DNA of 34,202 bases from an uncultured Armatimonadota bacterium (GTDB lineage: Bacteria; Armatimonadota; Fimbriimonadia; Fimbriimonadales; GBS-DC), in the NCBI GenBank assembly GCA_937139515.1, contig CAKZQI010000061.1, positions 1 through 34,202 of the forward strand, given 5' to 3'. Made by a program: the position numbers and the translations under genes. Positions 1 to 34,202 of the stretch are shown one piece after another. The notes beneath the pieces are model-generated. The model saw nothing but the letters and a program-made list of their open reading frames with translations. It ran no database searches and had not been told where the DNA came from. Each line of letters begins with the position of its first letter. The first letter of the stretch is position 1.

Positions 1-1
1 C

Positions 2-343
2 CTCGTGCTCGAGAACACCCGGCTCGAGCCCGACCCCAACGGCGAGATGTTCGCCTACGTCTTCAAGACGAAGGCCGACCCGTTCGCGGGCCGGATCAAC
101 TTCTTCCGCGTCTACCAGGGCACGATGCGCCCGGACAACCAGGTGCTCAACACGCGCGCCCACGCCAAGGAGCGCGTCGGCACGCTGCTCGTCCCGCAGG
201 GCAAGGACACCGGCCACGCCGACTCGTTCGGCCCGGGCGACATCGGCGCGGTGGCCAAGCTGAAGGAGACTCGCGCCGGCGACTGGCTCGCCGAGCGCGA
301 CCCGCAGTTAGACCGCGCCTTAGAAGTGTTGATGAGGCGATAA
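2..343 (+). CDS. Partial elongation factor G-like fragment (5' end outside window, 3' end abnormal)
   Basis: Open from the window edge. The peptide reads as the domain I/II boundary and domain II of translation elongation factor G, with recognisable stretches VFKTKADPFAGRINFFRVY, KERVGTLL and FGPGDIGAVAKLKETRAGD. The match resembles the actinobacterial or thermoleophilial EF-G (FusA/FusA2 type). The homology stops at about base 305, after residues LAERD, where EF-G should continue for hundreds of residues. The reading frame instead runs 12 unrelated codons (QLDRALEVLMRR) to a stop at 341-343. Hand-counted lines inside the EF-G part are 72-75% GC, above the rest of the window, while the last codons use TTA-Leu as the host genes do. 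It cannot be a working EF-G. It is either a horizontally acquired scrap or a chimeric contig end. Family call confident; origin uncertain. Confidence 0.7.
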   Translation, partial: LVLENTRLEPDPNGEMFAYVFKTKADPFAGRINFFRVYQGTMRPDNQVLNTRAHAKERVGTLLVPQGKDTGHADSFGPGDIGAVAKLKETRAGDWLAERDPQLDRALEVLMRR

Positions 344-348
344 CCTAT

Positions 349-372
349 GGGGCAGACACAGAGGTCTGCCCC
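349..372. terminator. Perfect 9-bp hairpin after the first stop codon
   Basis: GGGGCAGAC and GTCTGCCCC form a perfect 9-bp stem with a 6-nt loop, starting 5 nt after the TAA at 341-343. There is no T-tract, so this may be a small dispersed palindrome rather than a true intrinsic terminator. Confidence 0.4.
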
Positions 373-392
373 CACACAACACCCCCATAAGA

Positions 393-577
393 CTGAGCAA
401 GGACTACAGCAATATTGACCCCGCCGATGTGTCGCTGGACAAGGTGTTGCCTGACCGCCGTGCGCTGGACGAGGTGGTCTTCGAGGTACTGGGGCTACCA
501 AGCAGGAGCAGTTGGCGGTCTATCGGGCGGTGGTGGAGCCAGTGAAGGCGCGCCTCGTGAAGGCACGGAGTGTGTGA
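393..577 (+). pseudogene. 3' remnant of an N6-adenine DNA methylase, frameshifted
   Basis: Reading from 393 gives LSKDYSNIDPADVSLDKVLP then DRRALDEVVFEVLGL. At about base 499 a one-base frame change is needed to continue as KQEQLAVYRAVVEPVKARLVKARSV, ending at the TGA at 575-577. This pattern (RRxLDxxVFxxLGL, then a helix xxVYxAVVExVxxRLxKA, then stop) is what I recognise from the extreme C-terminus of large N-6 DNA methylase/Eco57I-type restriction-modification proteins. No upstream catalytic part (no NPPY) is present. It is therefore a decayed tail of about 60 codons with a frameshift. Recognition is from memory of the family tail, so moderate confidence. The adjacent low-GC NYN gene supports an acquired, decaying region. 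Confidence 0.5.
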
Positions 578-582
578 GGAAA

Positions 583-1227
583 TCACCACTTTTCAGGTTT
601 CGTGATAGTTCCGTGTTGATCCTGCATCTGGGGTGGAAACTGGCTTTGGGCAAGGTGAGCGTCTTCAATAATCAACGATTTTGTTGCTACATGGCTAAGT
701 TCTACACTTAGTGTCATCTTTCGACCATGCTGAGGCGGGAGTACAGGATGAAGCACGACGACGCGCAGATTAAACTCCCTGCGAACAATCTTTATTGGCT
801 CTTTCAGGTCTGAGTCGTTGCTAATCACAACGGCTACTTCGTACTCATGCTTGAACGCATCTAATAACATATAGCAAGCAAGATTCACATCGGAACCCTT
901 TTCCTCAGTCTTCCACACCTCCACCGTGCGAGGTCCGTTGGGACGGGGATTGACGAGAGGCATTCGTACGGGGTTTCTTATGAACTGTCCGTAATGGATG
1001 CTCAGGTTAGGTATTGTTCGTAAAGCACGCAGGTAGATTTGTTGCCGATCGAGAACATGAGGGTCGTCGGGGGGATTTATAACTCGAGCAGTGAAGTAAC
1101 GAATGCGGTGAATTTCGTTCTGGGGTAACATCACCTCACAGAGTTTTGCGATGTCCAGCCAACGGTATGGTGTTCTCTTTACGCGATAGTACAAGTTAAA
1201 ACCATCTACATAGACATTCGTCTTCAC
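583..1227 (-). CDS. NYN domain-containing protein (PIN-like putative ribonuclease)
   Basis: 214 aa. It begins MKTNVYVDGFNLYYRVK, the typical opening of NYN/PIN-fold proteins of the LabA/DUF88 type, with the first conserved acidic residue in VDGFN. A second acidic cluster follows in EEKGSDVNLACYML and a third in VVISNDSDLKEPI, together matching the metal-binding Asp pattern of this nuclease fold. I chose the GTG start at 1225-1227 because GGAG lies upstream at normal spacing and the family normally starts right at this strand; an in-frame ATG at 1288-1290 would add 21 unconserved residues. It ends a few bases from the methylase remnant on the other strand, so the two genes converge. Base composition is clearly lower in GC than in the neighbouring genes, consistent with acquisition. 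The family is expected to cleave RNA; the substrate here is unknown. Confidence 0.85.
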   Translation of the reverse strand: MKTNVYVDGFNLYYRVKRTPYRWLDIAKLCEVMLPQNEIHRIRYFTARVINPPDDPHVLDRQQIYLRALRTIPNLSIHYGQFIRNPVRMPLVNPRPNGPRTVEVWKTEEKGSDVNLACYMLLDAFKHEYEVAVVISNDSDLKEPIKIVRREFNLRVVVLHPVLPPQHGRKMTLSVELSHVATKSLIIEDAHLAQSQFPPQMQDQHGTITKPEKW

Positions 1228-1412
1228 TGCAGGACTCCAGATAATAAAGCTAGAGCCATCCCCCTGCAGAGAGATGGCTCCGCTACCCAACCAGCGAACC
1301 GATTGGGGGGGTCTGATTTCTCAGGGCAAGCGCAAGGGCTTGCCAAATGCCACAATCGGCATTCATAGCCATATTATACCACATCTTGCGAAAAGTCAAC
1401 ACCCTGAGAGGG

Positions 1413-1630
1413 TGTTTGAAAAATCACTGGGAGCGCGGGCGTCTCGCTCGCTTTGTTCGTAGCACGAGCATCCTTGCCCGTGTTGCTTCGTGTGACAGGT
1501 GCATCCTGCCTCTTAGGATCTCAGGCAGGCGAGACGCCTGCGTTCCCATCGGCACATCCTAACTTGCCCCCCCTCGTGGCTTGAGCTCTTGCTACACGGG
1601 CAGGATGCCCATGCCACGATTTTTCAAACA
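1413..1630. repeat. MITE-like element with 13-bp terminal inverted repeats
   Basis: TGTTTGAAAAATC at 1413-1425 is perfectly inverted as GATTTTTCAAACA at 1618-1630. Inside, GCGGGCGTCTCGC pairs imperfectly with GCGAGACGCCTGC, and CATCCTTGCCCGTG pairs with CACGGGCAGGATG, so nearly the whole ~218 bp can fold on itself. There is no transposase, so it is probably a non-autonomous element. Confidence 0.65.
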
Positions 1631-1731
1631 TCTTCCCGCCCCCCTGACAGTGTTTTGCGTGGTGAGTGCCCTAATATCCTTACTAACCCCAATTTTGGAG
1701 AACATCCCCCCATTCTTAGCGTCTATTGAGG

Positions 1732-1737
1732 TATCCT
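1732..1737 (+). promoter_or_regulatory. Putative -10 hexamer TATCCT for the macA-like gene
   Basis: TATCCT preceded by GG lies 19 nt before the ATG at 1757. The same GGTATCCT string stands before the genes starting at 12699 and 31180. No convincing -35 is seen. Confidence 0.4.
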
Positions 1738-1756
1738 GCAGGGTAAGGGTATCTCT

Positions 1757-3493
1757 ATGAACAAGCGCGTTGCGATCGTTGTGGGCATCGTGGTCGTTTT
1801 TGCGGTCGTCCTCTGGTGGCGGGGACGCGACAGTGAACCAGCGGCCGAAGCCGTCACCCTAAGAACTGCCGAAGTCACCAAAGAAGATGTCGTCCGCTCC
1901 ATCACCGCCACAGGTGTCTTGCGTACCTACAATATCGTGGACGTCAAGTCCAAAGCAGGCGGTATTGTGAGCCAAGTGCTGGTGGATGTGGGCGATGCGG
2001 TCAAGCCTGGTCAACTGCTGGCTCGCATTGACCCCGCCGACACCCTCTCAGTGTTCAATCAAGCCCAAGCCGATTTAGAGGCGGCGAACGCTCGCATTGA
2101 GCAAGCCCAAGAGAACTTGGTGCTCCAGCGTGAGCAGAGCCGTCTCTCCGTTCAACAGGCGGAGGCGAACCTGCAAGCGGCGCAAGCACGGCTCCAGCAA
2201 GCCGAAGAGCGCGCCAAACTCCAGCCGACCGTGACCGAGGCACAGCTCCAATCGGCACGCACCGCTCTGGAGACCGCTCGCAAAAACTTGGAACAGCTGG
2301 AGAAGGTCATCATCCTGCAAGAGCGTGCCCAAGCCCAAGCGAACTACGACGCCGCACGCCAAGCCGAACAGACCGCACAGCGCAACTACGAACGGCTCCA
2401 GAACCTGCTTCAGCGCGGGTTCGTGTCGCAACAACAGGTGGATAGCGCGCTCGCCCAACTGGAAAATGCGCGCAGCCAGCGTGTCAGCGCCGAGAAACGG
2501 TTTCAAACCTTAGAGCAAGACCTCCAGACCCGTTTAGAGACTGCCCGCGCGCGTGTGGCGGAGGCGGAGGCGAACCTGCGCTCTGCCGAAGCGAACCGCG
2601 TGCAGGTTCAACTGGCGCAACAGGCGTTGGAAGAGGCACGCGCCCAGTTCAAACAAGCGCAGACCCAACTGGAGCAGGCGCGCTCTAATCTGCGCCAGAT
2701 ACGCCTGCGTGAGGCCGACATCGCTACCGCCAAAGCCCAGCGCGCCCGCGCCGATGCCCAAGTCTACAACGCCCGCGTGCAGTTAGACAGCACGACCATA
2801 ACTGCCCCGCTGGGCGGAGTGGTCATCGCACGCTTCGTGGAACAGGGCACGATTGTGCCTCCGGGCACCTCGCTCTTCTCGCAGGGCAATACCCTGCTCC
2901 AGATTGCTGACACCTCGCGGATGTATGTGGAAGTCTCGGTAGACGAAGCCGACATCGGGAGTGTGCGTATCGGACAGCCCGTCACCATTCGTATTGATGC
3001 GTTCTCGCGGGAGCGGTTCCGCGGGCGTGTGAGCCGAATAGACCCCCAAGCGGTGATAGAGAACAATGTGACGGTGGTCAAGGTGCGCGTGGAGATAGAA
3101 AAGCCCGACCCACGCCTGAAGCCGGGCTTGAACGCCACCTGCGAGTTCCTGGTCGCTCGCAAAGACGATGTGGTCGCTGTGCCGAACGAGGCGGTCAACC
3201 AATCGCGCGAGGGCACCTATGTAGAGGTGATGAACAACGGCACGCCCCAACGGCGCGAAATCAAAATCGGCATTCAAGGCAACGAGAAGACCGAGGTCGT
3301 GGACGGGCTTCAACCAGGTGAAATCGTCGTAACGGGGCGAATCTTCAACCAAGAAGCCAATCAAGGGGCAGGCTCGCCCTTCGGTAGCCCGTTCGGGCGC
3401 GGTATGGGCGGTCCACCTCGCTCTGGCGCTGGCGGCGGTGGAGGAGGCGGCATGCGTGGCGGAGGCGGCATGGGCGGTCCGCCCGGACGATAG
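1757..3493 (+). CDS. MacA/HlyD-family periplasmic adaptor subunit of an ABC exporter
   Basis: 578 aa. One N-terminal membrane anchor (residues ~5-21, VAIVVGIVVVFAVVLWW) is followed by a split biotinyl-lipoyl half-motif around GGIVSQVLVDVGDAVKPGQL (~55-75). A long alpha-helical hairpin of Ala/Gln/Glu/Arg heptads spans ~85-330. The second lipoyl half (ITAPLGGVVIARFVEQGTIV), a beta-barrel and a membrane-proximal domain then run to ~540. The hairpin is longer than in E. coli MacA (family ~370 aa), which accounts for the extra length. The C-terminus is an unusual Gly/Met/Pro-rich tail with a run of seven glycines. It sits 9 nt upstream of the permease gene, so they form an operon. Role: bridges an inner-membrane FtsX-type permease to an outer-membrane channel. 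The exported substrate cannot be told from sequence. Confidence 0.92.
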   Translation: MNKRVAIVVGIVVVFAVVLWWRGRDSEPAAEAVTLRTAEVTKEDVVRSITATGVLRTYNIVDVKSKAGGIVSQVLVDVGDAVKPGQLLARIDPADTLSVFNQAQADLEAANARIEQAQENLVLQREQSRLSVQQAEANLQAAQARLQQAEERAKLQPTVTEAQLQSARTALETARKNLEQLEKVIILQERAQAQANYDAARQAEQTAQRNYERLQNLLQRGFVSQQQVDSALAQLENARSQRVSAEKRFQTLEQDLQTRLETARARVAEAEANLRSAEANRVQVQLAQQALEEARAQFKQAQTQLEQARSNLRQIRLREADIATAKAQRARADAQVYNARVQLDSTTITAPLGGVVIARFVEQGTIVPPGTSLFSQGNTLLQIADTSRMYVEVSVDEADIGSVRIGQPVTIRIDAFSRERFRGRVSRIDPQAVIENNVTVVKVRVEIEKPDPRLKPGLNATCEFLVARKDDVVAVPNEAVNQSREGTYVEVMNNGTPQRREIKIGIQGNEKTEVVDGLQPGEIVVTGRIFNQEANQGAGSPFGSPFGRGMGGPPRSGAGGGGGGGMRGGGGMGGPPGR

Positions 3494-3502
3494 GAGGGTA
3501 CG

Positions 3503-4720
3503 ATGAGCCTTTGGGAAAACTTTCTGACCGCTTTGGATAGCCTGCGCGCCAACAAGTTGCGCACGATACTAACGATGCTGGGCGTGATTATCGGCGTCGC
3601 GGCGGTGATTAGCATGATTGGCATCGCTCAAGGCGCACGCCAATCCACCTTAGACCAAATCCAACGGCTCGGCGCAAATGTGCTCACAGTGCGACCCGGT
3701 CAAGCACGCCGTGGCGGAGCGTTTCTGGGGTTCGGGAGCGTGCAATCGCTCAAGCTGTCCGACGGCGATGCTATCCTGAAAGGCTGTAGCGATACCGTCG
3801 TGCGACTCTCACCCGAAGTGTGGTCAACCCAGCAAGTGAAGTATCTCAACCGCAACATGCGCACCAGCGTCTCAGGAGTTACCCCCGAAATCGAGACCAT
3901 CCGAAACTTCATCGTGGAAGAGGGGCGCTTCTTCACCGAGCAAGAGGTACGGAGTATGGCACGCGTGGCGGTGATTGGACACACGGTCTGGCAAGAGCTG
4001 TTTCAGGGGGGGGCGGCGGTCGGCAATACCATTCGCATCGGTGGGCAAACCTTTGAGGTCATCGGACGCCTCGCTTACAAGGGTGATACGGGCTTCCGCA
4101 GTCTGGACGACCGTATTTATATCCCCATCACGACGGGTATGCGTCGTGTGGCGCGCCAAGAGCATCTGGACGCCATCAACATCCAAGCGCGTCGCTCCGA
4201 CCAGATGTTTGAAACCCAAGCCTGTGTGGAAGAGGTGCTGATGCGCGCGCACAACATCCCGCCGTGGGGCGACCCCGACTTCCGCGTGTTCAATCAGGGC
4301 GACTTCGTGGAAACGGTGGAACAGACCGCCCAGACCTTCACTTTCCTGCTCGGTGGTGTGGCGCTCGTGTCGTTGATTGTGGGCGGGATTGGTATTATGA
4401 ACATTATGCTGGTCTCGGTCACCGAGCGCACACGAGAAATCGGACTGCGCAAGGCAATCGGCGCCACTCGTTTCAACATTATGCTCCAGTTCCTGATTGA
4501 GTCGATGCTCGTGAGCATCGTGGGCGGTCTGATTGGGATTGGCTTGGGCTACTGGGCGGCGAGTTATATCAGCGAGCAGGCGAACTGGAAGGTGCTCATC
4601 CCGACCGAGGGCGTGTTACTGGCGTTCGGCTCGGCAGCGTTTATTGGGATTTTCTTCGGGCTGTACCCTGCCTGGCGCGCTGCGCAACTCCAGCCGATAG
4701 AAGCCCTGAGGTACGAGTAA
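3503..4720 (+). CDS. MacB-like ABC transporter permease (FtsX family), ATPase not fused
   Basis: 405 aa. TM1 is at ~17-43 (LRTILTMLGVIIGVAAVI), followed by a MacB-type periplasmic core domain (~45-245). Three C-terminal TM segments of the FtsX domain follow, including GGIGIMNIMLVSVTERTREI, the conserved coupling loop EIGLRKAIGA and the closing YPAWRAAQLQPIEALRYE. There is no Walker A or LSGGQ, unlike E. coli MacB where the ATPase is fused at the N-terminus, so a separate LolD/MacB-type ATPase must be encoded elsewhere. AGGAGGGT just before the ATG is a good ribosome site. It is co-transcribed with the adaptor at 1757. Likely role: mechanotransmission export of a lipoprotein, peptide or drug. 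Confidence 0.93.
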   Translation: MSLWENFLTALDSLRANKLRTILTMLGVIIGVAAVISMIGIAQGARQSTLDQIQRLGANVLTVRPGQARRGGAFLGFGSVQSLKLSDGDAILKGCSDTVVRLSPEVWSTQQVKYLNRNMRTSVSGVTPEIETIRNFIVEEGRFFTEQEVRSMARVAVIGHTVWQELFQGGAAVGNTIRIGGQTFEVIGRLAYKGDTGFRSLDDRIYIPITTGMRRVARQEHLDAINIQARRSDQMFETQACVEEVLMRAHNIPPWGDPDFRVFNQGDFVETVEQTAQTFTFLLGGVALVSLIVGGIGIMNIMLVSVTERTREIGLRKAIGATRFNIMLQFLIESMLVSIVGGLIGIGLGYWAASYISEQANWKVLIPTEGVLLAFGSAAFIGIFFGLYPAWRAAQLQPIEALRYE

Positions 4721-4734
4721 GCAGCATTCGGAGA

Positions 4735-5134
4735 AAACCCCACCCTGTCACCCTGAGCGCTAGCCTAGGGTCTGGGGTAATCCTCCAACCTCATCCCCCT
4801 GTATCCCCCCGCTCCGCATGCAGAGAGGGGGGAGCACCTGCGTGCCTGTGCCCCCTCTCCGTAAGGGGGTCGGGGGGTGAGGTCAATCAGGTTGCACCGA
4901 GATTCTTCGCTTCGCTCAGAATGACACTAAGGGGTGCAAGAATGACACCCCCTACCCTGTCACCCTGAGCGCCAGCGAAGGGTCTCTGGTTTGGGTTCCG
5001 TAGAGATTCTTCGCTTCGCTCAGAATGACAGAGGGGGCGTCAGAATGACGGTTGGGGGCAAGGGGCTAACGAGGGATGTCCAAGCAGGAGCGGGTTGGCA
5101 TGATTTTGAACACAGTGAATGTACCCTTGTCAGC
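4735..5134. repeat. Cluster of palindromic dispersed repeats
   Basis: This stretch between genes contains several copies of a ~28-bp unit. One orientation is TGTCACCCTGAGCG...GAAGGGTCTC (4956-4987); the inverted form GAGATTCTTCGCTTCGCTCA plus GAATGACA is at 4899-4926 and 5003-5030. A degenerate copy starts near 4750. GTACCCTTGTCAGC at 5121-5134 equals the right end of the elements at 6752-7017 and 21203-21523, but no left partner is found here. GC-rich inverted stretches such as CCCCCTCTCC/GTAAGGGGG lie between. I see no gene. Confidence 0.75.
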
Positions 5135-5200
5135 ACCCTAACCTTTCCCCCTGCAGGGAGCCACCTCTGGACGACGAATCTAAGGCGTATGCTCTCAGGG

Positions 5201-6724
5201 ATGCCAGTGATTCGGGCGGAGGCGATGCGCGCCTTAGACCGAGCAACTATAGAGGACGACGGCGTGCCCTCCCTCTTGCTGATGGAGCGTGCTGGGTTCG
5301 GCGTGTACCAAAAGATTAGTGAATGGTTTGCCCCAATAGCGGGGCGTTCTGTTGCCGTACTGGCCGGCAAGGGCAACAACGGGGGCGATGGGATGGTCGT
5401 GGCGCGCTACCTGCACGAGGCGGGCGCCAAAGTTCACCTATGGCTGACCTGCGACCCTGCGGAATTTCAAGGCGACCCCGCTATCCAGTGGCGCATTATT
5501 CAAGGGATGGGCATTCCTGCAATCCCTGTCCCACCCGAACCCGACCCTGCGCTGTTCCGCGACGAGGAAGTGCTGGTGGACGCCCTGCTCGGCACAGGGG
5601 TTCGGGGCGCCGTGCGTGAACCGCTCGCCTCGCTCATTCGCGCCGTCAACGAGTCGGGACGCCCGATTGTCGCCATAGACATCCCCTCTGGGCTTGATGC
5701 CGACACGGGTAAGGTGGAGGGCGTCGCTATACGCGCCCACTACACCGTCACAATGGCACTCCCTAAGCTGGGCTTTTTCCAAAACGACGGTCCGCGGCAC
5801 ATCGGCAGGTGGGTGGCGGTGCCAATCGGTGTCTTGCCCGAACGCCTGAGGCAGGTAGAAGCCAGCGCACGCCTGCTCAGCGAGACGGAGGTGTATCGCC
5901 TCATCCCGTCTCTGCCCCCTGATGGACACAAAGGCACGCGGGGGCACTTGCTGGTAGTGGGCGGTTCGTTGGGAATGGCTGGCGCACCCGCGTTGGCGGG
6001 CATCTCCGCCCTGCGCGTCGGAGCAGGACTGGTGACCGTCGCTGTACCTGCACGGGTTCAACCTCAGACCGCCAGTTTCTACCCCGAACTGATGACCCTC
6101 CCCCTGCCCGATGGCGACCAAGGTGTGTTGACCGTGGAGGGCGTGCGCAGGTTGCAAGACCGCCTCGCCCGATTTGACGGGCTGGCACTTGGACCTGGGC
6201 TGGGGTTTGCCGAGCCTACTGGTAAAGCAGTCTTAGAGTTGTTGGCGCTGTGGTCTTCGCTAGAGCGCCCGTTGATTGTGGATGCGGATGGGCTGAACTG
6301 GCTGGCGCAGTTTGGAAGTGAGTTGCCCCTGCCCAGGTCGACGGTGCTGACACCCCATCCGGGCGAGGCGGCGCGCCTGTTGGGGATTGACACCCGACAA
6401 GTTCAGGAAGACCGTTTGGGCAGTGCCTTGTGGCTCCGTGACCGCTACCGTGCCACCATCGTGCTCAAGGGCGCCTACACGGTCGTTGCCGATGTTGATA
6501 CGGAAGTGCCTTGGATTGTGCCGATTGCCGAACCGAGTTTGGGCACGGGAGGCTCAGGGGATGTGTTGACCGGGGCAATCGGTGGCTTGATGGTGCGAGG
6601 CTTGAGTCCTATTCACGCGGGGCTGGCAGGGGTCTATCTCCACGCGGAGGCAGGGGTTCGTCTCAACTGCTCTGGGCGCCACGCCTACACCGCTGAGGAG
6701 TTGAGCCGAGCGTTGGCACCTTGA
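5201..6724 (+). CDS. nnr: Bifunctional NAD(P)H-hydrate epimerase / ADP-dependent NAD(P)H-hydrate dehydratase
   Basis: 507 aa. It repairs hydrated NADH/NADPH. The N-terminal YjeF domain (~1-215) epimerises R-NAD(P)HX and carries AGKGNNGGDGMVVARYL and DIPSGLDADTG. The C-terminal ribokinase-fold domain (~230-505) dehydrates S-NAD(P)HX using ADP and carries HKGTRGHLLVVGGS, LIVDADGLNWL, LTPHPGEAARLLG and GTGGSGDVLTG (~448-458). The order and length match the usual fused YjeF proteins (~500 aa). I chose the ATG at 5201 because MPVIRAEAMRALDRATIE is where the family begins. An ATG four codons upstream (5189) is possible, with AAGG close by; the longer frame back to 4991 only translates the repeat cluster. 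It stands alone between two repeat regions. Confidence 0.95.
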   Translation: MPVIRAEAMRALDRATIEDDGVPSLLLMERAGFGVYQKISEWFAPIAGRSVAVLAGKGNNGGDGMVVARYLHEAGAKVHLWLTCDPAEFQGDPAIQWRIIQGMGIPAIPVPPEPDPALFRDEEVLVDALLGTGVRGAVREPLASLIRAVNESGRPIVAIDIPSGLDADTGKVEGVAIRAHYTVTMALPKLGFFQNDGPRHIGRWVAVPIGVLPERLRQVEASARLLSETEVYRLIPSLPPDGHKGTRGHLLVVGGSLGMAGAPALAGISALRVGAGLVTVAVPARVQPQTASFYPELMTLPLPDGDQGVLTVEGVRRLQDRLARFDGLALGPGLGFAEPTGKAVLELLALWSSLERPLIVDADGLNWLAQFGSELPLPRSTVLTPHPGEAARLLGIDTRQVQEDRLGSALWLRDRYRATIVLKGAYTVVADVDTEVPWIVPIAEPSLGTGGSGDVLTGAIGGLMVRGLSPIHAGLAGVYLHAEAGVRLNCSGRHAYTAEELSRALAP

Positions 6725-6751
6725 AAGTAGGCATTACCCACCCCAGCTCTC

Positions 6752-7017
6752 GCTGATAAGGGTACATTTGTTGAGTTCAGTTTTCCAAAACGCCCGCCCA
6801 CTTTCAGACGCAAGTAGGTAGCCCTGATCAAGAAGCTTCGCTTCCGCCTGAACGCCCCACCTTGTCACCCTGAGCGAAGCGAAGGGTCTCTGCTTAGAGT
6901 GGCACTGAGATTCTTCGCTTCGCTCAGAATGACAGTGGGAGGGTGAGGAGGCTAACGAAGATGTGTCAAAATAAGGGGGTACATTATTTTGAACTCAAGT
7001 GATGTACCCTTGTCAGC
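6752..7017. repeat. Nested palindromic element, outer ends GCTGA(C/T)AAGGGTACAT
   Basis: The left end at 6752-6779 and the right end at 6990-7017 are inverted copies matching at 24 of 28 positions. Inside lies a second inverted pair, TGTCACCCTGAGCGAAGCGA at 6864-6891 and GATTCTTCGCTTCGCTCAGA at 6907-6934. The right end can also fold on itself (GGTACAT at 6979 region with ATGTACC at 7002). No ORF is carried. The stretch 6725-7057 otherwise holds only polypyrimidine-rich filler. Confidence 0.7.
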
Positions 7018-7057
7018 ACTCACCCCCCCCTACGGCAGGAGGAGGGAGAGTCGAGAC

Positions 7058-7897
7058 CTACTCACTTCGCCAAGGCGCGCTCAGGTCACCCGTTATCTCA
7101 AAGGTGCGTTCGCCATCAGGCAGGTCGCGCCAGATACCGCACGGACCCGCCCCCTCACTCACCTCAAAAGTAAGTTCGGTGCCATCAAAACGCAAGGCTG
7201 GCTGGTAGAACATTCCCACCTTTTGCGCATCGCCCACGATGTAGTGCCCAATCAGCGAGCGTCGGAAGCGGTCGGTGCTACAGTTGGGGTAGCTCCCGTG
7301 AACCAGCTGCCCGTTGAAGAACAGCACATCGCCTGGCTCCATAATACAAGGCACAATCGGCGTGCCTTCAGGCAGGGGCACGGTGACATCGGTAAAGCTC
7401 TCGGTGATGTCTGCCTCCTTCGGGCACAGCAGGGGCCAAGTATGCGACCCAGGAACCACCTGCATACAGCCGTTCTCCTCGTCACAGCGGTCTAAAGCCA
7501 ACCACGCCGCCATACAGGTGCCAGGCTGAACCCGCAGATAAAACTGGTCTTGGTGCAAGGCTTGCCCTCGCGCACCGGGGGGCTTAAAGTAAAGCATCGT
7601 CTGTACCGCGTAGGGTTCCTTGCCCAGCAGTTCGGTCATCACTTGGCGGAGGCGGTCATCCAACATCCACCGCTTACTCACCTCGTCCCAGCGATGCATA
7701 TGGATCATTCGGGGATAGCGTCTCAGGGGGTCTTTGCTCCCGATGTCAATGCCCGCAAAGTCGCCCGGATAGGTTCCCGCTTCTCGTAGGCGCATGTAGT
7801 GGTCGATGTAGAACGCCACCTCTTCACGGCTGAATAGCCCGCGCACAATTAGATAACCCTCGCGCTCGTAAAACGCCTTCTGTTCAGCGGTCAGCAT
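7058..7897 (-). CDS. Phytanoyl-CoA dioxygenase (PhyH) family protein
   Basis: 279 aa, the usual length for PhyH-type Fe(II)/2-oxoglutarate dioxygenases. It opens with the typical LTAEQKAFYEREGYLIVRGL. Iron ligands are visible as H115-x-D117 in LHQDQFYLRVQPG and distal H200 in NGQLVHGSYPN; R212/R213 shortly after would bind 2-oxoglutarate. GCMQVVPGSH is the conserved strand before the distal half. These enzymes hydroxylate small molecules, often secondary metabolites, osmolytes or lipids; the substrate cannot be inferred. The gene diverges from the isomerase at 7954 with 56 bp between start codons. TACAAT lies 8 nt from the ATG, and AAGG lies in that gap. Confidence 0.9.
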   Translation of the reverse strand: MLTAEQKAFYEREGYLIVRGLFSREEVAFYIDHYMRLREAGTYPGDFAGIDIGSKDPLRRYPRMIHMHRWDEVSKRWMLDDRLRQVMTELLGKEPYAVQTMLYFKPPGARGQALHQDQFYLRVQPGTCMAAWLALDRCDEENGCMQVVPGSHTWPLLCPKEADITESFTDVTVPLPEGTPIVPCIMEPGDVLFFNGQLVHGSYPNCSTDRFRRSLIGHYIVGDAQKVGMFYQPALRFDGTELTFEVSEGAGPCGIWRDLPDGERTFEITGDLSAPWRSE

Positions 7898-7905
7898 AAT
7901 GCCTT

Positions 7906-7911
7906 ATTGTA
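7906..7911 (-). promoter_or_regulatory. Putative -10 hexamer TACAAT for the PhyH-family gene
   Basis: Read on the minus strand, TACAAT ends 8 nt before the ATG at 7897, so transcription would begin almost at the start codon. It shares the 56-bp divergent gap with the plus-strand TATAAT. Confidence 0.4.
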
Positions 7912-7939
7912 GCACGCAACGGCAAGGACGCATTTGCGG

Positions 7940-7945
7940 TATAAT
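7940..7945 (+). promoter_or_regulatory. Putative -10 hexamer TATAAT, near-leaderless start at 7954
   Basis: GGTATAAT ends 8 nt before the ATG and no Shine-Dalgarno sequence intervenes (TTGCTTAG). The transcript would have zero to a few leader bases. A clear -35 is not seen. Confidence 0.5.
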
Positions 7946-7953
7946 TTGCTTAG

Positions 7954-8892
7954 ATGAGCCGAAACGACCGCTCAACCAGTCGACGCGATTTCTTGCGTGA
8001 GGGACTGCGCTCGCTGGTACGCACGGGTTTTGGGGGCATTTTTGAGCGATTGGAATCGATGGGCGAGATGATGGAGCGCAGTGGGGGCGCTCAGCCCATC
8101 CCCATCACGCCCGTTCTAAGCTGCGAGACACGCTCGCTCCACTCCCTGTTTGAAGCAGGCACACTCACTCTGGAGAACCTGCCCACCTTGTTGCACGAGC
8201 TGGAGGTGCCGGGCGTGAGCCTCAGCGACCGCCACCTGCCCAACTTCCACCCACGCACGCTGGAGAACCTCCGTGAGACACTCGTACGAGGGGGGTTGAC
8301 GATTACGGGGCTGATGGTGCATACGCCCATCGACATCCACGACGAAGCGAACCTCAGTCGGCGTATGGACGATTGTATTGAACGGCTCCAGTGTGCGCTG
8401 ATATTGGGCGCACCCGTCGTGCGCTTCCATCTGGGCGGAAGCATGAACGAGCGCGAGGACGACACTGTTCACTTGGAGCGGGCGGGGCTGTTCCTGCAAC
8501 GGCTTTTGCCAGAGGCGCGTAAACGGCGCGTGCGCGTCGTGCTGGAGAACCGCGATGGCGTCGCCCACCGCGCCGAGAACCTGCTCAGCCTCGTGCGCAG
8601 TCTGGACACGCGCTGGGTGGGCGTCTGTTTGGACTTCGGAAACGGCAACCCCGACCGCCTGTACGACTCGTGCCGACTGTTAGCTCCCTACGCCTATCAT
8701 GTCCACGCTAAGAGCCGAGCGTTTGACCCTCGCGGCGAGGAGAGCCAGATTGAGTACGGGCGTATGCTGAGCTACCTGCGCCTTGCAGGCTACAACGGCG
8801 CAATTTCTATTGAATACATGGGCGAAGACGACCCGATAGAGGGCATTCGCAAGACACGCGACCTCATCCGACGCTACTGGCGCGCCTATTGA
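7954..8892 (+). CDS. TIM-barrel sugar phosphate isomerase/epimerase family protein
   Basis: 312 aa. It belongs to the AP endonuclease 2/xylose isomerase-like TIM-barrel group. Barrel motifs with likely metal ligands appear in order: VVLENRDG (Glu), VCLDFGNGN (Asp), YHVHAKSRAFD (His) and AISIEYMGED (Glu). The N-terminus has SRRDFLREG, which resembles a twin-arginine motif, but the following segment (~18-30) is only weakly hydrophobic, so export is doubtful. The reaction is not predictable; relatives isomerise or epimerise sugars, inosose and similar compounds. It starts an apparent operon: the next gene, tilS, follows at once. No ribosome site is seen, but a TATAAT box sits 8 nt upstream, suggesting a leaderless message. 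Confidence 0.82.
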   Translation: MSRNDRSTSRRDFLREGLRSLVRTGFGGIFERLESMGEMMERSGGAQPIPITPVLSCETRSLHSLFEAGTLTLENLPTLLHELEVPGVSLSDRHLPNFHPRTLENLRETLVRGGLTITGLMVHTPIDIHDEANLSRRMDDCIERLQCALILGAPVVRFHLGGSMNEREDDTVHLERAGLFLQRLLPEARKRRVRVVLENRDGVAHRAENLLSLVRSLDTRWVGVCLDFGNGNPDRLYDSCRLLAPYAYHVHAKSRAFDPRGEESQIEYGRMLSYLRLAGYNGAISIEYMGEDDPIEGIRKTRDLIRRYWRAY

Positions 8893-8906
8893 GGGGGGAT
8901 GCCCCG

Positions 8907-10304
8907 TTGCAAGAGGTTCTGCAGACCGTGCGAATCACGCTGAGCGAACGCTCCATGCTTCCCCCCGAAGGAGGCATCGTGATTGTTGCCTACTCAGGGG
9001 GCGCCGACTCCACTGCCCTGCTCCATCTCCTTACCCAACTGCAAGCGGAGTTCTCCATCTGCGTGCATGCCGGGCACTTGCACCACGGGATGCGCCCCGA
9101 AGCCGACGCCGATGTCGCCGTGTGCCAAGAGGTTTGTGAGATGCTGGGCGTGCCTCTGCGTGTGGAGCGAGTCAATGTACCCCAGTTGGCGAAAAAACAT
9201 GGGCTGAGCCTAGAGGAGGCAGGACGCAGCGCACGCTATGCCTTCTTAGAGCGTCTGGCAGACCAGCTGAACGCCGCGGCTATCGCCACCGCACACACCC
9301 GCGACGACCAGATTGAGACCATCCTCATCAACTTGCTTCGGGGGACGGGACCGCGCGGGCTGTGCGGAATGCCCTACCAGCGAGGGCGTATCATCCGACC
9401 CGCCTTAGACCTCACCCGCGAGCAAACCCACGCTTATTGCGCCCACCATCGCCTGCCCACCGTGTTTGATAGCACGAATTTAGACCCCCACCAATTGCGC
9501 CGACGCATACGCGCCGAGCTGGTGCCCCTCCTGCGCGGACTGATGCCCGCCTTTGACCGACACCTGCTCCACCTTGCCGACATCATAGAGAACGAGGAGT
9601 CATGGTGGGACGCCTTTATGCGCGATTTGCTCCACACGCTGGACGAGGAGAAGATACCACTCCGCGTGTTCACGCAGTTCCACCCGGCGGTTCAGCGTCG
9701 GCTCCTTAGGGAGTGGCTCCGCCCGATACTGGGCGCGCTCCAACTACCCTCGTTTGAGATCCTAGAGGGCATCCGCCGAAGCGCGATTTGGGGCGAACCC
9801 AGCTCGTGGCAACTGAGCGAGGAGCTGCGCATGGTGGTGACGCTTGAGGCGCTCACCTTGCGCCACGACACCGAACCAACCCACGCTGAACCATATGCCT
9901 ACCCCGTGTTGATTGGCAATCCGCTGATTGTGCCCGAAGTGGGCATGTGGCTGGAAAGCCAAATCATCGAGGGCAACTCCCTTTCACCTATGCCGTCAGG
10001 GGAATGGGAGGCGGTGATGGACGCCGATGCCCTCGTCGGTTCGCTGACGGTGCGACCGTGGCGACCGGGCGACCGCTTCCAACCGCTGGGCATGACCGAG
10101 AGCAAGAAGGTGAGCCGAATCTATATTGATCGCAAACTGCCCCTTGCCCAGCGCGCGCTTCATCCCCTGCTGTGCGACGAGGCAGGTGTGGTGTGGATTC
10201 CCACCTACACGATTTCCGAACGCGCGCGGGTCAGCCCGAACACCCGACGCATCCTGCGCGTTGCGTTCCATAGAAACGCATTGACGCCCGACTCGTCAGA
10301 CTAA
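8907..10304 (+). CDS. tilS: tRNA(Ile)-lysidine synthase
   Basis: 465 aa from the chosen start. It attaches lysine to C34 of the CAU-anticodon tRNA-Ile, switching its specificity from Met to Ile; essential and cytoplasmic. The PP-loop ATP site VAYSGGADSTALLHLL (~28-43) is followed by HLHHGMR, TAHTRDDQIETILINLLRGTG and GLCGMPYQRGRIIRPAL, all family signatures. The C-terminal TilS domain holds VRPWRPGDRFQPLGM and KKVSRIYIDRKLP. TTG at 8907 is preferred because GAGGGGGG lies 8 nt upstream; a TTG at 8889 overlapping the previous stop, or ATG at 8955, are alternatives. It is coupled to the isomerase gene upstream and followed 28 nt later by the sigma factor. Confidence 0.95.
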   Translation: MQEVLQTVRITLSERSMLPPEGGIVIVAYSGGADSTALLHLLTQLQAEFSICVHAGHLHHGMRPEADADVAVCQEVCEMLGVPLRVERVNVPQLAKKHGLSLEEAGRSARYAFLERLADQLNAAAIATAHTRDDQIETILINLLRGTGPRGLCGMPYQRGRIIRPALDLTREQTHAYCAHHRLPTVFDSTNLDPHQLRRRIRAELVPLLRGLMPAFDRHLLHLADIIENEESWWDAFMRDLLHTLDEEKIPLRVFTQFHPAVQRRLLREWLRPILGALQLPSFEILEGIRRSAIWGEPSSWQLSEELRMVVTLEALTLRHDTEPTHAEPYAYPVLIGNPLIVPEVGMWLESQIIEGNSLSPMPSGEWEAVMDADALVGSLTVRPWRPGDRFQPLGMTESKKVSRIYIDRKLPLAQRALHPLLCDEAGVVWIPTYTISERARVSPNTRRILRVAFHRNALTPDSSD

Positions 10305-10332
10305 CGGTATGGAACCTGTAGGAGCGCTAACG

Positions 10333-10941
10333 ATGGACGACTTGCTCGGGGGCTACACCACGCACACACTCAACGATGAGCAGCTGGTGACACGCGCTCG
10401 CGAGGGCGACACCGAGGCGATGGAGGAGCTGTTCCAGCGGTACCGCCAGCCCCTGTTCCGAATCGTGTACCGCTCGGTGCGCAATCAGGACGAGGCAGAA
10501 GATATCGTGCAGGATGTGTTCCTCAAGGCGTTTGAACGACTCCACCTATTCAAAGAGCGGAGCCAGTTCAGCACTTGGCTGATACGAATTGCGATGAACC
10601 TATGCACTGACCGAGCGCGCCAGAGCCAGCGACGGCAGGCGCTCCTCCAACGGGAAGCCGACCATAAACTGGCGTGGATGACCCACCCTCATCCACCCGA
10701 CCCTGAGGAAGTCGTCCAGCAGAATGTGTTCCACGAGGTGTTCTACAAGGCGCTGAACCAACTGCCCGAGCCTCAGCGTCAACTAATCCTGATGCGCGAT
10801 ATCGAGCAAATGGAATATGAGCAGATTGCCGAGATTTTAAAAACGACCGTCGGCGGGGTCAAACTGCGCGTGATGCGTGCCCGCCGTGCGCTCAAAATTC
10901 AACTGGAGCCTCTGCTCCGTGCGATAGGTGAGATTGAATGA
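10333..10941 (+). CDS. ECF-type RNA polymerase sigma factor
   Basis: 202 aa. Region sigma-2 (~25-105) shows REGDTEAMEELFQRYRQPLF, the core-binding DEAEDIVQDVFLKAFERL and the -10-reading FSTWLIRIAMNLCTDRARQ. Region sigma-4 (~135-190) shows LPEPQRQLILMRDIEQMEYE and a helix-turn-helix in EQIAEILKTTVGGVKLRVMRARRAL. There is no region 1.1 or 3, typical of extracytoplasmic-function sigmas of the SigE/SigW sort. The ATG at 10333 has AGGAG 8 nt upstream; the in-frame ATG at 10309 lacks one. The gene overlaps the anti-sigma gene by ATGA, so the two are translationally coupled, the standard arrangement for a sigma held inactive by its partner at the membrane. Confidence 0.95.
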   Translation: MDDLLGGYTTHTLNDEQLVTRAREGDTEAMEELFQRYRQPLFRIVYRSVRNQDEAEDIVQDVFLKAFERLHLFKERSQFSTWLIRIAMNLCTDRARQSQRRQALLQREADHKLAWMTHPHPPDPEEVVQQNVFHEVFYKALNQLPEPQRQLILMRDIEQMEYEQIAEILKTTVGGVKLRVMRARRALKIQLEPLLRAIGEIE

Positions 10942-11705
10942 AGAACCCTTGCGAGCAGTTTGTGGAGTGGTTAGAGACGGAATCGGGCGAGCTCCCGCCC
11001 TCCTTGAGGGCACATCTGGATCGCTGTGTACACTGCCAGCATGAGTATGCCTTGCACAGCGCATACCAAAAAGCGGTTCAAGCAGTGCGCTCAGAGCCAG
11101 TGCCTGCGACCCAAGTGCAGTGGAGCCAGATTGCCCAACGGCTCAAGGCGCCCCAAGCGCGCCCACGCTGGGCTTGGCGAGGGGTGTGGGCGCCTGCGCT
11201 GGCGTTCGGAGCGATGGCAGGGTTGGGCATCCTGTTCTGGCTCACCCCACGCAACCACCCCGAACTGGCTCGGCTGGAGCAAACAAATCCCAAGCCCTTT
11301 TCGGTAGGAACAACAAGCACACAATCGACCGATACTCCCCTGTCCAGCGATGGGAGCGTCTTGCCTATGCCCCCGCCAACTTACAGCGACTCGGTAGTCC
11401 CCTTTTCGGGGTCAGTGGAGGAGCCTGCTGAACCCTCCCAACGAGCGACAACTTCTACCCGTGAGTTGAAGAGCGAGCCTTCCCCGCACCGTAGAGAGAT
11501 GGCGATGGCTTCCCCAGAGGGGGCTACTTCCTTCGCGAGGAATGGCGCACCCGATTTGCGCAATATCAATCCAACATTTCAGCCCCTTGAGATGGAACCC
11601 ATCGTGCCCCAAGGGGGCGAAAATGCCGATTATCTCTCTGTAAACTACAACGAAGCGAGCCAAACGGAGGCAACCCCAAGCGATGCAATCATCTGTTCTT
11701 TTTAG
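10938..11705 (+). CDS. Membrane anti-sigma factor with zinc-binding (ZAS-like) N-terminus
   Basis: 255 aa. The N-terminal ~40 residues carry the H-x3-C-x2-C zinc anti-sigma motif (H26, C30, C33 in LRAHLDRCVHCQHEY). One transmembrane segment at ~83-102 (VWAPALAFGAMAGLGILFW) places the N-terminus in the cytoplasm and a Ser/Thr/Pro-rich, probably unstructured, 150-residue tail outside. It would sequester the sigma factor encoded just upstream (4-nt overlap). The outer tail is where regulated proteolysis or ligand sensing would act. The last 23 bases overlap the start of the HtrA-like gene at 11683, so all three are likely made together. Confidence 0.88.
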   Translation: MKNPCEQFVEWLETESGELPPSLRAHLDRCVHCQHEYALHSAYQKAVQAVRSEPVPATQVQWSQIAQRLKAPQARPRWAWRGVWAPALAFGAMAGLGILFWLTPRNHPELARLEQTNPKPFSVGTTSTQSTDTPLSSDGSVLPMPPPTYSDSVVPFSGSVEEPAEPSQRATTSTRELKSEPSPHRREMAMASPEGATSFARNGAPDLRNINPTFQPLEMEPIVPQGGENADYLSVNYNEASQTEATPSDAIICSF

Positions 11706-12669
11706 AGTGATAGCCATCTTGATTGGCATCTTAGGATACGGCTTGCTGGGGGCACAGACCCCTTCGGTTTTAGACCAAGCGGCGCGCGAGGTGAACACGG
11801 TGGTAGACCGTGCGCTCCCTGCGGTGGTCACCATCGAGAGCCTCTATGGAGGCAACCGCTCGGTGCGCAGTAGCGGTTTCATTGTTGACCCAGCAGGTTG
11901 GGTCGTCTGCTCCTTTGAGGGTATTCAAGGGGCGCGTGCCGTGCGGGTACTTCTCAGTGATGGGCGGATTAGCCCTGCCCAGTTGGTGGGAGCGGATGCC
12001 ATCACCGGGATTGCACTCTTGCGCCTGACCGAGTTGGGCGACCTGCCGAGCCTGCGCTGGGGCGATGCGAACCGTGTGCCCGTCGGCGCCACCGTCATTC
12101 TGATAGGCAATCGGGGCGGGTTGCCAGGCAGTGTCACTGTCGGCACGCTGGGGGGCAAAGATCGGGTGGGTATTCGCCCCCAGAACCAGCGGGTTATCCT
12201 GTTGCTCCAGTTCAACGGCGCGGTCGGCTCGGGCGAACCGGGCGCACCTCTGCTGGACACGCGTGGGCAAGTCATCGGCGTTATCATCGGCGCACTGAGC
12301 AGTGTGGAAGGGATGCCTGCTGGTGGGGTCGCTGTGACGGGTTTCGCCGTGCCCTCGTCAATCGCCCAGCGCGTGGTAAGCGACCTGCGCACCAAGGGGC
12401 GTGCTGAGCATGCGTGGCTCGGAGCGGACTATCAAGGACTGTCGGGCAGTGTGATTGTTCGGCGCGTTGCACCCAACAGCCCTGCCCAGCAAGCAGGGCT
12501 GATGCCGGGCGACCTCATCACAGGCTTCAACGGTCAACCGATACGCAGTGCTTCCGACCTCACCCGCGCCCTCTATATGGCGCGCCCGAACCAGCAGGTG
12601 GAACTGCTCATCCAACGCGAGGGGCAACCGCTCAAGCTGACCGTGCAGATGGGCGTTCAGTCGCTGTAG
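11683..12669 (+). CDS. HtrA/DegS-like PDZ protein with all catalytic residues replaced (pseudo-protease)
   Basis: 328 aa. A signal peptide or anchor at ~5-24 (VLFRVIAILIGILGYGLLG) leads into a trypsin-fold domain (~35-215) clearly of HtrA type: SSGFIVDPAGWVV, VRVLLSDGR, GADAITGIALLRL, GDANRVPVGATVILIGN and GEPGAPLLDTRGQVIGV. A PDZ domain (~243-325) includes VRRVAPNSPAQQAGLMPGD and FNGQPIRSASDL. In line with DegP/DegS, the catalytic His (NNHVV) is E79, the Asp (DPLTDLALL) is G109 and the Ser (GNSGGP) is P186, so it should not cleave peptides. Genes of this family next to an ECF sigma and its anti-sigma normally act as sensor proteases. Here it may only bind peptides or shield the anti-sigma. 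Fold call sure; loss of activity inferred from alignment by eye. Confidence 0.88.
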   Translation: MQSSVLFRVIAILIGILGYGLLGAQTPSVLDQAAREVNTVVDRALPAVVTIESLYGGNRSVRSSGFIVDPAGWVVCSFEGIQGARAVRVLLSDGRISPAQLVGADAITGIALLRLTELGDLPSLRWGDANRVPVGATVILIGNRGGLPGSVTVGTLGGKDRVGIRPQNQRVILLLQFNGAVGSGEPGAPLLDTRGQVIGVIIGALSSVEGMPAGGVAVTGFAVPSSIAQRVVSDLRTKGRAEHAWLGADYQGLSGSVIVRRVAPNSPAQQAGLMPGDLITGFNGQPIRSASDLTRALYMARPNQQVELLIQREGQPLKLTVQMGVQSL

Positions 12670-12685
12670 GGTGCTGGCGCGCAGG

Positions 12686-12691
12686 TATCCT
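12686..12691 (+). promoter_or_regulatory. Putative -10 hexamer TATCCT, near-leaderless start at 12699
   Basis: GGTATCCT ends 7 nt before the ATG at 12699, with ATTAGAT between and no ribosome site. It lies in the 29-nt gap after the HtrA-like gene, so the PHP gene may have its own promoter despite the short spacing. Confidence 0.45.
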
Positions 12692-12698
12692 ATTAGAT

Positions 12699-13601
12699 AT
12701 GGAACCAAACCGCTCGGCTTGGAAAATCTCTCTGCACGGCGGACACAGCGGAGAGTTTTGTGAGCATGCAGAAGGGAGCTTGCGCGATATTTTAGAATCG
12801 GCGGTACAAGTGGGCTACCATGTGTTCGGCGTTGCGGAGCATATGCCCCGCGTAGAGGAGCGCTTCCTCTACGGAAAAGAGCCTGCGATGGGCTGGACGG
12901 CGCAGACCTTAGAGCAGATTTTTGACCGCTACGCCCACACCATTCGCGCGCTCTCGGAGGAGTTCGCCGACCGCTTGACCGTAATGTGCGGGTTTGAAAT
13001 TGAGGTCATCCCTCAAGACCGCTACCAGCAACTGATTACCCATTACCGAAACCACTACGGCTTTGACTACATCGTCGGCTCGGTACACTACCTGAACGAC
13101 ACACTCATAGATGGCAGTAGCGACGAGACTTTCCTTGAGTTGGCTGAGCAGTTGGGCGGACTGGAGTGTTTAGCGGTCGCCTACTACCAGAAGGTCGCCG
13201 AGATGGCGCAGGCGGTGCGCCCTGAGGTGATTGGGCACTTGGACTTAGTGCGGCTTCGGACGCACCGGTTGGGCATGACCGAAGCGATAGAGACCCCACG
13301 CGTGCGCCAAGCCGTAGAGCAGACGCTGGAGGTCATCCGCTCGGTGGACGCATTTGTGGAGGTGAACACGGCAGGCTGGCGCAAGGGGCTTCCTGAACCG
13401 TATCCTGCGAGCTGGATTGTGCAGTTAGGAGCGCGGATGGGGGTCAAGTTCTGCATCGGCGACGACAGCCACCGCCCCTCCCAAGTCGGCTTCGGGTTGG
13501 AAGAGGCGCGCGCCCACCTGCTAAGCAACGGCGTCAAGGAAGTCCACTTCCTCACCCGCCAAGAGGGCGCGGTGGTGAAGACGCGGGCAAGTTTGGAGTA
13601 G
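12699..13601 (+). CDS. PHP-domain phosphoesterase, histidinol-phosphatase (HisJ/HisK) type
   Basis: 300 aa, the length of HisJ-type enzymes. PHP metal-binding motifs are present in order: SLHGGHSGEFCEHAEG (H13, H16), GVAEHMP (H48), CGFEIEVIP (Glu), YIVGSVHYL (His), VIGHLDLVR (His-x-Asp) and FCIGDDSHRPSQVG (Asp-x-His). The likely reaction is L-histidinol phosphate to L-histidinol in histidine biosynthesis; other PHP phosphatases are possible because no his gene is nearby. The ATG at 12699 begins the conserved domain; the frame extends back to 12414, but that part is the out-of-frame shadow of the PDZ gene. There is no Shine-Dalgarno sequence. Confidence 0.87.
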   Translation: MEPNRSAWKISLHGGHSGEFCEHAEGSLRDILESAVQVGYHVFGVAEHMPRVEERFLYGKEPAMGWTAQTLEQIFDRYAHTIRALSEEFADRLTVMCGFEIEVIPQDRYQQLITHYRNHYGFDYIVGSVHYLNDTLIDGSSDETFLELAEQLGGLECLAVAYYQKVAEMAQAVRPEVIGHLDLVRLRTHRLGMTEAIETPRVRQAVEQTLEVIRSVDAFVEVNTAGWRKGLPEPYPASWIVQLGARMGVKFCIGDDSHRPSQVGFGLEEARAHLLSNGVKEVHFLTRQEGAVVKTRASLE

Positions 13602-13775
13602 TCAGAAGCCTCTGACGAATGGCAGAGGTGGTGGGATTTGGGGAGGGCGTAGGGCACGACTCCAACGCCCCCCTACCCTTCTAATCTAATTAATGTTGCA
13701 AGAGAGTCAATTTTTAGCGGTATATAGGGTATATTGGAAGACGGCGGAGTAAAAGCCGATAATAGGGAGTTAGGG
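13602..13775 (+). promoter_or_regulatory. AT-rich gap with promoter-like boxes upstream of radC
   Basis: The only AT-rich gap in this part of the window. TTGCAA at 13696-13701 with TATATA at 13721-13726 (19-nt spacer) is one candidate promoter. GGGTATATT ending at 13735 is another, with a ~40-nt leader to the ATG at 13776. AGGGAG at 13764-13769 is the ribosome site. It probably drives the radC-helicase-mod-res operon. Confidence 0.4.
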
Positions 13776-14462
13776 ATGAGCCACAAGCCGAGCTATGAGG
13801 GGCACAGAAAGCGGCTTCGTGAACGCTTCTTGAGGTCGGGGTTGGAAGGTTTCGCCGACTATGAGGTCGTGGAGCTCCTGCTCACGCTTGCCATCCCCCG
13901 TCAAGATGTCAAACAGCCTGCAAAAGCGCTTATCGCTCGCTTCGGCAACCTTCGGGGTATTCTCGACGCCCCCGTAGAAGAACTGGGCAAGGTGCCCGGT
14001 ATTGGGAGCGTCGCTCCTACAGCGCTCAAGATTATCAAGGCAACTGCTACCCTCTATCTCCAACAGTGCAACGAACAGGAAGAGATACTCAATCATCCCG
14101 ATAAACTCGCCGAATTCTGGCGATTACGAATCGGCGCCCACCCCAACGAACGGTTCGAGGTGGCATACCTCGATTCGGGGTACCGACTGCTCAAAGACGG
14201 CGTTGAGACCTTAGAAGAGGGCACTATTGACCGTGCCGCAGTCTACCCCCGACGGGTTGTTGAGTCTGCCCTGCGTCGTGGGGCGTACGCCATCGTGCTG
14301 GCTCACAATCACCCCAACGGCGAGCCGACCCCCAGCGAACAAGACAAACTGCTGACCCGCGCCATAACGCTCGCTGCCGAGACCGTCAGCCTGCGTGTCG
14401 TGGACCACCTGATTATCACCACCGACCGATACTTCAGCTTCAAAAAGGCGGGACTGCTATGA
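13776..14462 (+). CDS. radC: RadC family (JAB/MPN+ domain) protein
   Basis: 228 aa, standard RadC length. An N-terminal UPF0758 helical segment is followed by a helix-hairpin-helix (GKVPGIGSVAPTALKII, ~71-87). The JAMM metal site comes next: LAHNHPNGEPTPSEQD with H177, H179 and D190. The biochemical role of RadC is unsettled; it is not a proven repair enzyme, and copies often sit in mobile or defence loci. The ATG at 13776 has AGGGAG 6 nt upstream, while the frame from 13734 has none. The stop overlaps the start of the helicase fragment (ATGA at 14459-14462), tying it into the restriction-modification operon that follows. Confidence 0.93.
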   Translation: MSHKPSYEGHRKRLRERFLRSGLEGFADYEVVELLLTLAIPRQDVKQPAKALIARFGNLRGILDAPVEELGKVPGIGSVAPTALKIIKATATLYLQQCNEQEEILNHPDKLAEFWRLRIGAHPNERFEVAYLDSGYRLLKDGVETLEEGTIDRAAVYPRRVVESALRRGAYAIVLAHNHPNGEPTPSEQDKLLTRAITLAAETVSLRVVDHLIITTDRYFSFKKAGLL

Positions 14463-14797
14463 GAATCGCCACCGAGATACTGGACAAGTTCCCTGAGCTG
14501 AATGAGTCTCAGCGCGAAATCGTGGGGCACATCGAAGGACCTCTGCTCGTGGTCGCGGGTCCAGGCTCTGGCAAGACCTACTGTCTGGTGCTTCGCACCC
14601 TGAACCTGCTCCTATTGAAAGAGGCACAGCCCCGACAAGTTGTGCTCTGCACCTTCACCGAAAAAGCCGCGCTTGAGATGCGCCACCGACGCCGTATCCA
14701 AGCCTGCGAGTTCCACATCAAGACGCCCCCCGAACCGAAAATCTGCAAAGAGTGTGACCTACGCACCCTTTGCCGAACAGAAGGTATTATTCAATAA
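14459..14797 (+). pseudogene. Internally deleted UvrD/PcrA-like helicase-nuclease (N-terminus joined to C-terminal Cys cluster)
   Basis: 112 aa. Residues 1-~76 are the start of a superfamily 1A helicase: LNESQREIVGHIEGPLLVVA (Q motif), Walker A GPGSGKT (34-40) and motif Ia TFTEKAALEMR (65-75). Residues ~80-112 then read FHIKTPPEPKICKECDLRTL followed by CRTEGII. That is the far C-terminal end of such proteins when they carry a RecB/Cas4-like nuclease with an iron-sulphur Cys cluster (C96, C99, C105). Several hundred residues, including the DEAD-like box, motifs III-VI and the nuclease core, are missing, yet the frame is kept. It overlaps radC by 4 nt and ends 23 nt before mod. It is probably a non-functional deletion remnant. 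An assembly collapse is possible. Confidence 0.7.
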
Positions 14798-14820
14798 CAT
14801 CACCTCAGGAGGCACCTGCG

Positions 14821-16854
14821 ATGGCGAAGATAGAAATCACGAAGACCGAGCTGGTTTGGCCCGGCAAGTACAACGAGGATGGCACGCTCAAGGAGGTGCC
14901 CCGCGTCAGCCTACCGTTCCAAGTGATCGAGCGGGTCAACGAGAGCCGTGCCACCCGCGAAGCCCGCAGGAGCCAGACCCCCTCGCTGTTTGACATCTAC
15001 GAAGGCAACGAGGGCGACACCTTCGAAGAGGGATGGCGCAACAAACTCATCTGGGGCGATAACCTGCTGGTGATGAGCTCCCTGCTGGAAAAGTTCGCAG
15101 GCAAAATCGACCTCATCTACATCGACCCGCCGTTTGCAACGGGAGCGGATTTTTCGTTTACAGCTACTATTGGGGAAGAGGATGAGGAGGTGAAGAAGGA
15201 GCAGTCCATTATTGAGGAGAAGGCATACCGAGATACTTGGGGGGGAGGGCTTGGAACATACTTGCAAATGATGTATGAACGCTTAGTTCTTATTCGCGAG
15301 TTATTAAGCGATCAAGGAAGTTTGTATGTCCATTGTGATTATAGAGTAAACTCACATATTAGATTAATTCTGGATGAAGTATTCGGAGAAAAACAAATGA
15401 TTAACCAGATAATTTGGCAAAAAGTAAGATCTTCAAAAGCACAAAGCAAATCATTTGGAAATGTTTCTGATATTATTTTGTTTTATTCCAAAAGTACTAA
15501 CTCAATATTTAACAGAACATATGTACCTCTCAATCCAGCGCGATTAAGAACACACTATAAGTACATCGAAGAGGGTACAGGTAGGCGGTATCAGTTATGT
15601 GACTTTACCCAGAAGGGACCTGGTCCTGCAAGGAGGTTTGGGGAAATGGGATGGCTTGAACCTCCCCCGGGCAAGCACTGGATTTGGACTCAGGAAAAAA
15701 TCGACCAAGCAATGAAAGAAGGGAGAATAGTCTTCACTTCTGGAAAAATGCCTCGTCTCAAAAGATATTTAGATGAAGTTCAGGGCAATCCAATTGAGGA
15801 TATCTGGACAGACATCGCCCCCATAAACTCTATGGCTTCAGAACGAGTTGACTACGCTACCCAAAAACCAGAAGCACTGCTGGAACGAATAATACTTGCG
15901 TCTTCTAATCCTGGTTCCCTTGTTGCCGACTTCTTCTGTGGTTCGGGCACCACGCTCGCCGTCGCCGAGGAGTTGGGGCGTCGCTGGATTGGGTGCGACC
16001 TCTCGCGCTGGGCTATCCATGTGACACGCAAACGACTGCTGGACATTCCCAACTGCAAGCCGTTTGAAGTCCTCAACCTCGGCAAGTACGAGCGCCAGTA
16101 CTGGCAAGGCGTCACCTTCAGCAACTCCCAGAACAAGACACCGAGCGTGCAGGCGCTCTACGAGTATCTCGCCTTCATCCTGAAGCTGTACGGCGCACAG
16201 CCCGTGCCCGGCGTGACCCACCTACACGGCAAGAAGGGCAAGGCGATGGTGCATATCGGCGCGGTGGACGCTCCTGTCACCATCGACGAGATTATGCAGG
16301 CGCTGGACGAGTGCGTGTCGCTCAAACAGACCGAACTGCATGTGCTCGGCTGGGAATGGGAGATGGGGCTGGCAGGTCCCAACGAAAAGAAGGGCGGTAT
16401 CCTGCACGACACCGCCAAGCAAAAAGGCGTCAAGCTCGTGCTCCTGCAAATCCCTCGCGAGGTGATGGAACAACAAGCCGTCGACAAAAACGACATCAAG
16501 TTCTACGAGCTGGCATATTTCGATGTGGGGATAACCCATCCCAAGCCCCGAACGGTTCAGCTGGAGTTGACCGACTTTGCCTCCCCGAACATGCACGAGC
16601 TTGTCCCCGAAGAGGTTCGTTGCAAAATCAGCAAGTGGTCGGACTACATCGACTACTGGGCGGTGGACTGGAACTTCCAGAACGACACCTTTGTACAGGG
16701 GTGGGTGGCGTACCGCACGCGCAAGCGGCGCACGCTCCCGCTCCAGTCCGACCCGCACACTTACGACCAGCCGGGCACCTATCGCATCCTCGTCAAGGTC
16801 ATCGACATCTTCGGCAACGACACCTCGCGGGTGTTTGAAGTGGAGGTGAAGTAG
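14821..16854 (+). CDS. mod: Type III-like site-specific adenine DNA methyltransferase (Mod), mosaic
   Basis: 677 aa. Beta-class amino-methyltransferase with motif IV IDPPF at 101-105, motif X TQKPEALLERII at 347-358 and the SAM-binding motif I FFCGSGTTLA at 371-380. The region between, where the target-recognition domain lies in this class, is encoded by unusually AT-rich DNA (~15150-15930; hand-counted lines 27-32% GC against 53-65% in lines on either side). The C-terminal ~60 residues (TYDQPGTYRILVKVIDIFGN) look like a PKD/Ig-like beta fold. The ATG at 14821 has AGGAGG nine bases upstream. The stop lies 2 nt before the Res start, so they form one operon and presumably one complex: Mod provides sequence recognition and N6-adenine methylation that protects host sites. 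Confidence 0.92.
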   Translation: MAKIEITKTELVWPGKYNEDGTLKEVPRVSLPFQVIERVNESRATREARRSQTPSLFDIYEGNEGDTFEEGWRNKLIWGDNLLVMSSLLEKFAGKIDLIYIDPPFATGADFSFTATIGEEDEEVKKEQSIIEEKAYRDTWGGGLGTYLQMMYERLVLIRELLSDQGSLYVHCDYRVNSHIRLILDEVFGEKQMINQIIWQKVRSSKAQSKSFGNVSDIILFYSKSTNSIFNRTYVPLNPARLRTHYKYIEEGTGRRYQLCDFTQKGPGPARRFGEMGWLEPPPGKHWIWTQEKIDQAMKEGRIVFTSGKMPRLKRYLDEVQGNPIEDIWTDIAPINSMASERVDYATQKPEALLERIILASSNPGSLVADFFCGSGTTLAVAEELGRRWIGCDLSRWAIHVTRKRLLDIPNCKPFEVLNLGKYERQYWQGVTFSNSQNKTPSVQALYEYLAFILKLYGAQPVPGVTHLHGKKGKAMVHIGAVDAPVTIDEIMQALDECVSLKQTELHVLGWEWEMGLAGPNEKKGGILHDTAKQKGVKLVLLQIPREVMEQQAVDKNDIKFYELAYFDVGITHPKPRTVQLELTDFASPNMHELVPEEVRCKISKWSDYIDYWAVDWNFQNDTFVQGWVAYRTRKRRTLPLQSDPHTYDQPGTYRILVKVIDIFGNDTSRVFEVEVK

Positions 16855-16856
16855 CG

Positions 16857-19685
16857 GTGGCGAAAGCAGTCATCAACTACGACAAGGACCTGCCCGAAGT
16901 GCCCGACCGCCGTCCTTGGGAGAAGCCGACCCAGCATCTGGTGAAGGACGAATCGGCCCCGACGGGGTGGAGCGTCGCTGAAGGTCGTCGACCGAGTCAG
17001 CTTCTGCTCGTGCCCCAAATTCGTGAGCAGGTGGACTGTTGGCGCGAACAGGGCTACCCCGGCGCCTCAGAGGTCACGCAACGGCTCTTCCAGTACTGGT
17101 TTGAGGAAGACCACGAGGTGCGGGGCTTCGCTGTGCCCTTCCGATACTACTTCTGCCAGCGCGAAGCCATCGAGACGCTCGTGTGGCTGGTGGAGATAGC
17201 CCAAGTGCGCGATGTGCAAGCGCTGATAGAGACGCAAGCGCCCCTGTTCCCAAAAGACCTCTTTGATAAGAACATCGAGTTTGAAACACGGCTCTTGAAT
17301 GGCAATCCCCAACGAATCGTGCGACGCTATGTGCCCGAGTTAGACAAAGTGGGCGAGCAGGAGCTGCCCCCCGAAAACCTGCGTCGGTTCGCCTTCAAGA
17401 TGGCGACTGGCTCTGGCAAGACTTGGGTGATGGCGATGGCGGTGGTGTGGTCTTATTTTCATCGGCGCCAGGTAGAGGGGTCGGACTTGGCGCCCAACTT
17501 CCTGATTATCGCCCCGAATGTGATTGTGTACCAGCGATTGGAGCGGGACTTCAATTCGAACCACATCTTTCGTGAACTTCCCCTGATACCGCCAGAGTGG
17601 CGCTCGGCTTTCAATCTCAAGGTCATCCTGCGTGGTGAGGCGACCGAGCCTGACCCTTCAGGCAACCTCTTCCTGACGAACATCCAACAGATTTACGAAT
17701 CGCGCGAGCAAGACTGGACACCGATGAACGCTGTCGAGGCTCTGCTGGGCAGAAAGCCTCAGAAAGACCTCGCCTCTTCCAACCAGCGCTCTATGTTGGA
17801 GCGGGTGAAGTCGTTGAAGGAGCTGGTGGTCATCAACGATGAGGCGCACCATGTCCACGAGACGGAGCTGAAATGGAGCCAAGCTTTGCTTAGCATTCAC
17901 AGCACCTTGTCGAAGGGGCTGGCTCTGTGGCTGGACTTCTCGGCAACGCCCAAAGACCAGAACGGGATGTACTTCCCGTGGACCGTATGCGACTATCCGC
18001 TGGCGCAGGCGGTGGAAGACCGCATCGTCAAAGCACCCCTCATCGTCACGAAAGAAGATGAGCCTGCACACCCGCACCAAGACCCAGAGCAGGTCACCAA
18101 AGAGAACCTCGGGGAGAAGTACGGCTTCTGGCTTCGTGCGGCGGTGCAACGCTGGAAAGAGCATTACGCGGTCTACAAGGAGCTCGGTGTGCGCCCCATC
18201 CTGTTCATCATGGTGGAGAAGAACGCCTACGCCGACGCCATCGGGGAGTACCTTGTCAAAACGAAAGAGTTCGGCTTCAAAGCATCGGAAGTGCTCGTCA
18301 TCCACACCGATAGCACGGGCGAGGTCTCCAAAGGGGATTTAGAGAAGGCACGCGCCGCCGCACGGGATGTCGACCGTGCCGATAGCAAGGTGAAGGTCAT
18401 CGTGAGCGTGTTAATGCTTCGCGAGGGGTGGGATGTGCGTAATGTGACCGTGGTACTGGGTCTGCGCCCGTTCACGGCGAAGGCGGAAATCCTGCCTGAG
18501 CAGGTCATCGGGCGCGGGCTTCGGCTGATGTCCCCAATCAGCCCAGACCGCACCCAGACGCTGGAGGTGTTGGGAACGCCCAAACTGCTGGAGACCCTGC
18601 GTACCCAACTGGAGACCGAGGGCGTAGGTATTGCCACCACACGGAGCGACCCACTTGCTCCCGTCGTCGTAGCACCCGAACAGGGGCGGTTGCAGTACGA
18701 CATCGCCATCCCGCTCACCAAACCCAGCCTCACCTACAACTTTCGTAAACTAAGCGAACTGAACATCAGCCAGCTCGAACCTATCTTTGAGCAAGAGGAG
18801 CTGGCGGAGTCGTACCGTGTCAGGCTGCAACTTGAATTCGCTACAACCGAGACCGAAGTCCACCAAGCAGAGATTGCAGGAAGCGAACCCCCGCCCTCGC
18901 AAGAACTGCTTGCGCGCATCACGAATGACCTTATGGCGTGTGCGAGGCTCCCGAACCGATTCGCAGAGCTGTACCCCCTCGTGCGCCAGTACATCCGAGA
19001 GCGCTGTTTCGGCAGGGAGGTCGACTTGGACGATGAGCGTGTGCGCTCCCACTTAGCCCGGCTCGAAATCCGAGAGGGCATCGCAAAATATCTTGCGCGT
19101 AAGATTGCCGAGCTGACCATGGAACGCTGTGCACTCGAGTTCGAGAGGGCGGACTTCAAGTTGTCTCAGACCCAGCCGTTCAGCTGGCGTCGGAACCTGC
19201 CCCCGCTGGTGGCGACTAAGACCGTCTTTAACTTTGTAGCCACTTACAACGACTTCGAGCGCCAGTTTGCGGAGTTCCTTGACCAAGCGCGTGATGTGGT
19301 GCGCTTTGCTTCACTGGGCACGACCCAGCAGGGCGACTCGGGCACTCTGTTCCGCGTGGACTATCTAAAGCCCAGCGGAGCCATCGGTTTCTATCATCCC
19401 GACTGTGTGGTCGTTCAGCAGACCGACGAAGGCGAAGTGAACTGGATTGTCGAGACGAAGGGGCGCGTCTGGGAAGGAACAGAGGCAAAAGATGATGCGG
19501 TGCGCACCTGGTGTGAGCGTATCCGCTCGGCAACAGGCAACAGATGGGAATATGTGCGTGTTGACCAGGACAAGTTCGAGGCTTTCTCTCGTGCTCAACG
19601 AGGGAAGAGGTTTGCAGCCCTGATTGCGTATTTGAACCATCCAACGGGTCTCTACTCCCACGAGGAGAACGATCAGACACCCTAA
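16857..19685 (+). CDS. res: Type III-like restriction endonuclease subunit (Res; helicase plus PD-(D/E)XK nuclease)
   Basis: 942 aa. Superfamily 2 helicase motor: Walker A MATGSGKTWVMAMA (~182-195), DEAH box VVINDEAHH (324-332), motif III FSATP, and the second RecA lobe with VIVSVLMLREGWDVRNV and EQVIGRGLRL. The C-terminal nuclease (~844-880) shows HPDCVVV then IVETKGRVWEG, giving the D...(E)xK pattern. The length matches type III Res and the related BPTD_3080-type endonucleases. The GTG start follows the mod stop by 2 nt. It translocates on DNA and cuts unmethylated sites with Mod. Its stop overlaps by 4 nt the stop of the convergent GH140-like gene. No frameshift or missing motif was seen, so it is probably functional. 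Confidence 0.93.
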   Translation: MAKAVINYDKDLPEVPDRRPWEKPTQHLVKDESAPTGWSVAEGRRPSQLLLVPQIREQVDCWREQGYPGASEVTQRLFQYWFEEDHEVRGFAVPFRYYFCQREAIETLVWLVEIAQVRDVQALIETQAPLFPKDLFDKNIEFETRLLNGNPQRIVRRYVPELDKVGEQELPPENLRRFAFKMATGSGKTWVMAMAVVWSYFHRRQVEGSDLAPNFLIIAPNVIVYQRLERDFNSNHIFRELPLIPPEWRSAFNLKVILRGEATEPDPSGNLFLTNIQQIYESREQDWTPMNAVEALLGRKPQKDLASSNQRSMLERVKSLKELVVINDEAHHVHETELKWSQALLSIHSTLSKGLALWLDFSATPKDQNGMYFPWTVCDYPLAQAVEDRIVKAPLIVTKEDEPAHPHQDPEQVTKENLGEKYGFWLRAAVQRWKEHYAVYKELGVRPILFIMVEKNAYADAIGEYLVKTKEFGFKASEVLVIHTDSTGEVSKGDLEKARAAARDVDRADSKVKVIVSVLMLREGWDVRNVTVVLGLRPFTAKAEILPEQVIGRGLRLMSPISPDRTQTLEVLGTPKLLETLRTQLETEGVGIATTRSDPLAPVVVAPEQGRLQYDIAIPLTKPSLTYNFRKLSELNISQLEPIFEQEELAESYRVRLQLEFATTETEVHQAEIAGSEPPPSQELLARITNDLMACARLPNRFAELYPLVRQYIRERCFGREVDLDDERVRSHLARLEIREGIAKYLARKIAELTMERCALEFERADFKLSQTQPFSWRRNLPPLVATKTVFNFVATYNDFERQFAEFLDQARDVVRFASLGTTQQGDSGTLFRVDYLKPSGAIGFYHPDCVVVQQTDEGEVNWIVETKGRVWEGTEAKDDAVRTWCERIRSATGNRWEYVRVDQDKFEAFSRAQRGKRFAALIAYLNHPTGLYSHEENDQTP

Positions 19686-21031
19686 CGCACCCTGCCCGGA
19701 GGCGGGTACCGACGCCCTTGCTCATCAAGCACTAACACCCAGTCGGTATCGGGTTCGGCATTCTCTGGCGGAAGAAAAGTGCGCTCGCCTTTGCGGTCAA
19801 AAGTGCCTATCTGCTGTGCCTTTCCTGTGCGGGGGTCGTACCACCACGCCACCACCTGACGTCCCTCCAGTCGGTCAAGCCCCACCGTGATGGGGGCTGA
19901 ATGCGGGCAGTAGAGGAAGGCGTAGCTTCCATCCGCCCCGCGCGCAGCGCGTATGCGTGTGCGCCCAGTGCCCACCTCGGAGCGTATCAGCGATTGGTCG
20001 GGCACACGCATCAACATCGGGCGCGAAAGCACCAGCCTCTTCGCATACTGAACCTGAGAAGCTGCAGGCAGTTGAAGTGCCGACCGCCAGTCCAGCCGTG
20101 CCCCCGTAATCGGTTGATGCTTGGCAGGGTCGTAAAACTGCCATATCTCGTGGCAGCCGTAAGTATGCCCATGCGCCCCTGCGAAGAGGGCAAGATAGGT
20201 CGCTCGGCGCACATCAAACGCCACGAACCGCTCATTTTCGGGATTGAAACCGATAGGGTGATGTTCGTAGTTCGGTTCACCATCCATGCACGGCTTGACA
20301 GGCTGGAGGGAATAGTCGCGCTCAATCATCTCATCATTGGGGTGGTAGCGATGACTATGTCCCGATTGGAGCATGTTGAAGTCCAGCCACGGCTCGGTGT
20401 GAAGAGCCTGCGAGGAAGACATTCCGCCCATCGGATGGTAAGTGATGAGGTGTGCGCCCTCATCGCCTGCGCGTAGCCCCTCCGCCATCGCACGGACAAT
20501 GGCGCGGTGCTTCTCATTCTCCACTGGGCGGTCGCCCCCTAAAATCCAGATAATCGGCTTATTGCGGTACCGCCTGCCCAAAAACTCGCCGTAGATGCGA
20601 GCGTTCTCTGGGGTGAAAATCTCAGGTCCTACGCCCCACCGCTTGTTGAACTTGTCGCCCCATGTGGGGAGCATTCCGACAAACAGTCTCAGTGACTCGG
20701 CGAGATTCACGATAGCGTCCACGTGCTGGAAGTAGGCTTCGTTAGGGCGTGTGGGGTCGTTCTCGTGCAGTGGGGTGTGTCCATAGGGATTGGGGGTTCC
20801 CAGACCGTCCAACTCTGCAAGCACCACTGCTTGAATCACAGTGAACCCTTTGCGGGCGCGGTCGCGGAGGTAATGTTCGGCTTCCTCCCGATTGAGCCGA
20901 TGGAACAGCTCCCAGGCGGTGTCGCCCAAATAGAAGAACGGGGTTCCGCGTTCGGTGACTAAAAACCGCCCCGACCCAGAGTGAGAAGGCTCCTGAAAAA
21001 CCCGTAGTTTGGGCAAGCGCATGCGTCTCAT
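19682..21031 (-). CDS. DUF4038/GH140-like (apiosidase-like) glycoside hydrolase
   Basis: 449 aa. TIM-barrel opening typical of DUF4038: TERGTPFFYLGDTAWELFHR, then EEAEHYLRDRARKGFTVIQA, IIWILGGDRPVEN, SHRYHPND and PCMDGEPNYEHHP. The Asp in GGDRP and the Glu in DGEPNYE are the likely catalytic acids of GH140. The C-terminal ~90 residues (RAARGADGSYAFLYCP, VAWWYDPRTGKAQQIG) match the beta-sandwich that usually closes this family, often named putative collagen-binding. No signal peptide is visible, so it may act inside the cell on imported oligosaccharides or need another start; ATG at 21031 or M4 are both possible. It stands alone on this strand. Confidence 0.85.
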   Translation of the reverse strand: MRRMRLPKLRVFQEPSHSGSGRFLVTERGTPFFYLGDTAWELFHRLNREEAEHYLRDRARKGFTVIQAVVLAELDGLGTPNPYGHTPLHENDPTRPNEAYFQHVDAIVNLAESLRLFVGMLPTWGDKFNKRWGVGPEIFTPENARIYGEFLGRRYRNKPIIWILGGDRPVENEKHRAIVRAMAEGLRAGDEGAHLITYHPMGGMSSSQALHTEPWLDFNMLQSGHSHRYHPNDEMIERDYSLQPVKPCMDGEPNYEHHPIGFNPENERFVAFDVRRATYLALFAGAHGHTYGCHEIWQFYDPAKHQPITGARLDWRSALQLPAASQVQYAKRLVLSRPMLMRVPDQSLIRSEVGTGRTRIRAARGADGSYAFLYCPHSAPITVGLDRLEGRQVVAWWYDPRTGKAQQIGTFDRKGERTFLPPENAEPDTDWVLVLDEQGRRYPPPGRVR

Positions 21032-21202
21032 AGGGTGAGTCTACCGCATGGGATTTTCTCGCATCAGAGAGAATCTCCTGCGAATGGGCTTGATACCATC
21101 TTTGACCCCTTAGAGGGCTGGGGAGCGAGTCTGTTGCTCCTCCGCAAGCGTGGGGAACCACCCATACCCCCTCCCCCTGCATTTAGGGGGGAGGTTTGGG
21201 GA

Positions 21203-21523
21203 GCTGACAAGGGTACGGGCGTTGGGTACAAAATCACACCGAACCCGCCCGATTTCAACGCCCCCCGTTTACTACTCCTCGCGCCCTTCCTTGTCATTCC
21301 GAGCCGAAGGCGAGGAGACCCTTCGCTTCGCTCAGGGTGACAAAGGGGAATCGGAGCGTGAATGAAGGGTTTGTACCAAGGGGTTCGTTGAGATTCTTCG
21401 CTTCGCTCAGAATGACAGGAAGGGGATGCCGAATGACAGTTGGGGTTTCGTGGTTGAATATGGGGTTTGAACATTGGGCGCAGCAGAGAGAGTGTTGAAC
21501 CTAAGCGATGTACCCTTGTCAGC
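21203..21523. repeat. Nested palindromic element with perfect 14-bp ends GCTGACAAGGGTAC
   Basis: GCTGACAAGGGTAC at 21203-21216 is perfectly inverted as GTACCCTTGTCAGC at 21510-21523. Inside lie two opposed copies of the CCCTTCGCTTCGCTCAGGGTGACA/GATTCTTCGCTTCGCTCAGA-type unit (about 21295-21345 and 21391-21418). The design is the same as the element at 6752-7017, and its right end equals 5121-5134. The stretch 21032-21628 contains no gene. Confidence 0.72.
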
Positions 21524-21556
21524 CCTAGCCCTTTCCCTAATACAGGGGGTAAAATC

Positions 21557-21582
21557 GGTTCCCCACGCTTGCGGGGGGAACC
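21557..21582. repeat. GGTTCCCC hairpin upstream of the gamma-synthase gene
   Basis: GGTTCCCC pairs with GGGGAACC, followed by TAAAGGAGGGGGGT. An almost identical module is at 26096-26140, so it is a second small dispersed palindrome. Confidence 0.6.
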
Positions 21583-21600
21583 TAAAGGAGGGGGGTCAGG

Positions 21601-21606
21601 TATACT
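21601..21606 (+). promoter_or_regulatory. Putative -10 hexamer TATACT for the gamma-synthase gene
   Basis: GGTATACT lies 22 nt before the ATG at 21629, and GGAG at 21615-21618 serves as ribosome site. This gene therefore has a short ordinary leader, unlike the near-leaderless ones. Confidence 0.4.
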
Positions 21607-21628
21607 CCTTGCCCGGAGAGTAAAGGGA

Positions 21629-22771
21629 ATGCAGTTCGAAACACGCGCCATCCGAGTTGGTCAAGACCCCGACCCCGCTACGGGGGCTGTGATTGTGCCG
21701 ATTTATGCCACCACCAACTTCGAGCGTCCCTCGGTAGAACACGGTGAGGGCTACGAATATTCGCGCGTCGCCAACCCCACCCGCACCGCCGCCGAGCAGT
21801 GTCTCGCCTCGTTGGAAAACGCCAAGTACTGTTTCTTGTTCGCTTCGGGCATGGCGGCGGAAACGGCCGTCTTGGGAGTGCTCCGACCGGGCGACCATAT
21901 CCTCTGTACGCGCGATGTGTACGGAGGAACCATCTCGCTAATGAAGCAGTTCGCGCCCCAGCGGGGCATTCAGGTGAGCTATGTGGACATGCGCTCGCCC
22001 GACTGCGTACGTGAGGCAATCCTGCCCCACACGCGCCTGATGTGGCTCGAATCGCCCACCAACCCGCTCACCTATGTCCACGACATCCCCACCCTCGTGC
22101 AGATAGCGAAGGAGCGAGGCGTCCTGACCGTGATGGACAACACCTTCGCATCGCCCTACCTGCAGAACCCCCTTGACTGGGGTGTGGACATCGTGCTCCA
22201 CAGCGTGACGAAGTATCTGGGTGGACACAGCGATGTGCTCGGAGGCGCAGTGGTGTTCAACCGAGACGACCTGCACGAACCTCTCTGGGACCAGCAGGCA
22301 ATCGGTGGGGGCGTGCTGTCGCCCTTTGAGAGCTGGCTTCTGCTGAGGGGAATGAAGACGCTCGCCCTGCGCATGCGCCAACACTGCCACAACGCCCAAC
22401 GAATTGCCGAACACTTAGAGCAACATCCCAAAGTGAAGCGCGTGCTGTACCCCGGCTTGCCCAGCCATCCCCAGCACGAGCTGGCGAAGCGACTAATGCG
22501 CGGGTTTGGCGGAATGCTCGCCATCTACATCGAAGGCGGGCGCGAAGAGGCAAACCGATTTTGCACGAGCCTGCGCCTGTTCACTCTCGCCAGCAGTCTG
22601 GGCGGGGTCGAATCGCTCGTGGGCTACCCCATCACGATGTCGCACGGCAGTCTCTCGCCCGATGAGCAAGCCGAGCGCGGACTGACCGAGAACCTGATCC
22701 GCCTCTCAGTCGGCATCGAACACGCCGACGATTTGATAGAAGACCTCGAGCAGGCGCTGGCGCAGATATGA
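21629..22771 (+). CDS. Cystathionine gamma-synthase/gamma-lyase family PLP enzyme
   Basis: 380 aa, standard for the Cys/Met metabolism PLP family. The PLP lysine is K195 in HSVTKYLGGHSDVLGG; D170 (VMDNTFASPYLQNP) would hold the pyridine nitrogen; YSRVANPTR (45-53) binds phosphate; FASGMAA (71-77) is the other cofactor loop. The N-terminal ETRAIRVGQDPDPATGAVIV is typical. It works in trans-sulfuration: cystathionine formation from O-acyl-homoserine and cysteine, or cleavage to cysteine; sequence by eye does not separate MetB from MetC/CTH. The ATG at 21629 has GGAG upstream; the frame extends to 21467 only by reading through repeats. The TGA overlaps the next ATG (ATGA at 22768-22771), so it is coupled to the hydantoinase gene. 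Confidence 0.93.
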   Translation: MQFETRAIRVGQDPDPATGAVIVPIYATTNFERPSVEHGEGYEYSRVANPTRTAAEQCLASLENAKYCFLFASGMAAETAVLGVLRPGDHILCTRDVYGGTISLMKQFAPQRGIQVSYVDMRSPDCVREAILPHTRLMWLESPTNPLTYVHDIPTLVQIAKERGVLTVMDNTFASPYLQNPLDWGVDIVLHSVTKYLGGHSDVLGGAVVFNRDDLHEPLWDQQAIGGGVLSPFESWLLLRGMKTLALRMRQHCHNAQRIAEHLEQHPKVKRVLYPGLPSHPQHELAKRLMRGFGGMLAIYIEGGREEANRFCTSLRLFTLASSLGGVESLVGYPITMSHGSLSPDEQAERGLTENLIRLSVGIEHADDLIEDLEQALAQI

Positions 22772-24753
22772 AGACGCTTGCCGTCGATACAGGCGGAACC
22801 TTCACCGATTTGGTGCTGTGGTCGGCGGGACGCTTGCGCATTCTCAAAGCGCCCTCCACGCCGAATGCCCCAGAGCAGGCGGTGCTGAACGGCGTACGCC
22901 AACTGTTGGGCGATGCCGATGAGCCGTACCTGCTACTGCACGGCACGACCGTCGGCACGAACCGCATTCTGGAACGCAAGGGCGCCCGCACCGCCTTCCT
23001 CACCACCGAAGGCTTCCGAGACCTGCTCCACTTGGCGCGCCAAGACCGAATGGAGCTCTACGCGCTCTGTCCGCGCCCGCGCCCTTGCTTGGCAGAGCGT
23101 GCCCTCTGCGCCGAAGTTCCCGAACGCTTGGCTCACGACGGCACGGTGCTCAAACCGTTGGACACCTCTGAACTGAACCGCCTCATCCGCCGCTGGAAAC
23201 GCGAGGGCGTGGAGGCGGTCGCCGTGTGCTTGCTGTTCGCTTATGCCGATCCCACGCACGAGCGTATGCTCAAAGCGCTGTTAGAGCCCCATTTCGCGGT
23301 TTCGCTTTCCAGCGAGGTGGCGCCCGAGTTCCGCGAGTACGAGCGCGCCAGCACCACCTTCCTGAATGCCTATCTCATCCCGCCGATGCGTCGCTATCTG
23401 GATGCTTTAGAATCGGGCGCGCACCAGCAAGGCGCGCAGCAGACGCTGATTAGCCACTCAGCGGGTGGGCTGATGAACCTGCGTCTCGCCAGCGCCCTGC
23501 CGATTACCACTGTGCTCTCAGGTCCGTCGGCGGGAGTGATGGGTGCCTGGGCGCTCGCTCGGCAGATGGGCTTCCACCGCGTGCTCACGCTGGATATGGG
23601 GGGCACCTCCACCGACATGGCGCTGATTGACCGTGAACCGCTCCGCACCTCGCTCGGCGAGATAGAGGGGATGCCGATACGCCTGCCCCGCATCGACATC
23701 CACACGATTGGCGCGGGGGGCGGTTCGTTAGCCTACTTAGACCCCGCGGGCGGACTGCGCGTGGGACCTCAAAGCGCCGGCGCTGACCCCGGTCCCGCCA
23801 TCTACGGCAAGGGCGACCAGCCCACACTGACCGACGCGCACGCTGTGTTGGGGCATCTTGTGCCCCAAGTGTTCGGCTTCGGGCAGTTTGAACTGCAGAT
23901 GGAGCGCGCCCACCATGCGATAGCACCACTGGCGAGCGCGCTGGGCATCAGCATCGAGCAGACGGCGCAAGCGATGATTGATCAAGCGCGTGCAAAAATG
24001 GCGCGCGGGCTACGCACCATCTCGTCAGGGCGGGGCATCAGCCCCGAATCGTGCGCCCTGCTCGTGTTCGGCGGGGCAGGGGGACTACACCTGAGCGCGC
24101 TCGCACGCCTCTTGGGTATCCGCCAGTGGCTGGTGCCCCCCTATCCAGGCGTGATGTCGGCTTACGGTCTGCTCTGGATGGACAAGGTTCACGAGGCGGT
24201 GCGCACGCTCCTAATGCCATTCCCAACGGCACGTGCAACCGCCATAGAGCAGGTGCTGTTGGAACTGCGCGCCGAGTGTGAAGAGGCGATGGAGGCGACC
24301 GATGAGCTCGACTTCCAAGTGTACGCCGATGTGCGCTATCAAGGGCAGTCGCACGAGTTGACCGTGCCGTTCGATGTGGCTCAGCCTCACTGGGCGGGTG
24401 AGGCATTCTTGCAAATCCACGCCCAGCGCTACGGCTTCACCCTCCCCGAACGCCCTCTGGAGCTGGTGAACCTGCGCCTGCGTGCGGTGGCACTCCAGCC
24501 TAAGCCTGCGGGAGCGGTCTGGGAACCCGTCTATGTCGCCGACTATGCCGATTTGCCCACGCGTGTACATCTGTGGATAGAGGGCGAGCCGATGGAGGTG
24601 CCCGTGCTCACACGCGAGCAGATTATCCCCCAACGCCCTTTGCCCGCCCCCGCGCTGTTGGTGCAACCCGACACCACCCTGCTGATAGAGCCGGGCTGGG
24701 ATGTGATGGCGGACGCGCTCACCGGCGCACTCTACGGACGCTGGGTAGGCTAA
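22768..24753 (+). CDS. Hydantoinase/oxoprolinase A family protein (HyuA-like)
   Basis: 661 aa, close to HyuA length (~690). ASKHA-fold ATPase signatures: VDTGGTFTDLVLWSAG at the start, LLHGTTVGTNRILERKG, ISHSAGGLMNLRLA, LDMGGTSTDMALI (~275-287), IGAGGGSLAYLDPAGGLRVG, GPAIYGKGDQPTLTDA, and a C-terminal LVFGGAGGLHLSALARLLGI. The family cleaves N-methylhydantoin, 5-oxoproline or acetone-type substrates at the cost of ATP, usually with a HyuB partner. No hyuB is present here. The 4-nt overlap with the cystathionine gene hints at sulfur or cysteine/glutathione turnover (5-oxoproline), which is an inference only. Confidence 0.92.
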   Translation: MKTLAVDTGGTFTDLVLWSAGRLRILKAPSTPNAPEQAVLNGVRQLLGDADEPYLLLHGTTVGTNRILERKGARTAFLTTEGFRDLLHLARQDRMELYALCPRPRPCLAERALCAEVPERLAHDGTVLKPLDTSELNRLIRRWKREGVEAVAVCLLFAYADPTHERMLKALLEPHFAVSLSSEVAPEFREYERASTTFLNAYLIPPMRRYLDALESGAHQQGAQQTLISHSAGGLMNLRLASALPITTVLSGPSAGVMGAWALARQMGFHRVLTLDMGGTSTDMALIDREPLRTSLGEIEGMPIRLPRIDIHTIGAGGGSLAYLDPAGGLRVGPQSAGADPGPAIYGKGDQPTLTDAHAVLGHLVPQVFGFGQFELQMERAHHAIAPLASALGISIEQTAQAMIDQARAKMARGLRTISSGRGISPESCALLVFGGAGGLHLSALARLLGIRQWLVPPYPGVMSAYGLLWMDKVHEAVRTLLMPFPTARATAIEQVLLELRAECEEAMEATDELDFQVYADVRYQGQSHELTVPFDVAQPHWAGEAFLQIHAQRYGFTLPERPLELVNLRLRAVALQPKPAGAVWEPVYVADYADLPTRVHLWIEGEPMEVPVLTREQIIPQRPLPAPALLVQPDTTLLIEPGWDVMADALTGALYGRWVG

Positions 24754-24767
24754 GCGCGCCTAAGAGG

Positions 24768-24773
24768 TACAAT
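24768..24773 (+). promoter_or_regulatory. Putative -10 hexamer TACAAT, near-leaderless start at 24783
   Basis: GGTACAAT ends 9 nt before the tyrS ATG, with TGCTTGCCG between and no ribosome site. The hydantoinase gene ends 15 nt upstream of the hexamer. Confidence 0.45.
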
Positions 24774-24782
24774 TGCTTGCCG

Positions 24783-26003
24783 ATGAACACCCCTATACAA
24801 CAGCAGTTAGCCGTGTTCGAGCGTGGGGCGGACGCCCTCATCACGCCCGAAGAGCTCCAAGCCAAACTGGAGCGCGGCAATCCGCTCCGCGTCAAACTGG
24901 GCATCGACCCCACCGCGCCCGATGTGCATCTGGGGTGGGCGGTGGTGCTACGCAAACTGCGCCAGTTCCAACAGTTCGGGCACACCGCCTGCCTGATTGT
25001 GGGCGACTTCACCGCCATGATCGGCGACCCCACCGGCAAATCCAAAACACGCAAGCAACTCGACCGCGATGAGGTGATGGGCTATGTGGAACGGCTCAAG
25101 CCCCAGCTGTTTCGCATCTTAGACCCCGAACGCACCGAGGTCTACTACAACGCCGACTGGCTGGGCAAGATGAACTTCGCCGATGTCATCAAACTCGCCA
25201 GCAAGTACACCGTCGCCCGAATCTTGGAACGCGACGACTTCGCCAAACGCTTGGCGAACAATCAACCGCTGAGCATGCACGAGGTTCTCTACCCGCTGTG
25301 TCAGGGCTACGACTCGGTCGCGATCCAGTCGGATGTGGAGCTCGGCGGTTCCGACCAGCGGTTCAACAACTTGGTGGGACGCGACCTCCAGCGTGAGTAC
25401 GGTCAGGAACCCCAAGTGGTGCTGTTGATGCCCCTGCTAGTTGGGCTGGATGGCAAGGAGAAGATGAGCCAATCGCTGGGCAACTACATCGGCATTAGTG
25501 AGCCGCCCGACCAGATGTTCGGCAAGGTAATGAGCCTGCCCGATGAGCTGATGCGCCACTACTTCATTTTGTGTACCGATGTGCCGTTGGACGAGGTGGA
25601 GTCGCTGGAGCGCGACTGGCGTGAAGGGCGCATCAACCCGCGCGATGTGAAGCGACGGCTGGCAAGCGAAATCGTCACGATTTATCACTCTGCCGAACAA
25701 GCCCAGCAAGCCGATGAAGAGTTTCTCAAGGTGTTCTCTCAACGCCAACTTCCCGACGAGATACCCGAAAAGACCATCCCTGCCCACTTGGTGCGGGAAG
25801 ACGGCACGGTGATGCTCGCAGGGCTGATAGCGGGCATCGGCTTCGCACCGAGCAACTCCGAAGCGCGACGGCTAATACAAGGGGGCGGGGTCGAACTCGA
25901 AGGCGAGCGCGTCAGCGACCCCACCGCCACCTTCCCAGTAGAGGCGTTGGAGGGCAAACTGCTCCGCGTGGGCAAACTGCGCTTCGCACGGCTGAGGCGA
26001 TAA
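24783..26003 (+). CDS. tyrS: Tyrosine--tRNA ligase
   Basis: 406 aa. Class I synthetase charging tRNA-Tyr. The HIGH-equivalent is HLGW (49-52) in LGIDPTAPDVHLGWAVVLRK; the KMSKS-equivalent is KMSQS (227-231) in LDGKEKMSQSLGNYIG. YPLCQGYDSVAIQSDVELGG and GSDQRFNNLVGRDLQRE are tyrosine-binding and family signatures, and the C-terminal S4 domain (~340-406) includes AGLIAGIGFAPSNSEARRLI and FPVEALEGKLLRVGKLRF. The ATG at 24783 fits the family start; the frame runs back to 24573 only as a shadow of the hydantoinase gene. There is no ribosome site, but TACAAT lies 9 nt upstream. It is followed by hairpin-rich DNA. Confidence 0.96.
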   Translation: MNTPIQQQLAVFERGADALITPEELQAKLERGNPLRVKLGIDPTAPDVHLGWAVVLRKLRQFQQFGHTACLIVGDFTAMIGDPTGKSKTRKQLDRDEVMGYVERLKPQLFRILDPERTEVYYNADWLGKMNFADVIKLASKYTVARILERDDFAKRLANNQPLSMHEVLYPLCQGYDSVAIQSDVELGGSDQRFNNLVGRDLQREYGQEPQVVLLMPLLVGLDGKEKMSQSLGNYIGISEPPDQMFGKVMSLPDELMRHYFILCTDVPLDEVESLERDWREGRINPRDVKRRLASEIVTIYHSAEQAQQADEEFLKVFSQRQLPDEIPEKTIPAHLVREDGTVMLAGLIAGIGFAPSNSEARRLIQGGGVELEGERVSDPTATFPVEALEGKLLRVGKLRFARLRR

Positions 26004-26030
26004 CGGCTCCCCTCGCCCACAGGATAGGGA

Positions 26031-26248
26031 GTGAGGGCGACTTCAGAAACCCTCACCCACCCCAGCCTTTCCCCTAAAGGCAGGAGGGTATGAGCGGTTC
26101 CCCCCGAAAGCGGGGGGAACCTGAAGGAGGGGGGTAAACAACCCCCATCCCAACCCTCCCCCTAAGGCAGGGGGAGGGAGTGTTCGGCTCCCCTCCCCCG
26201 CAGCGTCGGGAGAGAGATCGGGGGTGTGGGCGACAACTACCCTCCCTA
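26031..26248. repeat. Hairpin-rich region between tyrS and the peroxidase fusion
   Basis: GTGAGGG (26031-26037) pairs with CCCTCAC (26050-26056), which could end tyrS transcription although no T-run follows. GGTTCCCCCC (26096-26105) pairs perfectly with GGGGGGAACC (26112-26121), the same module as at 21557. Further CCCTCCCCCTAAGG/GGGGGAGGG inverted stretches fill the rest. The two genes converge here. No coding sequence. Confidence 0.55.
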
Positions 26249-28669
26249 TCACTGCGGCTTTATTTCCCCGCTGGGCAAGTTCGGTGGGAAGCGTGTGCCC
26301 TCTGACTGGTTCCAAAGGTTGCCCTTGCCTGTGGTGTCCCAGAGTAAATCCACTGGCGGGACGATGCCGAAGCTCCTCAACCGCTCATCGGGGTCTTTAC
26401 CGTTATCGCGCAAGATGTTGTTGTAGATGCGATTGTGATCCGAGTTCGGCTCCACATCCAGCGGGATTGGCTCAGGGAAAATGAGCCGTAGCCCGATGGT
26501 CATAATCCCGAAAGTGCCGTTGCCAACGATTTCGTTCTCGTAGACCTCGGTGTAGTCCGCCGCAAGAAGCATAATGCCCGTGCCCTTCAGCACCCGCGAG
26601 ACTATCGCCTCAGGGTCGGCAAAGTTGGGCGTGTTGTTGTTGATGACCCGATTGCGCCGAACGATGCAGTACTCCTGCACCTTTGACGGATTGAACGGCA
26701 ACAGAAACACGAGGATGCCCCCCGTGTTGTTATGGACATAGTTGTCCTCCACAAGGGCGTTGATACAGTTCTCAATTTCTATCCCCGTTACATTCTCAAA
26801 CGCTTCGTTGTGGCGCACGATGATGTTGCGCGACTGTCCCACATAAATCCCAGCGTCGCGGGTGCCAGAGACTTTGCAATATTCCACCAGCACGCCATCG
26901 CACTCTATCGGGTAGACGCCATACAACCCCGTATTGTGGATGACCAGGTTGCGATAGACCACATTGCGTGCCCGATGCACCACTACGCCGTTGCCCTGAT
27001 AGTTGCGTATCTCCAAGTTTTGCACTTTGAAGTCGTGTCCTAACCCAGAGATAGCGTCTGGCAGGAGGTTTTGCCCGTCCAGCACGGGGCGCTTGCCGTC
27101 TTGGATGACCCCCTCAATCGTCACGCCGTGATGGATGACCAGCACATTCTCGTGGTAGGTGCCTGGATAGATGCGCACGACACCGTTGCGCCCCGCCTTG
27201 TCCACCGCCTCTTGGATGCTCTCGCCGGGGCGCACCTCCACCACGCGTCCGACAGGCTGTTCAGCACGGCGTTGACGATTGCGCAGGACGGGTGGCTCCA
27301 CTCGGCTGGGGGGTTGGCTCTGTTGGGAGGCGAGTTGCAGGTTCGGGCGTGAAGCGTTGGAAGCCGTTGATGAGGGCACTTGGGCACGACGGCTGGCGCG
27401 CTCCAGCTCTGCGGTGGGGATGTTTCGTGTGCGTGCCTCACGAACGCGGCGCAGTTCGGGGCTATCAATGTTGAGCTTCGTCGGCTCGTGGGGCACCATC
27501 GGCTTCACGACGGGCAATCCCGACGGCACGCGCTCCGGGATAGGCGGCAGTGCGCTCTCATCGGTCAGCGCCAGCAGGAATGCAATCAGGTCTTCCTTCT
27601 CCTGCGGGGTGAGCTGGAACTTGCGAATCTTGTCATCTTGGAGAGGCACTTCCAATCCGCGCCCACGCCCACCGCCACCTGCATAGAAGTCCAAAACCTC
27701 TTCCAAGGTTGCGAACGCGCCGTTATGCATATAGGGTGCGGTGAGCGCCACATTCCGCAAGGTGGGGATTTTGAAGGCGCCGTTGGGTCCACCCCCGCGC
27801 CCCGGCTCAGCACCTTCTTTGTGGGTATCAGGCGGTGCGCCCGGCACTGGGGGCACACCAATCACCTTGAAGTCGCGGTTGGCAAAAGTCGGCAGACCGT
27901 GGCACTCATTACAGCGGGTCTTGGGCGAGAGGAACAGTTTCAGCCCTCGCTTCTCTTGGGGGCTAAGTGCGCTCCCGTCGCCATTAGCGTAGCGGTCATA
28001 GCGCGAGTTGAAGCTCACCAGAGTCCGCTGGAACGCTGCGAGCGCACGCGTCACATTTTGGAAGGTCACTCCAGAGCCGTCCTTCCCGCCGAAGGCGCGG
28101 TCAAATCGCTCACGGTATTCGGGGATGGCTTTCAGCTCGGCGACAAGTTCTGCTGGGTCGGCGTTCACCTCTTCGGGCGTCGTGATGACCATACGCGCTT
28201 GGGCTTCCAGATGTTCGGCGCGTCCGTCCCAGAACTGGCGGTGGTTGTACACCGTGTTCCAGAGGCTTGGGGCGCCACGGGTCAGTTCAATCCCGCCTTG
28301 ACGCTCGGTGCCTGCGCCTTTCGCCCCGCGCCCCAGCGAACGGGGAAGCCCATCCGAAAAGCCCAAGTTCGGATGATGACAGTGGGCACACGAGAGCGTG
28401 TTGTCGTCCGAAAGCACAGGGTCATAGAATAGGAGCCTGCCCAGTTCTACCTTTTCGGGCGTGGTGGGATTGTCCTCAGGTTGGACAATCGGGGGATACG
28501 CTTTTTGAAGCCCTGTTTCGGGTTCCTCATCGGGAATTGGCGGGGGCGCGGGCACTAATGCCCCACCCTCAAGGCGCATCCCGACATAGTTGCGTTGTTC
28601 ACTCAACGAAGCACTCACCAGCAGAGCTGGCAACGCCACTGTTGCAAGCAAAAACATCCACCGTTTCAT
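26249..28669 (-). CDS. Fusion: di-heme cytochrome c peroxidase (CCP/MauG-like) plus SO_2930-like parallel beta-helix
   Basis: 806 aa. Signal peptide at ~1-22 (WMFLLATVALPALLVSA). Residues ~65-375 are a CCP/MauG-type di-heme domain: LGRLLFYDPVLSDDNTLSCAH, first heme C94-x2-C97-H98, RGAPSLWNTVYNHRQFWDGRA, second heme C253-x2-C256-H257, and NVALTAPYMHNGAFATLEE with a candidate axial Met314. A Ser/Pro/Gln/Arg-rich linker (~380-475) follows. Residues ~476-780 form a right-handed beta-helix: GESIQEAVDKAG, YGVYPIECDGVLVEYCKVSG, DAGIYVGQSRNIIVRHNEAF, GIEIENCINALVEDNYV, NTGGILVF and GTGIMLLAADYTEVYENEI. That half resembles the family typified by Shewanella SO_2930, whose members are encoded beside a separate di-heme cytochrome. 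The start at 28669 has GGAGGT four bases upstream. Located in the periplasm or on the outer surface. Confidence 0.9.
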   Translation of the reverse strand: MKRWMFLLATVALPALLVSASLSEQRNYVGMRLEGGALVPAPPPIPDEEPETGLQKAYPPIVQPEDNPTTPEKVELGRLLFYDPVLSDDNTLSCAHCHHPNLGFSDGLPRSLGRGAKGAGTERQGGIELTRGAPSLWNTVYNHRQFWDGRAEHLEAQARMVITTPEEVNADPAELVAELKAIPEYRERFDRAFGGKDGSGVTFQNVTRALAAFQRTLVSFNSRYDRYANGDGSALSPQEKRGLKLFLSPKTRCNECHGLPTFANRDFKVIGVPPVPGAPPDTHKEGAEPGRGGGPNGAFKIPTLRNVALTAPYMHNGAFATLEEVLDFYAGGGGRGRGLEVPLQDDKIRKFQLTPQEKEDLIAFLLALTDESALPPIPERVPSGLPVVKPMVPHEPTKLNIDSPELRRVREARTRNIPTAELERASRRAQVPSSTASNASRPNLQLASQQSQPPSRVEPPVLRNRQRRAEQPVGRVVEVRPGESIQEAVDKAGRNGVVRIYPGTYHENVLVIHHGVTIEGVIQDGKRPVLDGQNLLPDAISGLGHDFKVQNLEIRNYQGNGVVVHRARNVVYRNLVIHNTGLYGVYPIECDGVLVEYCKVSGTRDAGIYVGQSRNIIVRHNEAFENVTGIEIENCINALVEDNYVHNNTGGILVFLLPFNPSKVQEYCIVRRNRVINNNTPNFADPEAIVSRVLKGTGIMLLAADYTEVYENEIVGNGTFGIMTIGLRLIFPEPIPLDVEPNSDHNRIYNNILRDNGKDPDERLRSFGIVPPVDLLWDTTGKGNLWNQSEGTRFPPNLPSGEIKPQ

Positions 28670-28755
28670 AGCGACCTCCACCCCAGGATTCTACTGACTG
28701 TTCAGGATTCCTGCTTGTGGGGTCGATTCGTCCCCGAATCCTTATGCCGTCCACA

Positions 28756-31008
28756 TCAATCGGATTTACTTTCTTGCCCGTGGTTTGCCCCGTTGTACTC
28801 GGTCTTGCTTTCAAAGAGGGCAAGTTGAGCGACAGTGTTTGCGGTACAAGCACCATTCGGGTCGGTACGCTCTTTGTACAGTGTGTCGAACGCTTTGAGC
28901 GCGCTCTCAAACCAGCTGTAGCTGACTTCGCTGTGCTCTGCCAGACAGCTTGCCGAACGCAAAAGCTCGCCTACGAAGTGAAGAAAGACGAGGTTGCGCT
29001 GGCTGTAGCCCCCGTGCTTTCCGACGAGCTCGGTCGCCCGATTGAGGGCGTCTGCAGGCGACTCTGGAACAGAGGCGTGAGGTTGAAGCATTTTTTGGCA
29101 TACGATGACCAAATCCATATCCAAAGCCTGCTTATTACGAATATGTGGATTCACTCGGTACTCGCTCTGCACTGCGAAGTAGTCTGCGATATGGAAACCG
29201 CTACCGATTACAGCCTTGAAAACGACCCACCAAGCCTCAGGCTTCGTGTGATGGAAAGTAAAGATGAGCTTCCCCTCATCTTTCAAAACACGGTGACACT
29301 CCCTGAACACGGAGCGAAGGAGCTCAAGATACTGCTCTTCACCCTTGTCCATTCCTTTGTTGACGATAGCCTCCTGTTCCGTTGGAACCAGCTCGGTTGT
29401 GAAGTGTGGACAGGATGCCAAACGAGATAGCCACACATAGAAGAAATTGGACAGTTCCGAGTAATGGATACTATCATAGTAAGGGGGGTCTGTGATGACG
29501 AAGTCCACCGACTTGTCAGGAATTTCGGGCAGGCGCGAGGAGTCTCGGCAGAAGAGCAACGCCCCCCTGCTCGTCTCTGATAGCTCATGGAAAGAGCGCA
29601 CAAAGGCGGCTGATATATGTTCCTGCTTCATCGGTATCGTCACCACCTGTCCCGATGCGTCTTTGTAGCGCTCGTAGGGCATTTGTGCATAACGCTTTGC
29701 GTTCTCGTAGCGTTTATAGCAGTTCACGAAGGTTCCTGCACCCTCTTCAGAAGCTCCCCAAACAGCATTTTCAACAGGGGTAGTGGTGAGTGGCAGAGCA
29801 TGATAGTTGAAGAGGTGATGGAGCTTACGATTAGGATAGTTATAGGGCGTCATCATATTGTTGTACTCAAGCATGTTGGAAAGAATCGTGTAAAAAGCGT
29901 TGCGGTATTCCTCCTCTTCTATCTCTCGTATCGCCTCTATGAGGTAGTTTAGGGCAAGTATTTGGCGTGCGTTGAATACATCTCGGTAGTGGGTGTAGCC
30001 GTGCTGAATCCAGCGTCGTGACGAAGAACCCATCGGTATCGCCTGATGCGGGATCACCAGATGAGCCTTTTTAGACTCGTACTCGTCCTCTACTTTTCTC
30101 AGTAGGTCACGGTCCTCGATATCAAGTGCCTTGTAAAGACGCGCCTGACAGCAAGAACACCAATACTCAATCGCAACGGGTCTATCTGAGAGCCTCGCAC
30201 CGTCTCGTAGGGTGTCAAGAAGGTTTTGGGGAGTCTCACAACTTGGGCATCGGTACTTACCTTGGTCGTAGGTTCCTTCGTAGGGGGCGAAATGATGTTT
30301 GCATTCAGGACAGTGCGCTTCCCCTTCACCTCCCCATAGGAATATCGACTTGCAGTCTGGACAGAATACCGTTGCAGGGTTGAGTGGAGAGAGCGGGCGG
30401 TTGCGACTGTGCCCTTCGTTGAGCAAAGTGCGCTTGTAGAGTGGCACGGCGTGATTGCAGAGCGCGCAGGGTATGGCACGAATCCAGAAAACATAGAGCG
30501 TATCGGCGGAATTTCCACAGTGTACACAGCGCGTTCGGTACAACGATTTTATGCGCTCCCCAGCAGTGCGTTCTAAGACCAAGAAGTAGTTTCGGAGCTT
30601 CTCCAAGTCGATCGGCTTCAGTGTCTCTCGCACTACCCAGTACGCTACAGGATTCAAATCACAACCGATTACTTTTGCACCCAAGCGATTCGCTTCCACA
30701 AGGGTAGTGCCTCCACCCATAAAGGGGTCGAGAATAATCAGGTCGTTCAAACTATGCATGGAAAAATACGCTGACTTAGAAGAGAGATTTCCAGCGGCGT
30801 CGGTCTGGAAAAGGCTTTCCCGGAGTTCAGGACGCGTTGCCAACAGAATGATTGAACGGAAGAGTGTGCCCGGTCGCCTCGCCCACCACTTATGAAGCGA
30901 ATAGATAGGGCGATAATGCTGACGCTTGCCAGTCTCGTCCTGAGCCAGTTTGCTGATGAACTGCTCGGTGCTTAGGTCGCCGACGAAACGCGGGGCAGTT
31001 TCACTCAT
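28756..31008 (-). CDS. DUF1156-like adenine-specific DNA methylase with zinc ribbons
   Basis: 750 aa. HKWWARRPGTLFRSIIL (~39-55) is the DUF1156 signature. SAM-binding motif I is DPFMGGGTTLVEANRLGA (94-111) and catalytic motif IV is TDPPYYDSIHYSE (506-518). Between them are three Cys-pair zinc ribbons (C161/C164 with C181/C184; C216/C219 with C233/C236; C254/C257 with C284/C286/C287), probably for DNA contact. The ATG at 31006-31008 overlaps the end of the small upstream gene by 8 nt (ATGAGTGA), which argues for translational coupling and against the longer frame starting at 31242. GC is ~47-50% in hand-counted lines against 73% in the MoxR gene, so it is likely acquired. Predicted N6-adenine methylation; recognition site unknown. 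Confidence 0.87.
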   Translation of the reverse strand: MSETAPRFVGDLSTEQFISKLAQDETGKRQHYRPIYSLHKWWARRPGTLFRSIILLATRPELRESLFQTDAAGNLSSKSAYFSMHSLNDLIILDPFMGGGTTLVEANRLGAKVIGCDLNPVAYWVVRETLKPIDLEKLRNYFLVLERTAGERIKSLYRTRCVHCGNSADTLYVFWIRAIPCALCNHAVPLYKRTLLNEGHSRNRPLSPLNPATVFCPDCKSIFLWGGEGEAHCPECKHHFAPYEGTYDQGKYRCPSCETPQNLLDTLRDGARLSDRPVAIEYWCSCCQARLYKALDIEDRDLLRKVEDEYESKKAHLVIPHQAIPMGSSSRRWIQHGYTHYRDVFNARQILALNYLIEAIREIEEEEYRNAFYTILSNMLEYNNMMTPYNYPNRKLHHLFNYHALPLTTTPVENAVWGASEEGAGTFVNCYKRYENAKRYAQMPYERYKDASGQVVTIPMKQEHISAAFVRSFHELSETSRGALLFCRDSSRLPEIPDKSVDFVITDPPYYDSIHYSELSNFFYVWLSRLASCPHFTTELVPTEQEAIVNKGMDKGEEQYLELLRSVFRECHRVLKDEGKLIFTFHHTKPEAWWVVFKAVIGSGFHIADYFAVQSEYRVNPHIRNKQALDMDLVIVCQKMLQPHASVPESPADALNRATELVGKHGGYSQRNLVFLHFVGELLRSASCLAEHSEVSYSWFESALKAFDTLYKERTDPNGACTANTVAQLALFESKTEYNGANHGQESKSD

Positions 31009-31180
31009 CTGGCTCCCAGAATGGACACTCCGTGTCGGGTTGGGGTACTTTGTCATCTCCTCCCACACGTACACGGTAGAGTATCTCTGCAATCTGAATC
31101 GGCTTGTACATCGCAACTCTCTGCTTTGCGATGAACTGGTCGAGCCGTTCCCTTGCCTGCCTAAGGGCATCAGTGTCCAT
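31001..31180 (-). pseudogene. Short fragment resembling the N-terminus of HaeII-family restriction endonucleases
   Basis: 59 aa. RQARERLDQFIAKQRVAMYK followed by PIQIAEILYRVR matches my memory of the opening of HaeII-family endonucleases (a helix with a Lys/Arg pattern, then YKPIQIAEILYxxR). Those are ~300+ aa, whereas here the frame ends 20 residues later with PQPDTECPFWEPDE. The next gene, the methylase, starts inside its last codons. Either this is a truncated endonuclease leaving an orphan methylase, or a genuine small protein whose helical motif helps the methylase. TATCCT lies 10 nt upstream. The coding frame is well supported by the overlap and motif; family identity is moderate. Confidence 0.55.
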
Positions 31181-31190
31181 CTCGCACAGT

Positions 31191-31196
31191 AGGATA
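31191..31196 (-). promoter_or_regulatory. Putative -10 hexamer TATCCT, near-leaderless start at 31180
   Basis: On the minus strand GGTATCCT ends 10 nt before the ATG at 31180 (gap ACTGTGCGAG). It is the same octamer as at 12685 and 1731. The 31181-31321 gap otherwise shows only an A/T-run on the MoxR 3' side (TTTTTTT on plus at about 31287) and no gene. Confidence 0.4.
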
Positions 31197-31321
31197 CCCT
31201 ACCAATACTATCTGTAGGATGTTCACGACCGTGCTGTACCACAAGTTGATTACTGCAAAGCGCACTAGCAGACCAGCAGATGGTTTTTTTGTTTTCAAAT
31301 AGAGACTTTCCTGCACAAGCC

Positions 31322-32329
31322 TTACACTTTCAACGGCTCCGTCTCAGAGCGTTGGACATGCTCCAAAACTTTGTCCAGCAGGGCATCGGGCGTGATGCCG
31401 TCTGCCTCTGCCTCAAAGTTGAGTAGCACGCGGTGGCGCAGGGCAGGCTTGAGGGCGCGTATCACATCCTCACGCGCCACATTGTAGCGCCCATCCAATA
31501 GCCCATACACCTTGCTGGCGAGAATGAGCGTCTGGGCACCGCGCGGGCTGGAACCGTAGCGCACATACCGGTTCACCTCAGGCGCAGCGTAGGGCGAGTT
31601 GGGGTGGGTGCCCACCACCAATCTCAGCGCAAAGTCTTGAACGGGGCGCGCAATCGGCACTTCGCGCACCACATGTTGCAACTTCAGCAGGGTCTCACGG
31701 TCTGCCACCACCTCAGGCTGGGGCGTGGTGGCGCCCGTCGTGCGGTCGACAATCTCGCGCAGTTCGTCCAGCGTCGGGTAGTCCACCAGAATCTTGAAGA
31801 AGAAGCGGTCTAACTGCGCTTCGGGGAGCGGGTAGGTGCCCTCCTGCTCAATCGGGTTTTGAGTTGCCAGTACCCAGAAGGGCGACTCAAGCGGGTAGCG
31901 TTTACCCCCCACCGTTACGGCGTGTTCCTGCATCGCCTCCAGCAGAGCCGATTGGGTTTTGGGGGTCGCACGGTTGATTTCGTCCGCCAGCACGATGTTG
32001 GCGAAAATCGGTCCGGGGCGGAAGGCGAAGGCACGCCCTCCGCCTTCGGTCTCGGCGAGAATATTCGTGCCTGTGATGTCGGCGGGCATCAGGTCAGGCG
32101 TGAACTGCACACGCGAGAACTGCAAGTTCAGCGCTTGGGCGAGCGTACGCACCAACAGGGTCTTCCCCAAGCCCGGCACACCCTCCAGCAGGGCGTGCCC
32201 GCCCGCACACACCGCCACCAGCACATTCTCTACGACCTCTTCCTGACCGACCACCACACGCGCCACCTGCGTACGAAGCGATTCAAACTGCTGGCGAAAC
32301 CACTCGGCGACCTGCTTGCCGTCTTCCAT
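31322..32329 (-). CDS. MoxR-family AAA+ ATPase
   Basis: 335 aa. Walker [20 protein letters not shown], Walker [25 protein letters not shown], sensor 1 [26 protein letters not shown], and the C-terminal lid with [19 protein letters not shown] are all standard MoxR. ATG at 32327-32329 is preferred because AGGAGG stands 8 nt upstream, inside the end of the preceding gene; an in-frame ATG ten codons earlier lacks one. MoxR ATPases act as chaperones, typically with a DUF58/VWA partner in the same operon. Here the following gene position is taken by the low-GC methylase pair, so no DUF58 is seen. The upstream gene ends 1 nt before this start, so they are co-expressed. Confidence 0.93.
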
Positions 32330-32330
32330 C

Positions 32331-34145
32331 TCACTTGCCTCCTGATTGGAGCGACTCAAAGTAGCGTTTGACCCGTTGGCGCTCGGCGGGGGGCACCTTT
32401 TGCTGGCTCAGGGCTTGCTCCGCCTTCTTCTGGTAGGTCGGGAGCGCTCGGCTGAGGGGGATGGAGCTCCCACCAGGCACGGGGGGCGCTTCAAACTCCA
32501 CATAGTCCGCAGGACCAGGCAGTAGCGGTTGGCTCCCCGAGATGGCTTGGTCTTTCATCGGGATTTTCAGCTCAGGTTGCTTCTCGCCCTGATTGAACCG
32601 CTCAGGCTGACCGAAGAAGTCGCCCTTGTCCCACGCGCCTTTCTGCTTAGTCCCACCGCCCCCCATACCCATTCCAAGTCCCATGCACATCCCCAGTCCA
32701 GTGCAAGCGCCGTTGCACTGATTGAGCTCCTTGAGCTGTTTTATCTGGTCGCGGATTTGTTCGGCGAGCTTGCGGATGTCCTCGTCGGTTTTGTACTTTT
32801 TGGCGAGCTCTTCCAGTCGCTTCTCTAACTCTTGCAGTTGTTTCTCAATATCTTGTTGAAGTTGCTGGCGTTTTTCGGGGTCTTGCTCGCGCTGTTTTTG
32901 TTGCATCTTCTCGGCGAGTTGGCGCAGATGTTCCATCGCCTCTTTGAAAGCGGGGTCGTTGTACAGTTTGCGCAAGAACTCCTGCGCCTCTTTGGAGAGC
33001 TTGAGGGCACGAATCTGCTCTTGGAGATCCTGCATCCGCTTCTTGAGTTGCTCCATCTGCTCAGAGGTGAGCGGATTGCCCTGAGCGTCCTTACCCGATT
33101 GAAGTTGGCGCTGTAGTTGTTGGAGTTGGCGATCCAAGTCGTTGAGCTGGCTCTGAATGTTTTGAGCGTTGGGGTTTTGCAGGGCGTTCATCGTGGCTTG
33201 GAGTTGGTTCAATCGGCTCTGGAGTTGCTGACGCTCTGGGGCGCTCAGCGGTCTGCCCTGCTGGTCCTTGCCCGACTGGAGCTGCTGCTGGAGCTGGTTC
33301 ATCTGGTTTTGCAGGTCGCGCATGGCGTTGCTGAGTTGCTGTTGCTGTTTCTGAGCCGCTTGCTCCAGTTGTTCGCCAGCGATCTGCCCCTTGTTCAGCA
33401 CCTGTTCCATCCGCTGAGTGTTGCGTTGCTCCAGTTTGCGGGCGTCCTCCAAGATTTGGTTGTAGCGGAGCATCGCCTCGCGCTTGTCCATCTTCGCTTC
33501 GCGGGCGCGCTTGTTATACAGCTCCACATTCTGGGCGATGCGCTTGGCAATCTCGTCGGCTTCGGGCTTCTTCGCCTCCTCCAAGATGGGCTTGGCGACC
33601 TCTTTGATTTCCTCTGCTGATTGCTGGATTTGTTTCTGCTCCTCGCGCCGTTCGGGAAGCGCAACTGCCAAGATTTGGGGCAAGAAGTGCATAAACAGCA
33701 TCAGCGCCACAGAGGCGACGAAGAACCCTTGCCACCGCCCGAACCGATAGCGAAAAATCTGGCGCGGGTCAGCTTGATGGAGGGCGTACTGAGCGTCTTC
33801 GTGCAAAGCGAGGTCGAACAGGTGCTGAGCGTCGGTATGTTCCAGCGCAGTTTGGAGGCGGTCTTTGAGACCCGCGCGTCGGTCTATCAGGATGACCAGC
33901 GCGCTATCGGGAATGCGAAGCGTCAAAGCGCGCCCAACACCGAGAAGCAGACCCAACACCACACACAACGGGAGCCAGTAGATGGGAACGACCAACCACC
34001 CGACCCAATCCATCAGGCTCAACACGGTGGCGATCAGCGCGCCCGCTGTACCGCCCATCGCACCCAAACGCCACGCCAACAGACCACGCACCCGTTTCCG
34101 ATAGGGACGGAGCCGATCAACCCATTCAGCCACTTGTAGTGCCAT
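32331..34145 (-). CDS. Large membrane-anchored Gln-rich coiled-coil protein, MoxR operon partner
   Basis: 604 aa. TM segments at ~24-48 and ~52-72 and a third at ~139-163 (FFVASVALMLFMHFLPQIL) are followed by a very long heptad-rich Gln/Glu/Leu/Lys coiled coil (~165-475). A short Cys/Gly/Met segment (CNGACTGLGMCMGLGMGMGG, ~480-500) and a soluble tail complete it. The coiled coil contains a duplicated unit: LQSGKDQQGRPLS (289-301) and LQSGKDAQGNPLT (348-360), 59 residues apart. The layout resembles DUF4175-type or hypothetical membrane proteins encoded before MoxR genes, but I do not recognise a named family. It probably spans the cell envelope as scaffold or substrate for the MoxR chaperone. 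GGAG precedes the ATG. Confidence 0.85.
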   Translation of the reverse strand: MALQVAEWVDRLRPYRKRVRGLLAWRLGAMGGTAGALIATVLSLMDWVGWLVVPIYWLPLCVVLGLLLGVGRALTLRIPDSALVILIDRRAGLKDRLQTALEHTDAQHLFDLALHEDAQYALHQADPRQIFRYRFGRWQGFFVASVALMLFMHFLPQILAVALPERREEQKQIQQSAEEIKEVAKPILEEAKKPEADEIAKRIAQNVELYNKRAREAKMDKREAMLRYNQILEDARKLEQRNTQRMEQVLNKGQIAGEQLEQAAQKQQQQLSNAMRDLQNQMNQLQQQLQSGKDQQGRPLSAPERQQLQSRLNQLQATMNALQNPNAQNIQSQLNDLDRQLQQLQRQLQSGKDAQGNPLTSEQMEQLKKRMQDLQEQIRALKLSKEAQEFLRKLYNDPAFKEAMEHLRQLAEKMQQKQREQDPEKRQQLQQDIEKQLQELEKRLEELAKKYKTDEDIRKLAEQIRDQIKQLKELNQCNGACTGLGMCMGLGMGMGGGGTKQKGAWDKGDFFGQPERFNQGEKQPELKIPMKDQAISGSQPLLPGPADYVEFEAPPVPGGSSIPLSRALPTYQKKAEQALSQQKVPPAERQRVKRYFESLQSGGK

Positions 34146-34164
34146 CGCTCCACCCCGTACATAG

Positions 34165-34170
34165 ATTATA
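34165..34170 (-). promoter_or_regulatory. Putative -10 hexamer TATAAT for the coiled-coil/MoxR operon
   Basis: On the minus strand TATAAT lies 19 nt before the ATG at 34145, with GGGGTGGAGCG as ribosome site between. The operon thus appears to start here and run leftwards through moxR. Confidence 0.5.
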
Positions 34171-34202
34171 CACGACGAGACGCTTTCCTGCTTCCCGTCT
34201 TG

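What the first reader, a model, noticed from the sequence alone, without database searches (positions are those of the whole stretch)
10333..12669. ECF sigma / anti-sigma / triad-less HtrA protein module
Three overlapping genes form a membrane stress-signalling cassette, but the HtrA-type protein has E, G and P at the His, Asp and Ser positions while keeping fold motifs and PDZ. In the DegS-RseA paradigm the protease cuts the anti-sigma; here a pseudo-protease could only bind or shield it. This suggests a non-proteolytic sensor mechanism.
Basis: partly seen in the sequence, partly recalled or inferred. Interest (0 to 1): 0.7.

Follow-up and report, generated by a model that had tools for sequence, protein, structure and literature searches.

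The report
Dead HtrA protease beside sigma switch
A family of HtrA proteases that lost their cutting residues long ago is kept next to the genes for a stress-response sigma factor and its membrane-bound inhibitor in several lineages of one bacterial phylum, and in two of those families the inhibitor ends in the kind of aromatic tail that HtrA PDZ domains bind, which points to a stress sensor that works by binding rather than by cutting.

Summary
Three overlapping genes at 10309-12669 encode an ECF sigma factor, a single-TM zinc-type anti-sigma factor and a secreted HtrA-fold/PDZ protein with E79, G109 and P186 at the His, Asp and Ser sites. It is not a single-strain defect: the cassette is in 17 of 18 genomes of its family (Fimbriimonadales, Armatimonadota) and in three other families. 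The 45 triad-less HtrAs form one clade (100/98, triad regions masked); 42 have an ECF gene just upstream and 3 lie at contig ends, against 5 of 72 sampled active HtrAs. dN/dS is 0.04-0.21.

New here: the anti-sigma's periplasmic linker is hypervariable, yet all 17 copies in this family end in Ser-Phe-COOH, with only synonymous codon changes although htrA overlaps there. In a second family 15 of 16 end in W or Y. Controls: 1 of 31. The genome's BamA ends in -VF.

Best reading: the dead HtrA is a soluble PDZ receptor that holds and shields the anti-sigma tail, as RseB/MucB does, and lets go when aromatic C-termini of unfolded outer-membrane proteins compete. Binding and competition are inferred. 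A family whose anti-sigmas end in -VE is the main exception.

The parts
10309..10941 (+). ECF sigma factor (210 aa)
   Evidence: PF04542 3e-19, PF08281 3e-16, TIGR02937 above cut-off
10938..11705 (+). Membrane anti-sigma factor (255 aa): H-x3-C-x2-C domain, one TM, about 110-residue variable linker, conserved C-terminal tail
   Evidence: start overlaps the sigma stop by 4 nt; hydropathy 1.71 over 19 residues
11619..11645 (+). Tail box of the anti-sigma (ENADYLSVN; EYLPVRYG in relatives)
   Evidence: Mean pairwise identity 0.50 across the family against 0.20 for the linker
11697..11702 (+). Codons for the invariant C-terminal Ser-Phe of the anti-sigma, the proposed PDZ ligand
   Evidence: 17 of 17 orthologues end SF; TCT/TCG/TCA, TTT/TTC and TAG/TAA vary synonymously while the overlapping htrA frame changes residues
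11683..12669 (+). Triad-less HtrA-like protein (328 aa): signal peptide, trypsin-fold domain, one PDZ domain
   Evidence: PF13365, PF13180; AlphaFold pLDDT 84.5; Foldseek hits DegQ, DegP, DegS, AlgW
11917..11919 (+). E79 at the catalytic His position
12007..12009 (+). G109 at the catalytic Asp position
12238..12240 (+). P186 at the catalytic Ser position
12412..12648 (+). PDZ domain with carboxylate-loop motif (AWLGADY)
   Evidence: PDZ_2 residues 246-322; Gly247 invariant in 45 of 45
8889..10304 (+). tilS-like gene, conserved upstream neighbour in this family (named from its sequence, not from a family search)
   Evidence: Same order tilS-sigma-anti-htrA in most relatives whose contig allows it

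Best explanation
The third gene encodes a secreted, catalytically dead HtrA that works as a peptide receptor in an envelope-stress sigma switch. In calm conditions its PDZ domain (and perhaps its degenerate substrate cleft) holds the C-terminal tail of the anti-sigma factor, whose last residue is an aromatic carboxylate, and shields the periplasmic part from site-1 proteolysis. When unfolded outer-membrane proteins with similar aromatic C-termini accumulate, they compete for the PDZ domain, the tail is freed, and an active DegS-like protease plus RseP destroy the anti-sigma and release the sigma factor. Shown here: triad loss, its conservation, linkage to the ECF pair, purifying selection, the invariant anti-sigma tail, an intact PDZ carboxylate-loop glycine, and the presence of BamA, RseP and an active single-PDZ HtrA in the genome. 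Inferred: tail-PDZ binding, shielding, competition by OMP tails, and which protease cuts.
For: Triad-less HtrAs form one clade: 26 of 91 rows at 100/100, still 100/99 with 12 residues each side of every triad site masked, and 45 of 117 rows at 100/98 masked. 42 of 45 have an ECF gene directly upstream and 3 are at contig ends; 5 of 72 active ones do (where at least 1.3 kb upstream is held: 31 of 31 against 4 of 51). dN/dS 0.04-0.21, active paralogues 0.10. The anti-sigma linker varies (0.20 mean identity) but the last two residues are SF in 17 of 17, with synonymous codon changes only, although these changes alter the overlapping htrA frame. The aromatic C-terminus, first seen in this family, was then found in 15 of 16 anti-sigmas of family f13 (SAY, DTY, EVY, TPY, SPY, HPW, RPW, KAW, TAW, QPW), against 1 of 31 other anti-sigmas of the same two families; with one copy per genus or cassette, 15 of 18. 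The PDZ carboxylate-loop Gly is kept in 45 of 45; the DegP Gln200 position is Q in 45 of 45 and the Thr176 position S/T in 44 of 45. BamA of this genome ends SVGQVF; RseP and an active, apparently membrane-anchored single-PDZ HtrA are present. HtrA PDZ domains bind YxF/WVF C-termini, and MucB/RseB protects the anti-sigma from the site-1 protease (PMC8545111).
Against: Family f19 (10 genomes) has the same cassette but its anti-sigmas end in -VE or -IE, and the single f33 cassette ends in -LDL, so an aromatic C-terminus is not universal. The L3 arginine that couples PDZ occupancy to the protease domain in DegP/DegS is lost in 10 of 45, all in f13. No complex was modelled or measured. The tail could serve another PDZ protein (the active HtrA, RseP). 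Genomes come from one phylum and are mostly MAGs; the families are related, so Fisher values overstate independence.
Confidence: 0.5

Rival explanations
1. The pseudo-HtrA is a product of the stress response, not its sensor: a periplasmic chaperone or holdase kept in the sigma operon for co-regulation, as htrA lies in the rseA-htrA-tatB operon of Mycobacterium tuberculosis.
For: HtrA proteins can act as chaperones; the rseA-htrA-tatB operon has no known regulatory meaning (PMC10027907); active HtrAs also sit in ECF cassettes here, as at C283.
Against: Does not explain why the triad-less HtrAs are found only beside ECF genes, nor why the anti-sigma tail is conserved against a variable linker.
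Confidence: 0.2
2. It is a regulatory subunit that forms mixed trimers with, or activates, an active HtrA, which then cuts the anti-sigma, as MamO promotes MamE proteolysis.
For: MamO is a pseudoprotease needed, without its triad, for MamE proteolysis (PMC4794232); active HtrA paralogues exist in the genome; in some genus g4 genomes an active ECF-HtrA cassette lies directly downstream.
Against: The active cassette is not adjacent in this genome (C283); no interface was tested; it leaves the anti-sigma tail unexplained unless the mixed oligomer also binds it.
Confidence: 0.15
3. The aromatic tail is a ligand or degron for another PDZ protein (DegS-like C151 HtrA, RseP or a tail-specific protease); the pseudo-HtrA is only a competitor or has another role.
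For: The genome has other PDZ proteins; an aromatic tail also occurs once, ending FGF, beside an HtrA of the active DegP-like group (L196).
Against: The tail goes with the triad-less cassettes (32 of 44 against 1 of 31); anti-sigmas of the active cassettes mostly end in Arg.
Confidence: 0.1
4. The protein is still an enzyme with an unusual or shifted active site, or binds a metal through the new acidic residue at the His site.
For: The His site is D or E in 43 of 45 and position 185 is E in 16; MamO gained metal binding (PMC4794232).
Against: No alternative Ser/His/Asp set is conserved; the Ser site drifts among P, Q and S within one family; metal binding untested.
Confidence: 0.05

Closest known systems
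DegS-RseA-RpoE (E. coli) and AlgW-MucA-AlgU (P. aeruginosa)
   Same: HtrA-fold protein with one PDZ domain working with a membrane anti-sigma and an ECF sigma factor; aromatic C-termini as PDZ ligands
   Different: Here the HtrA is dead, probably secreted rather than anchored, encoded in the sigma operon, and the aromatic C-terminus is on the anti-sigma itself
RseB / MucB
   Same: Proposed role: soluble periplasmic, non-catalytic protein that binds and shields the anti-sigma
   Different: Unrelated fold; RseB/MucB senses lipid, here a peptide ligand is proposed
sigE and rseA-htrA-tatB of Mycobacterium
   Same: Gene order sigma, anti-sigma, HtrA
   Different: Mycobacterial HtrA is described as a serine protease (PMC10027907)
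MamO pseudoprotease (magnetotactic bacteria)
   Same: HtrA-family protein that lost its triad and kept a non-catalytic role
   Different: No sigma/anti-sigma link; acts in magnetite formation through metal binding and MamE activation (PMC4794232)

Membership tests
HtrA/Do serine protease (active) | Trypsin-like fold plus C-terminal PDZ | tested here: met
HtrA/Do serine protease (active) | His-Asp-Ser catalytic triad | tested here: not met
   E79, G109, P186
HtrA/Do serine protease (active) | Score above curated NCBIfam cut-off | tested here: not met
   TIGR02037 175 bits against a cut-off of 416; DegS 119 against 423
DegS site-1 protease | N-terminal membrane anchor | tested here: inconclusive
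   N-terminus looks like a cleavable signal peptide (AxA|QQ in relatives); no signal-peptide predictor was run
DegS site-1 protease | Cleaves the anti-sigma | not testable with these tools
   Triad absent, so not expected
ECF sigma / anti-sigma pair | Sigma-2 and sigma-4 domains, no sigma-3; co-encoded membrane anti-sigma | tested here: met
RseB/MucB | Binds the anti-sigma periplasmic domain and blocks site-1 cleavage | not testable with these tools
   Functional analogy only; no RseB/MucB family hit
PDZ ligand (anti-sigma tail) | Free C-terminal hydrophobic or aromatic residue | tested here: met
   SF in 17 of 17 here, W/Y in 15 of 16 of f13; not met in f19
PDZ ligand (anti-sigma tail) | Measured binding to the PDZ domain | not testable with these tools
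   No two-chain structure prediction or binding assay available

The most novel reading that the evidence does not exclude
A competitive-displacement stress sensor: a dead HtrA whose PDZ domain is occupied in the resting state by the anti-sigma's own OMP-like aromatic C-terminus and is freed by competition from unfolded outer-membrane protein C-termini, so that an HtrA signals by binding alone.
Probability: 0.35. Interest if true: 0.82.

Novelty: new variant of a known kind. Interest (0 to 1): 0.66.

Why it matters
Regulated proteolysis by HtrA proteases is the textbook way to sense misfolded outer-membrane proteins. A conserved clade in which the HtrA kept its PDZ domain and its place beside the sigma switch but lost its catalytic residues would show that the sensing part can be reused without cutting. 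It also gives a short, testable ligand: the last few residues of the anti-sigma factor. The literature searches run here found no description of such a family, but only an open-access subset was searched.

Tried and rejected
Single-strain mutation: rejected, triad loss is family-wide. Intact shifted triad: none seen. Clade produced by shared triad-loop changes: rejected, it survives masking. Invariant SF forced by the overlapping htrA start: rejected, codon changes are synonymous in the anti-sigma frame and non-synonymous in the htrA frame. Universal aromatic tail: rejected, f19 ends -VE/-IE, f33 -LDL, and one f13 copy -GAL. The tail-box regex was chosen after seeing the tails, matches 3 of 31 controls and misses the window's own tail, so it is weak evidence. 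An earlier scan of loci in the wrong orientation gave useless control ORFs and was redone. Two alphaproteobacterial hits outside the phylum have an intact H-D-S triad. PADLOC: no hit.

Full report
What is there. The window is contig C61 of a 2.69-Mb genome whose nearest named relatives are Fimbriimonadales MAGs (Armatimonadota). At 10309-12669 three + strand ORFs overlap by 4 nt and 23 nt: an ECF sigma factor, a 255-aa anti-sigma with H-x3-C-x2-C and one TM, and a 328-aa HtrA-like protein. The upstream neighbour is tilS-like, and this order recurs in relatives.

The triad is gone. HMMER alignments to DegP and MucD chains place E79, G109 and P186 at the His, Asp and Ser sites. The AlphaFold model (pLDDT 84.5, 15 sequences) matches DegQ, DegP, DegS and AlgW.

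It is conserved and old. The cassette is present in 17 of 18 genomes of the family (in G007 the contig ends inside htrA), all with E/D, G/N and P/Q/S at the three sites. Phylum-wide searches found the same arrangement in family f19 (D-N-S), in many genera of f13 (E-N-S or D-N-S, some genomes with two cassettes) and once in f33 (N-D-S). One f13 member at a contig start reads S-N-N. In a tree of 117 HtrAs with the triad regions masked, all 45 triad-less ones fall in one clade, 100/98. The order inside the clade is poorly resolved. The Ser site is S in f19 and nearly all of f13 but P, Q or S in this family, so Ser was probably lost last and then drifted. Pairwise dN/dS is 0.04-0.21, with two active paralogue pairs at 0.10, so the dead protein is maintained.

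It belongs to the sigma switch. 42 of the 45 have an ECF gene immediately upstream; the other three lie within 600 nt of a contig end. Only 5 of 72 sampled active HtrAs do. The active HtrAs are top-scoring hits, not a random sample.

The anti-sigma tail. The linker between TM and C-terminus is hypervariable (0.20 mean pairwise identity against 0.44 for the zinc domain), yet the last two residues are Ser-Phe in 17 of 17. The codons there vary (TCT, TCG, TCA; TTT, TTC; TAG, TAA) without changing the anti-sigma, while the residues of the overlapping htrA frame change from SVLFR to SVRFN, STRSN and CIHSN. So selection acts on the anti-sigma C-terminus. The aromatic end was noticed in this family and then found in f13, where 15 of 16 end in Y or W. 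Among 31 other anti-sigmas from f1 and f13 genomes one ends in an aromatic. Family f19 is the clear exception, ending in -VE or -IE. A loose box, Y-[VIL] followed by a Pro a few residues on, precedes the end in many, but its pattern was drawn up after the fact.

How it probably works. HtrA PDZ domains bind C-terminal YxF/WVF peptides of outer-membrane proteins, and MucB/RseB protects the anti-sigma from the site-1 protease (PMC8545111). The pseudo-HtrA keeps the PDZ carboxylate-loop Gly in 45 of 45 and the residues at DegP Gln200 (45 of 45) and Thr176 (S/T in 44 of 45), but the L3 Arg in only 35 of 45 (DegP activation cluster from PMC11642142). The genome encodes a BamA ending -VF, an RseP and an active, apparently membrane-anchored single-PDZ HtrA. 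The most economical model is a dead HtrA that holds the anti-sigma tail and is displaced by OMP tails. No binding was tested; this step is inference.

Verdict. A non-proteolytic role is likely; the specific PDZ-tail mechanism is a hypothesis with a sharp test and one known exception family.

Noticed in passing
G000 contig C283 (L061, L073): A second ECF-anti-sigma-HtrA cassette in the same genome, with an intact H-D-S HtrA and an anti-sigma ending GLRPR; in some genus g4 genomes its counterpart lies directly downstream of the triad-less cassette.
   Followed up: partly
window 14770-19685: Adjacent N6/N4 DNA methylase and ResIII helicase genes that look like a type III restriction-modification system.
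   Followed up: no
window 28756-31242 (-): Large protein with split N6_N4_Mtase matches (PF01555).
   Followed up: no
window 26249-28681 (-): Protein with a di-haem cytochrome c peroxidase (MauG-like) domain and a NosD/beta-helix region.
   Followed up: no
L067 (G000:C131): A further trypsin-like protein (293 aa) that matches Trypsin_2 below its cut-off and lacks clear triad motifs.
   Followed up: no
L206 (G227:C131, f33): HtrA with N-D-S at the triad sites next to an ECF gene, possibly an intermediate stage of triad loss.
   Followed up: partly
L072 (G000:C37): Another ECF cassette whose third gene may be RseB/MucB-like (seen by eye only).
   Followed up: no
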